The notes below the pieces were generated by a model. The model was not told the origin of the DNA, did not search any database, and saw only the letters and a list, made by a program, of their open reading frames with translations. Made by a program: the position numbers and the translations under genes. A stretch of DNA of 64,000 bases. Source: an uncultured Bacteroidales bacterium (lineage in GTDB: Bacteria; Bacteroidota; Bacteroidia; Bacteroidales; Paludibacteraceae). Shown here piece by piece: positions 1-64,000 of this stretch (its first letter is position 1; each line of letters begins with the position of its first letter). The stretch spans positions 1-64,000 of the forward strand of contig ONHW01000004.1 of assembly GCA_900317745.1 (NCBI GenBank). The letters run 5' to 3'.

Positions 1-1
1 T

Positions 2-229
2 GTCCGCGACAGCATATTTGTGCGCCTAAAGAATGATACCGTCTTCATAGATAGGTGGCATAACTTATGGCGCGATAGAACAGTTGCAACCACCGACACC
101 GTCTATAAGGACAAAGAGGTGCTTGTGCAACTTCCACCCGAACGTTACGTCCCTTGGCTCTACCGCGTAGCCCTGTACGTCTGTATAGCCTTGGTGCTCC
201 TCATAGTTATACGTATATGCGTGAGATAG
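2..229 (+). CDS. C-terminal fragment of small membrane-anchored hypothetical protein
   Basis: The reading frame is already open at the first base of the window, so this is the 3' end of a gene that begins upstream. The visible 75 residues contain a charged stretch rich in R, D, W and K (for example NDTVFIDRWHNLWRD), a short linker, and a C-terminal hydrophobic segment of about 18 residues ending in ICVR, which looks like a single transmembrane anchor. The family is not recognised. Small proteins of this build occur near lysis or phage genes in Bacteroidales, but nothing here proves that. The stop is followed by repeats and a terminator belonging to the opposite strand. Confidence 0.55.
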   Translation, partial: VRDSIFVRLKNDTVFIDRWHNLWRDRTVATTDTVYKDKEVLVQLPPERYVPWLYRVALYVCIALVLLIVIRICVR

Positions 230-233
230 AGCC

Positions 234-297
234 TACCCCCAGCCCCTCCCTGAAGGGAAGGGAGAGTGGAGTGAGTGTTGAGAGTTGAGTGTTGAGG
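234..297. repeat. Low-complexity heptamer-type repeat tract
   Basis: A pyrimidine-rich part (CCCCAGCCCCTCCCTG followed by its partial complement) runs into a tract of 7-base units related to AGTGTTG. The same two sequence types recur together elsewhere in the window, for example after 2777. It lies between the fragment at 2-229 and the terminator of the opposite-strand gene. Confidence 0.6.
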
Positions 298-303
298 GAA
301 AAG

Positions 304-337
304 CAAAAAAGCAGCCGAGTCGTGAGACCCGGCTGCT
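304..337 (-). terminator. Intrinsic terminator of the S41 peptidase gene
   Basis: On the minus strand an AGCAGCCG...CGGCTGCT stem with one internal mismatch and a short GTC/GAC extension around a tetraloop is followed by a run of T. It lies 34 bases past the stop of the peptidase gene. Confidence 0.75.
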
Positions 338-370
338 ATGTTTGTATCTGTAGGCAAACGTATATGGCGG

Positions 371-1615
371 TTAGTATGCCTTGATGTAATCGATGGCTTT
401 CTCCATTGCGCCCTCGTAGCCTGCCTCTGCCTGCGTGATGGTTTTGGTGGGAGATACGCCCTCGCCCTCCAGCACACGCTGCTCGCCTACAAACCGCGTC
501 TGCATACTCGAGGTAAAGACGTAATGGTTGCCGTTGATACTGCCGAACTCGCCGTCGTGGAAGATAGTAGGATACGGCACCGACTGACCATGCGCGCCGA
601 ACGTGCGCTCGCCGATCATACGGCCCGTGGGCAACATCTTGATCGCCTCGGCAGAGAGTTCCGCCATGCTGATACTGAACGCATTGGCAAGTACCACATA
701 CGGGATATTCGCCTTAGCCAGATCGCGCCGGTTGGGGATAGCGCTCGTGTCAACCATCGCAGGGATCCACTCCGTATATTCGTAGCGACCCAAACCCTCC
801 TTGTAGCGCACGTCGGCGTAATGCATCGGCTCGCTGATGAACGAACCGACCACAATATTCAGGTCATTCACATTGCCGCCTTTGTTGCAGCGGTTGTCCA
901 GAATGATACCCAGCAGGTTGGAGTCGTTCAGGCACATATCCAGCCAACCTCTCAGGTTGCTCACGTACTGCTTCTCCTCGTCGGTCTCACCTGTCTCGTT
1001 GATCAGTTCGCTGATATGGTAGGAGCTGAGCCAGAGGTAGGCAATCTTCTTGCCGTCCACGTCGCGCGTGCCGAAATAGTTCTCGTACTCGCCGAACTTG
1101 CCCCAGTTGCCTCCGTCCAGCAGTCCGCTGCTGACATAACCGTTGACCGCATTCTTGATGTCCTCGATCGTGTACGACTGCCCGGCGGTATATTCGCGGC
1201 GTTTGACCTCCGCCATTCCCGGCATGAACGTGCACTCCGTGCCGGTGTGGATGTCGCGCACCATGACCTGCATGTGGTGGTCGATGAGCGAGGATGTAGC
1301 CTCGACATACAAGCCTGCCAGCGTGGCGGAGTCGGGTAGGATACCGTTGGTCTTGTAGTTCTGATCCAGCTCCTCAAACTTCGGGTGCATGCGGTAATAA
1401 ACCTCATCCCAATCGGTGGTATCAACGCTCCAGAACACGTACTGGGTGTTCAGACCTTTCCATACCGCCTCAAACTGACCCGCGTAGGTCGTATATGCCA
1501 TGTTCAGCGGATCGCTCGGGTCGAAATATACATCACCCTTCGGACGGCAGCCTGCTACGGCAACTGCCAAACACGCAACAACTGCGATCCTGTATGTAAA
1601 ATTCTGTATTCTCAT
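371..1615 (-). CDS. S41-family (C-terminal processing type) peptidase lipoprotein
   Basis: A secreted serine peptidase of the tail-specific protease family, 414 residues, probably anchored by lipid in the outer membrane or periplasm. The N-terminus is a lipoprotein signal (hydrophobic core then VAVAGC, Cys about 23). The peptidase core shows the LDNRCNKGGN loop near 240 and the SISMAE motif near 315-321 that carries the catalytic serine in S41 enzymes; TGRMIGERTFG follows. An upstream TTG would add three residues, but the ATG at 1615 is preferred. The gene follows the OmpA-like barrel gene at 1674-2495 on the same strand, and the two may be cotranscribed. Its leader consists of the AAAATTTG-type repeat. 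The substrate is unknown. Confidence 0.85.
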   Translation of the reverse strand: MRIQNFTYRIAVVACLAVAVAGCRPKGDVYFDPSDPLNMAYTTYAGQFEAVWKGLNTQYVFWSVDTTDWDEVYYRMHPKFEELDQNYKTNGILPDSATLAGLYVEATSSLIDHHMQVMVRDIHTGTECTFMPGMAEVKRREYTAGQSYTIEDIKNAVNGYVSSGLLDGGNWGKFGEYENYFGTRDVDGKKIAYLWLSSYHISELINETGETDEEKQYVSNLRGWLDMCLNDSNLLGIILDNRCNKGGNVNDLNIVVGSFISEPMHYADVRYKEGLGRYEYTEWIPAMVDTSAIPNRRDLAKANIPYVVLANAFSISMAELSAEAIKMLPTGRMIGERTFGAHGQSVPYPTIFHDGEFGSINGNHYVFTSSMQTRFVGEQRVLEGEGVSPTKTITQAEAGYEGAMEKAIDYIKAY

Positions 1616-1620
1616 GATCT

Positions 1621-1675
1621 TCAAATCTCCAAATTTTCAAATTTTCAAATCTTCAAATTTTCAAATTTTCAATTT
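1621..1675. repeat. 8-base TTTCAAAT repeat tract
   Basis: About seven degenerate copies of TTTCAAAT (or CTTCAAAT) fill the whole gap between the S41 peptidase start and the end of the barrel gene. The tract therefore forms the peptidase's ribosome-binding region; no Shine-Dalgarno site is visible in it. Confidence 0.75.
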
Positions 1676-2495
1676 AGAACACGTACCTCGCCGACACTCC
1701 GAACACCACGGTGTTGTGGTAGCGGTGGTCGTACATCAGCGGCTGCCGCCGGATCGTGTTGCTCATGCTGTAGTACAGTATGGTCTCCACGCCCAGGCGC
1801 AAGAACTGCCAGGGGTCCCACGACACGCCCACGCCGCCTACCAGACCTCCGTCGTAGCGGTTGTCGTCGGGCGTGAACTCGTAGGGCGCCTTGCGCGGAT
1901 CAGGTGTCAGCAGGGTAGTGCGCTTGACCTCGCCGCCCGCCCAGAAGCCTGCATACGCACCGGTGAGTATATGGCAGCGCACCACATCACCGAACGTCCA
2001 ATCAGCCATCACGGGCAACTGGATATAATGGTTGGTGTAATCGGAGTGAACATCGTTCGTCTTCAGGTAGGGTGTCATACGCTGCATGGAGTGGTTCTTC
2101 TGCACAAACATCAGGTCGGCACGCACGCTCATCCAGTTGTACAACATATACGTGGCACTCACGCCCGCATAACCGCCCCAGCCGCCGCTGAAACTCATGT
2201 CGTAGGCATAACCCGCCTCGCGCGTCTGCCAGTTCATACTGCCGCCGCCAATCACGCCTACCGACCAGAAACCCATCTTGCTGTTGTTCTCCATGATGAA
2301 GTTACGGCGGCTCTTGTACTGCGAACCGCGGCGACCCGTACGCGTCTTGCCGTACTCCATACCTATACGGCCCGAGCGAACCTCGTTGTTGCTCTGACCG
2401 AACGCAGGCTGCAACTCACCCAAACCGAACAGCATGACAGCTGCCGCCAAAAGACGGATTCCTGATGTGCGAACAATTGAAAAGATGTGACTCAT
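1674..2495 (-). CDS. Outer-membrane beta-barrel protein
   Basis: The 273-residue product has a signal peptide (LLAAAVMLFGLG... with a cut near AFGQ) and then alternating short polar/aromatic strands typical of small porin-like barrels, for example SVRADLMFVQKNHS and FLRLGVETILYYS. It ends in the aromatic residue (ARYVF) that the Bam machinery recognises. I took the ATG at 2495 because the promoter lies just upstream and the longer frame would run through it. The gene probably forms a transcription unit with the downstream S41 peptidase. The specific function is unknown; proteins like this are often annotated as PorT-family or porin-family. Confidence 0.75.
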   Translation of the reverse strand: MSHIFSIVRTSGIRLLAAAVMLFGLGELQPAFGQSNNEVRSGRIGMEYGKTRTGRRGSQYKSRRNFIMENNSKMGFWSVGVIGGGSMNWQTREAGYAYDMSFSGGWGGYAGVSATYMLYNWMSVRADLMFVQKNHSMQRMTPYLKTNDVHSDYTNHYIQLPVMADWTFGDVVRCHILTGAYAGFWAGGEVKRTTLLTPDPRKAPYEFTPDDNRYDGGLVGGVGVSWDPWQFLRLGVETILYYSMSNTIRRQPLMYDHRYHNTVVFGVSARYVF

Positions 2496-2521
2496 AATCC
2501 GTGTGTTTCTGTAATCCGCCG

Positions 2522-2553
2522 CAAAGGTACAAAAAAAATCCCACATTTGCAAA
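2522..2553 (-). promoter_or_regulatory. Bacteroidetes-type promoter for the barrel gene
   Basis: On the minus strand, TTTG, exactly 20 bases, then TACCTTTG. This matches the -33/-7 consensus of Bacteroidetes primary sigma factor. The expected start of transcription lies about 20 bases before the ATG at 2495. Confidence 0.8.
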
Positions 2554-2589
2554 TATATGTGAGATTTTTTTTTCAATCAGTGTTTTTTT

Positions 2590-2860
2590 TGACCGCCTTC
2601 GGCTGACAGACCGCTACGCTGACAGAAGACAGACCGGCTACGCCTGACAGACCGCTGACGCTGACAGAAGAGAGACCGCTGCGCTGACAGAAGACAGACC
2701 GCAGGCAGAGCCTGCTGAGAGACCGCTGCGCTGACAGAAGAGAGACCGCCTTCGGCTGACAGACCGCTGCGCTAAACCCTCACCTCACTCTCCCTTCCCT
2801 TCAGGGAGGGGCTGGGGGTAGGCTTCCACCTCCCCTTCTGAGAAGGGGTCGGGGGATGTC
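2590..2860. repeat. Heptamer repeat array (ACAGAAGAGAGACCGCTGCGC type)
   Basis: This gap between the barrel gene and the GDSL gene is filled by a mosaic of AGAGACC, GCTGCGC and TGACAGA units (21-base higher period, with 8-base variants), followed by the CCCTTCCCTTCAGGGAGGG-type element. The same mosaic recurs at 6888-7036 and in the 3' end of recQ. It contains short stems (CTTCGG, GCTGCGC) and no credible gene. Confidence 0.8.
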
Positions 2861-2862
2861 TC

Positions 2863-3567
2863 TTATAGCTGCGGCAGTATCTTGTACAGTTGTGCTGTCA
2901 CGCTCTCGGCAATCAGGTTGTGTCCCTCCTGCGAGGGGTGTATGCCGTCGCAGCAGAGGTAGGGCAGATAGTCGCGGTTGTGCAGGAACGGTGATGTTAT
3001 ATCCAGCACCGGCACGCGCTCCTGGTAGCCGATCTGATACACCGCCAGGCTGTACATGTCGTGGTAGTTGCGTATGCGCTCCTGCTGACCGCCGAGCCAT
3101 GCCAGCACGTTGTTACGGTCGTGCTCGCCCATGTTACGCGTAACAAAGTTGTAGAACCGCTTGTCGTCAATCAGCGGCAGGGTCATCAGTACAGGCTTGC
3201 TGCCCAACTTCCTGATCCGCTCGATCAGGTTGCGGTATATGCTGCGGAACGTGGGCAGTTCGGTCATAGGGTAATGGGCGTCGGCAGGTGCCGAAGCAAT
3301 ATCCGTCCAGCAGAAGTCCGAATCGTTGCCTCCGAACTCCACCAGCGTAACATCGCTGCCGGCTATGGCTTCGGCGTGCTGCTCGGCTATCTGCGTGCCG
3401 CGCGTCACCGTGCAGCCCATGCGACCGTAATTGTCGATATCTGCTTGTAAGTTGTCGGCACACTGACTGACAAAACCCGCAGGCAGAATCTTGTAACTCT
3501 CTCCGTCATAAATCACTCCTTTGGTAATCGAGTCGCCCAAAGCGACAATCTTCTTTAGCGTATTCAT
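2863..3567 (-). CDS. GDSL/SGNH-family hydrolase
   Basis: A 234-residue esterase/lipase-like hydrolase. All four SGNH blocks are visible: block I VALGDSITKG with the nucleophile Ser, block II Gly in YGRMGCTVTRG, block III Asn in VEFGGNDSDF, and block V DGIHPSQEGH carrying the catalytic Asp and His. There is no signal peptide, so it is probably cytoplasmic. The longer open frame upstream (to 4524) is an artefact running antisense through the LytTR gene. The ATG at 3567 follows a promoter at 3673-3704. The substrate cannot be told; carbohydrate esterases and lysophospholipases share this fold. Confidence 0.88.
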   Translation of the reverse strand: MNTLKKIVALGDSITKGVIYDGESYKILPAGFVSQCADNLQADIDNYGRMGCTVTRGTQIAEQHAEAIAGSDVTLVEFGGNDSDFCWTDIASAPADAHYPMTELPTFRSIYRNLIERIRKLGSKPVLMTLPLIDDKRFYNFVTRNMGEHDRNNVLAWLGGQQERIRNYHDMYSLAVYQIGYQERVPVLDITSPFLHNRDYLPYLCCDGIHPSQEGHNLIAESVTAQLYKILPQL

Positions 3568-3672
3568 AATTGTTGATTTAGTTTGGTTTTTTGCTTGATT
3601 GTTTGTTGTATCGGCGTCAGTTGCATGCAGGCTTGAGCCCTGATTTTGCGAACTTGCCTTCGAAAAACGATG

Positions 3673-3704
3673 CAAAATTACTACATATTTCGCACTTATG
3701 CAAG
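3673..3704 (-). promoter_or_regulatory. Promoter of the GDSL hydrolase gene
   Basis: On the minus strand, CTTG, 20 bases, TAATTTTG: a slightly degenerate version of the Bacteroidetes -33/-7 pair with the same invariant spacing seen at other promoters here. Confidence 0.55.
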
Positions 3705-3804
3705 TTAGTGGGATGATATGGCACGATTTTTGATGAAATACCGATGTTTGATGACTAAATCGGAAATATAGGGACGAAAAACATGATTTTCGGATTTCGT
3801 CCCA

Positions 3805-4641
3805 GTGAAAAAATATACTGCACAGATGATACTTATCCCCAAAAAACTGCTGAGTGTTCCCTCGCTGCTGGCGCATGTGCTGGCTATCCCGGCGTTCCTG
3901 CTGTTCTTTGTGCTGCTGTACAGCCCCGGATGGATAGTGGATATGTTGGATATGCAGGCAGGCAAGCACACGTTCAACCTGCTGATGTGCATGTGTATCG
4001 TGCTGGGCGTGTTGTGCGCGTCGCGCATACCTGTCACGAGCGTGCGCAAACATCTTAGTAACTTCACATGGCTGAGGTATATCTTGTGGTGCATGGCTGA
4101 GGTGGCTGTCATGTCGGCGTTTGTGGCGCTGTATCTGACTCTGGTGTCCCGCCAGTGGGATCCTACGGGCGGCAGATCGTACTTCGCCATGCTCGGATGG
4201 TCGGCGGCACTCGTGGGCAGCATAGTGGTCTATCCGTACTTGCTGCTCGACTCGCTGTTCACGTTGCTCGAGAGCCCCGAAGAAACGGCTGCCGAGGACG
4301 AACTGGTGCGCCTGTACGACGCAACGCAACAACTCAAACTCGTGGTGGCTGCACCGGCTATCGTGTACGTAGAGGCGGATACGAACTACGTCAGTGTCAA
4401 GTACACCGAGGGCGACCGCGTGAAGAACTACCAGTTGCGCAACACCATGAAAACCCTTGAGCCCGTACTGCTCAAGCATGGTATAATCCGCTGCCAGCGC
4501 TCGTTCTTTGTCAACCCCAGGCACGTAACCGTACTGCGTAAAGACAAAGAGGGACTGATAGTAGCCGAACTGGATATACCCGAGGCACGCAGTATACCCG
4601 TGTCGCCGAACTACTACGATAACTTGAGCAGGATGTTGTAA
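3805..4641 (+). CDS. LytTR-family DNA-binding regulator with membrane domain
   Basis: The 278-residue protein has an N-terminal half with about four hydrophobic helices (residues about 18-40, 50-70, 92-115, 128-150). After a short charged linker comes a C-terminal LytTR domain (about 180-278) with the family pattern VYVEADTNYVSV, LRNTMKTLEPVL and IRCQRSFFVNPRHV. Such proteins lack a receiver domain and are thought to sense a membrane signal and bind DNA directly. It is divergent from the GDSL gene, with about 240 bases between them. No clear promoter is seen on this strand. Confidence 0.85.
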   Translation: MKKYTAQMILIPKKLLSVPSLLAHVLAIPAFLLFFVLLYSPGWIVDMLDMQAGKHTFNLLMCMCIVLGVLCASRIPVTSVRKHLSNFTWLRYILWCMAEVAVMSAFVALYLTLVSRQWDPTGGRSYFAMLGWSAALVGSIVVYPYLLLDSLFTLLESPEETAAEDELVRLYDATQQLKLVVAAPAIVYVEADTNYVSVKYTEGDRVKNYQLRNTMKTLEPVLLKHGIIRCQRSFFVNPRHVTVLRKDKEGLIVAELDIPEARSIPVSPNYYDNLSRML

Positions 4642-4735
4642 TGTTTAATGTTTAATGTTTAATGTTGAGGGTAGTTGAGAGTTGAGTGTTTAGAGTTGAG
4701 TGTTTAGTGTTGAGTGTTGAGGGTTTAGAATAGAG
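4641..4735. repeat. Heptamer repeat tract (AGTGTTG / TGTTTAA units)
   Basis: Three TGTTTAA units followed by about nine AGTGTTG, AGAGTTG or AGTGTTT units, all in a 7-base register. It fills the gap between the LytTR gene and the RNase H gene. Related tracts lie at 5946-5970 and 8517-8612. Confidence 0.8.
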
Positions 4736-4752
4736 AGTTCTTATTACTAAAT

Positions 4753-5187
4753 ATGGCAAGTGAGATAAATACATCGGCTTATCCGTTGCTGCCGGCACTG
4801 GCGGTGGATGCGGCGTGCTCGGGTAACCCGGGCGTGATGGAGTTTCGCGGAGTGATAGCCGACACCGGCACGGAGGTTTTTCACCGCGGACCGTTTCCGC
4901 AAGGCACAAACAATATCGGCGAGTTTCTGGCACTGGTGCTCGGTCTGGCTTACCTCAAGCAGCATAACCTGACGTGGAATATCTACACCGACTCGGTGAC
5001 CGCCTTGGCGTGGCTCAGGCAGCGCAAGTGCAAAACCAAACTGCCGCGCACGCCCGAGAACGAGCCGCTGTTTCAGATGGTAGCCAAGGCGGAAGCATGG
5101 CTGCGCGCGAACACCTACACCACGCGAATATATAAGTGGGATACAGAGAGGTGGGGAGAGATACCAGCCGACTTCGGACGCAAGTAA
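4753..5187 (+). CDS. rnhA: Ribonuclease H-like protein
   Basis: A 144-residue RNase H fold enzyme that would cleave the RNA strand of RNA-DNA hybrids. The four acidic metal ligands appear to be present: D19 (LAVDAACSGNPG), E57 (NNIGEFLAL), D80 (IYTDSVTALAW) and a C-terminal D near 140 (GEIPADFGRK). It lacks the N-terminal caulimovirus-type hybrid-binding domain of longer bacteroidal RNases HI. The assignment to RNase HI rather than another RNase H-fold nuclease is an inference. It sits between the regulator and PrsW on the same strand. Confidence 0.8.
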   Translation: MASEINTSAYPLLPALAVDAACSGNPGVMEFRGVIADTGTEVFHRGPFPQGTNNIGEFLALVLGLAYLKQHNLTWNIYTDSVTALAWLRQRKCKTKLPRTPENEPLFQMVAKAEAWLRANTYTTRIYKWDTERWGEIPADFGRK

Positions 5188-5214
5188 CTTATAAATGCTT
5201 AACTGAATAAAGAC

Positions 5215-5949
5215 ATGGATAGAAACCTGTACATTGTAATTTTTGCAGCCGTGCTGCCGGCGTTTCTGCTGGTGCTGTATATATGGCTGAAGGACAAGTA
5301 TCAGCGCGAGCCGCTGCGTTACATACTGCGCGGCGTGGCGTACGGTGTTATCTCCGCAGGCCTGGCTTACTGGCTGGAGTCGCTCATCGGTGCTTTGGGC
5401 TTGATAGGTGAGCCGCGCTTCTTTCTCGGCGCTATATGGAACGCACTGATCGGTGCCGCTATACCCGAGGAGTTTGTCAAACTGCTGATGCTGTGGCTGC
5501 TGCTGCGCAACAACCCGTACTTCGACGAGCGCTTCGACGGCATAGTGTATGCCTGCTGCGTGGGGATGGGTTTTGCGGGGACGGAAAACATCCTCTACCT
5601 GCTCGGCAATATCGACAATTGGGAAACAGTAGCCGTTCAGCGTGCGATCTTCGCTGTGCCCGGACACTTTATGTTCGCTGTGGCTATGGGCTACTTCTAC
5701 TCCATGCTGTACTTCGGCGATATGTCGTGGCGCGAGCGTTCGCGAATCTTCTGGGTGCCGGTTACGCTGCATGCTATGTACGACGGACTGCTGTTCATGG
5801 CAAGCATGGGCACGGCGCTGACGGTTATTCTGGTGCTGACATTCTACGTGTTCTGCTACCTGCTTTTCCGCGGCGGCAAGCGGCGCATCGAGGAGCAACT
5901 GCAACGCGACAAGCAGGACCCGAATCAGGTGGCGCACTATAAGAGTTGA
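5215..5949 (+). CDS. prsW: PrsW-family intramembrane metalloprotease
   Basis: A polytopic membrane protein of 244 residues with about seven hydrophobic segments. It carries the PrsW signatures: PEEFVKL with adjacent glutamates 85-86 and Lys 89, GFAGTENILYLL with E124 and N125, HFMFAVAMGYF with H151, and LHAMYDGLLF near 183. In Bacillus, PrsW cleaves the anti-sigma factor RsiW; here the target is unknown and no anti-sigma gene is adjacent. The C-terminus is basic and cytoplasmic. Confidence 0.85.
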   Translation: MDRNLYIVIFAAVLPAFLLVLYIWLKDKYQREPLRYILRGVAYGVISAGLAYWLESLIGALGLIGEPRFFLGAIWNALIGAAIPEEFVKLLMLWLLLRNNPYFDERFDGIVYACCVGMGFAGTENILYLLGNIDNWETVAVQRAIFAVPGHFMFAVAMGYFYSMLYFGDMSWRERSRIFWVPVTLHAMYDGLLFMASMGTALTVILVLTFYVFCYLLFRGGKRRIEEQLQRDKQDPNQVAHYKS

Positions 5950-5981
5950 GTGTTTAGAGTTTAGTGTTGAAAGGAGATATG

Positions 5982-6887
5982 ATGCCTAAGGAAGTGACAT
6001 ATACGTATCGGGTGGCGGGGCAGTTGTTCCGTCTGCGTGGCGACGAGCGTCTGCTGATGGCTGCGCCCAACATGGCACCGTTTCGTGTGCCGGATGATAG
6101 TTGTGCAGACGCCGACCTGCGTTTCGATGTATCGATCCGAACGGTGGCGGCGCTGGCTGAACCCGAAGGGGTGGAGCCGTTCTTCACCGACAACAGCGAG
6201 GCGGATATGCCCCGTATAGAGATCTACCGCTCCGCCGACGAGTGGCTGTTTCGTGTAGCGCAGGTGGCAGACGCGCCCGTGTGCTGCGAGATAAGGATGA
6301 GCAAGGATTTTCGCCGTGCCGTACTGACCTTACAAGAGGGAGCGCCTGTGCACACGCAGCGTTTTGCTATCGATAATGCTGTCATGCTCCTGTACGCCTT
6401 TGCTACAGCCCACTGCAGTCTGCTGGAGATGCACGCTGCCGTGGTTGTGCACGAGGGCAAAGCACGTCTGTTCCTCGGGCATTCGGGTACCGGTAAGTCC
6501 ACGCATGCGCGTCAGTGGCTGGCGCAGTACCACACCGCCTACCTGCTCAACGACGACAATCCCGTGCTGCAGGTGGATACTGACGGCAAAGTGTGGGTGT
6601 ACGGTTCGCCCTGGAGCGGCAAGACACCTTGTTACCGCAACGAGCGCGTGCCTGTAGCCGCTATCGTTCAGCTGGAGCAGGCACCGCAGAACAGTATCGA
6701 GCCGCTGTCGCCCTCGCATGCGTATGCGTATATGTTGTCGTCATGCTCCGGTCTGAAAGTGCTGCACGAGGCGATGGACGGATTGCACAGTACGATCAGT
6801 GCCGTTGTTCTGGGCGTGCCGATGTTCAAACTGCGCTGCCTGCCCGACAAAGCTGCCGCACAACTGTGTTGCGAAGCAACGAAGTAG
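5982..6887 (+). CDS. HPr kinase-like / PEP-carboxykinase-fold ATP-binding protein
   Basis: 301 residues with a P-loop LGHSGTGKSTHA (about 165-176) and a downstream acidic LLNDDNP (about 188-194), the arrangement of the HprK C-terminal kinase domain. The N-terminal HprK domain is absent, so it is a member of the HprK-like group found in peptide-maturation and polysaccharide clusters rather than a true HPr kinase. AAGGAG at 5971-5976 is a rare clear Shine-Dalgarno in this window and favours the ATG at 5982 (5 bases away) over the ATG at 5979 or upstream GTG. It is followed by S26-like peptidase, PqqD-like and glycosyltransferase genes, with which it probably works. Confidence 0.75.
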   Translation: MPKEVTYTYRVAGQLFRLRGDERLLMAAPNMAPFRVPDDSCADADLRFDVSIRTVAALAEPEGVEPFFTDNSEADMPRIEIYRSADEWLFRVAQVADAPVCCEIRMSKDFRRAVLTLQEGAPVHTQRFAIDNAVMLLYAFATAHCSLLEMHAAVVVHEGKARLFLGHSGTGKSTHARQWLAQYHTAYLLNDDNPVLQVDTDGKVWVYGSPWSGKTPCYRNERVPVAAIVQLEQAPQNSIEPLSPSHAYAYMLSSCSGLKVLHEAMDGLHSTISAVVLGVPMFKLRCLPDKAAAQLCCEATK

Positions 6888-7036
6888 AGACCGCTGCGCT
6901 GAGAGAAGAGAGACCGCTAACGCTGACAGAAGAGAGACCGCTGCGCTGACAGAAGAGAGACCGCTAACGCTGACAGAAGAGAGACCGGCTGCGCTGAGAG
7001 AAGAGAGACCGGCTGCGCCTGACAGAAGAGAGACTG
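6888..7036. repeat. Heptamer repeat array (AGAGACC / GCTGCGC / TGACAGA)
   Basis: About six copies of the roughly 21-24-base mosaic lie directly after the HprK-like gene and up to the start of the S26-like gene. Units alternate between GCTGCGC and the 8-base GCTAACGC or GGCTGCGC. The array has no stops in some frames, which creates spurious frames on both strands. Confidence 0.85.
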
Positions 7037-7043
7037 CTGATAT

Positions 7044-7463
7044 ATGCAACTGCCTAACGAGATATTTATTCCTGAGATCGCCCGGCTGGTAGCCGAAGGC
7101 AAGCAGGTGGTGTTCACCCCTACGGGCGTGAGCATGCGTCCGTATATCGAGGGCGGAGTGGACAGCGTGACGCTTGTGCGTCCGGATGATTTGCAGGTAG
7201 GCAATATCGTTTTGGCAGAGGTGGCACCGAAGCATTACGTACTGCACCGGATCTATGCCATGCAGGGCGACGCAGTAACGCTGATGGGCGACGGCAACCT
7301 GCAAGGCAACGAGCACTGCACACGCAGCAACGTGCTCGCCAAGGTCAGCGCTATCCGCTCGCCCAAGGGCAGAGCCAAACCGCTGACGCGTGCCTGGCTG
7401 TGGAGACACACGATGCCATTGCGCAGAATAGCATTGAAAATCTATAGACATACATGTATATGA
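7044..7463 (+). CDS. S24/S26-like signal-peptidase-fold protein
   Basis: 139 residues. The pattern TPTGVSMRPYIEGG (Ser 30 as nucleophile), then VLHRIYAMQGD (His 68) and TLMGDGN matches the Sec11-type S26 catalytic core in which histidine replaces lysine. There is no transmembrane helix, unlike a true leader peptidase, so it is presumably cytoplasmic. It sits between an HprK-like kinase and a PqqD-like protein, a context known from Bacteroidetes clusters suspected of peptide maturation. Its stop overlaps the next start (ATGA at 7460). The substrate is unknown. Confidence 0.7.
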   Translation: MQLPNEIFIPEIARLVAEGKQVVFTPTGVSMRPYIEGGVDSVTLVRPDDLQVGNIVLAEVAPKHYVLHRIYAMQGDAVTLMGDGNLQGNEHCTRSNVLAKVSAIRSPKGRAKPLTRAWLWRHTMPLRRIALKIYRHTCI

Positions 7464-7735
7464 AAGTTATTTCCGGATTTGCATTACGCCCTCTGGGCAA
7501 CGAGTATCTGCTGATTGCCGAAAGTGTGAACCTCGTTAATTTCAACGCGATGATCACGCTCAACGAGAGTGCCGCCTACCTGTGGCGGAACGTGGCTGAG
7601 TTGGAGTGTTTCGACGAGCAGACACTGGTTGACCTGCTGCTGGCGGAGTACGAAGTGTCGCCCGAGCAGGCACGCGAGGATGCAGGCAAGACGATTGCCG
7701 CCTGGCGTGACGCCAAACTGATCACCGACTGCTGA
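7460..7735 (+). CDS. PqqD-like peptide-chaperone protein
   Basis: 91 residues of the PqqD fold. These proteins bind the leader of a ribosomally made peptide and present it to a modifying enzyme. The typical pattern is LNESAAYLWRNV followed by LVDLLLAEYEVSPEQAREDA and a C-terminal LxxxxLI stretch. The ATG at 7460 forms an ATGA overlap with the S26-like gene, which I prefer to the ATG at 7454. No precursor peptide gene is evident nearby, so a RiPP role remains inference. Confidence 0.75.
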   Translation: MKVISGFALRPLGNEYLLIAESVNLVNFNAMITLNESAAYLWRNVAELECFDEQTLVDLLLAEYEVSPEQAREDAGKTIAAWRDAKLITDC

Positions 7736-7749
7736 CCACCATATTGACA

Positions 7750-8514
7750 GTGAACGGCACGTTAGCACATATCACACCTATACGGGGCGTGAACGACGAA
7801 GGTAGGGGTAAGAAACATGCGTTGCACCTGCTCATTCATGCCACGGATGCCGAGGTGCTGTGGCTGCACGACAATGATATCGTTCGTCCGGCAGCCGGTG
7901 ACCGTGAGGCACTGGCACAACTCGGTGAGGCGGACCTGCTGATCTTGCCGCTACGCATGCGCACCACGCAGGACAGCCTGCTGCAACGCTTGCAGGTGAT
8001 CGAATATACGGCACTGCAGCGGCTGACTGTCCGTGCCGCACAGCGCGGCAGGGCTATACTGTGCAGCGGTGCTAACCTGATAGTGCGCCGGCAGGTGTGG
8101 CTGGACGCTGAACCGCACCTGCATCCGGAGATGCCGAGCGGTGATGATATGTACCTGCTGGAGTACTGCAAACGTACGGGGCGCACGATAGCCATGAGCG
8201 AGGCTGACAATATGACTGCCACCGTGACCGCCCAACCGACACTCCGGGCCCTGCTGCGCCAACGCGCACGCTGGGCGGGTAAAGCACCATATTACACCGA
8301 CCCGGATATACGCCGCGCAGGTGCAGCCGTGGTGCTGGCTGTACTGCTGCAACTGCTATGCCCGCCGGTGGTGCTGCTGTACCTGCCGTGGGAGTGCAGT
8401 CTGATTCGGGGCAAAGGTTTTTCTGTATGGGAGGTACTGCTGCTGGCTGTGGTCTATCCGTACTACGCCCTGGTAGCACTCGTCAGCGGACTGCTGCACC
8501 CGAAGAGGTGGTGA
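7750..8514 (+). CDS. Family 2-like glycosyltransferase, N-terminally short
   Basis: About 254 residues. Catalytic motifs of processive GT2 enzymes are present: DND near 41-43 (WLHDNDIVRP), SGDDM near 131-135 and QRARW near 171-175, followed by two hydrophobic C-terminal segments. The N-terminal beta-alpha-beta part that holds the nucleotide (usually 70-90 residues before the DxD) is missing. The frame is closed by a stop at 7708-7710, inside the PqqD gene, so it cannot be extended. The start is uncertain: TTG at 7744 or GTG at 7750. It could be a natural short form or a truncated gene. Confidence 0.65.
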   Translation: MNGTLAHITPIRGVNDEGRGKKHALHLLIHATDAEVLWLHDNDIVRPAAGDREALAQLGEADLLILPLRMRTTQDSLLQRLQVIEYTALQRLTVRAAQRGRAILCSGANLIVRRQVWLDAEPHLHPEMPSGDDMYLLEYCKRTGRTIAMSEADNMTATVTAQPTLRALLRQRARWAGKAPYYTDPDIRRAGAAVVLAVLLQLLCPPVVLLYLPWECSLIRGKGFSVWEVLLLAVVYPYYALVALVSGLLHPKRW

Positions 8515-8516
8515 AA

Positions 8517-8612
8517 CACTCAACCCTCAACGCTCAACACTCCATACGGCTTTAGCCGATCGTTCGAGGCTTGCCGAGATAAGAACACTCAACGCTCAAC
8601 ACTCAACAAAAA
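8517..8612. repeat. Heptamer repeat tract (CAACACT type) upstream of recQ
   Basis: Two runs of ACTCAAC/GCTCAAC/CCTCAAC units (complement of the AGTGTTG family) flank a short non-repeat core at about 8545-8580. Together they make up the recQ leader. Confidence 0.75.
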
Positions 8613-10484
8613 ATGACCGCTCTTGAAGCATTACATACTTACTTCGGTTATGATGATTTCCGCCCTATGCAGCGGGAGATCATCGAGTCGGTGCTGGCAG
8701 GCAAAGATACACTTGCGCTGCTGCCTACGGGTGGCGGTAAATCATTGTGTTTTCAGGTGCCGACGCTCGTCATGGCGGATAACGACAGAGATGGAGAAGG
8801 GTTGTGTCTGGTTGTCACACCGCTGATTGCACTGATGAAAGACCAGGTAGCCAATCTTCGCGAACGCGGGATACTGGCAGCGGCTATCTATACGGGTCTG
8901 TCGCACGAAGAACAGCGCGTGGTGTTTGACAACTGTATGTACGGTCCGTACAGGTTCCTATACGTCTCGCCCGAGCGGCTGGAGAGTGAGGAGTTTATGA
9001 AGCGTGTAGTGCAGTTGCCGATCTGTCTGATTGCCGTGGATGAGGCGCATTGTATCTCGCAATGGGGCTATGACTTCCGTCCGTCGTACCTGCGTATAGC
9101 GCAGATCCGCGAGGTGCTGGATGTACCGGTGCTGGCACTCACCGCCACCGCCACACCCGAGGTGGTGGAAGATATACAGCGGCAATTAGGATTCGCGACA
9201 CCGAACGTGTTCCGCACCAGTTTCGCCCGCCCTAATCTGCACTACGTGGTCCGCCACACTGACGACAAACAGGCACAACTGCTGCATATCCTCCAGCGCG
9301 TGCCGGGCACGGCTATCGTGTATGTACGCAACCGCAAGCGCACACGAGAGTTGGCAGAACTGATCAATCAGCAGTTATCAGCGGTCAGCGGGCAGCAGGC
9401 TGCGGTCGGCGGGCAGCAGGTGGCGGATTATTACCATGCCGGGTTGCCGTCGGGCGAACGTAACGCCAAGCAGCAGGCGTGGAAAGAAGGCAAGACGCGC
9501 GTGATCGTGTGTACCAACGCTTTTGGCATGGGTATAGATAAGCCCGACGTGCGGCTGGTTATTCATTACGACCTGCCGGACAGTATAGAAGCATATTTTC
9601 AGGAGGCAGGTCGTGCCGGTCGCGACGGAGAACAGGCGTGGTGCGTGCTGCTGTTTGCGCCCAAAGACGAGCAGACTGTCAAACGCCGTGTGGCAAACAA
9701 TTACCCTCCGGCAGAAGAAGTAGAACGGGTCTATCAACTGCTGTGCGACTATCTGACAATAGGCCTCGGGTCGGGTAGGGATGCAGTGTTCGGCATAGAT
9801 GTCGAGCAGTTCTGCACGGATATGCATCTGCCGTTTCTGACAACCTATTCCGCCCTGCAACTGCTGACGCAGGCAGGCTATATCGTATATAACGACGAGC
9901 AGGACCTGCAGCCGCGAGTGCGGATCAGTGTTGACAAAGAAGAACTGTATAATATCAGCGAGTCGCCTTTCCAGGAACGGCTGCTGAGTGCGCTGATGCG
10001 CAGGTACACGGGAATCTTTACCGATCCGCAGTTCATTCACCTCGACCGTCTGGCGGAGGATACAGGCTCCTCGGAGTTTGCGGTGAACAGTTCGCTTATT
10101 GCACTATCCAAACAACATATCATTCGTTATATACCTGCGCAGCGGATCAGTACGGTACATTTTGTTGTGCCGCGCCAGAACGAGGTTAACCTGTCGGCAA
10201 CGGTCTATCAGAACCGCCGCGAGAACTTCGAGCACAAACTGCAAGCAATGCTTGAGTATGCGCAGAACGACCACTACTGCCGTTCGCAACTCATGCTCGG
10301 GTACTTTGGCGAACAGGACGCGCCGCTGTGCGGAGCGTGCGATGTTTGTATAAGAAGAAAGACCGCTGCGCTGACAGAAGAGAGACCGGCTGCGCCTGAC
10401 AGACCGGCTGCGCCTGAGAGAAGAGAGAAATCAGTAATTAGAAATGAAGTACAATATAGCTACAATCCGCTGCGCGGATGTTGA
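8613..10484 (+). CDS. recQ: ATP-dependent DNA helicase RecQ
   Basis: A 3'-5' helicase of recombination and fork repair, 623 residues. Motifs: LPTGGGKS Walker A (37-44), VDEAHCISQWG (141-151), LTATATPEV near 175-183, GMGIDKPDVR and QEAGRAGRDG in the second RecA domain, then the zinc-binding Cys4 (CRSQ...CGACDVC). There is no HRDC domain. Two oddities are visible. A repeat-encoded QQ/AVSGQ/AVGGQQ stretch sits at about 252-269 between helicase strands, and after the last zinc cysteine about 43 residues are translated from the AGAGACC/GCTGCGC repeat and then from the first 41 bases of prmA. The native C-terminus probably ended close to CIRR. Confidence 0.93.
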   Translation: MTALEALHTYFGYDDFRPMQREIIESVLAGKDTLALLPTGGGKSLCFQVPTLVMADNDRDGEGLCLVVTPLIALMKDQVANLRERGILAAAIYTGLSHEEQRVVFDNCMYGPYRFLYVSPERLESEEFMKRVVQLPICLIAVDEAHCISQWGYDFRPSYLRIAQIREVLDVPVLALTATATPEVVEDIQRQLGFATPNVFRTSFARPNLHYVVRHTDDKQAQLLHILQRVPGTAIVYVRNRKRTRELAELINQQLSAVSGQQAAVGGQQVADYYHAGLPSGERNAKQQAWKEGKTRVIVCTNAFGMGIDKPDVRLVIHYDLPDSIEAYFQEAGRAGRDGEQAWCVLLFAPKDEQTVKRRVANNYPPAEEVERVYQLLCDYLTIGLGSGRDAVFGIDVEQFCTDMHLPFLTTYSALQLLTQAGYIVYNDEQDLQPRVRISVDKEELYNISESPFQERLLSALMRRYTGIFTDPQFIHLDRLAEDTGSSEFAVNSSLIALSKQHIIRYIPAQRISTVHFVVPRQNEVNLSATVYQNRRENFEHKLQAMLEYAQNDHYCRSQLMLGYFGEQDAPLCGACDVCIRRKTAALTEERPAAPDRPAAPERREKSVIRNEVQYSYNPLRGC

Positions 10485-11253
10485 ACTATGGCAGGTGGAT
10501 CTGCTGACGCAGAGCCTGGCAGATATAGGTTTTGATTCGTTTGAGCAGGACGGAGAGTATGTGCGTGCATATATTCCCAGTAGTCAGTTGCCAGCAATCA
10601 GCGGTCAGGAGTCAGTGACCGGTAGGTTAGAGGAGATGATAGCAGAGAGCGGTGCCGCGCTTGAATCGTTTGAGGCGTGTGCCGACGAGAACTGGAACGC
10701 TGTTTGGGAGTCGGAACATGAGACGGAAGAACTGCCTCTGGGGGTACGTATTACTCCCCATTGCGCGTTCGGTGCGGGACATCACGAGACGACAGCAATG
10801 ATGGTTGAGCAGTTGCTGAGTTTCGGTGCTGACAGGTCAGAGTCCGATATCCGGTCAGTACATGTGCTGGATATGGGCACGGGCACGGGCGTGCTGGCAA
10901 TCATGGCAGCCAAGATCGGTGCAGGTCAGGTGCTGGCTGTGGATATAGACGAGAACAGTGTAAGCAACGCGCAGGAAAACGCTCTTGCCAACGGCGTGCA
11001 GATACAGGTGCTGCAAGCCTGCGAGGTGCCGGATGGGAAGTACGGACTGATCATGGCGAATATCCACAGGAATATTCTGCTCGCGCAGATGTGCGATTAT
11101 GCGCGTACGCTGGTGTCGGGCGGTGAGCTATGGCTGTCGGGGTTCTATGAGGCGGATATACCTGCATTGACAGAGGCAGCCGGCGGGTACGGTCTGCGCC
11201 ATTCGGCTACGCGTGCCAAGGGTGAGTGGCGAATGTTGATCCTGAAAAAATAG
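10444..11253 (+). CDS. prmA: Ribosomal protein L11 methyltransferase
   Basis: This SAM-dependent enzyme trimethylates lysines and the N-terminus of L11; 269 residues. Seen: FGAGHHETT and DMGTGTGVLAIMAAK (SAM motif I), AVDIDENSV (motif II), and MANIHRNILL, the PrmA form of the catalytic loop. The N-terminal L11-recognition domain carries a repeat-derived stretch (about residues 46-60, SSQLPAISGQESVTG). The gene overlaps the 3' end of recQ by 41 bases because recQ reads through a repeat array into it. Confidence 0.92.
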   Translation: MKYNIATIRCADVELWQVDLLTQSLADIGFDSFEQDGEYVRAYIPSSQLPAISGQESVTGRLEEMIAESGAALESFEACADENWNAVWESEHETEELPLGVRITPHCAFGAGHHETTAMMVEQLLSFGADRSESDIRSVHVLDMGTGTGVLAIMAAKIGAGQVLAVDIDENSVSNAQENALANGVQIQVLQACEVPDGKYGLIMANIHRNILLAQMCDYARTLVSGGELWLSGFYEADIPALTEAAGGYGLRHSATRAKGEWRMLILKK

Positions 11254-11325
11254 CGTGCAGTTAGCAAGTCGAGAATACAAATTGCAGTTTTTTGCGCCAA
11301 AACAAACGCGGCAGGGCGTGTGTAT

Positions 11326-11357
11326 TTTGCAAATAAGGAATAATTGTTGTACCTTTG
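11326..11357 (+). promoter_or_regulatory. Promoter of the tRNA-Ser/tRNA-Leu unit
   Basis: TTTG, 20 bases, TACCTTTG, about 45 bases before tRNA-Ser. Confidence 0.8.
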
Positions 11358-11408
11358 CATCCGCTTTTGCGCGTTCGGAGTGAGCGCTGCGAGCAAATTC
11401 AGCTAAAC

Positions 11409-11496
<88 letters not shown>

Positions 11497-11550
11497 GAGA
11501 CGCGCAAGCGTTGGTAGGGATAAGATAAGTTCCCTATTTATTTTTGAGTT

Positions 11551-11632
11551 GCCCAGATGGCGGAATCGGTAGACGCGCTGGTCTCAAACACCAGTGGAGC
11601 AATCCGTGCCGGTTCGACCCCGGCTCTGGGTA
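11551..11632 (+). tRNA. tRNA-Leu (anticodon CAA)
   Basis: An 82-base tRNA. The acceptor GCCCAGA pairs with TCTGGGT (one G-T pair), discriminator A. The anticodon stem CTGGT/ACCAG encloses the loop CTCAAAC, anticodon CAA. It lies 55 bases after tRNA-Ser and shares its promoter and terminator. Confidence 0.95.
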
Positions 11633-11640
11633 CGAAGAAA

Positions 11641-11667
11641 AGGTTCTCGAACGAGAGCCTTTTTTTG
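11641..11667 (+). terminator. Terminator of the tRNA unit
   Basis: AGGTTCTCG, AA loop region, CGAGAGCCT stem (one G-T pair) followed by seven T. Confidence 0.85.
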
Positions 11668-11670
11668 TGC

Positions 11671-11813
11671 GTGAATGTGAAGTGGGTAGGATGTGAATGT
11701 GAAGTGGGTAGGGTGTGAATGTGAAGTGGGTAGTGTGAAGAAGGTATGCAAAACGGACCGAAAATGTCGGACTTATCTCCCAGTTACCACGCAGTTACCA
11801 CGCAGTTATCACG
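11671..11813. repeat. 22-base and 11-base tandem repeats
   Basis: Three near-identical 22-base units beginning GTGAATGTGAAGTGGGTAGG lie at 11671, 11693 and 11715. They are followed after about 45 bases by three 11-base units (CAGTTACCACG) at 11781-11813. They occupy the gap between the tRNA terminator and the promoter of the giant gene. A weak frame at 11828-12073 overlaps that promoter and is not credited as a gene. Confidence 0.8.
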
Positions 11814-11967
11814 CACTAAACTTTTGATTGGTATTATATACAAAGTATATAATACTGTGGGATTTTGTTATGTTGGCAAAAAAGAGCAACAAAAGAAGGG
11901 AAAATAACGGTAGAGACAGTACAAAAACCGGTAAGTTGCTTTTTTTTGTTATTTTTTCGTCAATTTA

Positions 11968-11999
11968 TTTGCAAATGTCGTTTTTTTTTCGTACCTTTG
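11968..11999 (+). promoter_or_regulatory. Promoter of the giant secreted protein gene and downstream genes
   Basis: TTTG, 20 bases, TACCTTTG, about 108 bases upstream of the ATG at 12108. The same-strand genes behind it run with gaps of a few bases to 28812, so this may drive a long unit. Confidence 0.8.
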
Positions 12000-12107
12000 T
12001 AGCGATTTTTTGTGTATGTACCTACGCGCGTATGCATCGCCTATGCGTACAAAAGGGACAAAATCGGTGCTAAGTAGTTAATATCCAAGCGAAAATATTT
12101 AATAGAG

Positions 12108-15100
12108 ATGATAAGAAAAGCAATGCAATTTTTTCATCAATCCTTATTATCAGAAGCAAGAAAGGTTGTAAGTGGTGTGCTGCGCAGTGCGGCATTGTTG
12201 TGTGTGGTGGCGTGTGTGCTACCCCGTACCGTGCATGCTGATGTGCAGAAGCAGGCGGTGTATGAGGGTGACAGTCTGATCTGGCGTTGCCAGTTGCTGG
12301 GCGAGACAGGAACGTACACCGATGGTCCGTTGTACACAATGCATTTCAGTGTGCTGGATCTGCCAACCTCCGAGAACCGGTCTCTTGCTATCTGCAAAGG
12401 TGACACACTGTTGTGGAATTGTATGCGGTTATGGACAGCCGGCGAGTACAAGGATACCACTTGGTACGAAGAGTTTCCGACCATGGCGAAGACCTACCAC
12501 AGGCTGAATCTGCAGGTGGTGGAGGCGATCACCAATCCTGTTGAGAATCAGACGATTTGCGAGGGCGATACACTGCTATGGCGCTGTCAGAAACTGTATA
12601 AGGCGGGAACGTACAAAGATACGGTAAAGAGCCTGCTGTGCCCGAGTTGCGATAGTGCGTACTACGAGTTGCACCTGAGTCTGAAAGAGCCGACCGTGAA
12701 CCCGGCGGAGAACATAACCATGATCCTGGGTGAGACCCTGTTGTGGCGCTGCAAGATGATTGAGTGCAATGCCGTTGGCGAGTCCGTGTACAAAGATACG
12801 ACGTATGAAGGATCGTGTCCGGATGAGGTGTATCAGCTGAATCTTAAGGTCAATGAGTTCGAGGCAGAAGAGGTAGAGTCGGATCTGGTAATATGCGCTG
12901 CCGACACGCTGCTGTGGCGTTGCCAGTTGCTGTATGAGACCGGCACGTATCACGACACGCTCAAGAGTATGCTGTATCCGGCATACGACAGCGTGCATTA
13001 TACGCTGAACCTGACCATGCAGAAGGATTCGATAGCTCCGGTTGAGGTTAAGTATCTTGCTCCGGGAGAGTCGTATGAATGGAAAGACGGTAACACGTAT
13101 GACGCAGCGGGTGAGTATGCATATCAGACACATTATGAGAGCGGTTGTGACAGTATCTTGTACCGCTTGCAGGTGGTCAAGTACGACAGCACAGCGTTGA
13201 CCTCGTGCGATGGCGATACGGTGCTGTGGCGTTGCTTTGAGGCCTACGAGACGAAGATCTACCGCGACACGGTTCGCGAGGCAAGTATCTTCGGCGATGG
13301 AGAATATGTCAAAGAGTTGTATGTCTTGAACTTCACGTTCCACGGCGAGCCTGTTGACAGTGTGAAGAATGAGATTGCTACGGCTATACCTTACCTGTGG
13401 CGTGGTCAGAGTCTGGAGGAGAACGGCACGTATCGTGACACGGTTTATACGGTGCCGGGCGACAACAGCAGTTGTATCGACAGTCTGTTCACGCTGAACC
13501 TGAAGATCGAGTTGGCGAAGGACAGCCTGGAGGAAGTAACACTGTGCAACGGTGACACGTTGCTGTGGCGTTGCCAGCAGGTATATGCGACAGGCGAGTA
13601 CACCGATACATTGTTCTACGAGCCTTCGGGCAACGACAGTATCCGCTTCACGCTGAACCTGACTGTTCTAAAGGACTCGGTTGCTCCGGTTGAGGTTAAG
13701 TACCTTGCTCCGGGAGAGTCGTATGATTGGATAGACGGTAACACGTATGACGCAGCGGGCGAGTATGCATATCAGACACATTACGAGAGCGGTTGCGACA
13801 GTATCTTGTTCCGCTTGCAGGTAGTTAAGTACGACAGCACGGCATTGACGTCTTGCGACGGTGATACGGTACTGTGGCGTTGCTTTGAGGCATACGAGAC
13901 GAAGATCTACCGCGATACGGTTCGCGAGGCAAGTATCTTCGGTGATGGAGAATATGTCAAAGAGTTGTATGTCTTGAACTTCACGTTCCACGGCGAGCCT
14001 GTTGACAGTGTTAAGAATGAGATTGCAACGGCTATACCTTACCTGTGGCGTGGTCAGAATATAGAGGAGAACGGCACGTACCGTGACACGGTTTATACGG
14101 TGCCTGGCGACAACAGCAGTTGTATCGACAGTCTGTTCACGCTGAACCTGAAGATCGAGTTGGCGAAGGACAGCCTGGAGGAAGTAACAATGTGCAACGG
14201 TGACACGCTGCTGTGGCGTTGCCAGCAGGTATATGCAGCGGGCGAGTACACCGATACATTGTTCTATGAGCCTTCGGGCAACGACAGTATCCGCTTCACG
14301 CTGAACCTGACTGTTCTGAAGGACTCGGTTGCTCCGGTTGAGGTTAAGTATCTTGCTCCTGGTGAGTCGTATGAATGGAAAGACGGTAACACGTATGCCG
14401 CAGCGGGCGAGTATGCATATCAGACACATTATGAGAGCGGTTGCGACAGTATCTTGTTCCGCTTGCAGGTAGTTAAGTACGACAGCACAGCGTTGACCTC
14501 GTGCGATGGTGATACGGTACTGTGGCGTTGCTTCGAGGCATACGAGACGAAGATCTACCGCGATACGGTTCGCGAGGCAAGTATGTTCAGCGATGGAGAA
14601 TATGTCAAAGAGTTGTATATCTTGAACTTCACGTTCCACGGCGAGCCTGTTGACAGTGTGAAGGACGAGATTGCAACGGCTATACCTTACCTGTGGCGTG
14701 GTCAGAGTCTGGAGGAGAACGGCACGTACCGTGATACGGTTTATACGGTGCCAGGCGACAACAGCAGTTGTATCGACAGTCTGTTCACGCTGAACCTGAA
14801 GATCGAGTTGGCGAAGGACAGTCTGGAGGAGGTTACGTTGTGCAACGGCGACACGCTGCTGTGGCGTTGCCAGCAGGTTTATGCGACAGGCGAGTACACC
14901 GATACATTGTTCTATGAGCCTTCGGGCAACGATAGCATCCGCTTCACGCTGAACCTGACGGTGAACATGGATTCGGTAGCACCGCTGCTGGTAGAGACGC
15001 TTGTGCCGGGTGACTCGGTTATCTGGTTTGCGGAGGACGGCAGTCTTGCCACCTACAAGGAAGCCGGTGAGCACCTCTATCAATCGCAATACGAGAGCGG

Positions 15101-18100
15101 TTGTGACAGCGTTCTGCACAGGTTGCGTATCGTGCTGTTTGACAGTACGTTTGTAAGCAACTGCAACGGTGAGACCTACGAGTGGCGTGAGCGCGTGTTT
15201 GACCGTGATACGGTAGTGCGTGACACGGTTCGCGCCGTAAGTATCTTCGAACCGTACGAGGAGTATGACAAGGAGTATTACATTCTGAATTTCGATTTCC
15301 ATGCAGCAGCCGTTGACAGTGTATTGAACGACACGATCAGCAACGAGGCACTGCCTTACCTGTGGCGCGGCGAGGAGCGTTGGGGTGCAAGTCTGAGTGT
15401 GGATACAACCTATATCGAGAATCATTATTATCCCGACGAATCGGAGTGTATTGATACGGTCTTCACGCTGAACCTGCATGTGGATGTAGTTGATTCGGTT
15501 GTGCTGGCTGATACCTTGTGCCGCGGTGACACGTTGCTTTGGCGTTGCCAGCAGATCTACGAGAGCGGTGCGTACTATGACACGCTGCGCTATCCGTCAG
15601 GCAACGACAGTCTGCGCTACGTATTGCGCGTGGTTGTACAAAAGGATTCGGTAGCCGAGCTCGAGCAGGTTATCCTGTGCAACGGTGATTCGCTGCTGTG
15701 GTACGATCCGCTGACAGAAGCCAAGACAACGTATCTGAAGACTCCGGGACATTATACCTGCCAGACTCATTACGAGCCTACGATGTATCAGGAGAGTCTC
15801 GGATTGGAGGGTTGCGACAGCGTCTTCCACGAACTGGTGCTGATTATCCGTACGATGAAAGATACAACGATGAACGATACGATCTGCTACGATCCCGAGC
15901 ACCCGACATACACATGGAGGAGCTGGCGTGACACGACCTGCCAGATACCTACGTCGGATATAGAGTCCAAGTGGTACACGTTCACCGACTCGGTACGTTA
16001 CGCCGGCACGACCGACTGCGACAGTGTACGATACACGATGAACGTGTTTGTACGCCGCACGGAAGGAAGGAACTTCGTTACGACAGACAGCCTGTGTGCT
16101 TCTGACGGCAATGTTCCGACTGAATACGAATGGACAATAGCCGAGGACGGTAACAGGGTTAAACATATCGTTCTGACAGCCGAAGAGCGTGCACGTCAAG
16201 GCAAGTTCATCGTGGAGCGTAAGGATACGGTTCGCTATCTGCCGACCGGCAAGGGATATGAGTGCGACAGCGCATACTATACATTGAATCTGTATGTCTT
16301 CCGTGCAATGCTCAACCCGAACGATCCGGAGAAACTGGATACACTGGTTACCGACACAACGCTCTGCTACTCGGATGAGATGGAGTGGTACGGACAGACG
16401 TATAACGCTGATGGTCCGTACTTCCATACGATCAAATATGCTAACACGGATTGTGACAGTATAACCTGCCGTCTGCAGTTGCACTACTACACTCGTCCGA
16501 CTGACACTACGACCATCAGTCTGCTCCGTTGCAAAGGTGAACCGGAAGAGAAGATCGGCAATGTAGTGATCCATACAGACGAGAGCCGTACGTATCTGGA
16601 TTCGACCTATTATCCGAACACCCAGTGCGTAAACTCTTACACCAAGTATGTAGTAACCGTACTGGAGAAAGAAGCCGATCGTGATACGACGGTAGTAATG
16701 TGCCACGGCGGTTCGTACTACTGGGAGTTGTCGGGTGAGGAATATACCGCACCTGGTACGTACTCCACAACTATACCGTACACCAGAAGAAGCAGTTGCG
16801 ACAGTGTGACCGTCAATCTCCATCTGGAGGAGATCGTGCTTGACTCGGTATTTGACGAACCGCAGTATATCTGCAACGGTGAGTCATACACATGGTCTCG
16901 TACAGGATTGACATACGACCAGACGGGTATCTACCGCAGCGAGATCGTTAAGTCGCAGGGTGGTTGTGACAGTGTTTACTACATCCTCATACTGGATCAG
17001 CAACCGCCGAAGCAGTATCTGGATACCACGGTATATATTTGCGGTAGCGCAGGAGAGTTCACCTGGGACTTCAACGGCAAGACATATTCTGTATCCGGTG
17101 AATACAAAGATACTCTCCGCTCGGCTCAAGGTTGTGATCTTGTAGCAGCAACGCTGCACCTGAAGATGCAACCGTTGACGGTTGGCGTGGATACGACAGC
17201 AACGATCTATACCGACCAGACGTTTACGTGGGATCGCAGCGGTGAGACTTACAGCGCAGCGGGCACGTACGAGTATATACCTCAATATATAGCCTCGGGT
17301 TGTGACAGTATAGTACATACGCTGACTTTGATCGTTAAGGATGTACAGACAGTGGATGCTACTAAATACGACACGGTTTGTGCCGGAACGGTTTACGATA
17401 GCGATCATGTGATCAATGCGTACACGGAGTGGAGCGTTACTACTGAGATTACGAGACCTGATGGGGTACGTGTTGATTCGATAACTCATTTCTATATCGA
17501 AGTGTTCGATGAATCGTTCCCGCAGGATCTGTTCAGCGCAGTAGTTGCATCGTGCGGTCTGGCAGTGAATGTTGAGGCGGCTACGTTGATGCTTGACGAA
17601 TATGCGGACAACGATCCCAAGCATGCAGCCATCGAAAACATCACGTGGAAGTACCGCGAGCCGAACGGCTCATGGCAGACTATAGACGATTATGCACCTG
17701 CCTTGAGTGGCAATGTATCGTCGATAGAAGTGATGTGCGAGGTAAAAACCGAGTGTAGTACGGTTAGCGAGCAGGCGGTAGTCAGTGTAGGCACGCGTGC
17801 TACGTGGGAGACGTTCACCGAGTATGACCTGTTGCCGGTTATCTCCAAGTACAACGGTACATTGCTCATGGTGGATATCGATGCCGTATGCGAGAAGTTC
17901 GGTTGGACGAACGGCGTTGAGATCAAGCAAGAGGATGTAGAGTGGTACGAGCGTATAGGTGCCATTGATAACCTCTCGCATCCTGATCCTACTGATCCGA
18001 AGGATATGCCGCTGCAGAAGTGGGGCTATTACCTCACCTCGATGCAGAGCGGTGACTACTACGCTATCATCAAGGGCAAGCTGGAGGCAGAGGTTGACGA

Positions 18101-18371
18101 TTGCGGCGTATGGGCCCGTACTATGGTGGCAGAGGTTACCTCGCCTGTACAGCTCCAGCCGAACGTAGCACATGCTAATGCTACGGTGACGGTAACCGGT
18201 CTGACATCTCAGGCAACCATGTCCATCGTGGATATTTACGGTAACCCGGAGAGAACCGCAGTAGCCGTAACGGGTACGTTTGTAGCACCTGCATCCGCCG
18301 GAACATACTTTGTTGAGATCACGGATCGTGACGGCAGCGTATATCACCGTACTCTCATCGTTTGTCCTTAA
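12108..18371 (+). CDS. Giant repetitive secreted protein with type IX-like C-terminal domain
   Basis: 2087 residues. An N-terminal signal (hydrophobic LRSAALLCVVACVLP, cut near VHA) is followed by about 30 degenerate modules of roughly 45-70 residues. Each carries the pattern GDTLLWRCQ...GTYxDT...CDSxxYxLNLxV, Cys- and Tyr-rich, resembling T9SS-associated repeat proteins. Three long supermodules at 13024-14967 are nearly identical. Near residue 1790 the repeats give way to a non-repetitive region, and the last about 75 residues (VQLQPNVAHANATVTV..., IVDIYGN, GTYFVEITDRDG) look like a Por-secretion tail, implying surface delivery by the type IX system. It is probably an adhesin or surface layer component. 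The gene ends 15 bases before mtaB. Confidence 0.85.
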   Translation: MIRKAMQFFHQSLLSEARKVVSGVLRSAALLCVVACVLPRTVHADVQKQAVYEGDSLIWRCQLLGETGTYTDGPLYTMHFSVLDLPTSENRSLAICKGDTLLWNCMRLWTAGEYKDTTWYEEFPTMAKTYHRLNLQVVEAITNPVENQTICEGDTLLWRCQKLYKAGTYKDTVKSLLCPSCDSAYYELHLSLKEPTVNPAENITMILGETLLWRCKMIECNAVGESVYKDTTYEGSCPDEVYQLNLKVNEFEAEEVESDLVICAADTLLWRCQLLYETGTYHDTLKSMLYPAYDSVHYTLNLTMQKDSIAPVEVKYLAPGESYEWKDGNTYDAAGEYAYQTHYESGCDSILYRLQVVKYDSTALTSCDGDTVLWRCFEAYETKIYRDTVREASIFGDGEYVKELYVLNFTFHGEPVDSVKNEIATAIPYLWRGQSLEENGTYRDTVYTVPGDNSSCIDSLFTLNLKIELAKDSLEEVTLCNGDTLLWRCQQVYATGEYTDTLFYEPSGNDSIRFTLNLTVLKDSVAPVEVKYLAPGESYDWIDGNTYDAAGEYAYQTHYESGCDSILFRLQVVKYDSTALTSCDGDTVLWRCFEAYETKIYRDTVREASIFGDGEYVKELYVLNFTFHGEPVDSVKNEIATAIPYLWRGQNIEENGTYRDTVYTVPGDNSSCIDSLFTLNLKIELAKDSLEEVTMCNGDTLLWRCQQVYAAGEYTDTLFYEPSGNDSIRFTLNLTVLKDSVAPVEVKYLAPGESYEWKDGNTYAAAGEYAYQTHYESGCDSILFRLQVVKYDSTALTSCDGDTVLWRCFEAYETKIYRDTVREASMFSDGEYVKELYILNFTFHGEPVDSVKDEIATAIPYLWRGQSLEENGTYRDTVYTVPGDNSSCIDSLFTLNLKIELAKDSLEEVTLCNGDTLLWRCQQVYATGEYTDTLFYEPSGNDSIRFTLNLTVNMDSVAPLLVETLVPGDSVIWFAEDGSLATYKEAGEHLYQSQYESGCDSVLHRLRIVLFDSTFVSNCNGETYEWRERVFDRDTVVRDTVRAVSIFEPYEEYDKEYYILNFDFHAAAVDSVLNDTISNEALPYLWRGEERWGASLSVDTTYIENHYYPDESECIDTVFTLNLHVDVVDSVVLADTLCRGDTLLWRCQQIYESGAYYDTLRYPSGNDSLRYVLRVVVQKDSVAELEQVILCNGDSLLWYDPLTEAKTTYLKTPGHYTCQTHYEPTMYQESLGLEGCDSVFHELVLIIRTMKDTTMNDTICYDPEHPTYTWRSWRDTTCQIPTSDIESKWYTFTDSVRYAGTTDCDSVRYTMNVFVRRTEGRNFVTTDSLCASDGNVPTEYEWTIAEDGNRVKHIVLTAEERARQGKFIVERKDTVRYLPTGKGYECDSAYYTLNLYVFRAMLNPNDPEKLDTLVTDTTLCYSDEMEWYGQTYNADGPYFHTIKYANTDCDSITCRLQLHYYTRPTDTTTISLLRCKGEPEEKIGNVVIHTDESRTYLDSTYYPNTQCVNSYTKYVVTVLEKEADRDTTVVMCHGGSYYWELSGEEYTAPGTYSTTIPYTRRSSCDSVTVNLHLEEIVLDSVFDEPQYICNGESYTWSRTGLTYDQTGIYRSEIVKSQGGCDSVYYILILDQQPPKQYLDTTVYICGSAGEFTWDFNGKTYSVSGEYKDTLRSAQGCDLVAATLHLKMQPLTVGVDTTATIYTDQTFTWDRSGETYSAAGTYEYIPQYIASGCDSIVHTLTLIVKDVQTVDATKYDTVCAGTVYDSDHVINAYTEWSVTTEITRPDGVRVDSITHFYIEVFDESFPQDLFSAVVASCGLAVNVEAATLMLDEYADNDPKHAAIENITWKYREPNGSWQTIDDYAPALSGNVSSIEVMCEVKTECSTVSEQAVVSVGTRATWETFTEYDLLPVISKYNGTLLMVDIDAVCEKFGWTNGVEIKQEDVEWYERIGAIDNLSHPDPTDPKDMPLQKWGYYLTSMQSGDYYAIIKGKLEAEVDDCGVWARTMVAEVTSPVQLQPNVAHANATVTVTGLTSQATMSIVDIYGNPERTAVAVTGTFVAPASAGTYFVEITDRDGSVYHRTLIVCP
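13024..14967 (+). repeat. Three 648-bp in-frame tandem repeats
   Basis: Copies start at about 13024, 13672 and 14320 (the GCTCCGGTTGAGGTTAAGTA landmark lies at 13035, 13683 and 14331, exactly 648 bases apart). Each encodes 216 residues made of four smaller modules. Differences are scattered and mostly synonymous (for example YEWKDG versus YDWIDG). The low divergence points to recent duplication or gene conversion. Confidence 0.9.
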
Positions 18372-18386
18372 TGGTGTGTGCCGCGA

Positions 18387-19751
18387 ATGAAAGTACGGTT
18401 CGTTACCTTAGGGTGCAAGTTGAATTTTGCCGAGTCCAGTGCATTGGGTAGGGCTCTCCTTCAGGGAGGGCACACCCGTGCAGAGGACGGTGAGCAAGCG
18501 GATGTATGCGTGCTGAACACCTGCACGGTGACGGATGCAGCCGACCACAAGTGCCGGCAGGCGCTGAGCCGTTTGCGGCGTGAGAACCCCGAGGCAGTGA
18601 TAGTCGTTACAGGCTGCTACGCGCAACTTACAGCCGACAAGCTCGGTAATCAGCAGTCAACCGGCAAGGAGCAGAGCATGGCAGTACAGAAAAGTTGGGA
18701 GGACGCGGATTATATCCTCGGCAACGATGCGAAGTTTGCTATCCCTGAACTGGTTGAGCGGATCAGCAGCCGGCAGTCAACAGCAGGCAAGCAGGTGGTG
18801 CTGTCCACACCCATCAGGGAGGTTGAAAGTTTTCACGGTGCACTGTCGTTTTCGCACACGGACAGCGAGGAGGGCGACGAACAGCGTATATCCATCACCG
18901 ACCGTACACAACGAACACGCTGCTTTCTGAAAGTGCAAGACGGATGTAACTATTTCTGTACGTACTGCACTATACCTTACGCCAGAGGCAAGTCGCGCAA
19001 TCCGCAGATAACCGAACTGGTCCGCGATGCGCAGCAGGCAGTGCAGGATGGAGCCAGGGAGATTGTGCTCACCGGAGTGAACATTGCCGATTTCGGCCGA
19101 TCAACGGGGGAGACCTTCCTGCAGTTGCTACAGGCTCTGGACAACCTGAGCGGAGATTACAGATTACGTATAGGCAGTTGCGAACCTAATCTGCTGACAA
19201 CGGAGATAATAGATTTTGTAGCCGGCAGCAGACATATAGCACCGCATTTTCATATCCCGTTGCAGTCGGGTAGCAATGAGGTACTGCAGATTATGAAGCG
19301 CCATTATACGCGCGAGTTGTTTGCCGAGCGTGTGGCGTATATACGCAGTAAGTTGCCATTGGCGTTTATCGGGGTGGATTGTATGGTAGGTGTTCGGGGC
19401 GAGACGAAGGAGTGTTTTGAGGATTACCTGCAGTTTGTAGAGCAGTTGGATGTAAGCCAGCTACACGTATTTACTTATTCGGAACGCGCGCGTACGCGTA
19501 TGGTGGAGATGGATCTGGAGGTTGTACCTCCCGCCGAACGCAAACGCCGGAGCGATATCCTGCACCGCCTGTCCGAACAGAAAACAAAGGCATTCTACAG
19601 CCGCAATGCAGGTCAGCAACTGACCGTCTTGTGGGAGAGCCGTAACGCCAAAGGGCAGATGGCGGGGTTTACCGAAAACTACATTAAAGTGACTGCCCCT
19701 TATGACCCGGCAAAGGTCAATTCATTTGAAACAATAAAATATCACCTATAG
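18387..19751 (+). CDS. mtaB: tRNA t6A37 methylthiotransferase MtaB
   Basis: A radical-SAM enzyme that adds a methylthio group to t6A37 of tRNAs. An N-terminal UPF0004 domain ([32 protein letters not shown] with the three cluster cysteines) is followed by the radical-SAM CNYFCTYC motif and a C-terminal TRAM-like part. MtaB rather than MiaB or RimO is favoured by LGCKLN and NTCTVTDAA. The ATG at 18387 fits the family N-terminus better than the GTG at 18378. Two repeat-derived inserts (QQSTGKEQS, about residues 88-97, and [11 protein letters not shown], about 127-138) sit in the linker between the two domains. Confidence 0.92.
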
Positions 19752-19756
19752 AATTT

Positions 19757-21535
19757 ATGCGTTATAACAAGCAGAAATTATTACAGATGACATCCGACGA
19801 ACTGCTGGCTGTAGCCGCAGAGTTCGGCATTGCTGATGCTCAGGCGTTGGATACGCAGGCATTGGTCAATACAATAGTAGGCGCGCAGGCCGATCAGGCG
19901 CTGGGTGCTTATCAGGCTCGTGAGGATGCTCTTCAGCCCAAGCGGCGTACGCGTGTCGTGCTGTCGTCGCCGGCTGCACAGCGTGTTGAAACGAAGCACA
20001 TGAAGGGCGAACGTGTCCTGGCTACCGTAGGTAGTGAACTGCAGACAATGACTGAGATGCAAGAGGCGCAATCCCAGCAGCCGTTGCCCGTTGGTGTGCG
20101 CAAAGCACAAAAGGCAATGGAGCAATTCATCCAGCAAAACGAAGTGCTCAATCCTGTTGACGAACCCGAGCTTATCCAGCCTGAGGCGGACGTGCAGCCT
20201 GCCGAGGCACAACCTGTTGCCGAGGAACCGGTGGTGAAGAAGAGAGGCCGCAAGCGCAAGGTTGTAGAGCCCGAGGTGGATACGCAGCAGTCGATAGAGA
20301 TACCCGAAGAGCCGGAGATCGTGCCGCAATACGAACCCGAGGCTGAGGCTGAAGTGCCGGAGCAAGAGCAGCCGGCTAACGCGCTGCCGACGCGTGCAGG
20401 ATTTGAGATCGAGGGTACCATCACGGCAACAGGAACATTGGAGATCCTGCCCGAGGGGTATGGTTTCCTCCGTTCGGCGGATTATAACTACCTGTCTTCG
20501 CCTGACGATATATATGTCACCCAGCAGCAGATCCGCAAGTATGCACTCAAGCCCGGTGACACGGTGGAGTGCACCATGCGTTCGCCTAAGGACAATGAGC
20601 GTTTCTTCCCCATGGCGCAGGTTATCCGCGTCAATGGATTGCTGCCCGAGCAGGCGGCTGAACGTGTGGCGTTTGAGAATCTGACACCGCTCTTCCCCGA
20701 CCATAAGTTTACCCTGTGCCGCGGTGACGGCAAGGATCCGTTATCCTGCCGAATCATTGACCTGTTTGCGCCGATAGGTAAAGGTCAGCGCGGACTGATC
20801 GTAGCGCAGCCAAAGACAGGTAAGACCATGCTGCTCAAGGAGATAGCCAACGCTATCTCTGCCAATCACCCGGAGGTGTATATGATCGTCCTGCTGATTG
20901 ACGAGCGCCCGGAGGAGGTGACGGATATGGCACGTTCGGTGAACGCCGAAGTGATTGCTTCAACCTTTGATGAGCCTGCAGAGAACCACGTTCGTGTAGC
21001 GAATATAGTGCACGAAAAAGCCAAGCGTCTGGTGGAGTGCGGTCATGATGTAGTGATTCTGCTGGACTCTATCACCCGTCTGGCTCGAGCCTACAACACG
21101 GTGGCACCAGCCAGCGGCAAGGTGCTGTCAGGTGGTGTAGAGGCGCAGGCGCTGCATAAGCCCAAACGTTTCTTCGGCGCGGCACGAAACATTGAGTTCG
21201 GCGGTTCGCTCACGATCATTGCCACTGCCCTGACAGACACAGGCTCGAAGATGGATGATCTGATCTTTGAGGAGTTCAAGGGTACAGGTAACATGGAGTT
21301 GCAGTTAGACCGCAAGTTGTCCAACAAACGTATTTTCCCTTCGGTAGATATACCTGCCTCTTCCACGCGTCGCGACGACCTGCTGCTGCCGGCTGATGTA
21401 TTGAGCCGTATGTGGGTGATCCGCAAGCAGTTGTCGGAGATGAATGGTGTAGAGGCAATGGAGAAGTTGCGCACGTTCATGGAGCGTACACGCGATAATG
21501 ATGAGTTCCTGCTGGCAGTGAACGGAGCAAGATAA
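19757..21535 (+). CDS. rho: Transcription termination factor Rho
   Basis: A hexameric RNA helicase that ends transcription; 592 residues. Order: N-terminal Rho_N three-helix domain (1-45), an acidic, Pro/Glu/Gln-rich insert of about 150 residues with a basic KKRGRKRK patch, the cold-shock-type RNA-binding domain (about 213-290, [13 protein letters not shown]), then the RecA-type ATPase with [12 protein letters not shown] (Walker A), [11 protein letters not shown] and [13 protein letters not shown] long N-terminal insert of this kind is usual in Bacteroidetes Rho. It is 5 bases after mtaB, and its stop codon abuts the aroQ start. Confidence 0.95.
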
Positions 21536-21997
21536 ATGGTGAATGGACGTATAGTTATATTGAACGGTCCGAACCTTAATTGGTTAGGCAGACGTGAAGC
21601 GGCGATGTACGGTACACAGTCGATGGAGCAGGTTATGCTTGATTTGCAACGGTCGTACCCGGACGTGTACTTCACGTACTACCAGTCTAACCATGAAGGT
21701 GACCTGATTGACAGGCTGCAAGAGCCGTTGGAGCAAGTCTCGCGCGGATTGGAGCCCGTCACGGGTGTGGTGCTCAATGCCGGCGGCTATACCCATACCA
21801 GTGTGGCACTGCGTGACGCAGTGGCAATGTGTCCCGTGCCGGTGGTGGAATTGCATATAACGGATATATCGCATCGCGAAGCCTTTCGCCGCGTATCGCT
21901 GCTGACGGATGTGTGTGCACATTCGATCATTGGTCATGGTACAGCAGGTTATGCCGAGGCTGTACAATGGCTGTTAGATAACCTTAAAAACCAATAG
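21536..21997 (+). CDS. aroQ: Type II 3-dehydroquinate dehydratase
   Basis: This shikimate-pathway enzyme converts 3-dehydroquinate to 3-dehydroshikimate; 153 residues, normal for the type II family. Seen: NGPNLNWLGRREAAMYG with the catalytic Arg and Tyr, NAGGYTHTSVALRDA, and VELHITDISHRE with the catalytic His. The usual HAREEFR is SHREAFR here, and LNLLG is LNWLG. The ATG begins directly after the rho stop, so translation is probably coupled. Confidence 0.92.
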   Translation: MVNGRIVILNGPNLNWLGRREAAMYGTQSMEQVMLDLQRSYPDVYFTYYQSNHEGDLIDRLQEPLEQVSRGLEPVTGVVLNAGGYTHTSVALRDAVAMCPVPVVELHITDISHREAFRRVSLLTDVCAHSIIGHGTAGYAEAVQWLLDNLKNQ

Positions 21998-21998
21998 T

Positions 21999-24560
21999 AT
22001 GAAACGCCTGTTAACCTTCTTAGTATTCATAACTGTCCTTACCGGGGTAGTAAAGGCGCAGAACCTGATTACGGGTACGGTGTTCGATGCCGGTTCGGAG
22101 CAACCGCTGGATTATGCCAACGTGGTTGTGTATCGTGAAGGGGAAGACGTTCCGCTGGATGGAACGACGACCGATGAGGATGGTATGTTCTGGCTCTACC
22201 GCAAGGTTAAGGCCGGCAATTACAAGGTTACGGTCAGTTTCATGGGATATATCGACCAGGTATTCAGTGTCCACCTGTCGGGTAAGGAGGTTAGTCTGGG
22301 TAAGATTTATCTGGAGGAAAATACGCGGGCTCTGAAGGAGGTTGAGGTTGTAGGGCAGGGTAGTACAATGCGGTTTGAGTTGGATAAGAAAGTGTTCACT
22401 GTGGATCAAAGTATATCGTCCGCCGGCGCGAGCGTGAGCGAGGTGCTGGAGAATATCCCCTCGGTGGAAGTGGATCAGGAGGGTACGATCAGTCTGCGTA
22501 ACTCCGAGGATGTGGAGATATGGATCAACGGCAAGCCTGCAGGTCTGACCGCCGAAAACAGGGCGGAGATCCTGCAACAGATGCCTGCCGATGCAGTCAA
22601 GGAGATAGAACTGATCACTAATCCGTCCGCCAAGTTCAGCCCCGAAGGTACGGCTGGTATTATCAATCTGGTGCTCAAGAAGGATCGTAAGGCAGGGTAT
22701 TACGGCTCGGTGAACGTAGGCATCGATTACGCGCTCGCCAAGCCATGGACCACACTGCCGAGCGGCAAACTCGGATTCAACATCAATTTCAACAAAGGCA
22801 TAGTGGACGCCTATATGAATGTCGGCTACAATTACCGCAACTCCAACGGCGCGTCGAACTCCGACCGGTACAATTTTATGCCGACCGATACAACGCGTCT
22901 GATCAAGTCCGGCGAAGGTCAGAACCGCGGTGGCGGAGGTATGTTCCTGCGTGCGGGAGTTGATGTGCATGTCACCGACCGCTCCACAATCGGCTTGTCG
23001 GGATTCACTGTGGTATCGCAACCCAACGAGCCTACGATAGGTAAGGGTAATTTCTTCTCAGGCTTCCGCAACGCACCGGTGTTGTATGAATTGTATGATG
23101 TGAACAAGTATGTCAATCCGCAGAGCGCCGACAATACGGAAACTCTGCTGCGCTCCTACCACCGTGACCAGAGCGGCGTAATGACTCACCCGACATACAA
23201 CGCCATGCTCAGCTGGCAGTTTGAGATCAGCAAAATGCACAACTTGTCGATGAGTGCGCAGTATGACAACAATAGGTTTATCCAGGATCAGTTCTATACG
23301 CAGTTTGAGACGCAAACGCCGGACGACAAGCAGGTGCAGGAGCAGTACTCCGACACCCGTAACCAGTCTTTGCAGTTGAAGGCGGATTATGAGTTCAAGC
23401 TCGCGTCGGATATGCGTCTCGGTGCCGGCTGGCAGACCACGTTAGCATGGCGATCAGCCAGCTCCGATGCCTGGGATGGACCGAATCGTGCAACGCACCT
23501 GGAGAACTATTACAACAACTTTGTCAACAACGAGCAGAACCACGCGTTCTATCTGACCTACGGTTATACGATAGCCGAGCGCCTGTCGGTTATGGCGGGT
23601 CTGCGAGGTGAGATCTTCCGTCGCGACCTGACAACGGAATATTACGATTCGCCGGGGCACTTGACTTCTATTGTTTCTGACACTCTGTACTTCCAGTTGT
23701 ATCCGTCGGTGTTCGCCAGTTACGACTTTGGCGGTGGTCATGAGTTGCAGATCAACTATACGCGCCGTGTTGAGCGTCCGCGCGGCAGGCAGATCAACCC
23801 GCGCATGGACTTCTCCGACTCCACGAACATCAGTTTCGGTAATCCGGCATTGCTGCCGTCATACTCGTCCAGTGTGGAGTTGAGTTATCTGAAGAACTGG
23901 GACAGACATGTGCTGTCAGCGGGATTCTTCTGGCGTTTCCGCGAGGGCGTGATCCAGAATATCAAGTTCATGGACAGCGGCACGATGAAGAACACGTTCG
24001 TCAACTTCAAGACGCGCCATGAGGTAGGTATAGAGCTGGTGGCTAAGAACAAACTGTTCGGCGAGATAATCAACCTGACAACATCCGTCCAGATGTACTA
24101 CAACGGCTCAGCCGGTGGAACATTTACTTCGGACTTGTACGGCACGGACTTCTCGGTGGTTATACCCAAGCGCGACGTGTTTGCAGCCAATGTGAGCGTG
24201 AATGCGCAGTTTATGTTCACCAAGACTTTCTCCGGCTCGCTGTCTGCCCGTTACCGTTCGCCGCATGTGCTGGCACAAGGTATGACCACGCACTCCTATT
24301 CGATTGATGCAGGCTTGCGTAAGACCTTCTTCGACAAGAAACTTATTCTTGCGTTCAACGTGCGGGATATCTTCAACTCCCGTGCCCGGCGCAATACTAC
24401 GTACGGCGACGGTTTCTGGCAGTTCCAGGAGAATCGCTGGAATAGCCGGCAGGTCAGCCTGAGTATCACGTATAACTTCGGCAACCAGCAGACGAAGAAG
24501 AAGTCCGCTCGTTCGGACGATTCAGGCGGAGGTGATGATTTTGGTGGAGGTGATGAGTAA
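21999..24560 (+). CDS. TonB-dependent receptor-like outer-membrane protein
   Basis: 853 residues. Signal peptide (LTFLVFITVLTGVVKAQ), a CarboxypepD-regulatory-like beta-sandwich (about 22-105, GTVFDAGSEQPLDYANVVV), a plug-like domain (about 115-220) and a large barrel ending in SITYNFG. The family resembles the outer-membrane-beta-barrel-3 receptors rather than SusC. A short hydrophilic tail rich in G, D and S (DDSGGGDDFGGGDE) follows the last strand. The ATG is 1 base after the aroQ stop. The ligand is unknown; there is no SusD partner. Confidence 0.82.
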   Translation: MKRLLTFLVFITVLTGVVKAQNLITGTVFDAGSEQPLDYANVVVYREGEDVPLDGTTTDEDGMFWLYRKVKAGNYKVTVSFMGYIDQVFSVHLSGKEVSLGKIYLEENTRALKEVEVVGQGSTMRFELDKKVFTVDQSISSAGASVSEVLENIPSVEVDQEGTISLRNSEDVEIWINGKPAGLTAENRAEILQQMPADAVKEIELITNPSAKFSPEGTAGIINLVLKKDRKAGYYGSVNVGIDYALAKPWTTLPSGKLGFNINFNKGIVDAYMNVGYNYRNSNGASNSDRYNFMPTDTTRLIKSGEGQNRGGGGMFLRAGVDVHVTDRSTIGLSGFTVVSQPNEPTIGKGNFFSGFRNAPVLYELYDVNKYVNPQSADNTETLLRSYHRDQSGVMTHPTYNAMLSWQFEISKMHNLSMSAQYDNNRFIQDQFYTQFETQTPDDKQVQEQYSDTRNQSLQLKADYEFKLASDMRLGAGWQTTLAWRSASSDAWDGPNRATHLENYYNNFVNNEQNHAFYLTYGYTIAERLSVMAGLRGEIFRRDLTTEYYDSPGHLTSIVSDTLYFQLYPSVFASYDFGGGHELQINYTRRVERPRGRQINPRMDFSDSTNISFGNPALLPSYSSSVELSYLKNWDRHVLSAGFFWRFREGVIQNIKFMDSGTMKNTFVNFKTRHEVGIELVAKNKLFGEIINLTTSVQMYYNGSAGGTFTSDLYGTDFSVVIPKRDVFAANVSVNAQFMFTKTFSGSLSARYRSPHVLAQGMTTHSYSIDAGLRKTFFDKKLILAFNVRDIFNSRARRNTTYGDGFWQFQENRWNSRQVSLSITYNFGNQQTKKKSARSDDSGGGDDFGGGDE

Positions 24561-24590
24561 ATTGAAAATTTAAAACTGAAAATTGAAAAG
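24561..24590. repeat. Heptamer repeat (ATTGAAA type) spanning a start codon
   Basis: Four 7-base units related to ATTGAAA fill the gap after the receptor gene. The last one contains the TTG that must start the next gene. Confidence 0.7.
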
Positions 24591-25308
24591 ACGTTTATTT
24601 ACTATACTGTTGCTACAGGCGATTGTCTGTTCGTTGTGTGCGCAAGGGCGTCGCACAACCGGCATGAATAATCCGTATTACGACGAGAAACTTGTGCATT
24701 TCGGCTTCTCGCTTGGCGTGAACATGATGAGTTACATAGTTACCGAGTCGCTCGTTCCGCAGGATGGTGAGATGTACCACGCCCGCGTCAGCAGTCTGTT
24801 GCCGGGGTTTGCTGTAGGATTCATCACCGATATACGTCTGGCTAAGTATCTTGATCTGCGTATCACGCCAACGTTGCAGTTCTCGTCGCGCACACTGACG
24901 TTCAAGAACGAGAGCGGCAATCCGCTGCCGTACGGCCGTCTGCCGGAGCAGAGCATGCTGTCGTTGCCGATAGAGATTCCTGTCACCCTCAAGTGGACAG
25001 CACTGCGTGAGGGCAACTACCGTCCGTATCTGACAGGCGGTATGGGTATCAGTTACGACTTTACCAACGACAAGGAGCGCCCTCTGCTTCACCGCCCGTT
25101 TGATTATTTTCTGGTGTTCGGCATAGGCTGTGACTTCTACATGAGTTGGTTCAAGTTCTGCCCCGAGATTCGCTATCAGTTGGGATTCAACAATATGCTC
25201 ACGCCCGTGTCCGAGCGTCCCGAGTTGTCCGAACCCGACTATTTCTATACCAACGCGCTGTCTCATCTGCGCAATCAGGCTATCGTTATCATCTTTAATT
25301 TTGAGTAG
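24583..25308 (+). CDS. porT: PorT-like outer-membrane protein
   Basis: 241 residues: signal peptide KRRLFTILLLQAIVCSLCAQ, then a small beta-barrel (HFGFSLGVNMMSY, LRITPTLQFSSRTL, FCPEIRYQLGFN, and terminal VIIFNFE). Sequence character and size fit PorT, an outer-membrane part of the type IX secretion machinery, though a generic PorT-family barrel is possible. No ATG lies between the stop upstream and the end of the signal peptide; the first internal ATG would remove the signal, so the TTG at 24583 is taken as the start. A type IX role would fit the sorting tails seen in this window. Confidence 0.65.
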   Translation: MKRRLFTILLLQAIVCSLCAQGRRTTGMNNPYYDEKLVHFGFSLGVNMMSYIVTESLVPQDGEMYHARVSSLLPGFAVGFITDIRLAKYLDLRITPTLQFSSRTLTFKNESGNPLPYGRLPEQSMLSLPIEIPVTLKWTALREGNYRPYLTGGMGISYDFTNDKERPLLHRPFDYFLVFGIGCDFYMSWFKFCPEIRYQLGFNNMLTPVSERPELSEPDYFYTNALSHLRNQAIVIIFNFE

Positions 25309-25310
25309 GT

Positions 25311-26774
25311 ATGCGGCGTGCGGTCTTTCGACTATCGACTATTGTCTTTCGACTATCGACTATTGTCTATTGTCTGTTGTCTTTCACCTCGTGTCGCGAG
25401 GAGCAGGTCAGTTATGATCCCTCGTTACGACTCACTCTGTCGGTCGATTCGTTGGCGTTCGATACCGTGTTCACCGGTTTTGGTACGAGTACACGGCGTG
25501 TGACCCTGTACAACCCTAACGCCAATGCGCTGACTATTGATAGCGTGCGGCTGCTTGACGGACGGTTCTTCAGCGTGAATGTGGACGGAGAGGCGGATAG
25601 CCGGCAGTGGCAGCAGATGATTATCCGTGGCAAAGATAGTGCGTTCATCTTTATCCGTGCGTATATTGATCCGCTGGGGCAGAACAACCCGCTTATTATC
25701 AACGATGAGTTGCAGTTCGCCTATAACGGCAACCGTACATCGTTGCTGCTCTCTGCCATCGGTCAGGATGTAACGGTGCTGAAGAAGTCGGATTTTCAGG
25801 CAGAGTATGTCCTAAAGGCGCAAAAGCCTTATCTGGTGCTTGATACGCTAATCTTCCGCAAGGACCTGACTATCGAACCGGGCGCCACGCTGTATATGCA
25901 CAACCAGGCAACGATCTTTGCTCTGGGCAACGTGTCTGCCCAAGGCACGCCTGATAAGCCGATTATCATCCGCGGTTACCGTACCGACAACCTGTTTGAT
26001 TCCGTGCCATACGCCTATGCATCCGGTCAGTGGAACGGCTTCTATATGCTCCATACGGGCACGGATGCGCGGACGTATGCGTTCCGTTATGTGGATGTGT
26101 TAAGCGGCAATGTGGGCTTGTTCTGTCAGTCGGAGAACCGTACTGCACCGCTGCCGCAGTTGACGGTTGACGGATGCAGGATTCACAATATGTCGGTGTA
26201 CGGGCTTGTTTGCCTCAATACCGATGCCACGATAGCCAACAGCGAGATATCCAACTGTGCATCCTACGGCGTTTATCTGCAGGGCGGCACGCATACGCTG
26301 GTGCATAACACGGTGGCAGCGTTCTTCGGTTATCCATATACCAACCTGAATATCCACAGCACACCGCGCGAGGATGTGGCTGCCGTGTTCATCAACAACC
26401 TGAGCAAACTGATGGCTCCCATGCAGACGTACATGTACAATAATATAATCACGGGCGCGCGTACGAACAATCTGGTACTTGCCGCACCGCTTCCGGAGCA
26501 CTATATCGGTGCGTTCCGCGGCAACTATATCAAGGCGGATACGTTTGCCTTGCCGCAGTTTGAAGCGAATGTGTATGCCACGGATAGTGACACTGTGTTT
26601 GTCAACAACTATTATCTGTACAAGCAGTACCGTTACTTCGATTTCCACTTGGATTCCGTCTCGCCGGCGATAGGTATAGGTGATGCGTCTGCTGCAGCTG
26701 CTTATCCCGAGGACCGTGAGGGCAACAGCCGCGCCGCTCGCGTTGATGCAGGATGTTATCAATATAACAACTAA
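25311..26774 (+). CDS. Right-handed beta-helix lipoprotein
   Basis: 487 residues. A lipoprotein signal ends in LLSFTSC. Then come an immunoglobulin-like N-terminal domain (about 35-135) and a parallel beta-helix region with the usual short turns (ATLYMHNQATIFALGNVSA, IIIRGYRTDN, VYGLVCLNTDATIANSEISN). It ends with DREGNSRAARVDAGCYQY, the tail of bacteroidal right-handed helix proteins. Most of the signal peptide (VFRLSTI twice, then VYCLLSF) is encoded by a 7-base tandem repeat, see 25323-25385. It is probably surface-exposed. The gene starts 2 bases after porT. Confidence 0.8.
   Translation: MRRAVFRLSTIVFRLSTIVYCLLSFTSCREEQVSYDPSLRLTLSVDSLAFDTVFTGFGTSTRRVTLYNPNANALTIDSVRLLDGRFFSVNVDGEADSRQWQQMIIRGKDSAFIFIRAYIDPLGQNNPLIINDELQFAYNGNRTSLLLSAIGQDVTVLKKSDFQAEYVLKAQKPYLVLDTLIFRKDLTIEPGATLYMHNQATIFALGNVSAQGTPDKPIIIRGYRTDNLFDSVPYAYASGQWNGFYMLHTGTDARTYAFRYVDVLSGNVGLFCQSENRTAPLPQLTVDGCRIHNMSVYGLVCLNTDATIANSEISNCASYGVYLQGGTHTLVHNTVAAFFGYPYTNLNIHSTPREDVAAVFINNLSKLMAPMQTYMYNNIITGARTNNLVLAAPLPEHYIGAFRGNYIKADTFALPQFEANVYATDSDTVFVNNYYLYKQYRYFDFHLDSVSPAIGIGDASAAAAYPEDREGNSRAARVDAGCYQYNN
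25323..25385 (+). repeat. Nine tandem 7-base units inside a signal-peptide coding region
   Basis: Nine contiguous heptamers of pattern G(T/A)CT(A/T/G)T(T/C) cover 63 bases, 21 codons, of the lipoprotein gene. A 21-base higher unit (three heptamers) is repeated exactly twice. Gain or loss of one unit would shift the frame. Confidence 0.9.
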
Positions 26775-26778
26775 TGAT

Positions 26779-28812
26779 ATGCAAAAATTTACCACGCTCA
26801 TGGCAGCAACAGTGGCCCTCTTCGGTTGCCAAGTCAGCAAGCCGAACTACGAATCTGTAATGGATTATCCGGTTAAGTCCGGTAGCGTTCAAGAGGTGAC
26901 CTACAGTCCTGCTTCCACACAGTTCTCGTTATGGAGTCCGAATGCCGATTCCGTACAGTTAAGTATCTATGAGTCCGCCGAGTCCGCCGCACCGATATGC
27001 CGGCAGTGGCTCAAACGTCAAAAGGACGGCTCGTGGCAGGCTGCGGTCAAAGGTGACCTCCTGGGTCAGTTCTATGCGTTCCGCGTATGGGATCCGCTGC
27101 TGCAGTACGAGCAGGAGGAGACCCCGGGTATCTTCGCCACAGCAGTGGGTGTGAACGGCCGTCGCGGTGCTATCATCGATATGCGCAGCACCGATCCCGA
27201 AGGGTGGAGTAGCGACAGCCGTCCGGCTATGAGCCGGGTGGCGGATGCCGTGATCTACGAGTTGCATCACCGCGACTATTCGATTGATCCGTCCTCCGGC
27301 GTGGAGCATAGGGGTAAGTTCCTCGCTCTGACAGAGCACGGTACGCTTTCGCCGCAGGGATTAGCTACGGGTATCGACCATCTCAAGCAGATGGGCGTGA
27401 CGCATGTGCAGATTTTGCCGTCGTACGACTACGGCTCTATCGACGAGACGCGTCTGGCTGATAACCGCTACAACTGGGGCTACGACCCGATCAACTACAA
27501 TGTGCCCGAGGGCAGTTATTCCACCGATCCGTACGACCCTGCGTCACGTATCCGCGAGTTCAAGCAGATGGTTCAGTCGTTGCACGAGGCAGGTATTCGC
27601 GTCATACTGGATGTGGTGTACAACCATACGTACGATGTCGCGCACAGCAACTTCACGCAGACCGTTCCGGGTTACTTCTACCGCACGCGTGAGGATGGTT
27701 CGCTCGGTAATGCTTCCGGCTGCGGCAACGAGACTGCCAGCGAACGGCCGATGGTCCGCAAGTTCATGCTTGAGTCTGTACGCTGGTGGGTCGAGGAGTA
27801 CCATATCGACGGTTTCCGCTTCGATCTGATGGCTATCCACGATATACCTACTATGAATGCTATCCGTGCCATGCTGGATGAGATCGATCCTACTATCCTC
27901 TTGTACGGCGAGGGCTGGGCAGCCGAGACTCCGCTGCTCGAGGAACCGTTGCGTCCGATCAAAGCCAATATCGCGGCTATGCCGGGCATAGGTGCGTTCA
28001 GCGACGAACTGCGAGATGCGCTGCGCGGACCGTTCTATGATGATCATCAGGGCGCTTTCCTGGCTGGACTGCCGGGCAACGAACAGTCTATCCGCTTTGG
28101 CATAGTGGGAGCCATCGAGCATCCGCAGGTGGATATGACCAAGGTTAATTACTCGCAGCAGCCATGGGCGTTGCAGCCGACGCAGATGATCTCGTATGTG
28201 TCGTGTCACGACGATATGATGCTAACCGACCGCCTGCGCGCCAGCGTCAAGCCGGAAGGAAGTCGAAAGTCGAAAGTCGAAAGTCAAAAGACAATCTGCG
28301 ACGACGAACTGATGCGCCTGGATATGTTGGCTCAGACGGTAGTGCTCACCTCGCAGGGACTGCCGTTCCTGTGGAACGGTGAGGAACTGATGCGCGATAA
28401 GAAAGGTGTACACAACAGCTATTGCAGCCCGGACTCGATCAATGCTGTCGATTGGAACCTGAAAGCCCGCAACCAACGCTTGTGCGACTATTATGCCGGC
28501 TTGATTGCGTTGCGCAAGGCGCACCCGGCGTTCCGCCTTGGCGATGCCGAATTGGTACGCCAACACCTGGAGTTCATCGACACTCCGGAGTGCACCGTTG
28601 CTTTCCGCCTGAAGGACAATGCCGGCGGTGACGCGTGGAAGGATATTGTCGTTATCGCCAATGCCAAGCGCGAAGCGGTAAAAGTTGAACTCCCCGATGA
28701 GGAACCCTATACTGCCGTTGTGGCAAACGGAGTAGTGAATGCCGAGGGTTTGTTCCGTTGCGAAAAGACTGCAGTCGTTGCTCCACAATCCGCAATGATC
28801 CTGCATAAGTAG
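26779..28812 (+). CDS. pulA: Type I pullulanase lipoprotein
   Basis: A GH13 debranching enzyme acting on alpha-1,6 bonds of pullulan or glycogen; 677 residues. The lipoprotein signal is LMAATVALFGC. There is an N-terminal CBM48-like domain (STQFSLWSPNADSVQLSIYE), the pullulanase signature YNWGYDP, DVVYNHTYD, DGFRFDLMAIHD with the nucleophile Asp, LYGEGWA with the acid Glu, and a C-terminal beta domain. A KSKVESQK stretch near residue 495-505 is encoded by five heptamers (28261-28295). The ATG at 26779 gives the signal peptide; the longer frame overlaps the upstream gene. Confidence 0.92.
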   Translation: MQKFTTLMAATVALFGCQVSKPNYESVMDYPVKSGSVQEVTYSPASTQFSLWSPNADSVQLSIYESAESAAPICRQWLKRQKDGSWQAAVKGDLLGQFYAFRVWDPLLQYEQEETPGIFATAVGVNGRRGAIIDMRSTDPEGWSSDSRPAMSRVADAVIYELHHRDYSIDPSSGVEHRGKFLALTEHGTLSPQGLATGIDHLKQMGVTHVQILPSYDYGSIDETRLADNRYNWGYDPINYNVPEGSYSTDPYDPASRIREFKQMVQSLHEAGIRVILDVVYNHTYDVAHSNFTQTVPGYFYRTREDGSLGNASGCGNETASERPMVRKFMLESVRWWVEEYHIDGFRFDLMAIHDIPTMNAIRAMLDEIDPTILLYGEGWAAETPLLEEPLRPIKANIAAMPGIGAFSDELRDALRGPFYDDHQGAFLAGLPGNEQSIRFGIVGAIEHPQVDMTKVNYSQQPWALQPTQMISYVSCHDDMMLTDRLRASVKPEGSRKSKVESQKTICDDELMRLDMLAQTVVLTSQGLPFLWNGEELMRDKKGVHNSYCSPDSINAVDWNLKARNQRLCDYYAGLIALRKAHPAFRLGDAELVRQHLEFIDTPECTVAFRLKDNAGGDAWKDIVVIANAKREAVKVELPDEEPYTAVVANGVVNAEGLFRCEKTAVVAPQSAMILHK

Positions 28813-28877
28813 GGCGAAACCCTGTCATCCTGATTCAATCCTTCTCCCCTGACTTAGCATGTCATGCGAGTTATTCT

Positions 28878-28908
28878 GCCTGCCGCATTTTTGCGGCAGG
28901 CTTCTTCC
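28878..28908 (+). terminator. Hairpin after the pullulanase gene
   Basis: GCCTGCCGCA, TTTT loop, TGCGGCAGGC: a perfect 10-base stem followed by TTCTTCC. It is a probable terminator although the T run is broken. The bases from here to 29240 hold only AT-rich sequence, a TTTGTTTA-type imperfect repeat at about 28980-29045 and a GCATTTGATGC hairpin; no gene is seen. Confidence 0.6.
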
Positions 28909-29243
28909 TATATTGCGCTTTCCGCTAAATTTCGTACTTTCGTACATTTTCCCCTTCGGGCGTATATTTACGCCCGTTTGTCACTTTGTTTACATCACTT
29001 TGTTCCGTCACTTTGTTTACGCCATTTTGTTTAAGTTACTTCGTTTATTGCGCCTGCATTTGATGCAGGCATCGGCTTTGCCGTCCTTAGCAGCGTTCAT
29101 TACGTTCGGATAATATCCGAACAGCGGCTCTGTAAGTGCCGCCGATAATCGCGTCTATGCCTGGCATATCTATATGCTCTCCCCTAGCTTTCCGTTAAAA
29201 TTTGTATTTTCTTGCATATATTTTATGTATTTTTAGGATTTCA

Positions 29244-29275
29244 TTTGCAAAAGTCATATATTTTTCGTATCTTTG
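29244..29275 (+). promoter_or_regulatory. Promoter upstream of the restriction-modification genes
   Basis: TTTG, 20 bases, TATCTTTG. Transcription should begin near 29282, about 310 bases before the res start codon. Confidence 0.78.
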
Positions 29276-29281
29276 TAGCGT

Positions 29282-29547
29282 CTTTCCCGAAAGGGACTGA
29301 CAATTTACATAAAAGGCGTTTATTGACGCTTGTTTTGACGACTTTGGAATCTGCTACATTCTAATATTGTTATGTTCAAAACAATGCAACAATAGATGTC
29401 TGCGTTGGGTATATAACCGCACCTGCTATGGGTGTACTATATACTTATGCGGCGTAGGCTCTGTGTTGCTTGTATCTGGCATAACAGGGCTTGTAGCAGA
29501 GCCTCAAAGTCGCAGGACAAGCAAAAATGCAGGTCCTGCGCTTTTTT
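29282..29547 (+). ncRNA. Candidate structured leader or small RNA upstream of res
   Basis: The promoter above opens a 266-base region with no convincing ORF. It ends in a perfect terminator-like stem (CGCAGGAC at 29511-29518 with GTCCTGCG at 29533-29540) followed by C and six T. Other stems: TCCC-GAAA-GGGA at the 5' end, ATTGTT/AACAAT near 29370-29395, CCGCA/TGCGG (29417/29448) and GGCTCTG/CAGAGCC (29457/29497). It may be a free RNA or an attenuated leader of the res-mod operon. I could not match it by eye to tmRNA, RNase P, SRP or 6S RNA. Confidence 0.45.
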
Positions 29548-29594
29548 GTGCGGATTCTGTTAAAATAACGCTTTGGACAGTAAACAAAGCCATT

Positions 29595-32500
29595 ATGACA
29601 GATAACCCTATTCTGAACAATCCTTACGAGGAACCGAGGTTCTATTATGACACCGATGCAAGCGGTAATCTTGATTACACGCGTATATGCAATGGTCGCC
29701 GTCCTTATACCTCGCAAATCAATATCACGCCGCATACAGCTCAGGAGCGTAGTATGTTTAGCGGAAGTGATTTCGAAGAGTCCGACCCCAATGCGCGATT
29801 TATCAATGCTATCCGCGAAGAAGTAAAGAAATGGCGAGAAGCGGACTATCCCAACACAACGCGTGTTACAAAAGAATTGCTGCATTTTTGGTTCTGTAAT
29901 TCGGAGCGTCAGCCGGAGCAATCTTTGTTTTTCTGTCAACGGGAAGCTGTAGAGACAGCTATTTATCTCAACGAAGTTGCCGACCGTGACCCAAATAAAG
30001 GACGTGCTTTGCTGCATGAGTTGCAAGAGCGTAGGGAAACCATATCGCTTAATTCGGATGATATCCTTCCCCGTACGGCTTTCAAAATGGCGACCGGAAC
30101 CGGTAAAACGGTTGTCATGGCTATGCTGATTCTATATAACTATATCAACAAGCACGAATATCATGCAGATACACGCTTTGCGGACCATTTCCTTTTAGTG
30201 GCACCGGGAATAACCATTCGTGACCGTCTTTCTGTTCTTTATATAGATGAGCGGAAGTTGCATAATAACTACGATAAAAATGACTATTACCATCAACGGG
30301 GACTTATACCCGAACAATACGAGAATATATTGGGAGGACTGAATGCGGCAATTACGATAACTAATTACCACCAGTTTGAACCCAAAGTGTTTACTGGAAA
30401 GAAAGCTTCTCCGATGGATGGTAAACTCGTATATAACAAGGATACACGCCAACTGGAGAAACAATCCGATAAAGAAGAATACTTTTCCGTTTTATCGCGT
30501 CTGCTCGGACGTAATATGCGTGGCAAACGTATTCTTGTTGTCAACGATGAAGCACACCATTGTTACCTGCCTAAATCTGCGCAGAAAGCCAAAGATGATG
30601 AGGAGCGAGAGACAGAAGAGGAGAATCAAAAGGCGATGGTTTGGTTCGAGGGATTGCGCCAAATGAGGCTTTGCGGTTATCGCGTACAACAGGTATATGA
30701 TCTAAGTGCCACACCTTACTACCTAAAGGGATCCGGTTATCCGGAATATAGTCTTTTCCCGTGGGTGGTAAGTGATTTTGGCTTGGTGGATGCTATCGAA
30801 TCCGGTTTGGTAAAAATACCATTCTTACCAGCCATAGATGATAGCCACAATCTGACAGAACCGGTACTAAGAAATATATATGAGCCTATCCGTCGAGAGT
30901 TGCCGAAGAAAGGTCAGAAAGCAGTCCGCAAAGCGGCGAAAGAGAGCGGAGAAACGATCGTGGAGCAACCGCCAATTTTACCATCTCTTCTTACTGTCGC
31001 TTTGCAGCAGTTTGTAAAGGATTACGAGGACTACGACCGAGGTATGCGTGAGGCAACAGAGGCAAAAGCAAACCTGTTTACTACGCCTCCGGTGTTTATC
31101 GTTGTATGCAACAATACTACCGTTAGTCGTGAGGTCTATCGTTATATTGCCGGATATGAAACATTAAACGAACAAGGCGAACCGCTTTATATAGACGGTG
31201 CTTTTCCTCTTTTCTCCAATTACAAGGATGGCATAGCCAAATCAAAAGCTCCAACACTTCTTATCGACTCTACTGCTATAGATGAAGCGGGAGCAACGAT
31301 CTCGGATGAGTTCAAGCATACCTTCCATACGGAGATAGAGCAATTCAAACGCGACTATGCGGTATTGCACGGAGCAGGAAGTGCTGACAAACTGACGGAT
31401 GGAGATATTCTTCGTGAAGTGGTTAATACGGTGGGCAAGCATGGTATGTTGGGACATCATATCCGCTGCATTGTATCAGTCTCCATGCTCACAGAAGGAT
31501 GGGATGCCAATACGGTAACGCATGTAATGGGTGTGCGTGCTTTTGGTTCACAGTTATTATGCGAGCAAGTAGCCGGACGTGCTTTGCGTCGCCGATCCTA
31601 TGAACTGCAAGCGTACGATGCACGTACCGGCGAAGAAATAGAACCGCAAAACATGCGTAGATACAAGGCGGAGAATATAACCTATAAATTCTTACCGGAA
31701 TACGCACATATTATCGGTATTCCGTTCAAGTCATTCAAGGGAGGTACAACACCTCCTCCAAGACCTCCCAAACCCAAGACAGTTATTCGAGCCTTGCCGC
31801 CACGTAGTCAATTTGAAATTACTTTCCCGAACATTGTTGGCTATCGGAGCGAGAATGAACAAGCCGTGATAGAAGCCGATTATACCAACGTACCGCCATT
31901 CAGGTTGGATTTCAATCAGATTCCTACGCAAACTACATTGCGTACCGCTGTTGGAGAGGAACAAGTGGTTCTCAAAAGCGAATATCGTAACCTGCGCGAC
32001 CAAGAAATCATCTATAATCTGACGCGTTGGGTGATTGATCATAAATATACGGATCGCGAAAAAGGACGCCAGTTCCAACTCTTTGCTGTATTGAAACGTA
32101 TTGTGACACTTTGGTACGAATCGCAACTGCAAATATTCGGTGGAGATGGCTCCAATGAGTTACGGCGGTTGGTTCTATTCTGGAATCAAAAAGAGGTGGT
32201 AGAGAGCATCTATGAAGGAATACGGGAAGCCAACCGGGAGAAATCGGAACGAATCACGGCTATCCTCAACTATCATAATCCCGCAGGTTCTACTGCGTAT
32301 GTACACGGAGTAACTTCGAAACCGGTGTACGAAACCTTCAAATCGCATATCAATTATGTGGTTGCAGATACGCATTCTTGGGAACAAATTGCGGCAAAGA
32401 CATTAGAGGAAATACCCGAAGTGGAGTGTTATGTCAAGAACCACTTCTTGGATTTCCGCATTCCCTATTTGCTCAACGGTAAGGAACACCAATATATACC

Positions 32501-32735
32501 CGATTTCATAGCCCGCATTGTGACACCGAAGGGCGAGGCGATTAACCTGATTATCGAGATTTCCGGCTTCTCAGACGATATTGAGGGTAGCAAAGATGCC
32601 AAACGCCAATATGTATCGGGGTATTGGTTGCCGGCAGCGAACAACCTTGCCAAATATGGTCGCTGGGACTTTATAGAGATAGATGATATAGATAATATTA
32701 AGAAAATACTGAAAGACAAAATACAACAGTTATGA
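29595..32735 (+). CDS. Type III-like restriction endonuclease subunit (Res)
   Basis: 1046 residues. A superfamily 2 helicase with ATGTGKT Walker A (about 166-172), NDEAHHCY (about 317-324), the DLSATPYY segment, the helicase C domain and QVAGRALRRRSYE motif VI. The C-terminal nuclease-like part has YIPDFIARI (about 968) and LIIEISGF (about 984). The lysine of a classical PD-ExK triad is not at its usual place; relatives with E-x-S/T-G are, I believe, known, so this need not mean inactivity. The ATG at 29595 matches the conserved N-terminus; the frame extends upstream only through the structured leader. The stop overlaps mod by 4 bases. Confidence 0.85.
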   Translation: MTDNPILNNPYEEPRFYYDTDASGNLDYTRICNGRRPYTSQINITPHTAQERSMFSGSDFEESDPNARFINAIREEVKKWREADYPNTTRVTKELLHFWFCNSERQPEQSLFFCQREAVETAIYLNEVADRDPNKGRALLHELQERRETISLNSDDILPRTAFKMATGTGKTVVMAMLILYNYINKHEYHADTRFADHFLLVAPGITIRDRLSVLYIDERKLHNNYDKNDYYHQRGLIPEQYENILGGLNAAITITNYHQFEPKVFTGKKASPMDGKLVYNKDTRQLEKQSDKEEYFSVLSRLLGRNMRGKRILVVNDEAHHCYLPKSAQKAKDDEERETEEENQKAMVWFEGLRQMRLCGYRVQQVYDLSATPYYLKGSGYPEYSLFPWVVSDFGLVDAIESGLVKIPFLPAIDDSHNLTEPVLRNIYEPIRRELPKKGQKAVRKAAKESGETIVEQPPILPSLLTVALQQFVKDYEDYDRGMREATEAKANLFTTPPVFIVVCNNTTVSREVYRYIAGYETLNEQGEPLYIDGAFPLFSNYKDGIAKSKAPTLLIDSTAIDEAGATISDEFKHTFHTEIEQFKRDYAVLHGAGSADKLTDGDILREVVNTVGKHGMLGHHIRCIVSVSMLTEGWDANTVTHVMGVRAFGSQLLCEQVAGRALRRRSYELQAYDARTGEEIEPQNMRRYKAENITYKFLPEYAHIIGIPFKSFKGGTTPPPRPPKPKTVIRALPPRSQFEITFPNIVGYRSENEQAVIEADYTNVPPFRLDFNQIPTQTTLRTAVGEEQVVLKSEYRNLRDQEIIYNLTRWVIDHKYTDREKGRQFQLFAVLKRIVTLWYESQLQIFGGDGSNELRRLVLFWNQKEVVESIYEGIREANREKSERITAILNYHNPAGSTAYVHGVTSKPVYETFKSHINYVVADTHSWEQIAAKTLEEIPEVECYVKNHFLDFRIPYLLNGKEHQYIPDFIARIVTPKGEAINLIIEISGFSDDIEGSKDAKRQYVSGYWLPAANNLAKYGRWDFIEIDDIDNIKKILKDKIQQL

Positions 32736-35341
32736 AAACCACACCGGTAGATGCCATTAAACATGATTCTGAACGCCGTGCCAACATCCCTACCACCGAA
32801 CGGGCAGGTGAAGAAGCATGTGTAGTAGCCGCAGAACCCAAGCAGGCTCAATATGATCAGTTCCGCCATGATTTCACACGTGGAAGGGATCCCGAACTCT
32901 ATTGGCTGAATAAATACCAGAATGATGACGAAGAAACCGAACGCGCAGACTTGCGCGTAGATATTCGTTCGCTCTATGTGCATGAGGATATACAGCCGGA
33001 GATGCTTATCAATCGGCTCTATTGTCTGCGCGAGGAAAAAAGTGAAGGACTACGAGGGCAAACGGAGTTGTTCGGCTCTGAAGATATGCGCACGGTGGTC
33101 GAAGATGAACTGGAACGAGTGGCGGAATACTATCGTCATGATATGAACTGGAAGAACCGACTTATACAAGGCGATTCGCTTCTGGTTATGAACTCGCTTC
33201 TTAAACGCGAAGGCATGGCGGGAAAGGTACAATGTATCTATATGGATCCGCCGTATGGAATCAAGTATGGCTCTAACTGGCAAATGCGTCTCAATTCAAG
33301 AGACGTCAAAGATAGCGATGAGAATGTCTCCGGCGAACCGGAAATGATTAAAGCCTTCCGTGATACATGGGAGTTAGGTATTCATTCCTATCTCAGCTAT
33401 CTGCGTGACCGTCTCGTCCTTGCGCGTGAACTGCTCACGCAATCAGGTTCTGTCTTCGTGCAAATATCGGACGAGAACGTCCACCTTGTGCGTAATATCA
33501 TGGATGAGGTCTTTGGTAGCGAAAACTTCGTAAGTCAGATTATTTATACGAAAACTTCAGGAGCAACGTCTAATACTTTAGGTAGTGTAACTGATTTTAT
33601 AATATGGTATGCAAGAGATATTGAGCAAGTTAAAGTTAGAAAACTATTTAAACCACTCCTATTCGAAGAATCTAATACATCATATAATTGTATAGAACTA
33701 GAAGATGGATCAAGAATGTCAATCAGCGAGTGGGAAACAAAAACCGGAATCAAGTTCGCATATAACACACGTCCTAAGGGTTCAAAATTATACAGAAAAA
33801 GTGATTTAACTTCTCAAACAGGGTCAGAGTCGATCAGATATCCTCTTGAGTTTGAGGGGAAAGTATATCAAGTTCCAGGAACAAGAGGATGGCGTACAAG
33901 TTATGAAGGAATGATGCGACTTATACAATTAAATAGGATAACAACAGCCAGAAATTCTCCACGTTTTGTTACTTATTTTGATGATTTTCCCTATACTGAG
34001 ATGAATAGCTTGTGGACAGATACGACAACTGGAAGTTTTTTAGAACCTAAAGTATATGTAGTACAATCTGCAACAAAAGCAATCCAACGCTGCCTATTGA
34101 TGACGACCGATCCGGGAGATTTGGTACTTGACCCGACTTGCGGAAGTGGCACAACGGCATACGTAGCGGAACAATGGGGACGACGTTGGATTACCATGGA
34201 CACCTCGCGCATTGCACTCAATATAGCCAAGAAACGTTTGTCTATGGCGGTATATCCCTATTATGAACTCTTTGACAAAGAGACCAAAAACATCCGTCAA
34301 GGGTTTGTATATAAGCAAGTGCCGCATATAACACTCAAATCTTTAGCTAATAATGAGCCGGCAGAAACAGAAATCCTCTATGACCAACCCAATGAGGATA
34401 AGACACGCATGCGCGTTAGTGGCCCATTCACGGTTGAGACCTTGCAGAACTTTAAGATAACACCACCGGAAGCATTGGAGCAACACCAAGACGAATCAGA
34501 AGAAAACCGTCTCTTTACACAGCGTATCTTTGACCACTTGCAGGCAAATGGTATTCGTAATGGCGACCGCACGCAGCAGGCAATCTTCCACGGACTGGAA
34601 ACAGAAGCTGGTCCGTATCTCCATGCGCATGGTTATTACAAGGATGCTAATGGAGAAGAACGACTTACGTATTTCCATATAGGACCGAAATTTGGAACTG
34701 TGTCCAAACAAGCGGTTACGATGGCTTTGAGGGAGTTCCGTTCTAAGAACCAAACCGAAGGTGCTTCATGGCTCGTTATATTGGGTTTCTCATTCGAGGA
34801 TAATATCAATGAGAAAGATTATAACCTCGGTACATACCAAGTCTCCAAAGTGCGTATGCACGACGATCTGATGCAAGACGGTCTCTTAAAGAAAGACCGT
34901 GGAGCAGGTTCGTTTATCACCATAGGCGAACCGGATATAGAGTTGTTGCGTGAGGGAGATAATTGCCATATCGAGATTCGCGGTTTGGATATCTATGACC
35001 CGATACGTGACGATGTGAAAGCACGTTCGGTAGAAGATATTGCGTACTGGGAGATGGATGATGATTACGATGGAGAACAGTTTATCTGCCGTAGTCTGCA
35101 TTTCTGCGGAGGAGACAAGAAAGAGTTTGAGCAATGGAAGAAAGGTTTGAACCAATTGGCTTCTCTCTCCACTAAGAAGAAAGCAGAACGCACGCTGCAT
35201 ATTGAGTTTGCCGATGAGTTATGGGATACCTTATACACTTTCCATAGTGAGCCTATCCCATATCGCCAAGGACGACAAATAGCAGTACGTGTCGTTTCCC
35301 AGTTCGGCGAAGAAAGCACGAAAGTTCTCACGATGAAATAG
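32732..35341 (+). CDS. Type III-like DNA methyltransferase subunit (Mod)
   Basis: 869 residues, partner of the Res protein. Motif IV YMDPPYGIKYGSNW lies near 170-183 and motif I LDPTCGSGTTAYVAEQWGRRW near 465-485, an order (IV before I) of beta-class amino-methyltransferases, so N6-adenine or N4-cytosine methylation is expected. The segment between them, about residues 270-450, is the target-recognition region; its DNA is clearly AT-richer than the rest. ATGA overlap with res indicates translational coupling. Res precedes mod, the reverse of the classical EcoP1 order but common in this family. Confidence 0.88.
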   Translation: MKTTPVDAIKHDSERRANIPTTERAGEEACVVAAEPKQAQYDQFRHDFTRGRDPELYWLNKYQNDDEETERADLRVDIRSLYVHEDIQPEMLINRLYCLREEKSEGLRGQTELFGSEDMRTVVEDELERVAEYYRHDMNWKNRLIQGDSLLVMNSLLKREGMAGKVQCIYMDPPYGIKYGSNWQMRLNSRDVKDSDENVSGEPEMIKAFRDTWELGIHSYLSYLRDRLVLARELLTQSGSVFVQISDENVHLVRNIMDEVFGSENFVSQIIYTKTSGATSNTLGSVTDFIIWYARDIEQVKVRKLFKPLLFEESNTSYNCIELEDGSRMSISEWETKTGIKFAYNTRPKGSKLYRKSDLTSQTGSESIRYPLEFEGKVYQVPGTRGWRTSYEGMMRLIQLNRITTARNSPRFVTYFDDFPYTEMNSLWTDTTTGSFLEPKVYVVQSATKAIQRCLLMTTDPGDLVLDPTCGSGTTAYVAEQWGRRWITMDTSRIALNIAKKRLSMAVYPYYELFDKETKNIRQGFVYKQVPHITLKSLANNEPAETEILYDQPNEDKTRMRVSGPFTVETLQNFKITPPEALEQHQDESEENRLFTQRIFDHLQANGIRNGDRTQQAIFHGLETEAGPYLHAHGYYKDANGEERLTYFHIGPKFGTVSKQAVTMALREFRSKNQTEGASWLVILGFSFEDNINEKDYNLGTYQVSKVRMHDDLMQDGLLKKDRGAGSFITIGEPDIELLREGDNCHIEIRGLDIYDPIRDDVKARSVEDIAYWEMDDDYDGEQFICRSLHFCGGDKKEFEQWKKGLNQLASLSTKKKAERTLHIEFADELWDTLYTFHSEPIPYRQGRQIAVRVVSQFGEESTKVLTMK

Positions 35342-35483
35342 GTATATTAAATGCTGAAATAGCCTTCTTCGAAAAGATGATCAAACCGATGGAATAAACA
35401 TGTGTTCATAAACACTCCCATGTAATTGCACTTTCTGCACTTTCGTGCCTCCAAAGTGCAAGTAGTGCAATGTCATTTGCATT

Positions 35484-35799
35484 ACAACTGCCTCAAAAAT
35501 TTCATGTGACCAACTTGACCAACTTGACCAAGTTCCGGTAGTTGGTCAACTTGGTCAACTTGGTCATGCAAAAAACTACCATTAAGCGCAGCGGTATTCC
35601 GTCGCCCATGCTTCGTTCATTGCGCCGGAATTTGATTCTGGCACGGCTCTTCGAGCCGCCTGTGTGTCCCGTGTCCGGCGCTTCTAACGCCGGAGCAGTG
35701 TCTTGTGCTCGCGATTTCTATGAGCGAGTATGATTGGTGTCTTGTGTTCGCGGCTGTCTTGTACTGAAAAAAAGACACAACTGCCTCAAAAATTTTCAT
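35484..35799. repeat. 22-base direct repeats around a 290-base non-coding stretch
   Basis: ACAACTGCCTCAAAAATTT(T)CAT occurs at 35484-35505 and again at 35777-35799, the second with one extra T. Between them lie the 9-mer inverted repeat and a region of GC-rich short stems (GCCGGA, GGCTCTTCGAGCC). No gene is credited; the short frame at 35542-35733 is not protein-like. Confidence 0.7.
35507..35566. repeat. Long inverted repeat of TGACCAACT-type 9-mers
   Basis: Left arm of 25 bases built from GACCAACTT units, a 10-base loop, and a right arm that matches the reverse complement at 23 of 25 positions. A cruciform or RNA hairpin is expected. A sister structure made of GGCACAAGT-type units lies at 37273-37331, so the ATPase gene is bracketed by the two. 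Confidence 0.85.
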
Positions 35800-35895
35800 C
35801 CTTCGCGGGGAGAAAACCTGTACGACGCAAGGGCAGGAAATTAGATAAATCGTCTAAAACAGCGCAATTTGCAAACATCGTTTTGCAAATACTAA

Positions 35896-35964
35896 AATGC
35901 TTAATAGAATAAGCAGATTCTCGCAACTACTGCTTGTTATATTAAGCATTTTTTTGTATCTTTG
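35896..35964 (+). promoter_or_regulatory. Promoter of the ATPase gene with embedded inverted repeat
   Basis: The -7 element TATCTTTG is at 35957-35964, with CTTG 20 bases before it. A 21-base inverted repeat (35896-35916 and 35930-35950, 19 of 21 paired, core AATGCTTAATA) covers the -33 region. This looks like an operator for a dimeric regulator or a DNA hairpin that controls the promoter. Confidence 0.65.
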
Positions 35965-36025
35965 CACACCCAAAACAAACATACAGGATAAAGAAAGCAA
36001 AAGTACGACTAAAAATATAACAGCT

Positions 36026-37222
36026 ATGGAGCAATTACAAGCACAGCACATGCGGCTTTTGGCGCACGTAGAGATGGAACATCAACGCAGTTTGATGCAT
36101 CGGATAAACTGGTCTTCGCGCCTCATCGGAATACGCGGAGCACGCGGTGTGGGTAAAACAACCATGCTCCTGCAGCACATCAAGCAAACCTATGGCACAG
36201 ACCCTACTGTTGCCTTGTATGCCAGTTTGGATCATCTGTATTTTGCTAGACATAGTTTGCTTGAACTAGCGGAAGAGTTTCACAAGAAAGGGGGCAAAGC
36301 CCTGTACCTGGATGAGGTGCATAAATACGAAGGATGGAGCAGGGAGATTAAAAATATCTATGACGGATTTCCGGATCTACAAATCATCTTCACGGGTTCG
36401 TCACTACTGAACATCTTGAATGCCGAAGCTGATCTGTCGCGCCGATGTGTCAGCTATGATATGCAAGGGCTTTCATTTCGGGAATACTTGCTATTCAAGC
36501 AGAACATTGTGCTGCCTGCTATTTCCTTAGGCGAACTCCTGACTCACCCGTTAGACGCTGCACAATGTGTACTTGCTGTATGCAAACCCTTGCAACACTT
36601 CGACCTTTACCTGAAAGAAGGATATTACCCCTTCTTTTTGGAGCAGAACATCGATTATATCACACAGGTACAGAAGGTGGTTAGTCTGATTCTTGAGATC
36701 GAACTACCGCAATTAGGTAACGTAGATATTGCTAATGTCCGTAAGTTGCGAAGCCTGCTGTCTGTTATCAGCACAGGAGTTCCATTTGCTGTTGATATCA
36801 GTAAGATGGCGCAGATAGCCGAACTGAATAGAAACACCATCGTCAGTTATCTGGCACACCTGAGTCGGGCCAAGTTGATCAATCTGTTATATAGCGACTT
36901 GCAGAACATCAAACGCATGCAGAAACCGGATAAGATTTATATGGAGAACTGCAATCTGCTGCACGCCCTGTCGCTTACGCATGTCGAAACAGGTACAGAG
37001 CGTGAAACGTTTTTCGTCAACCAACTATCCTACCGGCATCAATTGGAATATGCGCGTCATGGCGACTTCCTGATTGATGGGGAATATACGATTGAGGTAG
37101 GCGGGCAATCAAAAGACGGAAAGCAGATTGCCGATGTCCCAAACGCCTTCATTGCCGCGGATAACATAGAGTACACATTGGGAAACAAGATCCCGCTCTG
37201 GCTTTTCGGGTTCTTGTATTAA
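36026..37222 (+). CDS. AAA-type ATPase with DUF4143-like C-terminal domain
   Basis: 398 residues. P-loop GARGVGKTT (38-46), Walker B ALYLDEVHKYEGW (92-104) and FTGSSLLNIL (122-131), followed by a helical C-terminal region of the DUF4143 type with winged-helix-like ISKMAQIAELNRNTIVSYL. Members of this group are widespread, of unknown function and often near defence or mobile genes. The frame runs upstream to 35897, but that part covers the promoter, so the ATG at 36026 is used. The gene stands alone between two sets of inverted repeats. Confidence 0.85.
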   Translation: MEQLQAQHMRLLAHVEMEHQRSLMHRINWSSRLIGIRGARGVGKTTMLLQHIKQTYGTDPTVALYASLDHLYFARHSLLELAEEFHKKGGKALYLDEVHKYEGWSREIKNIYDGFPDLQIIFTGSSLLNILNAEADLSRRCVSYDMQGLSFREYLLFKQNIVLPAISLGELLTHPLDAAQCVLAVCKPLQHFDLYLKEGYYPFFLEQNIDYITQVQKVVSLILEIELPQLGNVDIANVRKLRSLLSVISTGVPFAVDISKMAQIAELNRNTIVSYLAHLSRAKLINLLYSDLQNIKRMQKPDKIYMENCNLLHALSLTHVETGTERETFFVNQLSYRHQLEYARHGDFLIDGEYTIEVGGQSKDGKQIADVPNAFIAADNIEYTLGNKIPLWLFGFLY

Positions 37223-37272
37223 GAACCTGATGCCCAACGACGTCTTTTCTTCTCATATTTGATTTTTAACAT

Positions 37273-37331
37273 GGCACAAGTAGCACAGTTGGCACAAAAC
37301 GCAAATTTGTGCCAACTGTGCCAACTATGCC
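37273..37331. repeat. Inverted repeat of GGCACAAGT-type 9-mers
   Basis: The left arm (GGCACAAGT, AGCACAGTT, GGCACAAA) pairs with the right arm (TTTGTGCCA, ACTGTGCCA, ACTATGCC) with a few mismatches and a loop of about 7 bases. It lies 50 bases after the ATPase stop and may act as its terminator, though no T run follows. The rest of 37332-37550 shows no gene. Confidence 0.8.
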
Positions 37332-37554
37332 GGTGCAAATTATTAAAGAATTTTTCGAACGCTATGTTCAAAAAAGTGGCGTTAGTTGTTCTTATATGTT
37401 CTTAGACATTCGTTAGGCATTATCGGACCTAAAACGTACCCAAGAGGCAGGCATTGCGTATTCGATACAAGCTCTTCGCCCGGTGCTTATGCAAGCATAG
37501 TCCGGCACTATGCTGCTAAAAAATGCACAACTTTACAATTTTTCCGCAGGAATG

Positions 37555-37586
37555 TTTGCAAATGTGCATTTTTTTTCGTACCTTTG
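37555..37586 (+). promoter_or_regulatory. Promoter of the acid phosphatase gene
   Basis: TTTG, 20 bases, TACCTTTG, 30 bases before the ATG at 37617. Confidence 0.8.
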
Positions 37587-37616
37587 CACCACGAATCACA
37601 AATCATTCAACGTCCT

Positions 37617-38357
37617 ATGAAAATTAAACGAATCGCCATCTATGCATTGATCCTGCTCGTAGTAGCAGCAGTAACCTCGCCCGTTTCGGCTTCCGATCCG
37701 TATTTCTGCACCACAGAGATGCCCAACGCCTTGCGATATATGCCCGGTCCTCCGGCACGCTCGGATATGCGTTTTGCTTACGACAGCGCCCAGTACCAGT
37801 GGGGCAAACGCATGCGTCCTACCGCACGCGGCGAGAAAGCCCGCAAAGATGCCGAGTTCAGCATCCATCGTATGGCAGCGATCTTCTCGCCTGTGATGGG
37901 GATAGAGATCAGTCCTGCTAACACCCCGCAACTGTGGAAACTGCTCACGGATGCCACTGCCACTACCAGCGAGGCATGCGACAGCGCGAAGATAACCTAC
38001 ATGCGTCCGCGTCCGTACATGGTGTACAACGAACCGACACTCGTGCCCGAAGATGAAGAGGAGCTGCGCCACAACGGCTCGTACCCCTCCGGACATACGA
38101 CCCTTGGGTGGTCAACGGCACTGATCCTGTGCGAGATCAATCCTGCCAAGCAGGACGCTATTCTTAAGGAGGGGTTTGAGTACGGTCAGAGCCGAGTGAT
38201 AGCAGGTTTCCACTGGCAGAGCGATGTAGATGCTGCGCGCGTGGTAACCAGTGCGGCGTTTGCCCGGTTGCACACCAGCCAAGCCTACCTCAAGCAACTC
38301 AAGAAAGCGCAAAAGGAGTTTGTTCGCAAGTCGCGCCAGCAGGAGCGTAAGCGGTAG
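37617..38357 (+). CDS. Class A non-specific acid phosphatase (PAP2 superfamily)
   Basis: A periplasmic phosphatase of 246 residues that would release phosphate from a range of monoesters. The signal peptide is cleaved near SASD. The complete class A signature is present: K125 with R132-P133, PSGH at 157-160, and SR at 192-193 followed by H199 and D203. The GSYPSGHTT motif is the class A hallmark. The frame continues upstream to 37386 through the promoter, so the ATG at 37617 is chosen. A basic tail (KSRQQERKR) ends the protein. The gene shares a bidirectional terminator with tRNA-Glu. Confidence 0.92.
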   Translation: MKIKRIAIYALILLVVAAVTSPVSASDPYFCTTEMPNALRYMPGPPARSDMRFAYDSAQYQWGKRMRPTARGEKARKDAEFSIHRMAAIFSPVMGIEISPANTPQLWKLLTDATATTSEACDSAKITYMRPRPYMVYNEPTLVPEDEEELRHNGSYPSGHTTLGWSTALILCEINPAKQDAILKEGFEYGQSRVIAGFHWQSDVDAARVVTSAAFARLHTSQAYLKQLKKAQKEFVRKSRQQERKR

Positions 38358-38407
38358 TTCCAAACGAAGCGAGATAAGACCCTCTGGTGCGATCCCCAAT
38401 GTAGCAA

Positions 38408-38433
38408 AAAAAGAGCCTCGAAAGGCTCTTTTT
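38408..38433. terminator. Bidirectional terminator between phosphatase and tRNA-Glu
   Basis: AAGAGCCT, CGAA loop, AGGCTCTT, with an A run before and a T run after, so it can serve the phosphatase gene on the plus strand and tRNA-Glu on the minus strand. Confidence 0.88.
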
Positions 38434-38435
38434 AG

Positions 38436-38507
38436 TAGTGCTACGGGGAATCGAACCCCGGTTTAAAGATTGAGAATCTTTTGTCCTAACCGCTAGACGA
38501 TAGCACC
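38436..38507 (-). tRNA. tRNA-Glu (anticodon CUC)
   Basis: 72 bases on the minus strand. The acceptor GGTGCTA pairs with TAGCACT (first pair G-T), discriminator A. The anticodon stem AAAGA/TCTTT has loop TTCTCAA, anticodon CTC. T arm GGGGTTCGATTCCCC. CCA is not encoded. Confidence 0.95.
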
Positions 38508-38541
38508 GTTAGTTTACTCGGTCATTTGACCAAAGCGGATG

Positions 38542-38573
38542 CAAAGGTACAATAATTATTTCATGTTTGCAAA
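38542..38573 (-). promoter_or_regulatory. Promoter of tRNA-Glu
   Basis: On the minus strand TTTG, 20 bases, TACCTTTG, 34 bases upstream of the tRNA. The 38574-38750 region further on holds an AT-rich stretch and a GCGCTAACGGAT direct repeat (about 38656 and 38688), no gene. Confidence 0.8.
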
Positions 38574-38750
38574 TATTCACCGTAAATTACGTAATAAACC
38601 CGCTATTTTTTGCTTTTTTTATAATTTTCACCTTACAAATAGCCATCGGTAAACCGCGCTAACGGATGTTGCGCTGCAACATAAAGCGCGCTAACGGATT
38701 ATGTCCATGCTAAAAAAATTCACCTTTGTGTACATTTTTCTGCAGGAAGA

Positions 38751-38782
38751 TTTGCAAATGTGCAATTTTTTTTGTACCTTTG
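38751..38782 (+). promoter_or_regulatory. Promoter of nadE
   Basis: TTTG, 20 bases, TACCTTTG, about 80 bases before the nadE ATG. Confidence 0.8.
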
Positions 38783-38863
38783 TATGCCGAATATGTGTGC
38801 GCGTGCCTGCATAGCGGCGCACGGGCGCAAACAGCAATCATCAATCAGCAAAATAATTTCACT

Positions 38864-40795
38864 ATGGATACGAATCTTGGATTTGTGCGTGTGGCGGCAG
38901 CAGTGCCCGTACTGCGCGTAGGCGATTGCGCGTTCAATGCGCAACAGACCAAACAACTTATCACCGAAGCAATCAGCGAAGGAGTGGAGATAGTCTGCTT
39001 CCCCGAACTCGGACTGACAGGCTACACCTGTGCCGACCTGTTCTTCACCAACACATTGCAGCAGAAAGCCATGGCGGCACTGCAGGACGTGTGCGAGTTC
39101 ACCCGCGGCAAGTCGATTATCGTTCTTGTAGGCGCACCGCTCAAGGCGGACAACGACCTGTACAACTGTGCGTTTGTGATCACCGACGGCGAGGTGGTAG
39201 GCGTTGTGCCGAAAACGAACCTGCCGAACACCGGCGAGTTCTACGAGAAACGCTGGTTTGCCTCCGGCAGAGAGACCGCCGAGCAACTGCCCGACGGTAT
39301 TCATCCTCGTATACCTACTGTCGAACTGTGGCAAGGCGACGTGCCGTTCGGTATCGATCTGCTGTTCCTGACGCGAAACTACTCGTTCGGCATAGAGATC
39401 TGCGAAGACCTATGGAGTCCTATGCCGCCCTCAACGCAACTGGCAATACAGGGTGCGGAACTGATTTTCAACCTCTCCAGTTCGAACTGCGTGGTAGGCA
39501 AGCACGCCTTCCGCCGGCAGATGCTTGCGCAGCAGAGTCAGCGCGTGCATTGCGGCTACGTCTATACTTCCTCCGGCGTGGGCGAGAGTACGACCGATGT
39601 GGTGTTCTCCGGCTCTACATACATTGCCGAGAACGGCAAACTGATTGCCGAGGGCGAACGGTTCCAGCGCGAGTCGTCGTTGACCATCAGCGAGATTGAT
39701 GTCGAGCGTCTGCGCACCGACCGTGAGCGCAACACCAACTTCACGCTCGACAGGGTAGGGCACTTCCGCAAGATCAATGTCGCACCTATCGAGAACGCCG
39801 AGGGCTACGCCGAACCTGTGCACCGTACGTTCAATCCTACGCCGTTCCTGCCGGACAAGGACAACGAGGATGCCTATTGTATGGATGTGCTGTCTATTCA
39901 GACCTCTGCGTTAGCACGCCGTTGGGAGCATACGCATGCGCAATCGCTCGTCATAGGTATAAGCGGCGGCTTGGATTCTACATTGGCGCTCATCGTGGCG
40001 GTGCAGACGGCTGATATGCTCGGCTATGCGCGTAACCGTGTGCTGGGCATAACTATGCCGGGTTTCGGCACAACTAACCGCACCTACCGCAACGCCATTG
40101 ATCTGATGAACGAACTGGGCGTGTCTATCCACGAGATACCTATCCGCGACGTGGTGACACAGCACCTGCACGACATCGACCACGATATGGCTAACCACGA
40201 CATAACCTACGAGAACGCCCAGGCACGTGTGCGTACACTCATCCTGATGGATATGGCGAACAAGTACAACGGTCTGGTGGTCGGCACAGGCGACCTATCG
40301 GAACTGGCACTCGGCTGGGCAACCTACGCCGGCGACCATATATCGATGTACGGCGTGAATGCCGGTATACCCAAGACGCTCGTCCGGTATATGGTAGGTT
40401 ATGCAGCACGTAACCTGTTCGGCGAACGTGTACGTTCGATACTCGAGGACGTGATCAACACACCCGTCTCGCCCGAACTGCTGCCCGCCAAGGAGAACGG
40501 CGAGATAGCACAGGTCACCGAGGATAACGTGGGACCCTACGAGTTGCACGACTTCTTCGTGTATTACTTCCTGCGCTACGGATTCACGCGCGAGAAGATC
40601 GCTTACATGGCGCGTTATGCGTTTGAGCAACGTTACGATGAAGAAACGATCAAGAAGTGGCTTGACGTCTTCATGCGACGGTTCTTCCAGCAGCAGTTCA
40701 AACGCTCGTGTCTGCCCGATGGACCGAAGGTGGTAAGCGTCAGCCTTTCACCGCGCGGCGACCTGCGCATGCCCAGCGATGTGAATGAGATATAA
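38864..40795 (+). CDS. nadE: Glutamine-dependent NAD(+) synthase
   Basis: Last step of NAD synthesis: nicotinic acid adenine dinucleotide plus glutamine and ATP give NAD. 643 residues. An N-terminal nitrilase-type glutaminase domain (FPELGLTGYTCADLFF with Glu, the Lys in KTNLPNTGEFYEKRWF, EICEDLW with the nucleophile Cys) is fused to a C-terminal synthetase with the SGGLDSTLAL P-loop and GTGDLSELALGW. The ATG at 38864 is the first after the promoter that gives the family N-terminus (GFVRVAAAVPVL). It is followed by murB through a repeat tract. Confidence 0.95.
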   Translation: MDTNLGFVRVAAAVPVLRVGDCAFNAQQTKQLITEAISEGVEIVCFPELGLTGYTCADLFFTNTLQQKAMAALQDVCEFTRGKSIIVLVGAPLKADNDLYNCAFVITDGEVVGVVPKTNLPNTGEFYEKRWFASGRETAEQLPDGIHPRIPTVELWQGDVPFGIDLLFLTRNYSFGIEICEDLWSPMPPSTQLAIQGAELIFNLSSSNCVVGKHAFRRQMLAQQSQRVHCGYVYTSSGVGESTTDVVFSGSTYIAENGKLIAEGERFQRESSLTISEIDVERLRTDRERNTNFTLDRVGHFRKINVAPIENAEGYAEPVHRTFNPTPFLPDKDNEDAYCMDVLSIQTSALARRWEHTHAQSLVIGISGGLDSTLALIVAVQTADMLGYARNRVLGITMPGFGTTNRTYRNAIDLMNELGVSIHEIPIRDVVTQHLHDIDHDMANHDITYENAQARVRTLILMDMANKYNGLVVGTGDLSELALGWATYAGDHISMYGVNAGIPKTLVRYMVGYAARNLFGERVRSILEDVINTPVSPELLPAKENGEIAQVTEDNVGPYELHDFFVYYFLRYGFTREKIAYMARYAFEQRYDEETIKKWLDVFMRRFFQQQFKRSCLPDGPKVVSVSLSPRGDLRMPSDVNEI

Positions 40796-40825
40796 ATTAG
40801 ACCGGCTTCGCCTCATAGACTGCAA

Positions 40826-40872
40826 AATATATCGTAATTGATCAAATCGTAAATGAACAAATGGTAAATATT
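40826..40872 (+). repeat. AAATCGT/AAATGGT heptamer tract carrying the murB start
   Basis: Units AAATCGT, AAATGAAC and AAATGGT precede and include the murB start codon. Upstream (40798-40820) a degenerate GACCGGCTTCGCC unit of the other repeat family occurs. Confidence 0.7.
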
Positions 40873-41835
40873 CCTAATACGTTTCGCATGGATGTGCGGG
40901 CAAAGATTTATGCCGAATACCGTTCGGTGGACGAACTGCGCGAACTTCTGCAGCAGTACCGCGGAGAACGGCTGTTGCATGTAGGCGTGGGCAGTAATCT
41001 GCTGTTTACCGGCGACTTCAACGGCGTTGTGCTGCACTCAGCCATGCGGCGCGCACGTGCTACCCGGGAAGACGACAATCACGTCTTCATCGAGGCGGAG
41101 AACGGACTTGTGCTCGACGATCTGATTGCACAACTGTGTGATATGGGATTGTCGGGTATGGAGAACCTGAGTTACATACCCGGCGAGGTCGGCGCGTCGG
41201 CTGTGCAGAACGTGGGTGCGTACGGCGTGGAAGCCAAGGATGTGATCACCGAGGTGCGTGCACTTGCCATCGCTGATGGCAGCGAGCGCACGTTCACCAA
41301 TGCCGAGTGCCGCTACGGCTACCGCGACAGTATATTCAAGAATGACCTGCGTGGGCAGTATATCATCACCGGTGTCACCTATCGTCTTGACAAGCAGTTC
41401 GTACCCAAACTCGATTATGGTAACCTGCGCGGTGAGGTAGGTGCTAACCCCACACCGATGGATGTGCGCGAGGCGGTGATCCGCATCCGCAGGCAGAAAC
41501 TGCCCGAGGTCAGCGAACTGGGGTCGGCAGGCTCGTTCTTCAAGAACCCTATCGTGCCGCGCGAACAGTACGAAGCCATAGCCGCACAGTATGAGCGCGT
41601 GCCGCACTTCGACCAGGACGGCGGCGTGAAGATCCCTGCTGCGTGGCTCATCGAGCAGTGCGGATGGAAAGGCAAGACACTTGGCGGCGCGCAGTGTTAT
41701 GCCAAGCAGCCGCTCGTGCTCGTCAACACCGGCAACGCCACACCCCAAGACGTCATTACTCTTGCGCAGAACATCTGCGATAGCGTGCACGACAAATTCG
41801 GCATAACCATCTCTCCCGAGGTGAACTATATTTAG
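40861..41835 (+). CDS. murB: UDP-N-acetylmuramate dehydrogenase
   Basis: An FAD enzyme that reduces UDP-GlcNAc-enolpyruvate to UDP-MurNAc in peptidoglycan precursor synthesis; 324 residues. Seen: VGVGSNLLFTGDFNG (FAD phosphate loop), SYIPGEVGASAVQNVGAYG, YGYRDSIFKNDL, GSAGSFFKNP with the catalytic Ser, and a C-terminal Glu in SPEVNYI. It is a YGYRDS-type MurB that lacks an inserted loop in part. The start codon lies in the AAATGGT repeat; the next in-frame ATG (MDVRAK) is 9 codons later and is an alternative. MurA follows on the same strand. Confidence 0.93.
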   Translation: MVNIPNTFRMDVRAKIYAEYRSVDELRELLQQYRGERLLHVGVGSNLLFTGDFNGVVLHSAMRRARATREDDNHVFIEAENGLVLDDLIAQLCDMGLSGMENLSYIPGEVGASAVQNVGAYGVEAKDVITEVRALAIADGSERTFTNAECRYGYRDSIFKNDLRGQYIITGVTYRLDKQFVPKLDYGNLRGEVGANPTPMDVREAVIRIRRQKLPEVSELGSAGSFFKNPIVPREQYEAIAAQYERVPHFDQDGGVKIPAAWLIEQCGWKGKTLGGAQCYAKQPLVLVNTGNATPQDVITLAQNICDSVHDKFGITISPEVNYI

Positions 41836-41845
41836 CGCAGATGCT

Positions 41846-41930
41846 AAATGAACAAATCGTCAATAACTAAATCGTAAATCGTCAATAACTAAATCGTAAA
41901 TCGTAAATAACTAAATCGTAAATATCTCAT
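41846..41930. repeat. AAATCGT / CAATAACT repeat tract before murA
   Basis: About eleven alternating 7- and 8-base units (AAATCGT and CAATAACT or AAATAACT) fill the whole murB-murA gap and provide the murA leader. Confidence 0.85.
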
Positions 41931-43236
41931 GGCAAGTTTCATTGTAGAAGGCGGACATAAACTGCACGGGGCTATCACTCCGCAAGGAGCCAAAAACGAG
42001 GCATTGCAGGTGCTCTGCGCCGTGCTCTTAACCAAAGAAACGGTAATCATCGACAATCTTCCCGACATACTCGACGTCAATAACCTCATTGACCTGCTCG
42101 GCTCCATGGGCGTCAAGGTCGAGAAGCAGGCTAAAGGCAGGTTTGCCTTCACGGCGCGCGACCTGGATACCGATTATCTGCGTAGTGCGGATTTCCTGAA
42201 GAAGTGCAACAAACTGCGCGGTTCTGTTATGCTCATTGGTCCGCTGCTGGCGCGTCTGGGCGAAGTGACCTACGCCAAGCCTGGCGGCGACAAGATCGGC
42301 CGCAGGCGATTGGATACGCATTTCCAGGGAATGGTTAACCTCGGTGCTACGTTCGAGTACGACCAAAACCTGCTCGCCTACCGCTTCTCCGGCAAGCATC
42401 TCAAAGGCAGTTATATGCTGCTGGACGAAGCGTCCGTCACCGGCACGGCGAACATCGTTATGGCTTCCGTCATGGCGGAAGGTACAACCACCATCTACAA
42501 TGCAGCCTGCGAACCGTATCTGCAGCAGCTCTGCCGCATGCTGAACAACATGGGTGCGCGCATCAGCGGAGTAGGCAGTAACCTGCTGACCATCGAAGGC
42601 GTGCGCGAACTGCACGGCGCACAGCACCGCCTGCTGCCGGATATGATCGAGGTAGGCTCGTTCATCGGAATGGCGGCTATCACGGGCTCTGAACTGCGTA
42701 TATGCAAGGTCGGCTACCGCGACTTGGGAATCATCCCTGACGCGTTCCGCAGGCTCGGTATAGTTATCGAGGTGGATGGCGACGATATCGTTATTCCTGC
42801 ACAGGAGCATTATCAGATCGAGTCGTTCCTCGACGGCTCTATCCTCACCGTAGCCGATGCGCCCTGGCCGGGACTGACGCCTGACTTGTTGTCCGTCATA
42901 CTTGTGGTGGCTACCCAGGCGCGAGGATCGGTGCTTATCCATCAAAAGATGTTTGAGAGTCGACTGTTCTTCGTGGACAAACTGATTGACATGGGCGCAC
43001 AGATTATCCTTTGTGACCCGCACCGGGCGGTTGTTATCGGGCACGATCACACGCGCCAACTCAAGCACAACAACATGACAAGCCCGGATATACGTGCCGG
43101 TATAGCCATGCTGATTGCTGCCATGAGTGCCGAAGGAACGAGCAAGATCGACCATATCGACCAGATCGACCGCGGCTACGAGGACATAGAGCACCGCCTG
43201 AACGCCATCGGGGCACATATAACCCGTGAGGATTAA
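41929..43236 (+). CDS. murA: UDP-N-acetylglucosamine 1-carboxyvinyltransferase
   Basis: The first committed step of peptidoglycan synthesis, transferring enolpyruvate from PEP to UDP-GlcNAc; 435 residues with the inverse alpha/beta barrel repeats. K22-N23 (PQGAKNEALQ) are present. At the position of the usual active-site cysteine (GGCxIG) the sequence reads KPGGDKIGRRRLDTH, with Asp 121. Asp-type MurA enzymes (mycobacteria, Borrelia) are insensitive to fosfomycin. Together with murB this forms a small cell-wall precursor pair. Confidence 0.94.
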   Translation: MASFIVEGGHKLHGAITPQGAKNEALQVLCAVLLTKETVIIDNLPDILDVNNLIDLLGSMGVKVEKQAKGRFAFTARDLDTDYLRSADFLKKCNKLRGSVMLIGPLLARLGEVTYAKPGGDKIGRRRLDTHFQGMVNLGATFEYDQNLLAYRFSGKHLKGSYMLLDEASVTGTANIVMASVMAEGTTTIYNAACEPYLQQLCRMLNNMGARISGVGSNLLTIEGVRELHGAQHRLLPDMIEVGSFIGMAAITGSELRICKVGYRDLGIIPDAFRRLGIVIEVDGDDIVIPAQEHYQIESFLDGSILTVADAPWPGLTPDLLSVILVVATQARGSVLIHQKMFESRLFFVDKLIDMGAQIILCDPHRAVVIGHDHTRQLKHNNMTSPDIRAGIAMLIAAMSAEGTSKIDHIDQIDRGYEDIEHRLNAIGAHITRED

Positions 43237-43291
43237 CTCAAGATGAAACGCTGAACGATAAATGATAAATGACCAAATCGTAAATGACCAA

Positions 43292-43840
43292 ATGGTAAAT
43301 AACTCTGTTTCCTACGAAGGCATGACCTTCGACGAATATATCTCTGCGCAGGAGATAGCGCAACTTGTTCAGAATGTGGCGCAGCAGATTGCCCACGATT
43401 ATGCCGGCAAGCAGCCTGTGCTCGTGTGCGTATTGCACGGCGCAATGCTCTTTCTGACCGATCTGATGCGCGCGCTGCCAATCGAGTGTAGCGTGACAAC
43501 CGTCCGCTTGCAGTCGTACGAGGGAACCAACTCTACTGGGCGAGTGATCGAATCCGTGCCTCTGCAGGCGGATATCCGCGACAAGGATGTGATTGTGGTA
43601 GAGGATATAGTTGATTCGGGCATAACGATGCACTACTTCAAGCAGAACCTGCTCGAGCGCCAACCTCGTTCGCTGAAAGTGGCATCGCTGCTGAGCAAGC
43701 CTTCCGAGTTGCAGTTCGCGGATGCCAAGCCGGACTATGTCGGCAGAGAGATTCCGAAGAAGTTTGTTATCGGCTATGGTTTCGATATCAACGAATTCGC
43801 CCGCAACCTCCCGTCCATCTACGCCCTGCGCGAAGGATGA
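43292..43840 (+). CDS. hpt: Hypoxanthine phosphoribosyltransferase
   Basis: A purine salvage enzyme joining hypoxanthine or guanine to PRPP; 182 residues from this start. Seen: VLHGAMLFLTDL, VRLQSYEGTNSTG, the PRPP loop VIVVEDIVDSGITM and KFVIGYGFDINEFARNLP. Three in-frame starts are possible (43262, 43292 and 43322). The first ten codons of the longest form are AAATCGT/GACCAAAT repeat, so I take 43292, which itself lies in an AAATGGT unit. Confidence 0.9.
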   Translation: MVNNSVSYEGMTFDEYISAQEIAQLVQNVAQQIAHDYAGKQPVLVCVLHGAMLFLTDLMRALPIECSVTTVRLQSYEGTNSTGRVIESVPLQADIRDKDVIVVEDIVDSGITMHYFKQNLLERQPRSLKVASLLSKPSELQFADAKPDYVGREIPKKFVIGYGFDINEFARNLPSIYALREG

Positions 43841-43882
43841 GCAATGAGTGAAAATGAGTGAAAAGCAAGTGACAGAATAATT

Positions 43883-44908
43883 ATGACCCCTTTGGATAAA
43901 CAGGCATTTTTCCTCTTATACGACACTCCTGACAATAATGCCAAGGTACAGGTCGTTGTGCGAGATGAAACCATCTGGATGACCCAGAAAGCGATGGCTG
44001 CGTTGTTTGATGTCAATGTGCCAGCGATAAGCAAGCATCTCAAGAATATCTTTGAGAGCGGAGAACTGGATGAGAATGTGGTTGTTTCCAAAATGGAAAT
44101 AGCCACTCAACATGGTGCAATTGCAGGGAAAATGCAGAATATAGAGACAAATTTCTACAACCTCGATGCAATCATTTCTGTCGGTTATCGGGTTAATTCC
44201 GCACGTGCAACGCGTTTCCGTCAATGGGCTACCAAGATCCTCAATGAATATATCCGCAAGGGCTTTGTGTTGGACGATGACCGGCTCAAGCAGGGAAAGG
44301 CGGTGTTCGGTAAGGATTATTTTCGCGAACTCTTGGAGCGCGTACGTTCCATTCGTGCCAGCGAACGCCGTATATGGCAGCAGATTACGGATATCTATGC
44401 CGAGTGCAGTATTGATTACGACCGCAACGCTCCTACTACCCGTGACTTTTATTCCATGGTTCAGAATCGCTTTCACTACGCTATCACAGGGCACACGGCT
44501 GCAGAGATTATTTACACGCGTGCCGACCATGCTCAGCCGAATATGGGACTGCATACCTGGCGTAATGCGCCCGACGGACGCATACTCAAGTCGGACGTGA
44601 CGGTTGCCAAGAACTATCTTGATGAGAAGCAGATTCGCCAATTGGAGCGCGCTGTAACCGGCTACTTCGATTATATTGAGGATCTGATCGAGCGCGAGAA
44701 CACGTTCAATATGCAGCAGTTTGCGTCCAGTGTGAATGAGTTCCTTTCTTTCCGCCGCTACAACATATTGCCTGACAAAGGCCGCATCTCCAAATCACAA
44801 GCCGACGAAAAGGCCGAAGCGGAATATGACATCTTCAATCGCACCCAACCGATAACCTCTGATTTTGACAAAGAAATCAAGCGCATGATAGAGCAAAATC
44901 AGGGATAA
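43883..44908 (+). CDS. RhuM-family protein
   Basis: 341 residues of the RhuM family (named from a Salmonella pathogenicity island; biochemical role unknown). Seen: VRDETIWMTQKAMAALFDVNVPAISKHL, a helix-turn-helix-like N-terminus, YNLDAIISVGYRVNS, RATRFRQWATKIL (a Bro-N/RhuM core near 95-125), and a C-terminal helical domain with HAQPNMGLHTW. Such genes commonly travel with restriction systems or mobile DNA. It is followed by a GIY-YIG protein gene and lies after the cell-wall genes. Confidence 0.85.
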   Translation: MTPLDKQAFFLLYDTPDNNAKVQVVVRDETIWMTQKAMAALFDVNVPAISKHLKNIFESGELDENVVVSKMEIATQHGAIAGKMQNIETNFYNLDAIISVGYRVNSARATRFRQWATKILNEYIRKGFVLDDDRLKQGKAVFGKDYFRELLERVRSIRASERRIWQQITDIYAECSIDYDRNAPTTRDFYSMVQNRFHYAITGHTAAEIIYTRADHAQPNMGLHTWRNAPDGRILKSDVTVAKNYLDEKQIRQLERAVTGYFDYIEDLIERENTFNMQQFASSVNEFLSFRRYNILPDKGRISKSQADEKAEAEYDIFNRTQPITSDFDKEIKRMIEQNQG

Positions 44909-44951
44909 AAAGCTGTGATTTCAAAATCACTGGATAATAATACATATGTAA

Positions 44952-45431
44952 ATGAAAGTACCCAAATACATACGAACATTTATGGGTGATGAATTTCGCG
45001 CTGTTGAAGGAGTGAATGCTCATTTTATCCTGACTAAATTTTCAGAACCGGATTTCCGACCTGTAGAAAATGTAGTCGGATGTTATGTGATTTCCGCTAT
45101 CGAAAAGAATATCGAGTATCCGAAGGGCAAGAGCCCTATCTTGTATATCGGGCTTTCCAAACATTTGTTGACAAGATTAAAACATGATCATTACCGTGAC
45201 AACCTAAAGAAATTGCTGGATAATCCGGAATATGGTTTGCGAGGCAGTCTAATTAGCATGATGCAGGATAAGTATCAATATATGTACTATTTAGGGGCAA
45301 AAGTGGATGTATTCTATTGTAAAGGAACACAGAGCGCTAAAGAGTTTGAAAGTCGCCTTATCGCCAATTTTTACTATAAATATCGCAGTATGCCTGTAGG
45401 CAATGGCGCACGATCTTTTAGCCAAAGATAG
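44952..45431 (+). CDS. GIY-YIG nuclease-like protein
   Basis: 159 residues. The GIY part is VVGCYVISAIE (about 36-46), the YIG part ILYIGLSKHLLTRLKHDH (about 63-80) with the conserved Arg, and a Glu (ESRLIANFYYKY) near 138 fits the metal ligand. Other domains are not present. It could be a small homing or defence endonuclease. It lies 43 bases after the RhuM-like gene. The lower G+C compared with murA fits acquisition, but I did not compute it across the region. Confidence 0.65.
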   Translation: MKVPKYIRTFMGDEFRAVEGVNAHFILTKFSEPDFRPVENVVGCYVISAIEKNIEYPKGKSPILYIGLSKHLLTRLKHDHYRDNLKKLLDNPEYGLRGSLISMMQDKYQYMYYLGAKVDVFYCKGTQSAKEFESRLIANFYYKYRSMPVGNGARSFSQR

Positions 45432-45529
45432 AATGCTTGTAATTTGTGTTGGAGCGATAGTGTGATATAAATTGTATAAGTCACAACCCATAGGAGTAAA
45501 AAGAAAAATACAATAATTTTGCAGATTTA

Positions 45530-45561
45530 TTTGCTTAATTCATTTATTTTTTGTATCTTTG
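45530..45561 (+). promoter_or_regulatory. Promoter of the HTH / nucleotidyltransferase unit
   Basis: TTTG, 20 bases, TATCTTTG, about 60 bases before the ATG at 45622. Confidence 0.78.
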
Positions 45562-45621
45562 CAGCAGTTATAAATTTTTGCATTTCGCGAATTGCGAAAA
45601 AAATTCTTTAAATTGTTGTGT

Positions 45622-46146
45622 ATGATAGTACTAAAGCCACAAGATTTTCTTGTGTTGTTGAAAAAAATAACATCACAAGGAAAGAGCCTGACCGCATATA
45701 AATTGGCGGAAGAAATTGGAATAAGTGCGTCAAGCGTGGGTGAAAGTCTTGAACGCTGCAAGGCGGCGCAGTTAGTGGATCGCAGCAAGAAGCGTGTTAA
45801 TACACTTGCATTGCAAGAGTTTCTGGTCCATGGTATTCAGTACGTGTTTCCCGCTGAGGCGGGGCGAGTAGGTAGAGGCGTGGCAACTTATGTCAGCGCA
45901 TCGCCGATTCAAGAGCAACTGGCTGGCAACGCGGAGAGTTATGTGTGGCACTATCTGAAAGGAAATGCCCGTGGTCAACAGATAGAGCCGCTCTATCCAT
46001 CTGTGCCCGAAGCTGCACTGCGAGACCCTGAACTATACCAACTATTGGTCATCGTTGATACTCTCCGCATGGGCAGAGCACGTGAAAGAGAAATTGCTAT
46101 TCAGGAGTTAGCAGTAAGAATTAACCGCTATGTCGAAAACGAATAA
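45622..46146 (+). CDS. Helix-turn-helix DNA-binding protein, putative antitoxin
   Basis: 174 residues. The N-terminal 60 residues form a winged-helix/HTH segment (SLTAYKLAEEIGISASSVGESLERCKAAQ), followed by a wing-like KKRVNTLALQEFLVHG and a C-terminal domain of unknown fold (YVFPAEAGRVGRGVATYVSA). The TTG at 45592 would add ten basic residues; the ATG at 45622 is preferred. It ends 17 bases inside the next gene, a nucleotidyltransferase-phosphoesterase fusion. That overlap and the promoter suggest a two-gene operon of toxin-antitoxin type, with this protein as the repressor. The family is not recognised with confidence. Confidence 0.7.
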   Translation: MIVLKPQDFLVLLKKITSQGKSLTAYKLAEEIGISASSVGESLERCKAAQLVDRSKKRVNTLALQEFLVHGIQYVFPAEAGRVGRGVATYVSASPIQEQLAGNAESYVWHYLKGNARGQQIEPLYPSVPEAALRDPELYQLLVIVDTLRMGRAREREIAIQELAVRINRYVENE

Positions 46147-47623
46147 CGAGCGCCTGCAAGAGATTGCTGAGGCGATGCAGGAACTGAACGCGCGCATCGT
46201 GTACGTGGGCGGAGCGATGGCAGGTGGATACGCAACTGATCCGATAGCAACAGCACCTCGCACAACAACAGATGTAGATTGCGTGGTTGATTCGCACTCT
46301 TACAGCGAGCATGCTGCATTTGAAGAACTGCTGAGAGCCAAACATTTTCAAAACGACATAGATTCCGAGCCACCTGTTATCTGCCGCTGGGTATATAACG
46401 GCGAGAAGGTTGATGTGATGTCAATGAACGAGCAGAGCCTAACGTTTGGCAACAGGTGGTATCGCATCGGTTTTGAGCATCGCGAGTCCTTCGCTTTGCC
46501 ATCCGGGCAACTCATCTACCGTTTGCCTGTCACATATTACATCGCAACGAAGATTGAGGCGTTACGTTCGCGCGGCGGCGGTGATTGGCGAGGAGCGAAA
46601 GATTTCGAAGATATCATATATGTGCTTAACTATTGCACCGAGTTTGTTGACAGATTCAATGCAGAAGATGAGCAGGTTAAATCCTTTGTAGCAGAGCAGT
46701 TTGCCGATATGCTGCAACGCCCGAATATCACAGAAGAGATTGAATGCGCTATTGCACCCGATGAAGTTGAGCGTACAGACTTGATTCTTGATATACTAAA
46801 AACATGTGTGCAGTATAAGCCACAATCTTTGCGCATCCAATTTGTCAGCGACTTGCACCTGGAGTTTCCCGAGAACAGGGCTTGGCTTGCAGCGCATCCG
46901 CTTGAGGTCACAGGCGATATACTACTCATTGCCGGGGATACGGCGTATCTGGATTTGCCGGAGTCGGGTAAAGATAGCTATTCGATGTTCGATTTCTGGG
47001 ATTGGACATCGCGTAACTATCGGCAAGTGATTGTTTGCTTTGGCAACCATGATTTCTATGGCTACTACGACATAGCCACTATGCCGGACGGTTATTGCAA
47101 GACCATTCGTCCCAATGTGCATGCATATTACAATAATGTTGTGCACCTCGCCGATACGGATATAATTGTATCCACACTTTGGGCGCATATAGAACCATAC
47201 AACGCCTATTTGACCGAGCGCAATGTAAGTGATTTCTACCGCATCAAATACAACGGGCATAAGTTGACAGCCGATGATTTCAATGCGGAGCATGCGCGCT
47301 GCTTGGCATTCATCAAACGAGCTGTAACAGAGAGTAAAGCAAAAACAAAAATTGTCCTCACGCACCATGTGCCAACGCAATTATGCACAGCTGCTGAGTT
47401 CGTGGGAAGTACAATTAACGGTGCATTTACGGTTGAACTGGGCGAATATATCGCTGATTCGGGCATTGACTATTGGATTTACGGGCATTCACATCGTAAT
47501 ATCAAAGCACAGATAGGTAACACACTCATTTTATCTAATCAGTTAGGATACATCTCCCATGGCGAATACCTGCACAATGGTTTCAACGCCTCCGCTGCCC
47601 TCGTGATCCCAACTGAAACATAA
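46130..47623 (+). CDS. Nucleotidyltransferase fused to metallophosphoesterase
   Basis: 497 residues in two parts. Residues 1-225: a nucleotidyltransferase of the AbiEii/MNT kind, with GGAMAGGY (27-34), acidic triad D48-D50 (TTDVDCVVD) and D95 (KVDVMS), and the downstream KIEALRSR...AKDFEDIIYVL (141-166). Residues 235-497: a calcineurin-like phosphoesterase with all metal motifs, SDLHLEF (240-246), AGD (268-270), FGNHD (304-308), THH (411-413) and YGHSHRN (451-457). One protein thus can in principle attach and remove a nucleotide. Its start overlaps the end of an HTH protein by 17 bases. The role is inferred to be defence or toxin-antitoxin. Confidence 0.8.
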   Translation: MSKTNNERLQEIAEAMQELNARIVYVGGAMAGGYATDPIATAPRTTTDVDCVVDSHSYSEHAAFEELLRAKHFQNDIDSEPPVICRWVYNGEKVDVMSMNEQSLTFGNRWYRIGFEHRESFALPSGQLIYRLPVTYYIATKIEALRSRGGGDWRGAKDFEDIIYVLNYCTEFVDRFNAEDEQVKSFVAEQFADMLQRPNITEEIECAIAPDEVERTDLILDILKTCVQYKPQSLRIQFVSDLHLEFPENRAWLAAHPLEVTGDILLIAGDTAYLDLPESGKDSYSMFDFWDWTSRNYRQVIVCFGNHDFYGYYDIATMPDGYCKTIRPNVHAYYNNVVHLADTDIIVSTLWAHIEPYNAYLTERNVSDFYRIKYNGHKLTADDFNAEHARCLAFIKRAVTESKAKTKIVLTHHVPTQLCTAAEFVGSTINGAFTVELGEYIADSGIDYWIYGHSHRNIKAQIGNTLILSNQLGYISHGEYLHNGFNASAALVIPTET

Positions 47624-47654
47624 TACAAAGAATATGGCAACTTATCACAACACA

Positions 47655-49280
47655 ATGAAACGAATACTATTACTTATTGCAATTATCTGCTTGCCGCTGA
47701 TGGCTTCGGCGCAGATCGTAGAGGCGGTCAAGTGGAGCGGGGAAGTGATTCCTGCTGCCGCCGCCGGCGCAGTGGATAGCGTGCGGCTGACAGCCACCAT
47801 TCAGGAAGGTTGGCACATGACGCTGATCAATGTAGGCGAAGAGGAGATCGGCGAGGAAATCTACGACAGCCCGTTCACCCTCACGTTTGCGGCAAACGAG
47901 GTTGTGCCCATCCGGTACAACAGCTGCAACGACCAGATGTGTACCGCACCGGAGATATATAGTTATGAAGCCTCTCCCCAGCCCTCTCCTCAAGAGAGGG
48001 TGAGTGGAAACAACGGTTCTCGCTCATTGTGGGTGATCTTCTTCCTCGGGTTGTTGGGCGGCTTGCTGGCTATATTCACGCCCTGCGTGTGGCCGATCAT
48101 ACCTATGACGGTCAGTTTCTTCCTCAAGCGCACCGACAAAGGTCTGCAAAACGCTATTCTCTACGGGCTGAGTATCATTATTCTGTACGTGGGATTGGGA
48201 TTGTTGGTTACCATTGCTTTCGGCGCGTCGGCACTGAACGACCTGAGTACCAATGCTGTAGTCAACATTGTGTTCTTCCTGATTCTGGTAGTGTTTGCGC
48301 TGTCGTTCTTCGGGTTGTTCGAGATCACACTGCCAGACTCTTGGTCCACAGCTCTGGATAGCAAGGCTCGCAGCACGGGCGGATTCCTGAGTATCCTGCT
48401 CATGGCATTCACGCTGGTTATCGTCTCGTTCAGTTGTACAGGGCCTATCATCGGCACGTTGCTGGTAGAGGCTGCCGGACGCAGTCTGCTGGCACCGGCT
48501 ATCGGAATGTTGGGCTTTGCTATCGCCTTGGCTTTGCCGTTCTCGCTGTTTGCCTTGTTCCCGCAGTGGCTCAAGCAGGCGCCCAAGTCCGGCGATTGGA
48601 TGACAGCATTCAAGGTTGTGCTCGCATTCATCGAACTCGCATTGTCGCTCAAGTTCCTCAGCGTGGCGGATATGGCTTACGGCTGGGGTATATTGCCGCG
48701 TTGGCTGTTTATTGCCATCTGGATAGCCTGCTTCCTGGGCATAGCCGTTTATTTGCTGTGGAATATCCGCAACGTGAATTTGACGCGCAAGATCATCCGA
48801 ACTATTGTTATTGTTCCTTCAGTTGCCTTTGCCTGCTACCTTGTACCTGGCTTATGGGGCGCACCGGTGAAGGCTATCAGCGCTTTTGCGCCGCCAATGG
48901 AGATTGAGGGCCGCGAGGTGTTCAACGATTACGAAGAAGGCATGGCGTACGCCCGCCAGACCGGCAAACCCGTGATCATAGACTTTACGGGTTACGGTTG
49001 CGTCAACTGCCGGAAGATGGAGACTTATGTGCTGGATAACGATAGCGTCAAAGCCCGCTTGCAGAACTACGTGTTCATCGAACTGTTTGTCGATCATCGT
49101 TTGGATACCGATAACGATGGCGAGAGTGAAGGAACAGAGAACAGCCGGATCCAGCGCGAGCAGTTCGGCTCGAATGCTCAACCGTTCTTTGTGCAACTGG
49201 ATGCCCGTGGCAAGCAGGTGACTGAACCCATGGCGTTCACTACCGATCCCGAAGAGTTCATCCGTTGGCTGAAGTATTAG
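47655..49280 (+). CDS. DsbD-like thiol:disulfide interchange protein
   Basis: 541 residues. Signal peptide (RILLLIAIICLPLMASAQ), an N-terminal DsbD-alpha-like domain with CNDQMC near 92-97, eight hydrophobic segments (CcdA/DsbD type, TPCVWPIIPMT with the conserved Cys-Pro), and a C-terminal thioredoxin-like domain with CVNC. It moves electrons from cytoplasmic thioredoxin to periplasmic substrates. The ATG at 47655 starts the signal peptide; 47634 is the alternative. Residues about 106-117 (SPQPSPQERVSGN) are encoded by a repeat unit of the CTCCCTTCAGG family. It overlaps nothing and is followed by a bidirectional terminator. Confidence 0.88.
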   Translation: MKRILLLIAIICLPLMASAQIVEAVKWSGEVIPAAAAGAVDSVRLTATIQEGWHMTLINVGEEEIGEEIYDSPFTLTFAANEVVPIRYNSCNDQMCTAPEIYSYEASPQPSPQERVSGNNGSRSLWVIFFLGLLGGLLAIFTPCVWPIIPMTVSFFLKRTDKGLQNAILYGLSIIILYVGLGLLVTIAFGASALNDLSTNAVVNIVFFLILVVFALSFFGLFEITLPDSWSTALDSKARSTGGFLSILLMAFTLVIVSFSCTGPIIGTLLVEAAGRSLLAPAIGMLGFAIALALPFSLFALFPQWLKQAPKSGDWMTAFKVVLAFIELALSLKFLSVADMAYGWGILPRWLFIAIWIACFLGIAVYLLWNIRNVNLTRKIIRTIVIVPSVAFACYLVPGLWGAPVKAISAFAPPMEIEGREVFNDYEEGMAYARQTGKPVIIDFTGYGCVNCRKMETYVLDNDSVKARLQNYVFIELFVDHRLDTDNDGESEGTENSRIQREQFGSNAQPFFVQLDARGKQVTEPMAFTTDPEEFIRWLKY

Positions 49281-49283
49281 CGA

Positions 49284-49323
49284 AAAAACAAAAAGAGACA
49301 TCTCCCGATGACTCTTTTTTTTT
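49284..49323. terminator. Bidirectional terminator after the DsbD-like gene
   Basis: AAAGAG(A)CATC, TCCC loop, GATG(A)CTCTTT, with T runs on both strands. Four bases after the stop, it fits the plus-strand gene; on the minus strand it would end the short transcript proposed below. Confidence 0.85.
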
Positions 49324-49369
49324 CAGGTATTAGTCTTTAAGGTATTAAAGATTGGTATTTTTCTTTAGA
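49284..49369 (-). ncRNA. Candidate small RNA between promoter and terminator
   Basis: On the minus strand a promoter-like pair (ATTG, 20 bases, TACCTTTG) at 49375-49406 is followed by about 85 bases, then the terminator. The short transcript would hold one perfect hairpin (TCTTTAA, TACC loop, TTAAAGA, forward 49334-49351) and then the terminator stem. No ORF is present. The alternative is that the promoter motif is chance and the hairpin only belongs to the dsbD 3' end. Confidence 0.4.
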
Positions 49370-49374
49370 CGATG

Positions 49375-49406
49375 CAAAGGTACGACAATTTTTTCAATTT
49401 TGCAAT
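49375..49406 (-). promoter_or_regulatory. Minus-strand promoter pointing to the dsbD 3' end
   Basis: TACCTTTG with ATTG 20 bases upstream, the same geometry as the tRNA-Glu promoter. No minus-strand gene lies within reach before the terminator at 49284. Confidence 0.55.
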
Positions 49407-49575
49407 ACCTAAAATATGTTTAATAGCATAAAAAGGCTGTATTGTTTCAAAAATCTATGTTAAAAGAGCGTGTAAGCGTCATTCTTGCTCTTTTGGGCAG
49501 GGGTATATCAGGAACAGAACGCCCATAAATTAACATTGCAAAATAGTATTTGTGTGTAAAATTATTTGCTATAAA

Positions 49576-49607
49576 TTTGGAAATATCCGATTTTTTTTGT
49601 ATCTTTG
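49576..49607 (+). promoter_or_regulatory. Promoter of the TonB-receptor operon
   Basis: TTTG, 20 bases, TATCTTTG. Transcription would start near 49614, giving a leader of about 134 bases. Confidence 0.8.
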
Positions 49608-49629
49608 TGCCATTGTTTCGATTAGTTGC

Positions 49630-49696
49630 AATACTATGTTGGTCTGTTCTCTTTACACGCGCGCACACATGTGCGCAAACAATATTACATAGTATT
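49630..49696 (+). promoter_or_regulatory. Structured 5' leader of the TonB-receptor gene
   Basis: AATACTATG at 49630-49638 is the exact reverse complement of CATAGTATT at 49688-49696. Nested inside is a GCGCAC...GTGCGC hairpin (about 49660-49675). Together these make a two-stem structure in the mRNA leader, a plausible cis-regulatory element. No T run follows, so a translational or RNA-stability role is more likely than attenuation. Confidence 0.5.
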
Positions 49697-49747
49697 CCGA
49701 TAGTGCAATCTGCTGAGTAAGATTATTCGTAAATAAATCAATCTATA

Positions 49748-52474
49748 ATGAAACAAGTCTCACTATTTCTTCTTTGTCTGCTTGTTCCCTGTCTGGCTTA
49801 CGCCCAAACCATGCGCGTGGTCGGTACAGTGCTTGACGAACAGACATCCGAGCCGCTTATTGGCGTGTCAATCCTCGAGGAAGGCACGGCTAATGGCATG
49901 ATTACCGACATTGACGGTAATTTCGTGATTGAAGTGCAGCAAGGCGCAACGTTGCAATTGTCGTACGTTGGTTATACTACGCAAACACTTGCAGCCAAAG
50001 CGAACATGGGTAACATCCTCCTCAAGCCCGAGGTCGTTGTGTTGCAAGACGTGACTATTGTCGGTCAGATTGCCCGCCAGCAGAAAACGCCGGTGGCCAT
50101 CAGTCAGATAGCAGCACTGGAAATTGAGGAACGCTTGGGCGGACAGGAGTTCCCTGAAGTGCTGAAGAACACCCCGGGTGTGCACGCCAACGGTCAAGGT
50201 GGCGGTTGGGGAGACTCGGAGATATGGATGCGTGGATTTGACAATACGAATGTTGCCACGATGATCAACGGTGTGCCGATGAACGATATGGAGGGCGGTA
50301 CGGTCTATTGGTCGAACTGGCAGGGATTGTCGGACGTAACATCCGTGATGCAAACGCAGCGCGGTATGGGTGCTGCCAAACTGTCAACGCCATCTGTGGG
50401 AGGTACAATCAACATCGTAACCCGAGGCATAGATGCCAAGCGGGGAGGAATGATCAGTTACTCGATGGGTAATGACAATGCCAACAAGATAGCATTCTCT
50501 GTTTCTACAGGATTGATGAAGAGCGGTTGGGCGATTACGGTGCTTTTCTCCAAGTCGTGGGGCGACGGATACATACAAGGAACAGGCTATAGCGGCTACA
50601 GTTACTTTGCCAATATATCCAAACGAATCAACGACCGCCATCAGTTGTCACTCAGTGGTTTTGGCGCTCCGCAGTGGCACTGGCAGCGACCTGCCGGTTC
50701 ATCGGGCGCGCTCACGTTGGCGGAGTGGAACAATGTGCGCAAATATATGACCGATGGCGTGGATTTCCGCAGATACAACCCTTTGTACGGCTATGACAGC
50801 AAGGGAAAGCAGAAAGGTACGAACTATAACAGTTACCACAAACCTCAGATCTCTCTCAACCACGTTTGGCAGATTGACTACAAGTCTTCGCTTTCCACAG
50901 CCTTATATACATCCATAGGTCGCGGTTTCGGTAACACCGCCGAGGCGAGCCCGTATTCGCAATACGCCTATTCCGATCTGACGCGCGGCGCGTACAATGG
51001 CGTGCTGACCACAACCTTCCGCCGTGAGGATGGTTCGTTTGACTACTCGGCAGTGGAGGCAATCAATGCCTCCTCTCAATCAGGTTCGCAACTGATCATT
51101 GCTGAGAACCGCAACTACCATAACTGGTACGGCTTGGTATCAACCTACAACAGCAAGTTCCTTGACGAGACGCTCGAACTGACGGCTGGTGTTGACCTGC
51201 GTTACTACCAGGGCATTCACTCGGCGGTTATCTCTGACTTGCTGTCAGGTGATTACTTTATCGATGCAACCCGCGTAAACTCGGTTTCAGCGGCAAACAA
51301 CAGTCACCGAAATGATCCGGCCTGGACGTATCAGAAGATGAACGTAGGCGACATTGTTTATCGTGACTACACCGGCCATGTGATGCAGGAAGGTGTGTTC
51401 GGCACACTCGAGTATGTCAAAGATGCACTCTCCGCCTTCGTCAACGGTTCGCTCTGTTACACCGATTATTGGCGTGTTGACCGCTTCTATTACGATGAAG
51501 CGCATCAGAAGTCGGATGTTATCGGCTTCTTCGGCGGAACAATCAAAGGTGGTATCAACTGCAACATCAATCGCTTCAACAACCTCTTCCTGAACGCAGG
51601 TTTCATCTCCCGTGCGCCGAAGTTCAACGGAGCGTTTATGACATCCAATACCTCGCACGCCTTCAACCGCAATGCCAAGAACGAGAAGATCGCTTCCGTG
51701 GAGATTGGCTACGGATTCCACAACGAGTTTGTCAATATCATGCTCAACGGCTACTATACCCGTTGGCTCGACAAGACGATGAGCCGCTCAACTACTTTGG
51801 CTGATCAGTCGAACGGATATATCAATATGAACGGAGTAGGAGCGCAGCACATGGGCTTGGAGCTGGAACTCAAGGCGCGACCCACACAGTGGCTGGAACT
51901 CAATGCTATGCTCTCGCTCGGTGATTGGAGATGGAAAGGTAAAGATGTTATCGGTTACATCTTCGACGAGCGTGGCAACGCTGTTACTGCTGATGGCGTG
52001 CAGACTACACCGTATTGCACCGATGAAGGCAAGGAACACGCTTGGGCGAAGATTGATGTGGAGAATATCCGCGTAGGCGGACAGGCGCAGACTACTGCCA
52101 ACCTCGGTGTGATGTTCAAGCCGTTCAAGGGCTTCCGTATAGGTGGCGAATATACCTTGTACGACCGCAACTACTCGTATTACTCCTTCTCCGGCTCCAA
52201 CCTCGTTACAGGCAAAACGGTGCATATAGTTGAACCCTATCGCTGCCCGATAGGCGGCACACTCGACGCACGCGTAAGTTACTCGTTTGACTTCGGAAGC
52301 GTGCGGGCTACACTCGCGGCGAACGTAACCAACGTGCTCAACCAGCACCATATTGAGAAGGCCTGGTCTGCATCTACCGTCACACAGACGATTGCCGAGA
52401 ACACCAAGGATAACATCTACTTCTTCTACAACAAAGGTAGGCAGTGGAATATACGTCTTAAGTTGAACTTCTAA
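49748..52474 (+). CDS. TonB-dependent receptor with carboxypeptidase-regulatory-like domain
   Basis: 908 residues. Signal peptide (LFLLCLLVPCLAYAQ), a beta-sandwich at about 23-95 (GTVLDEQTSEPLIGVSILEEGT), the plug domain (about 105-225, EVLKNTPGVHANGQGGGWGDSEIWMRGFDN and GGTINIVTRG) and a barrel ending in QWNIRLKLNF. It would import a ligand, unknown, using TonB energy. The downstream genes encode a lipoprotein and an OB-fold secreted protein rather than a SusD homologue, so it is not a classical Sus locus. Confidence 0.88.
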   Translation: MKQVSLFLLCLLVPCLAYAQTMRVVGTVLDEQTSEPLIGVSILEEGTANGMITDIDGNFVIEVQQGATLQLSYVGYTTQTLAAKANMGNILLKPEVVVLQDVTIVGQIARQQKTPVAISQIAALEIEERLGGQEFPEVLKNTPGVHANGQGGGWGDSEIWMRGFDNTNVATMINGVPMNDMEGGTVYWSNWQGLSDVTSVMQTQRGMGAAKLSTPSVGGTINIVTRGIDAKRGGMISYSMGNDNANKIAFSVSTGLMKSGWAITVLFSKSWGDGYIQGTGYSGYSYFANISKRINDRHQLSLSGFGAPQWHWQRPAGSSGALTLAEWNNVRKYMTDGVDFRRYNPLYGYDSKGKQKGTNYNSYHKPQISLNHVWQIDYKSSLSTALYTSIGRGFGNTAEASPYSQYAYSDLTRGAYNGVLTTTFRREDGSFDYSAVEAINASSQSGSQLIIAENRNYHNWYGLVSTYNSKFLDETLELTAGVDLRYYQGIHSAVISDLLSGDYFIDATRVNSVSAANNSHRNDPAWTYQKMNVGDIVYRDYTGHVMQEGVFGTLEYVKDALSAFVNGSLCYTDYWRVDRFYYDEAHQKSDVIGFFGGTIKGGINCNINRFNNLFLNAGFISRAPKFNGAFMTSNTSHAFNRNAKNEKIASVEIGYGFHNEFVNIMLNGYYTRWLDKTMSRSTTLADQSNGYINMNGVGAQHMGLELELKARPTQWLELNAMLSLGDWRWKGKDVIGYIFDERGNAVTADGVQTTPYCTDEGKEHAWAKIDVENIRVGGQAQTTANLGVMFKPFKGFRIGGEYTLYDRNYSYYSFSGSNLVTGKTVHIVEPYRCPIGGTLDARVSYSFDFGSVRATLAANVTNVLNQHHIEKAWSASTVTQTIAENTKDNIYFFYNKGRQWNIRLKLNF

Positions 52475-52486
52475 ACTATGGCAGAT

Positions 52487-54262
52487 ATGAAAAAGTCAAT
52501 ATATATTCTCACTTGCAGTGCGCTCATGTTGTCGGCGTGTACCGACTTCTTCGACGAGCACATGTTGGATAACAAAGACCCGCAGGTTACCGATGTGCGT
52601 ACAGGTATGACGTACGAACTCACCGATGACGATTACAAGCAAGTGGCTAATTACCAGGCCAATATCGCCAAGGCGCTCGCACTTGATCCCGTTGATTCTA
52701 CCGGTTTGGCGGAACTGAAGGCTATCGCCTCGGAAAAATCGTTCACCGAAACAGCCTCCGCCGATATGTATGTTCCCGCTTTGATGACAGATAAGTTCCC
52801 CTACCTGGACAACGGCACTACATGCGACGTGCTGTACACCATGCGCGAAGGCAAGTCGAACCGTGTTAAGGAGTTTGACGGAGCACAGGGATTTGCTCTC
52901 ACCATCGACGATTATGAGACTATCTGGCAGAAGCGCGGAGCCGACTACCTCACACCGGCTACGCTGCCGGATGTGCCGGCTTTCCTCGCTGGCAAACTGG
53001 CGAACGCCAAGCAAGGACAGATCGCGCTGATTACCTATAACTACAGCGATGATGAGCCTGATCCCTCTGAACTGTCCGACTTCCTGCCATACGAACTGAC
53101 ACTCGCCGAGTTGCTCGCGTTCCCCGATGAGAAAAGACACCAGATCTCCGGTTATGTAGGAGAAGTCAAGTCGTCTATTTCAGGCAGATTCTACATGATT
53201 GACGGCGATTACAGCATTTACGTTTATGGCCTTACCGATGAGGATGGCAACAAGGTTTGGAAGGACAAAGGCATTCAGCAGGGCGATGCGATCACGATCA
53301 TCGGCAGATATTCCGAGGAGAGTGGCGAACCGCAGATTCTCGATGGTATCTATGTCAGCCACACGCCTGCCAACCCGGCTCCGCGTCGCGCACCAATGGC
53401 TCGCAAACTCGAGGTGATCAATGCACTTTACCAACTTACTGCCGAAGGATGGCAACCTTATCAGAACGACCAACTCAAGCAGGCTATTGCGCTGCCGCAA
53501 AGCGTCTATCAGTCTGCAGGAGTGACGGCAATCACAGATCCAGATATCATCCTCAAGTACCTCCAGGCTGTCTATCCGTATGCGGCGGACAAAGAGATTT
53601 ATCTCGTTGCCTATATGGGTAAGAACGGTGCTACGGCTGACGAATGGGTGGTCAATGGCACGGAGTTCGTGCTCACAACAGGATATATCACCGAAACAAT
53701 GTCATTCGAGGTGAAGAACAACCAGTGGGTAGCCAATATCTCTACCTACCTGCAGGCTAAATTTGTAGGCGAAGGTCCCGGCAAGTTCACTATCCAGCAC
53801 GTTAATCTCGATGGCTTGAACTACGCTTGGCGCTATCAGGCTGCGTATGGTATGACCGCCTCGGCGTACGTCGGTGGCACGAACCATCGTCTGGAAGATT
53901 GGCTCTTATCGCCCAATATCCGACTCAAGAAGAGCGTTCAACCGCAACTGACCTTTGATCAGGCGGTACGCTACGGCAATGTCAACGACAACCCGAAGTG
54001 GCTCAACGTAATGGTAACTGACAACTTTACCGGTGATGTAACCACAACCGAGTGGAAACAACTCGAGTGGCAAGCCGAACTGCCTGATGGCAGCAACTGG
54101 ATCTTCCAATCATCGGGCGTGTTTGACCTGAGCGAATACAACGGCAAAACTATCGTTTTAGGCTTCCGCTACAAGACGGATTTCGATGGCATTGAGGTCC
54201 CTTCTGCTCCTACTTGGGAGATTCAGAACCTCCTCCTTGCCGAGCCAGCCGAGAATGAATAG
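52487..54262 (+). CDS. Lipoprotein with OB-fold and C-terminal beta-sandwich domains
   Basis: 591 residues. Lipoprotein signal SALMLSAC, an N-terminal domain of unknown type, an OB-fold-like segment (about 230-280, QISGYVGEVKSSISGRFYMIDGD, IIGRYSEESGEPQI), and a C-terminal choice-of-anchor-like sandwich (WLLSPNIRLKKSVQPQLTFDQAVRYG). It starts 12 bases after the receptor (an ATG 9 bases earlier is an alternative) and most likely is its surface partner. No enzymatic motif is seen. Confidence 0.7.
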   Translation: MKKSIYILTCSALMLSACTDFFDEHMLDNKDPQVTDVRTGMTYELTDDDYKQVANYQANIAKALALDPVDSTGLAELKAIASEKSFTETASADMYVPALMTDKFPYLDNGTTCDVLYTMREGKSNRVKEFDGAQGFALTIDDYETIWQKRGADYLTPATLPDVPAFLAGKLANAKQGQIALITYNYSDDEPDPSELSDFLPYELTLAELLAFPDEKRHQISGYVGEVKSSISGRFYMIDGDYSIYVYGLTDEDGNKVWKDKGIQQGDAITIIGRYSEESGEPQILDGIYVSHTPANPAPRRAPMARKLEVINALYQLTAEGWQPYQNDQLKQAIALPQSVYQSAGVTAITDPDIILKYLQAVYPYAADKEIYLVAYMGKNGATADEWVVNGTEFVLTTGYITETMSFEVKNNQWVANISTYLQAKFVGEGPGKFTIQHVNLDGLNYAWRYQAAYGMTASAYVGGTNHRLEDWLLSPNIRLKKSVQPQLTFDQAVRYGNVNDNPKWLNVMVTDNFTGDVTTTEWKQLEWQAELPDGSNWIFQSSGVFDLSEYNGKTIVLGFRYKTDFDGIEVPSAPTWEIQNLLLAEPAENE

Positions 54263-54412
54263 GTCCATTTTCGACCCATTGTCGGACCGTTATCGGGTCA
54301 ATCCTAGACCTTATAACTTTGACTAAGCTTATAAGGCTCTGGAAATCAACACGAAACAAGCCAAAATTAAGATAATAAAATTAAACGTTTTTTAACCCAA
54401 AAACTAACTAAA

Positions 54413-55597
54413 ATGAAAAAGTTCTTTACTTTTGCAGCAATGTTGATTGCTGCGGTGTCAATCAACGCCCAGGAGCCTATTCCTGTGACATGTGCTGAGG
54501 CTGCTGCCGCTATGCCGGCTCAGTCAGGTGACGAAACTGCTGACGTGTACATCGTTACCGGTTACATTACCAACACCAACGGTACAATCAGCAAGGGACA
54601 GCAGACCTTCTACATGGATGATGTGAAGGGCTCCCAGAAGACCTTGCAAGGCTACTGGTGTAACCTGCCAACTGAAGAGGTAGAAGCGAATCACCCGCTT
54701 AACGTAGGCGACAAGATTACTCTTACCGGTAAGATTCTCAACTACAACAACACTCCGGAGATTAAGAACGGTGACGTTGTTATCCTCGAGCGTGCAACTG
54801 TAAAGATAGATACAATTGAAGTATCTGTTTGCGAGGCGCTGGAAGAAGGTAGTTCGCTGAATGACAAGGACTATTCGGATGACGTATTCCGCGTATTCGG
54901 TCGCCTCAAAGGTACTGATGCTGTCAACAACAATGGCCAGCACACCTTTGAGATGGCTTGCGGTGACGAGATTTTCAAACCCTACAACTGCAATGGTGCT
55001 GAGGGTCTGGAACTTGGCAAGGGTGACTCGGTGAAGGTAACCGGCAAGTTGTACAACTACGGTGGTGTAATCGAGATCTCCAACGGTACGGTAGAACTTA
55101 TCGAGAAGAGCGGACAGGAAGAAGTAATTATCGAGGCTACTGTTTCCGAGGCTGTTGCTGCAGTTATGGCTTTGGAGAAGGGCGCAAAAACAGACGACCG
55201 TTATGCTGTAACCGGATTTGTTGATTCGATTGCTACTCCTTACGACGAAGGCTATGGCAATATCTCGTTCTTCATGACGGATAATATGGACGCTCCCACT
55301 TATGACTTTGAGGCATATCGCGTATCTGTTACTCCTCAACAGGCAGAGAAGATTGTTTTGGGCGTTAAGGTAACTGTTACGGCGGCTTTGCAGCGTTACT
55401 ATAAGGCTGCTACGGAAACTCTTGATGAGATTGATCTGGCTGAAACAGTTGCCGGTGGTTCGCTTAAGTTTGCAGGCGAATCGGCTGTGATCAATGTCAA
55501 CAACGACGCCAAGTCGCTCAAGACTATTGAAAACGGACAGATCATCATTCTCCGTGACGGTGTACGCTACAATATGCTTGGAACAGAGATCCGCTAA
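54413..55597 (+). CDS. Secreted protein with three OB-fold-like repeats and sorting tail
   Basis: 394 residues. Signal peptide (FFTFAAMLIAAVSINAQ) and three similar domains of about 105 residues, at roughly 20-130, 133-235 and 243-345, each with VTGYI..., FYMDD or FMTDN, and VKVTGKLYNYGGVIEISNG-type strands. It ends in a short NGQIIILRDGVRYNMLGTEIR-like tail typical of bacteroidal secretion domains. The middle domain of the upstream lipoprotein resembles these repeats, so the two probably belong to one surface complex. The 150 bases before it hold a weak AT-rich stretch and no clear promoter. Confidence 0.75.
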   Translation: MKKFFTFAAMLIAAVSINAQEPIPVTCAEAAAAMPAQSGDETADVYIVTGYITNTNGTISKGQQTFYMDDVKGSQKTLQGYWCNLPTEEVEANHPLNVGDKITLTGKILNYNNTPEIKNGDVVILERATVKIDTIEVSVCEALEEGSSLNDKDYSDDVFRVFGRLKGTDAVNNNGQHTFEMACGDEIFKPYNCNGAEGLELGKGDSVKVTGKLYNYGGVIEISNGTVELIEKSGQEEVIIEATVSEAVAAVMALEKGAKTDDRYAVTGFVDSIATPYDEGYGNISFFMTDNMDAPTYDFEAYRVSVTPQQAEKIVLGVKVTVTAALQRYYKAATETLDEIDLAETVAGGSLKFAGESAVINVNNDAKSLKTIENGQIIILRDGVRYNMLGTEIR

Positions 55598-55658
55598 ATC
55601 CCTGAATGAATGGTTCCAAGCCTTACAATGTTTGTAAGTGCGAAAGAACCTGAGTAAC

Positions 55659-55691
55659 AAAGGTGGTGCATCCGTGATGCACCACCTTTTC
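55659..55691. terminator. Bidirectional terminator between convergent genes
   Basis: AAAGGTGGTGCATC, CGT loop, GATGCACCACCTTT: a perfect 14-base stem with T after it on the plus strand and T on the minus strand. It separates the OB-fold gene from the minus-strand block that ends at 55723. Confidence 0.92.
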
Positions 55692-55722
55692 GTTTTCGTC
55701 ATGCGGAACGATAACTTGCCTG

Positions 55723-56274
55723 TCAATGTCGCTCCAGTTCGATAACTTCCAGATTGTCGATTTTCTGTCCGTCAATCGTGAAGCGGAGTAGGGTTTGTAC
55801 GGTTTGCCAGCCGCTCTTGCCTGCTGCACCGGGATTGAGTGTGAGAAACTGATAGTGTTTGTCGTACTGCACCTTCAGAATATGGCTATGTCCGCACACA
55901 AACAAGTCAATGTCGTCCCGATTAAACGAATTGTCTTCGGCTGAACTATTGACCGCCTGTTTGGCTTTCAGGCTTTTCTCGAACCACGGAATAAGCCAAG
56001 GATTGTATTTACCCGGATAGCCGCCAATATGAGTCATTAGTACGTTTACTTCCTCCACGCGGAAGCGGTAGAACTCCGACAGGCTGTAGCGTACCTCTCC
56101 TCCGTCTATGTTGCCGAACACGGCACGCGTAGGACGGAACTCGCGCAAGGCGCGCAACACTTCTGCCGAACCTATATCTCCGGCGTGCCAGATCTCGTCG
56201 CACGGCTCAAAGTGTTCGAACACCCGCTTGTCCAGCAATCCGTGGGTATCGCTTAGTAAGCCTATCTTGGTCAT
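55723..56274 (-). CDS. YfcE-type metallophosphoesterase
   Basis: 183 residues of the MJ0936/YfcE group of small phosphodiesterases. Seen: IGLLSDTHGLLD (D and H), HAGDIGS, FGNIDGG (Asn), MTHIGGYPGKY and VCGHSHI: all metal ligands. It acts on phosphodiesters in vitro; the natural substrate is not clear. The start overlaps the end of the GldF-like gene by 4 bases (ATGA), so they are coupled. The longer frame to 56334 is rejected because it runs into the upstream gene. Confidence 0.85.
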   Translation of the reverse strand: MTKIGLLSDTHGLLDKRVFEHFEPCDEIWHAGDIGSAEVLRALREFRPTRAVFGNIDGGEVRYSLSEFYRFRVEEVNVLMTHIGGYPGKYNPWLIPWFEKSLKAKQAVNSSAEDNSFNRDDIDLFVCGHSHILKVQYDKHYQFLTLNPGAAGKSGWQTVQTLLRFTIDGQKIDNLEVIELERH

Positions 56275-56936
56275 AATCTGGTTAAATAGCGTATAAGAGG
56301 AATAGTCAGCAGCACGCTGATGATAGCGGTACAAGCAAAGAAGAACACATCGCGGACGTCAATCACGCCGCGGGCGAGGCTCTGGAAGTGCTCTTGCATT
56401 AGCAGCCAGTACAAAGCAAAGTTAACCACTGCACCGAGGATGAACGCTACAATCTGGTTCGTGGTGCTTGCCGCGCACAGCAGGCTTACGCCGAGCATTG
56501 CGGCAGCGAGCAACAGCAGTCCTACCATCGAGCCGGCAAAAGCGCCGGTATCCACATTGCCGACAGGTTCGGCTATGGCATACACGATGAACAGGTGTAC
56601 CACGCAGGGCAGCAACGCACAAACCATCACGGTGAGTGCTGCGGCGTATTTCGCCCAAACGATACGTCCGATGCTGGTCGGCAATGAGCGCAGCACATCC
56701 CAGGTGCCGCTCTGACGCTCCTCGGCAAACAGCCTCATGGTCAGAGCCGGGCACACCAGGATAAGCAGCCACGGCGCGATAGCAAACAAGCCGTCCACGT
56801 TGGCATAGCCTGCATCAATAATGTTCCACTCACCGGGTATAACCCACAGGAACAGACTGATACCCAGCACAAACAACGCCAGCACGATATACGCTATCGG
56901 GGTTGAGAAATAATATGAGAGTTCTTTCCTGAACAT
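56271..56936 (-). CDS. ABC transporter permease, GldF-like
   Basis: 221 residues with six hydrophobic helices, beginning MFRKELSYYFSTPIAYIVL, the pattern of gliding-associated ABC permease subunit GldF. It also has the MRLFAEERQSGTWDVLRSLP loop seen in such permeases. GldF works with GldA (ATPase) and GldG, but neither gene is adjacent. In non-gliding Bacteroidales the same proteins occur and their function is not settled. The stop overlaps the next start. Confidence 0.75.
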   Translation of the reverse strand: MFRKELSYYFSTPIAYIVLALFVLGISLFLWVIPGEWNIIDAGYANVDGLFAIAPWLLILVCPALTMRLFAEERQSGTWDVLRSLPTSIGRIVWAKYAAALTVMVCALLPCVVHLFIVYAIAEPVGNVDTGAFAGSMVGLLLLAAAMLGVSLLCAASTTNQIVAFILGAVVNFALYWLLMQEHFQSLARGVIDVRDVFFFACTAIISVLLTIPLIRYLTRL

Positions 56937-56943
56937 CGTATTC

Positions 56944-56997
56944 TATCAGCCAAACTTGGCTGATATCATGTTATATTCGATCAGCCAATTGGCTGAT
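56944..56997. repeat. Two CAGCCAA/TTGGCTG palindromes
   Basis: TATCAGCCAA-AC-TTGGCTGATA at 56944-56963... and the exact 18-base palindrome ATCAGCCAATTGGCTGAT at 56980-56997, between the transporter and GldF-like genes. The same core recurs at 61677 and 62497. Confidence 0.8.
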
Positions 56998-57003
56998 ACC
57001 ATG

Positions 57004-58371
57004 TTAGTGCTTAACCTCCTCATTCGGGTTGACAGGCGTTTGGGGGAAGAACAGCCAGAACAGGATTGCCACAACCAGTGCGTAGCCTGCGAAGATGTAC
57101 CAGAATGTTTGCCATCCGGTCCATTGATCAACAGCTGCGCTATGTATGGCTTGAAGTGTCTGCACGTCAATGATCTGATCCCATGCAATCTTGCCGGCCT
57201 CATCGCGGACGATACCCAGTGCGTTGAAGTCGAACTGCGGCACAACCTTGTTGAACACGGCTTGTGCAGTCAGTGTACCGATAGTAGCACCAAAACCGTT
57301 GGTCATCATCATAAACAGACCTTGTGCACTCGAGCGCATCGATGTGTCAGTCTCGCGGTCAACATATAGCGCACCGCTGATGTTGAAGAAGTCGAACGCA
57401 AATCCATACACAATACAACTCACTACAAACAGCCAGACACCCGTACCCGGGTTACCCATGCCGAAGAAGGCGAAACGGAACACCCAGGCAAACATTGCCA
57501 TAAGCATAACGTTTTTTATTCCGAACCTCTTCAGGAAGAACGGGATAGTCAGAATACACAGTGCCTCGCAGATCTGCGATATACTGATCAGAATATTCGA
57601 GTACTGTACGCCGAACGAGTTCGACCAATCTTTGAAGTATTCAAAACTGCCGAGGAACGGGTTGGCGTAACCGTTGGTGATCTGCAGACTGAAACCAAGC
57701 AGCATAGAGAAAATAAAGAACAACGCCATCTTCTTCTGCTTGAACAGCGCGAACGCTTTCAGTCCCAGCGCATCAACAATCGACTCGCGCTCTGCGCCAC
57801 TCTTCAGTTCGCAGCGCGGCAAGGTCAGCGAGTAGGCTGCCATCACAAGGCTCAATCCACCGGAGAGCAAGAACTGATTAGGTGTAGCCTCCCAATGAAG
57901 CAGGCTCACGCACCACATAGATACAATGAATCCTACCGTACCGAACACACGGATAGGCGGGAAGTCCTTAACGGTATCCATGCCGTTCTTAATCAGTGCG
58001 TTGAAGGCTACGGAGTTCGTCAGCGCAATAGTCGGCATAAAGAATGCCACACTCACGGTGTACAGCGTGAACAGTGTACCGAACTGCACTGCGTCGCCTG
58101 CACCGATAGCGTACCAGCCGGCGGCTACCATGAACGTTCCTGCCAAAAGGTGGCAGAGGCTTTGCAGTTTCTGTGCCTCTATCCAGCGGTCGGCTACTAT
58201 ACCCATCAGCGTAGGCATAAGCAGACTGACTATACCTTGTACCGAATAGAACCAGCCGATGTGCGTTGCCAAACCGACATTAGCCAGATAGCGTCCCATA
58301 GACGTCAGGTAGGCGCCCCAGACGGCAAACTCCAGGAAGTTGAAGAAGATAAGTTGAAGCTTTGTTTTCAT
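57004..58371 (-). CDS. Nucleoside transporter of the NupG/MFS family
   Basis: 455 residues with about 12 hydrophobic helices. Start MKTKLQLIFFNFLEFAVWGAYLTSMGRYL, then GIVADRWIEAQKL and GTVGFIVSMWC, match the nucleoside:H+ symporter family (NupG/XapB). The C-terminal tail is short and charged. It lies 60 bases downstream of korB on the same strand, with only an AT-rich gap that resembles the repeat family. Confidence 0.85.
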   Translation of the reverse strand: MKTKLQLIFFNFLEFAVWGAYLTSMGRYLANVGLATHIGWFYSVQGIVSLLMPTLMGIVADRWIEAQKLQSLCHLLAGTFMVAAGWYAIGAGDAVQFGTLFTLYTVSVAFFMPTIALTNSVAFNALIKNGMDTVKDFPPIRVFGTVGFIVSMWCVSLLHWEATPNQFLLSGGLSLVMAAYSLTLPRCELKSGAERESIVDALGLKAFALFKQKKMALFFIFSMLLGFSLQITNGYANPFLGSFEYFKDWSNSFGVQYSNILISISQICEALCILTIPFFLKRFGIKNVMLMAMFAWVFRFAFFGMGNPGTGVWLFVVSCIVYGFAFDFFNISGALYVDRETDTSMRSSAQGLFMMMTNGFGATIGTLTAQAVFNKVVPQFDFNALGIVRDEAGKIAWDQIIDVQTLQAIHSAAVDQWTGWQTFWYIFAGYALVVAILFWLFFPQTPVNPNEEVKH

Positions 58372-58431
58372 ACTATTCTAATTTATGGTTAATGTTAATC
58401 ATCCATTATTTATGGCAATTCTAATAATTGC

Positions 58432-59466
58432 TTACATTTCCCACCGCTCCAGCGATTGCGTCAGTTCGTCAAAGGTGTGAGCCTTCGCTTTTTCGCGTAC
58501 CTCGTTGATCTGTCGGTTGACCGCTTCATCGTAGGTCTCGGCCTCTACGTTGCGGATCACACCTAAGGCAACCGGCAATGCGCTCTCAACGTTGGCATCT
58601 GCTACGTCGGTAAACCGCTCTTGACCCATAAGTGCGAGCAGGCGGTGCAGAGTAGGATCTTGCTGGTGTGCATCGTGAACGAGTACGCGCTCATCATCAG
58701 CAGGCACAACTATGATACGCGGGATAAACGTCTGCGGGTCAATCTCGATAGCCAGACCTTTGTCTTGGTTGGCACCGAAGATCATCTTTTCGCCATGCTT
58801 GAGCACGATAGAGTGCTCGGCACGTTGTTCGCGGTTGGCTATCCACTCGTGGGTGCCGTTGTTGAAGATCACGCAGTTCACCAGACACTCAATGACTGAG
58901 GCGCCTTTGTGCGCGTGCGCCTGAACCATACAATCAACGGTGGTAGGCATATCCACATCCAACGTGCGGGCAAAGAACGTGCCGCGTGCGCCCAGCACCA
59001 GTTCGGCAGGTATGAACGGACGCTCAACAGTACCGAAGGGCGACGATTTGCTCACGAAGCCCTTGGGCGAGGTAGGCGAGTACTGACCTTTGGTCAGACC
59101 GTAGATGCGGTTGTTGAACATACAGATGTTCAGATCTACGTTTCGGCGAATCTCATGGATAAAGTGGTTGCCGCCTATGGCGAGACAGTCTCCGTCGCCG
59201 GACATCTGCCATACGCTCAGTTCGGGGTGTGAGGTTTTTACACCTGTAGCCACTGCACCGCCACGGCCGTGGATGGTGTTGAAGCCGTAGGTGTTCAGAT
59301 AGTGCGGCATACGGCTGGAGCAGCCGATACCCGAGATTACTGCTATCCGGTGAGGCGGAATACCTATCTGCGCCATGGCTTTCTGTAGAGCCATGCAGAT
59401 GGCGTGGTCGCCGCAACCCGGGCAGAAACGAACATATTGATCGGATTTATAATCTTGAGGAAGCAT
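58432..59466 (-). CDS. korB: 2-oxoacid:ferredoxin oxidoreductase subunit beta
   Basis: The thiamine-diphosphate-binding subunit of 2-oxoglutarate (or related) ferredoxin oxidoreductase; 344 residues. Seen: RFCPGCGDHAICMAL (cluster/TPP cysteines), GIGCSSRMPHYLN, MSGDGDCLAIGGNHFIHEIRRN with the Mg/TPP motif. It oxidises the acid, makes CoA thioester and reduces ferredoxin. The start is taken at the ATG giving MLPQDYKSDQY; an upstream ATG in the AAATGGT repeat (59493) would add nine repeat-derived residues. korA and a ferredoxin lie upstream. Confidence 0.9.
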   Translation of the reverse strand: MLPQDYKSDQYVRFCPGCGDHAICMALQKAMAQIGIPPHRIAVISGIGCSSRMPHYLNTYGFNTIHGRGGAVATGVKTSHPELSVWQMSGDGDCLAIGGNHFIHEIRRNVDLNICMFNNRIYGLTKGQYSPTSPKGFVSKSSPFGTVERPFIPAELVLGARGTFFARTLDVDMPTTVDCMVQAHAHKGASVIECLVNCVIFNNGTHEWIANREQRAEHSIVLKHGEKMIFGANQDKGLAIEIDPQTFIPRIIVVPADDERVLVHDAHQQDPTLHRLLALMGQERFTDVADANVESALPVALGVIRNVEAETYDEAVNRQINEVREKAKAHTFDELTQSLERWEM

Positions 59467-59518
59467 AACATTTACTATTTGGTTATTTACCATTTACGAT
59501 TTGGTGTTTACCATTTAC
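59467..59518 (-). repeat. AAATGGT/AAATCGT heptamer tract before korB
   Basis: On the minus strand seven units of the AAATGGT, AAATCGT, AAACACC kind fill the korA-korB gap and contain one in-frame ATG. It belongs to the same family as the murB, murA and hpt leaders. Confidence 0.8.
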
Positions 59519-61368
59519 AATTCTTTTACGTAATCCACGATTTGTTCTACCTGGAACGGTTGAGCTGTCATTTGGTTGTATTGCAACAGCGTTACGTTCG
59601 GTACTTGCGAACGCAGGTAGGCAGCCAGTTGACCGGAGTTCAGCTCGCAGACAATCACTCGTTTGTACGAACGGATAATGTCGCCTACGTTGCGTTGCAG
59701 CGGGCAGATGTAGTTCAGTTGCAGCAGTGCGCAGTTGAGTTCCTTTGCTGCGGCACGCAGGTGACCTTCGGTCGAGCCGAAGCCTACGAGCAGGGTATCG
59801 CTGTCAGCATTGCCCCAAACCTCTGCTTCGGGAATACGGTCGGCAACCTGATCCACTTTTGCCTGTCGGGCGAGGATCATGCGCTGGTGATTCTCGGGGT
59901 TAGTGGAGATGGAGCCCTTCTCTGCATCGCGCTCCAGACCCATGTTACGGTACTGGAAGCCTTCCATTCCCGGGATAGCCATGTAGCGCACGCCGTTCTC
60001 GTCGCGAAGGGCGGGGTTGTACTTGCCTTTCAACTCTTCGGGTACGCCTTGCGGTTTGATTGCAGGCAGTTCAGCCAGTTGGGGAATACGCCACAGGCTG
60101 CTGCCGTTGGCGAGATAGGTGTCGGTGAGCAAGATTACCGGAGTCATGTTCTCCAGTGCAATCTTGCACGCCTCGTAGGCATATTGGAAGCAGTTAGCCG
60201 GAGTAGATGCAGCAATGACAACAGCCGGGCATTCGCCGTTACGGCCGTAGATGGCTTGCAGCAGGTCAGTCTGCTCGGTCTTGGTAGGCAGACCTGTACT
60301 CGGACCACCGCGTTGTACGTCAATCACCACGAGCGGTAACTCTGCCATCACAGCCAGACCTATGCCTTCGGACTTGAGCGACAGACCGGGACCGGAGGTC
60401 GAGGTGCACGCCAGGTCACCGGCGAATGATGCGCCGATAGCCGTGCACACGCCGGCTATCTCATCCTCGGCTTGTACAACCATGACGTTCATATCCTTGC
60501 GTCCGGCGAGTTCGTGCATGATATCCGTAGCCGGAGTGATAGGGTACGAACCCAAGAACAGTCGTTTGCCGGCTTTCTCGGCAGCGGCAATCAGTCCCCA
60601 TGCCGTGGCTTTGTTGCCGGCAATGGAGGTATAAGTGCCGTGCTCCTGTTCAGTAGCAGGAGTGAGACGGATCTGGTTGACGGACAGTGCGAGGTTCTGA
60701 CCGTAGTTGAAGCCGTCGGTCAGCACCTTGACGTTCGGAGCGATGAGTGCGGGTTTCTTGGCGAACTTGCCTTCCAGGAAGTGGATAGCCTTGTCAATAG
60801 GGCGGTCGAACAGCCAGCATACGATGCCTAAGGCGAACATGTTTCGCGACTTGAGCATGGCTTTGTTGTCCATGCCTGAGTCTTTCAGCGCCTCTTTGGT
60901 CAGATTGGTCAGTGCGACAGGTACAACCTGTACGGATTCGGGTAAACCGAGTTCGGTGAACGGGTTGTCGGTGGTGTACAGGGCTTTCTGGAGGTCGGCA
61001 TCGGTGAACGAGTCGGTATCGACTATGACCACGGCATCTTTCTTGAACAGTGCGTCCGCCTCGTTGAAGGTAGCGCCTTGCTTGCTGAACTTCGAGCCCA
61101 GGGCACAAACCTTGAGTGCCGCTGCGTTCATTGCCACAATCACATCGGCTTTGTCACCCGGTGTGAACACACCTTTGCCCACATTGACCTGGAAGCCGCT
61201 CACGCCGCCTAATGTACCTTGCGGCGCACGAATCTCGGCAGGGAAGTCAGGCAGGGTACTGATCTCGTTACCCAGAATGGCTGACAGTGACGAGAACAAT
61301 CCGCCTGTCAACTGCATACCATCGCCCGAGTCTCCGCAAAACCGAACAACAATATTATCTTTTTTCAT
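59515..61368 (-). CDS. korA: 2-oxoacid:ferredoxin oxidoreductase subunit alpha
   Basis: 617 residues. The N-terminal part is the gamma-type domain (VVRFCGDSGDGMQLTGG), fused to the pyrimidine-binding alpha domain (GNKATAWGLIAAAEKAGKRLF, LGSYPITPATDIMHEL, TSTSGPGLSLKSEGIG). Together with KorB it forms the enzyme that feeds reduced ferredoxin into anaerobic metabolism. A hairpin of 33 bases lies between it and the upstream ferredoxin gene. The ATG at 61368 is the only start giving the family N-terminus. Confidence 0.92.
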   Translation of the reverse strand: MKKDNIVVRFCGDSGDGMQLTGGLFSSLSAILGNEISTLPDFPAEIRAPQGTLGGVSGFQVNVGKGVFTPGDKADVIVAMNAAALKVCALGSKFSKQGATFNEADALFKKDAVVIVDTDSFTDADLQKALYTTDNPFTELGLPESVQVVPVALTNLTKEALKDSGMDNKAMLKSRNMFALGIVCWLFDRPIDKAIHFLEGKFAKKPALIAPNVKVLTDGFNYGQNLALSVNQIRLTPATEQEHGTYTSIAGNKATAWGLIAAAEKAGKRLFLGSYPITPATDIMHELAGRKDMNVMVVQAEDEIAGVCTAIGASFAGDLACTSTSGPGLSLKSEGIGLAVMAELPLVVIDVQRGGPSTGLPTKTEQTDLLQAIYGRNGECPAVVIAASTPANCFQYAYEACKIALENMTPVILLTDTYLANGSSLWRIPQLAELPAIKPQGVPEELKGKYNPALRDENGVRYMAIPGMEGFQYRNMGLERDAEKGSISTNPENHQRMILARQAKVDQVADRIPEAEVWGNADSDTLLVGFGSTEGHLRAAAKELNCALLQLNYICPLQRNVGDIIRSYKRVIVCELNSGQLAAYLRSQVPNVTLLQYNQMTAQPFQVEQIVDYVKEL

Positions 61369-61402
61369 TATATAGTAGAGTAGAATGATTTTTCGTCAAA
61401 AT

Positions 61403-61435
61403 GCACATCTACAAGCACGTAACTTGCAGATGTGC
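61403..61435 (-). promoter_or_regulatory. Hairpin between ferredoxin and korA
   Basis: GCACATCT(A)CAAG, loop, CTTG(C)AGATGTGC: a 12-base stem with one mismatch. On the minus strand the trailing sequence is ATTTTGACG, weak for a terminator. It may reduce read-through from ferredoxin to korA or protect the mRNA end. Confidence 0.55.
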
Positions 61436-61451
61436 AGTCAATTGAACGTGC

Positions 61452-61622
61452 TTATGCTTCGGGAGCAATAGCGCCGCTCGGGCAGACGTCAGCGCACGTG
61501 CCGCAATCAACACAGATCTCGGGGTCGATTGAGTAGTGCTCACCCTCGGAAATTGCGCCCATCGGGCACTCGTCTTTACATGTACCGCATGCAATGCAGT
61601 CGTTAGAAATTTTGTAAGCCAT
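61452..61622 (-). CDS. 2[4Fe-4S] ferredoxin
   Basis: 56 residues. Two cluster motifs, CIACGTCKDECPMG and CVDCGTCADVCPSG, each CxxCxxCxxxCP, with no other domain. Upstream of korAB it is the likely electron acceptor of that enzyme or its delta-type subunit. The longer frame to 61685 is not credible. Confidence 0.93.
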   Translation of the reverse strand: MAYKISNDCIACGTCKDECPMGAISEGEHYSIDPEICVDCGTCADVCPSGAIAPEA

Positions 61623-61676
61623 AATTGTTTTTATTTTGTTGTTTGTTGTTTTGTCGGTCGAATGTTGGTGTCTATG

Positions 61677-61696
61677 GGCAGCCAAGTTTGGCTGCC
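61677..61696. repeat. GGCAGCCAA-GT-TTGGCTGCC palindrome
   Basis: A 20-base perfect inverted repeat with a 2-base spacer just past the ruvC stop codon. It is one of a family whose outer bases vary around the CAGCCAA/TTGGCTG core. Confidence 0.8.
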
Positions 61697-61697
61697 G

Positions 61698-62321
61698 TTA
61701 TTTGTGACCACGCAGGGCAGCGAGGAGTTTCTGGTTCGGTGTGGTGGCAGCGGTGTCAGCGAGCCCGTGCTGCTTGGCGAACGTAGTCCAGTTCTTTGCA
61801 CCCTTGGCGGTATTGACAGGCAACCCGAGTTGCAGGAAATGGCAGTAGGCTATACCCAAGGCGTCGGTTGCGTCAAGTTTCTTAGGCATCTGCTCGTCGG
61901 GTATATGCAGAAACCGCTGCAGCATATCTGCCACCTGCTGCTTGGTGGAGTGTCCGTTGCCGGTGATAGCCATCTTGATTTTCATCGGCGAATATTCGTA
62001 TATCGGCACATCGCGTGAGAGTGCTGCGGCTATGGCTACGCCCTGTGCGTGCACGATCTTGATCATCGTTTGCGGGTTCTTGTCAACAAACTGCGTCTCA
62101 ATCGCCAAACAAGTAGGGTGGTGCTTGTCGATCAGTTGCTGAATGAAGAAGAACTCCTGTTGCAGGCGTGCATACTGGTCGTCGAGTTTGTGTACATCGA
62201 GTGTGCTGAACTCGCGTATCTCGGCTTTCTGTCCCACGGTGTGCAGAATAGCGTAGCCCATGAACAATGTACCCGGGTCGATGCCGAGGATACAATGTTC
62301 GTTTACGAGTTTGTCTTGCAT
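61698..62321 (-). CDS. ruvC: Crossover junction endodeoxyribonuclease RuvC
   Basis: Resolves Holliday junctions; 207 residues, a little longer than E. coli RuvC (173). Catalytic acids: D14 (ILGIDPGT), E73 region (LAIETQFV), and the DATDALGIAYCH pair. The C-terminal about 35 residues (after TAKGAKNW) form a variable tail. It is preceded by the small membrane protein gene by 1 base, and followed by ferredoxin. recQ lies far away in this window. Confidence 0.93.
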   Translation of the reverse strand: MQDKLVNEHCILGIDPGTLFMGYAILHTVGQKAEIREFSTLDVHKLDDQYARLQQEFFFIQQLIDKHHPTCLAIETQFVDKNPQTMIKIVHAQGVAIAAALSRDVPIYEYSPMKIKMAITGNGHSTKQQVADMLQRFLHIPDEQMPKKLDATDALGIAYCHFLQLGLPVNTAKGAKNWTTFAKQHGLADTAATTPNQKLLAALRGHK

Positions 62322-62322
62322 C

Positions 62323-62481
62323 TTACTTCCCCCGCATTCTGAATGAGCCGGACAGCACTACCAAAACAGCACCTGCGACCAAGGTATAGTCGGCGTACGG
62401 TTCGATATCCTGCGTGGAGAGCACAGCTCCCACTGCTACCGTGATCAGTCCTATTATCAGTAGTATCTTGCCTGTTTTCAT
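62323..62481 (-). CDS. Small two-helix membrane protein
   Basis: 52 residues: MKTGKILLIIGLITVAVGAVL and YTLVAGAVLVVLSGSFRMRGK, two hydrophobic segments joined by a short acidic loop (STQDIEPYADY), probably a helical hairpin. Its family is not recognised. It starts at 62481, between ruvC and the ftsB-like gene, and is almost certainly expressed with them. The upstream in-frame extension covers a palindrome and is not used. Confidence 0.6.
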   Translation of the reverse strand: MKTGKILLIIGLITVAVGAVLSTQDIEPYADYTLVAGAVLVVLSGSFRMRGK

Positions 62482-62496
62482 GATGGTTGTTTTTTG

Positions 62497-62516
62497 AACA
62501 GCCAAGTTTGGCTGTT
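62497..62516. repeat. AACAGCCAA-GT-TTGGCTGTT palindrome
   Basis: A 20-base inverted repeat (9-base arms) of the CAGCCAA family in the leader of the 52-residue membrane protein gene. A second small stem (CAGC...GCTG) lies 8 bases on. Confidence 0.8.
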
Positions 62517-62565
62517 GTATTTTGCAGCCCAATGTGCTGCTGTATTATAAGGTGAGTGCAGCGGT

Positions 62566-62880
62566 TTATTCCACTACATAGACCTCCTCGTTGGGCGCGT
62601 GCATGTGATATTGCTCGCGCGCGAAACGCTCGAGGCTGTCGGGGTTAGCCAGTGCGTCCAGTTGGCGCTGGTAGTTGGCAATGTTGGTGCGGCTCTCCTC
62701 TATCTGTCGCTCGAGGTGTCGCGCCTGGTGGGCACGCTTGATCTGCCGGATCAGGCACTGGTCACCGATGAACAAAAAGAACACACCGAATATGAGTACA
62801 GTGATTGTGTACTTGTTCAGTACCCATTTGCGCAACCACGGATGATCGGCAATGTACTTTTGTATGTCGGAGAGCTTCAT
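62566..62880 (-). CDS. FtsB/DivIC-like cell division protein
   Basis: 104 residues: an N-terminal cytoplasmic segment, one transmembrane helix (TITVLIFGVFFLFIG), a coiled coil (IKRAHQARHLERQIEESRTNIANYQRQLDAL) and the family tail ERFAREQYHMHAPNEEVYVVE. It is part of the divisome complex with FtsL and FtsQ. The ATG at 62880 follows the promoter at 62939-62970; the longer frame would cover it. It heads the minus-strand block ending at 55723. Confidence 0.88.
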   Translation of the reverse strand: MKLSDIQKYIADHPWLRKWVLNKYTITVLIFGVFFLFIGDQCLIRQIKRAHQARHLERQIEESRTNIANYQRQLDALANPDSLERFAREQYHMHAPNEEVYVVE

Positions 62881-62938
62881 TGTTTGCCAAAAATCGGGAA
62901 AACCGGCACTGTGCTGCCTGATTTTCCTAAAAAGCACA

Positions 62939-62970
62939 CAAAGTTACAAAAAATATTTGACATTTGCAAA
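62939..62970 (-). promoter_or_regulatory. Promoter of the ftsB-ruvC-kor block
   Basis: On the minus strand TTTG, 20 bases, TAACTTTG. The divergent peptidase gene begins at 63085, so regulatory regions may be shared. No convincing plus-strand promoter was seen in the 100 bases before it. Confidence 0.72.
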
Positions 62971-63084
62971 TACTACGGGCACTTTTTTTATTTGCGGTAC
63001 GATTTTTGCGGTTTTTTTCGCGTCAGCGGTCAATTCGATGCAACAGGTGTGCTGTTTGTGCGAAATAAAAGTGAACAAAGATAT

Positions 63085-64000
63085 ATGAAGAAAGTATTGA
63101 TTATTGCAGGTCTGTTTGCCTGCATGTGTCTGTCGGCTCAGACGACAGGTTTGGTTGTTGTGGATCAGCCGTCCGATACAACGGCAGTAAAGGACAGTGT
63201 TGACGGTTTCCGGTTCACAATGGTGGACAGTGTGGCTATCACACCTGTGAAGGATCAGAACCGCTCCAGCACCTGCTGGGCATTTTCGACCATCGGATTC
63301 CTGGAGAGCGAGTTGCTGCGTATGGGTAAGGGCGAGTATGACCTGAGTGAGATGTTTGTGGTGAGCAAGACAATGATGGATCGTGCCACGTACTTTGTAC
63401 GTCAGTATGGCGACGGTAGCAGTTTTGCGCCTGGCGGCAGTGCGTATGACGTAATCTATTGTATGTCGCACTACGGGCTGGTGCCCCAGGAGGCTATGCC
63501 GGGTATCCGTTACGGCGCAGCCAAAGGCGACACGCTGCCGGTGCATAGCGAGTTGGACGCAGTAGCCGGCGGGTATCTGAAGGCGCTGACCAGCGGAAAA
63601 CTCAAGAAACTGACACCGGTGTGGAAGGAAGGTCTGCAGGCAATTTACGACACGTATCTGGGCGCGTGCCCCGAGGAGTTTACTTATAAAGGCAAGAAAT
63701 ATACACCGAAGAGTTTTGCGGAGAGTCTGGGGCTGAAGGAGGATGATTATGTGAGTATAACCAGTTATACGCACCACCCGTTCTATGAGCGGTTTGCACT
63801 GGAGGTGCCCGACAACTGGCGTATGGATCAGATGTACAATATCCCTATCGACGAACTGATAGCGGTGATAGACAACGCTATAGCCAAAGGTTATACGTTA
63901 GCCTGGGGTGCGGATGTGAGCGAGGACGGATTTACGCGCAAGGGTATAGGCGTTATGCCCGATGCAGACAACGGTGCGGAGATCACCGGCAGCGATATGG
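63085..64000 (+). CDS. C1-family cysteine peptidase (aminopeptidase C-like), partial
   Basis: The first 305 residues of a gene that continues past the window. Signal peptide (KVLIIAGLFACMCLSAQ), then the papain-type active site VKDQNRSSTCWAFSTIGFLE with Gln 58 and Cys 64. Downstream GGSAYDVIYCMSHYGLVP fits the bleomycin-hydrolase/PepC group. The His and Asn of the triad lie beyond the window. It is probably a periplasmic or secreted peptidase. The ATG at 63085 is the only start giving the signal peptide. Confidence 0.88.
   Translation, partial: MKKVLIIAGLFACMCLSAQTTGLVVVDQPSDTTAVKDSVDGFRFTMVDSVAITPVKDQNRSSTCWAFSTIGFLESELLRMGKGEYDLSEMFVVSKTMMDRATYFVRQYGDGSSFAPGGSAYDVIYCMSHYGLVPQEAMPGIRYGAAKGDTLPVHSELDAVAGGYLKALTSGKLKKLTPVWKEGLQAIYDTYLGACPEEFTYKGKKYTPKSFAESLGLKEDDYVSITSYTHHPFYERFALEVPDNWRMDQMYNIPIDELIAVIDNAIAKGYTLAWGADVSEDGFTRKGIGVMPDADNGAEITGSDM

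What the first reader, a model, noticed from the sequence alone, without database searches (positions are those of the whole stretch)
46130..47623. Nucleotidyltransferase fused to a metallophosphoesterase, behind an HTH repressor
Seen: an AbiEii-like nucleotidyltransferase with its acidic triad (D48, D50, D95) and a complete calcineurin-like phosphoesterase in one 497-residue chain, overlapping by 17 bases a 174-residue HTH protein with its own promoter. Known: nucleotidyltransferase toxins of AbiE and MNT type pair with HTH antitoxins. Inference: the second domain could remove the nucleotide that the first adds, giving a self-reversing toxin or a two-state defence signal. I know of no characterised system with this architecture.
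Basis: partly seen in the sequence, partly recalled or inferred. Interest (0 to 1): 0.78.

Follow-up and report, generated by a model that had tools for sequence, protein, structure and literature searches.

The report
Toxin-like enzyme fused to phosphoesterase
A rumen bacterium carries a repressor gene followed by a gene that fuses a toxin-like nucleotide-adding enzyme to a phosphate-removing enzyme, and relatives show such enzymes paired in several different ways, which points to a control step that can now be tested.

Summary
Observation confirmed: a winged-HTH gene (45622-46146) overlaps by 17 bases a 497-residue fusion of an AbiEii/DUF1814-like nucleotidyltransferase (NTase) and a complete calcineurin-like phosphoesterase (PE). 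The HTH+NTase pair is already catalogued (PADLOC candidate PDC-M21); the phosphoesterase partnership is the new part. The same PE family sits beside or fused to four NTase types, and M21 itself is found with three metallophosphoesterase lineages (PE fused, PE2 downstream, PPP-type upstream). With PE alone as query, 22 of 42 loci have such an NTase within 1.5 kb, against 0 of 29 control metallophosphoesterases; with the c3 NTase alone as query, 24 of 30 loci hold PE or PE2. Against generality: 0 of 30 canonical AbiEii loci have one, nor do M21 pairs sampled across the phylum. Relatives repeatedly lost the NTase while keeping HTH and PE; PE remained under purifying selection. Best reading: an AbiE-like toxin-antitoxin/defence operon whose phosphoesterase opposes or controls the NTase. 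Whether it erases the added nucleotide (slightly favoured) or removes a silencing phosphate like that of MenT toxins, for which a 'currently unidentified phosphatase' was postulated, is open.

The parts
45531..45561 (+). putative promoter TTG-N20-TATCTTTG (Bacteroides-type by recall)
   Evidence: pattern found in the window; the same pattern was found in 10 of the 21 upstream sequences read, window and its near-identical relative L074 included
45583..45599 (+). putative operator, inverted repeat TTTCGC-GAATT-GCGAAA between promoter and HTH start
   Evidence: TCGCGAA core present upstream of the HTH gene in 26 of 26 loci examined (0.3% of shuffled sequences; loci are related), NTase-deleted copies included
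45622..46146 (+). HTH protein, 174 aa, putative autorepressor/antitoxin
   Evidence: PADLOC PDC-M21A 1.3e-41; only sub-threshold wHTH hits in Pfam; conserved family alignment
46130..46816 (+). NTase domain of the fusion (residues 1-229), AbiEii/DUF1814-like
   Evidence: PADLOC PDC-M21B residues 4-229, 1.2e-45; motifs; hhalign to AbiEi_2-paired NTases 98.7%, 3.6e-16
46817..47623 (+). phosphoesterase (PE) domain of the fusion (residues 230-497) and stop
   Evidence: Pfam Metallophos 4.4e-15; phrog_1649 metallo-phosphoesterase 1.2e-34; metal-ligand columns invariant in 19 homologues
46289..46827 (+). stretch that is missing in the near-identical relative L074 (in-frame loss of NTase residues 54-231; HTH and PE intact)
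   Evidence: blastn and codon listing of L074 against the window

Best explanation
The locus is an AbiE-like toxin-antitoxin (probably anti-phage) operon with a third, enzymatic activity. The HTH protein represses the operon through the conserved inverted repeat and probably neutralises the NTase (inferred). The NTase domain, by relationship to AbiEii/MenT, transfers nucleotides to an RNA such as tRNA and stops growth when free (inferred). The phosphoesterase is a dedicated partner that opposes or controls the NTase; that it is a functional partner is well supported (about 0.85). The mechanism I favour slightly is that it erases the NTase's product, so the fusion is a writer and eraser in one chain, as in GlnD (recalled), and keeps accidental NTase activity harmless until a trigger tips the balance.
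For: PE occurs with four NTase types: fused to M21, beside c2-c3, after AbiEi_2+NTase in 2 loci, and with a 4-base overlap after a canonical AbiEii (PF08843, 7.2e-44) in 1 locus, L211. M21 occurs with two further metallophosphoesterase lineages: PE2 in L039, L191, L192 and PPP-type directly upstream in L041, L043, L193, L194, L277 (NTase not found in L193 and truncated in L194). PE-only query: 22 of 42 distinct family loci and 9 of 16 viral-collection loci have an NTase within 1.5 kb on the same strand; controls 0 of 29. c3-only query: 24 of 30 loci with PE (15) or PE2 (9). In 24 HTH-bearing genomes of the family the NTase is intact in 16, 14 of them with a metallophosphoesterase, and deleted or truncated in 8, of which 4 keep an intact PE. 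After a shared NTase deletion, L076/L170 PE shows 17 synonymous and 6 nonsynonymous changes, dN/dS 0.094: PE keeps a job without its NTase, as an antidote could. All 7 genomes examined that keep PE without the M21 NTase hold another AbiEii gene (background 36 of 61).
Against: No substrate is shown for either domain. M21 pairs outside Bacteroidales lack any metallophosphoesterase (8 of 8 strong phylum-sample loci), canonical AbiEii loci lack one (0 of 30), and c2-c3 pairs on Methylocella, Pseudomonas and Sphingobium plasmids lack one, so it is not essential to such toxins. 20 of 42 PE loci have no such NTase nearby (7 at contig edges). Toxin and antidote in one chain defeats classical toxin-antitoxin stoichiometry. 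I recall no PPP-type enzyme that trims RNA 3' ends. c3 loci without a metallophosphoesterase also exist (L363, L372; truncated c3 in L385).
Confidence: 0.4

Rival explanations
1. The phosphoesterase is a protein phosphatase that re-arms the toxin. The HTH protein induces phosphorylation of the Thr in the NTase motif R-x-T-x-D-x-D (T46), which silences it; the phosphoesterase removes that phosphate.
For: In MenT1 (T39) and MenT3/TglT (S78) the residue two before the first Asp of DxD is phosphorylated through the antitoxin and this inactivates the toxin (passages of PMC11375011, and PMC7205606); the latter authors postulate 'a currently unidentified phosphatase'. The pattern R-x-T-x-D-x-D is kept in 30 of 32 M21, 16 of 17 c3 and 2 of 2 AbiEi_2-paired NTases of my sets. 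PPP-type partners belong to a lineage best known for protein phosphatases (recalled). A phosphatase in the same chain as its substrate makes sense.
Against: PE is kept under purifying selection after the NTase is deleted, when it would have no cis substrate. The Thr is conserved in AbiEii-like NTases that have no phosphoesterase, and 0 of 30 canonical AbiEii loci have one. The HTH protein shares only its wHTH with AbiEi_2, so antitoxin-induced phosphorylation is not shown here.
Confidence: 0.3
2. The phosphoesterase is a second effector (nuclease or nucleotide hydrolase) that acts alongside the NTase against phage or host, not on the NTase or its product.
For: PE profile has weak PDB hits to MPPED2 (0.0028) and Mre11 (0.024); PE also occurs next to type I R-M genes without an NTase (L160, L038, genes recognised by eye); PE relatives at 22-35% identity are common in phage contigs.
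Against: A toxic effector would not be expected to survive as an orphan under purifying selection when NTase and sometimes HTH are gone (L169, L033); the preference for NTases over other neighbours is strong.
Confidence: 0.15
3. Hitch-hiking: defence islands gather genes, and one chance loss of a stop codon fused two neighbours without functional meaning.
For: The genes lie in defence-like settings (RhuM next door; HsdS-HTH-NTase-helicase order on a Mitsuaria plasmid), and PE modules move between operons (tree).
Against: Several NTase-phosphoesterase combinations, with gene overlaps of a few bases, and 24 of 30 c3 loci are hard to get by hitch-hiking; controls 0 of 29.
Confidence: 0.1
4. The NTase makes a nucleotide second messenger and the phosphoesterase degrades it (two-state defence signal, CBASS-like).
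For: Opposed synthase/phosphodiesterase pairs are known in signalling (recalled).
Against: The NTase groups with AbiEii/MenT-type NTases; no CBASS or other cyclase model among the PADLOC hits.
Confidence: 0.05

Closest known systems
PDC-M21 (PADLOC-DB phage-defence candidate)
   Same: HTH = PDC-M21A, NTase = PDC-M21B, same order and overlap
   Different: that two-gene candidate has no phosphoesterase; no paper in the library holds the term 'PDC-M21'
AbiE (AbiEi/AbiEii) and MenAT type IV toxin-antitoxin systems
   Same: HTH gene overlapping a DUF1814-type NTase gene; NTase motifs including the phospho-acceptor position
   Different: the HTH protein lacks a recognisable AbiEi C-terminal domain; a metallophosphoesterase is fused
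Metallophosphoesterases MPPED2 / Mre11 / phrog_1649 / PDC-S10
   Same: calcineurin-like fold motifs
   Different: only remote similarity; the PE subfamily's preferred neighbours are NTases
GlnD-type bifunctional uridylyltransferase/uridylyl-removing enzymes (recalled)
   Same: nucleotidyltransferase and phosphohydrolase in one chain
   Different: hydrolase is a metallophosphoesterase, not an HD domain; no tie to nitrogen control was looked for

Membership tests
AbiE-type toxin-antitoxin (AbiEi/AbiEii) | AbiEii/DUF1814 nucleotidyltransferase | tested here: met
   motifs; hhalign 98.7% to AbiEi_2-paired NTases; Pfam AbiEii hits 9 of 15 members, best 4.2e-8, but not the window's own domain at E<=1
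AbiE-type toxin-antitoxin (AbiEi/AbiEii) | AbiEi antitoxin with wHTH and AbiEi C-terminal domain | tested here: not met
   HTH family aligns with the AbiEi_2 family only over 53 wHTH columns, probability 40%; no AbiEi Pfam hit
AbiE-type toxin-antitoxin (AbiEi/AbiEii) | antitoxin gene first, overlapping the toxin gene, autoregulated | tested here: inconclusive
   order and overlap met; operator conserved in 26 of 26 loci but repression untested
AbiE-type toxin-antitoxin (AbiEi/AbiEii) | toxicity, neutralisation, phage protection | not testable with these tools
   needs experiments
PDC-M21 | PDC-M21A and PDC-M21B side by side | tested here: met
   1.3e-41 and 1.2e-45
PE family (this report) | calcineurin-like metallophosphoesterase with complete metal ligands | tested here: met
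   19 homologues
CBASS | CD-NTase and CBASS effector | tested here: not met
   no such model among the PADLOC hits of the HTH, the fusion and two upstream proteins; best NTase relations are AbiEii-like

The most novel reading that the evidence does not exclude
The phosphoesterases fused to or encoded with these NTases are the missing phosphatases of the AbiEii/MenT toxin superfamily: they remove the antitoxin-induced phosphate from the active-site Thr and so switch the toxin back on, and three metallophosphoesterase lineages were recruited separately for this.
Probability: 0.3. Interest if true: 0.85.

Novelty: new variant of a known kind. Interest (0 to 1): 0.68.

Why it matters
AbiE-type toxins are widespread, and how their modification of RNA is undone, or how a toxin silenced by phosphorylation is switched on again, is open; the authors of PMC7205606 postulate an unidentified phosphatase (passages). 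Here metallophosphoesterases of three lineages are tied to such NTases by fusion or operon, which gives a concrete enzyme and a single-chain substrate to test either idea. It would also add a third, enzymatic component to a class of toxin-antitoxin systems described with two.

Tried and rejected
Viral-collection scan with the fusion alignment found no relative; with PE it found 80 kept of 109, with the NTase 1. Phage and plasmid protein searches with the fusion found no record covering 80% of it. PADLOC, NCBIfam and PHROGs gave no name that explains the fusion; the DS9_1 anti-phage phosphoesterase model scored 14.6 bits against a cut-off of 420. PDB searches with single sequences gave nothing meaningful. 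Programmed rearrangement as the cause of the NTase deletions was considered and left open: several in-frame junctions end at the first PE codons, but at L074 the two aligned blocks share only one base. An assembly error in L074 alone cannot be excluded; the junction shared by G038 and G328 in two assemblies speaks against error there. My first scan for metallophosphoesterases around AbiEii and distant M21 loci used too narrow a pattern and was redone. My first count '42 of 76' included two NTase remnants; one search gives 40 of 76. Literature: terms 'AbiEii'+'metallophosphoesterase' gave 1 paper, a phage genome that I saw only in the listing; 'AbiEii'+'phosphoesterase' 0; 'nucleotidyltransferase toxin'+'phosphoesterase' 0; 'nucleotidyltransferase toxin'+'phosphatase' 6, of which 5 were listed and none opened; a four-term search gave 4 papers, listing only. 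These searches cover an open-access library only.

Full report
WHAT IS THERE. The window (G000 contig 16; loci with the same architecture are titled Paludibacteraceae, Bacteroidales or Bacteroidia MAGs, those with a named host mostly from ruminants) holds an HTH gene at 45622-46146 and a 497-codon gene at 46130-47623, overlapping by 17 bases. Residues 4-229 match PADLOC PDC-M21B (1.2e-45) and the HTH protein PDC-M21A (1.3e-41). Residues 235-456 are a calcineurin-like phosphoesterase (4.4e-15).

CONSERVATION. In genome contigs 38 loci encode relatives. Nineteen (L055-L073) carry the two-domain frame, each with the HTH gene ending 14-20 bases inside it; the other 19 have an NTase without PE, deletions, or broken or cut copies. 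In 101 related genomes 21 had a match to the fusion or one of its domains. In 300 genomes of the family, 24 have the HTH protein: 11 intact fusions; 4 with the NTase gone and PE intact (G038, G322, G328, G341); 1 with both truncated (G314); 1 with truncated NTase and no PE (G037); 3 with HTH, NTase and the unrelated-by-BLAST phosphoesterase PE2 (G055, G107, G186); 2 with a PPP-type phosphoesterase upstream, one without detectable NTase, one with it truncated (G269, G302); 2 with NTase alone (G259, G277). By construction this search cannot show loss of the HTH gene; one orphan PE (L169) has only a scrap of it upstream.

NATURAL DELETIONS. L074 (G322) has the same chromosomal neighbours as the window (DsbD-like and TonB-type proteins by length and position), HTH and PE 99% identical in protein, but lacks NTase residues 54-231 in frame. 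Other junctions: residue 36 to PE start (L075), residue 19 to PE start (L076 and L170), almost no NTase left (L168), residue 12 or about 20 to late PE (L080, L190), residue about 93 to mid PE out of frame (L077). L076 and L170 are sisters in the PE tree and share the junction; since then PE collected 17 synonymous and 6 nonsynonymous changes (dN/dS 0.094; a fused pair, L055/L174, gives 0.174), where about 60 nonsynonymous would be expected without selection. The c2-c3 type shows the same: L179 keeps c2 and PE with a 26-residue remnant of c3; L148 has c2 and PE and no detectable c3.

THE PHOSPHOESTERASE AS PARTNER. Stand-alone PE genes up to 78% identical to the domain lie after AbiEi_2 (PF09952, 5.6e-25) and an NTase with a few bases' overlap (L030, L034); next to a c2-c3 pair in many loci, including viral-collection contigs; and after a canonical AbiEii (PF08843, 7.2e-44) in L211. 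c2 is remotely AbiEi_2-like (94%, 1.4e-7), c3 remotely M21-like (92%, 6.1e-7). Counting only NTase domains of at least 120 residues on the same strand within 1.5 kb: 22 of 42 distinct PE loci from the PE-only family search, 9 of 16 from the 18 best viral-collection loci (of 80 held), 40 of 76 over all sets, against 0 of 29 PF00149 control loci from 13 genomes (30 fetched, one of them the window; one search listed many more matches without loci). From the c3 side: 33 matches in 300 genomes, 30 loci, 15 with PE and 9 with PE2 in the flanks; L363, L372 and the truncated L385 have none, L364, L379 and L384 are cut by contig ends. These loci are related to each other, so the counts are not independent trials. 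In the PE tree most PE branches are c2-c3; the fused clade is nested among them, with an AbiEi_2-type PE (L034) as neighbour and another (L030) inside it (support 0.96 for L030 with fused copies in the smaller tree), so the module has moved between systems.

THREE PHOSPHOESTERASE LINEAGES. PE2 shows no significant BLAST similarity to PE (best E 0.3) but is PF00149 with DxHG, GNHD and GH[FY]H. PPP-type proteins (GDIHG, GDYIDRG, GNHE; PF00149 at 1e-15 to 1e-21 in the four scanned) stand directly upstream of HTH in L041, L043, L193, L194 and L277.

LIMITS OF THE ASSOCIATION. In a phylum sample 17 of 345 genomes have a PDC-M21B match; apart from the window, 8 strong loci all have the HTH gene and none a metallophosphoesterase in the fetched flanks. 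c3 in the phylum: 4 of 340 genomes; PE in one of the four loci. Plasmid c2-c3 pairs in Methylocella, Pseudomonas and Sphingobium have none, the first being followed by an nSTAND3/Mrr-like protein. Canonical AbiEii: 0 of 30 loci. So the partnership is mainly a Bacteroidales development.

REGULATION. Between a promoter-like TTG-N20-TATCTTTG and the HTH start the window has TTTCGC-GAATT-GCGAAA; the core TCGCGAA is upstream of the HTH gene in 26 of 26 loci given to the script (the window, L074 and the NTase-deleted copies included; two fusion loci, L065 and L072, were not given), against 0.3% of shuffles.

MECHANISM. The NTase belongs with AbiEii/MenT-like enzymes. [quoted passage not shown] from passages of PMC11375011 and PMC7205606 the toxin is silenced by phosphorylation of a Ser/Thr in R-x-[ST]-x-D-x-D, and a phosphatase for reactivation was postulated. 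The window NTase has that motif with T46; the pattern holds in 30 of 32 M21 and 16 of 17 c3 sequences. Two readings follow: eraser of the product, or phosphatase of the toxin. Retention and selection of PE without its NTase, and the finding that all 7 genomes examined with PE but no M21 NTase (G322, G038, G328, G341, G327, G008, G063) hold another AbiEii gene (36 of 61 in the background sample; small numbers, and G063 also has an intact c3 locus), favour an enzyme useful against other NTases, hence the eraser, slightly. PPP-type partners and the literature favour the phosphatase. Shown: anatomy, conservation, association, deletions, selection. Inferred: toxicity, target, regulation, the phosphoesterase's substrate.

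Noticed in passing
43883-45431: A RhuM-family gene (PADLOC PDC-S05, 8.5e-159) and a small weakly GIY-YIG-like gene lie just upstream. In the near-identical relative L074 the alignment breaks from window 43999 to 45388 (about 150 bases instead of 1390), so most of RhuM and the second gene are missing there.
   Followed up: partly
L040, L160, L399: These NTase or PE genes sit inside what look like type I restriction operons: HsdM-PE-c2-c3-HsdS (L040) and HsdM-PE-HsdS (L160), both recognised by eye, and annotated methyltransferase-HsdS-HTH-NTase-helicase on a Mitsuaria plasmid (L399); a layout reminiscent of prrC (recalled).
   Followed up: no
L391:3001-6077: In Methylocella tundrae the c2-c3 pair is followed, with a 4-base overlap, by a 772-aa protein with nSTAND3 (7.6e-35) and a weak Mrr nuclease match: a different third component.
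   Followed up: no
L074:6159; L075:6001-6110; L076:6001-6060: Three different in-frame NTase deletions end within the first few codons of the PE domain; at L074 the two aligned blocks share only one base. Whether selection or mechanism explains this is not known.
   Followed up: partly
L176:3474-4831 and L177: An orphan PE gene, 68% identical to the window domain, lies 2 bases after an alpha/beta-hydrolase-like gene (UPF0227) in two genomes, a partner unrelated to NTases.
   Followed up: no
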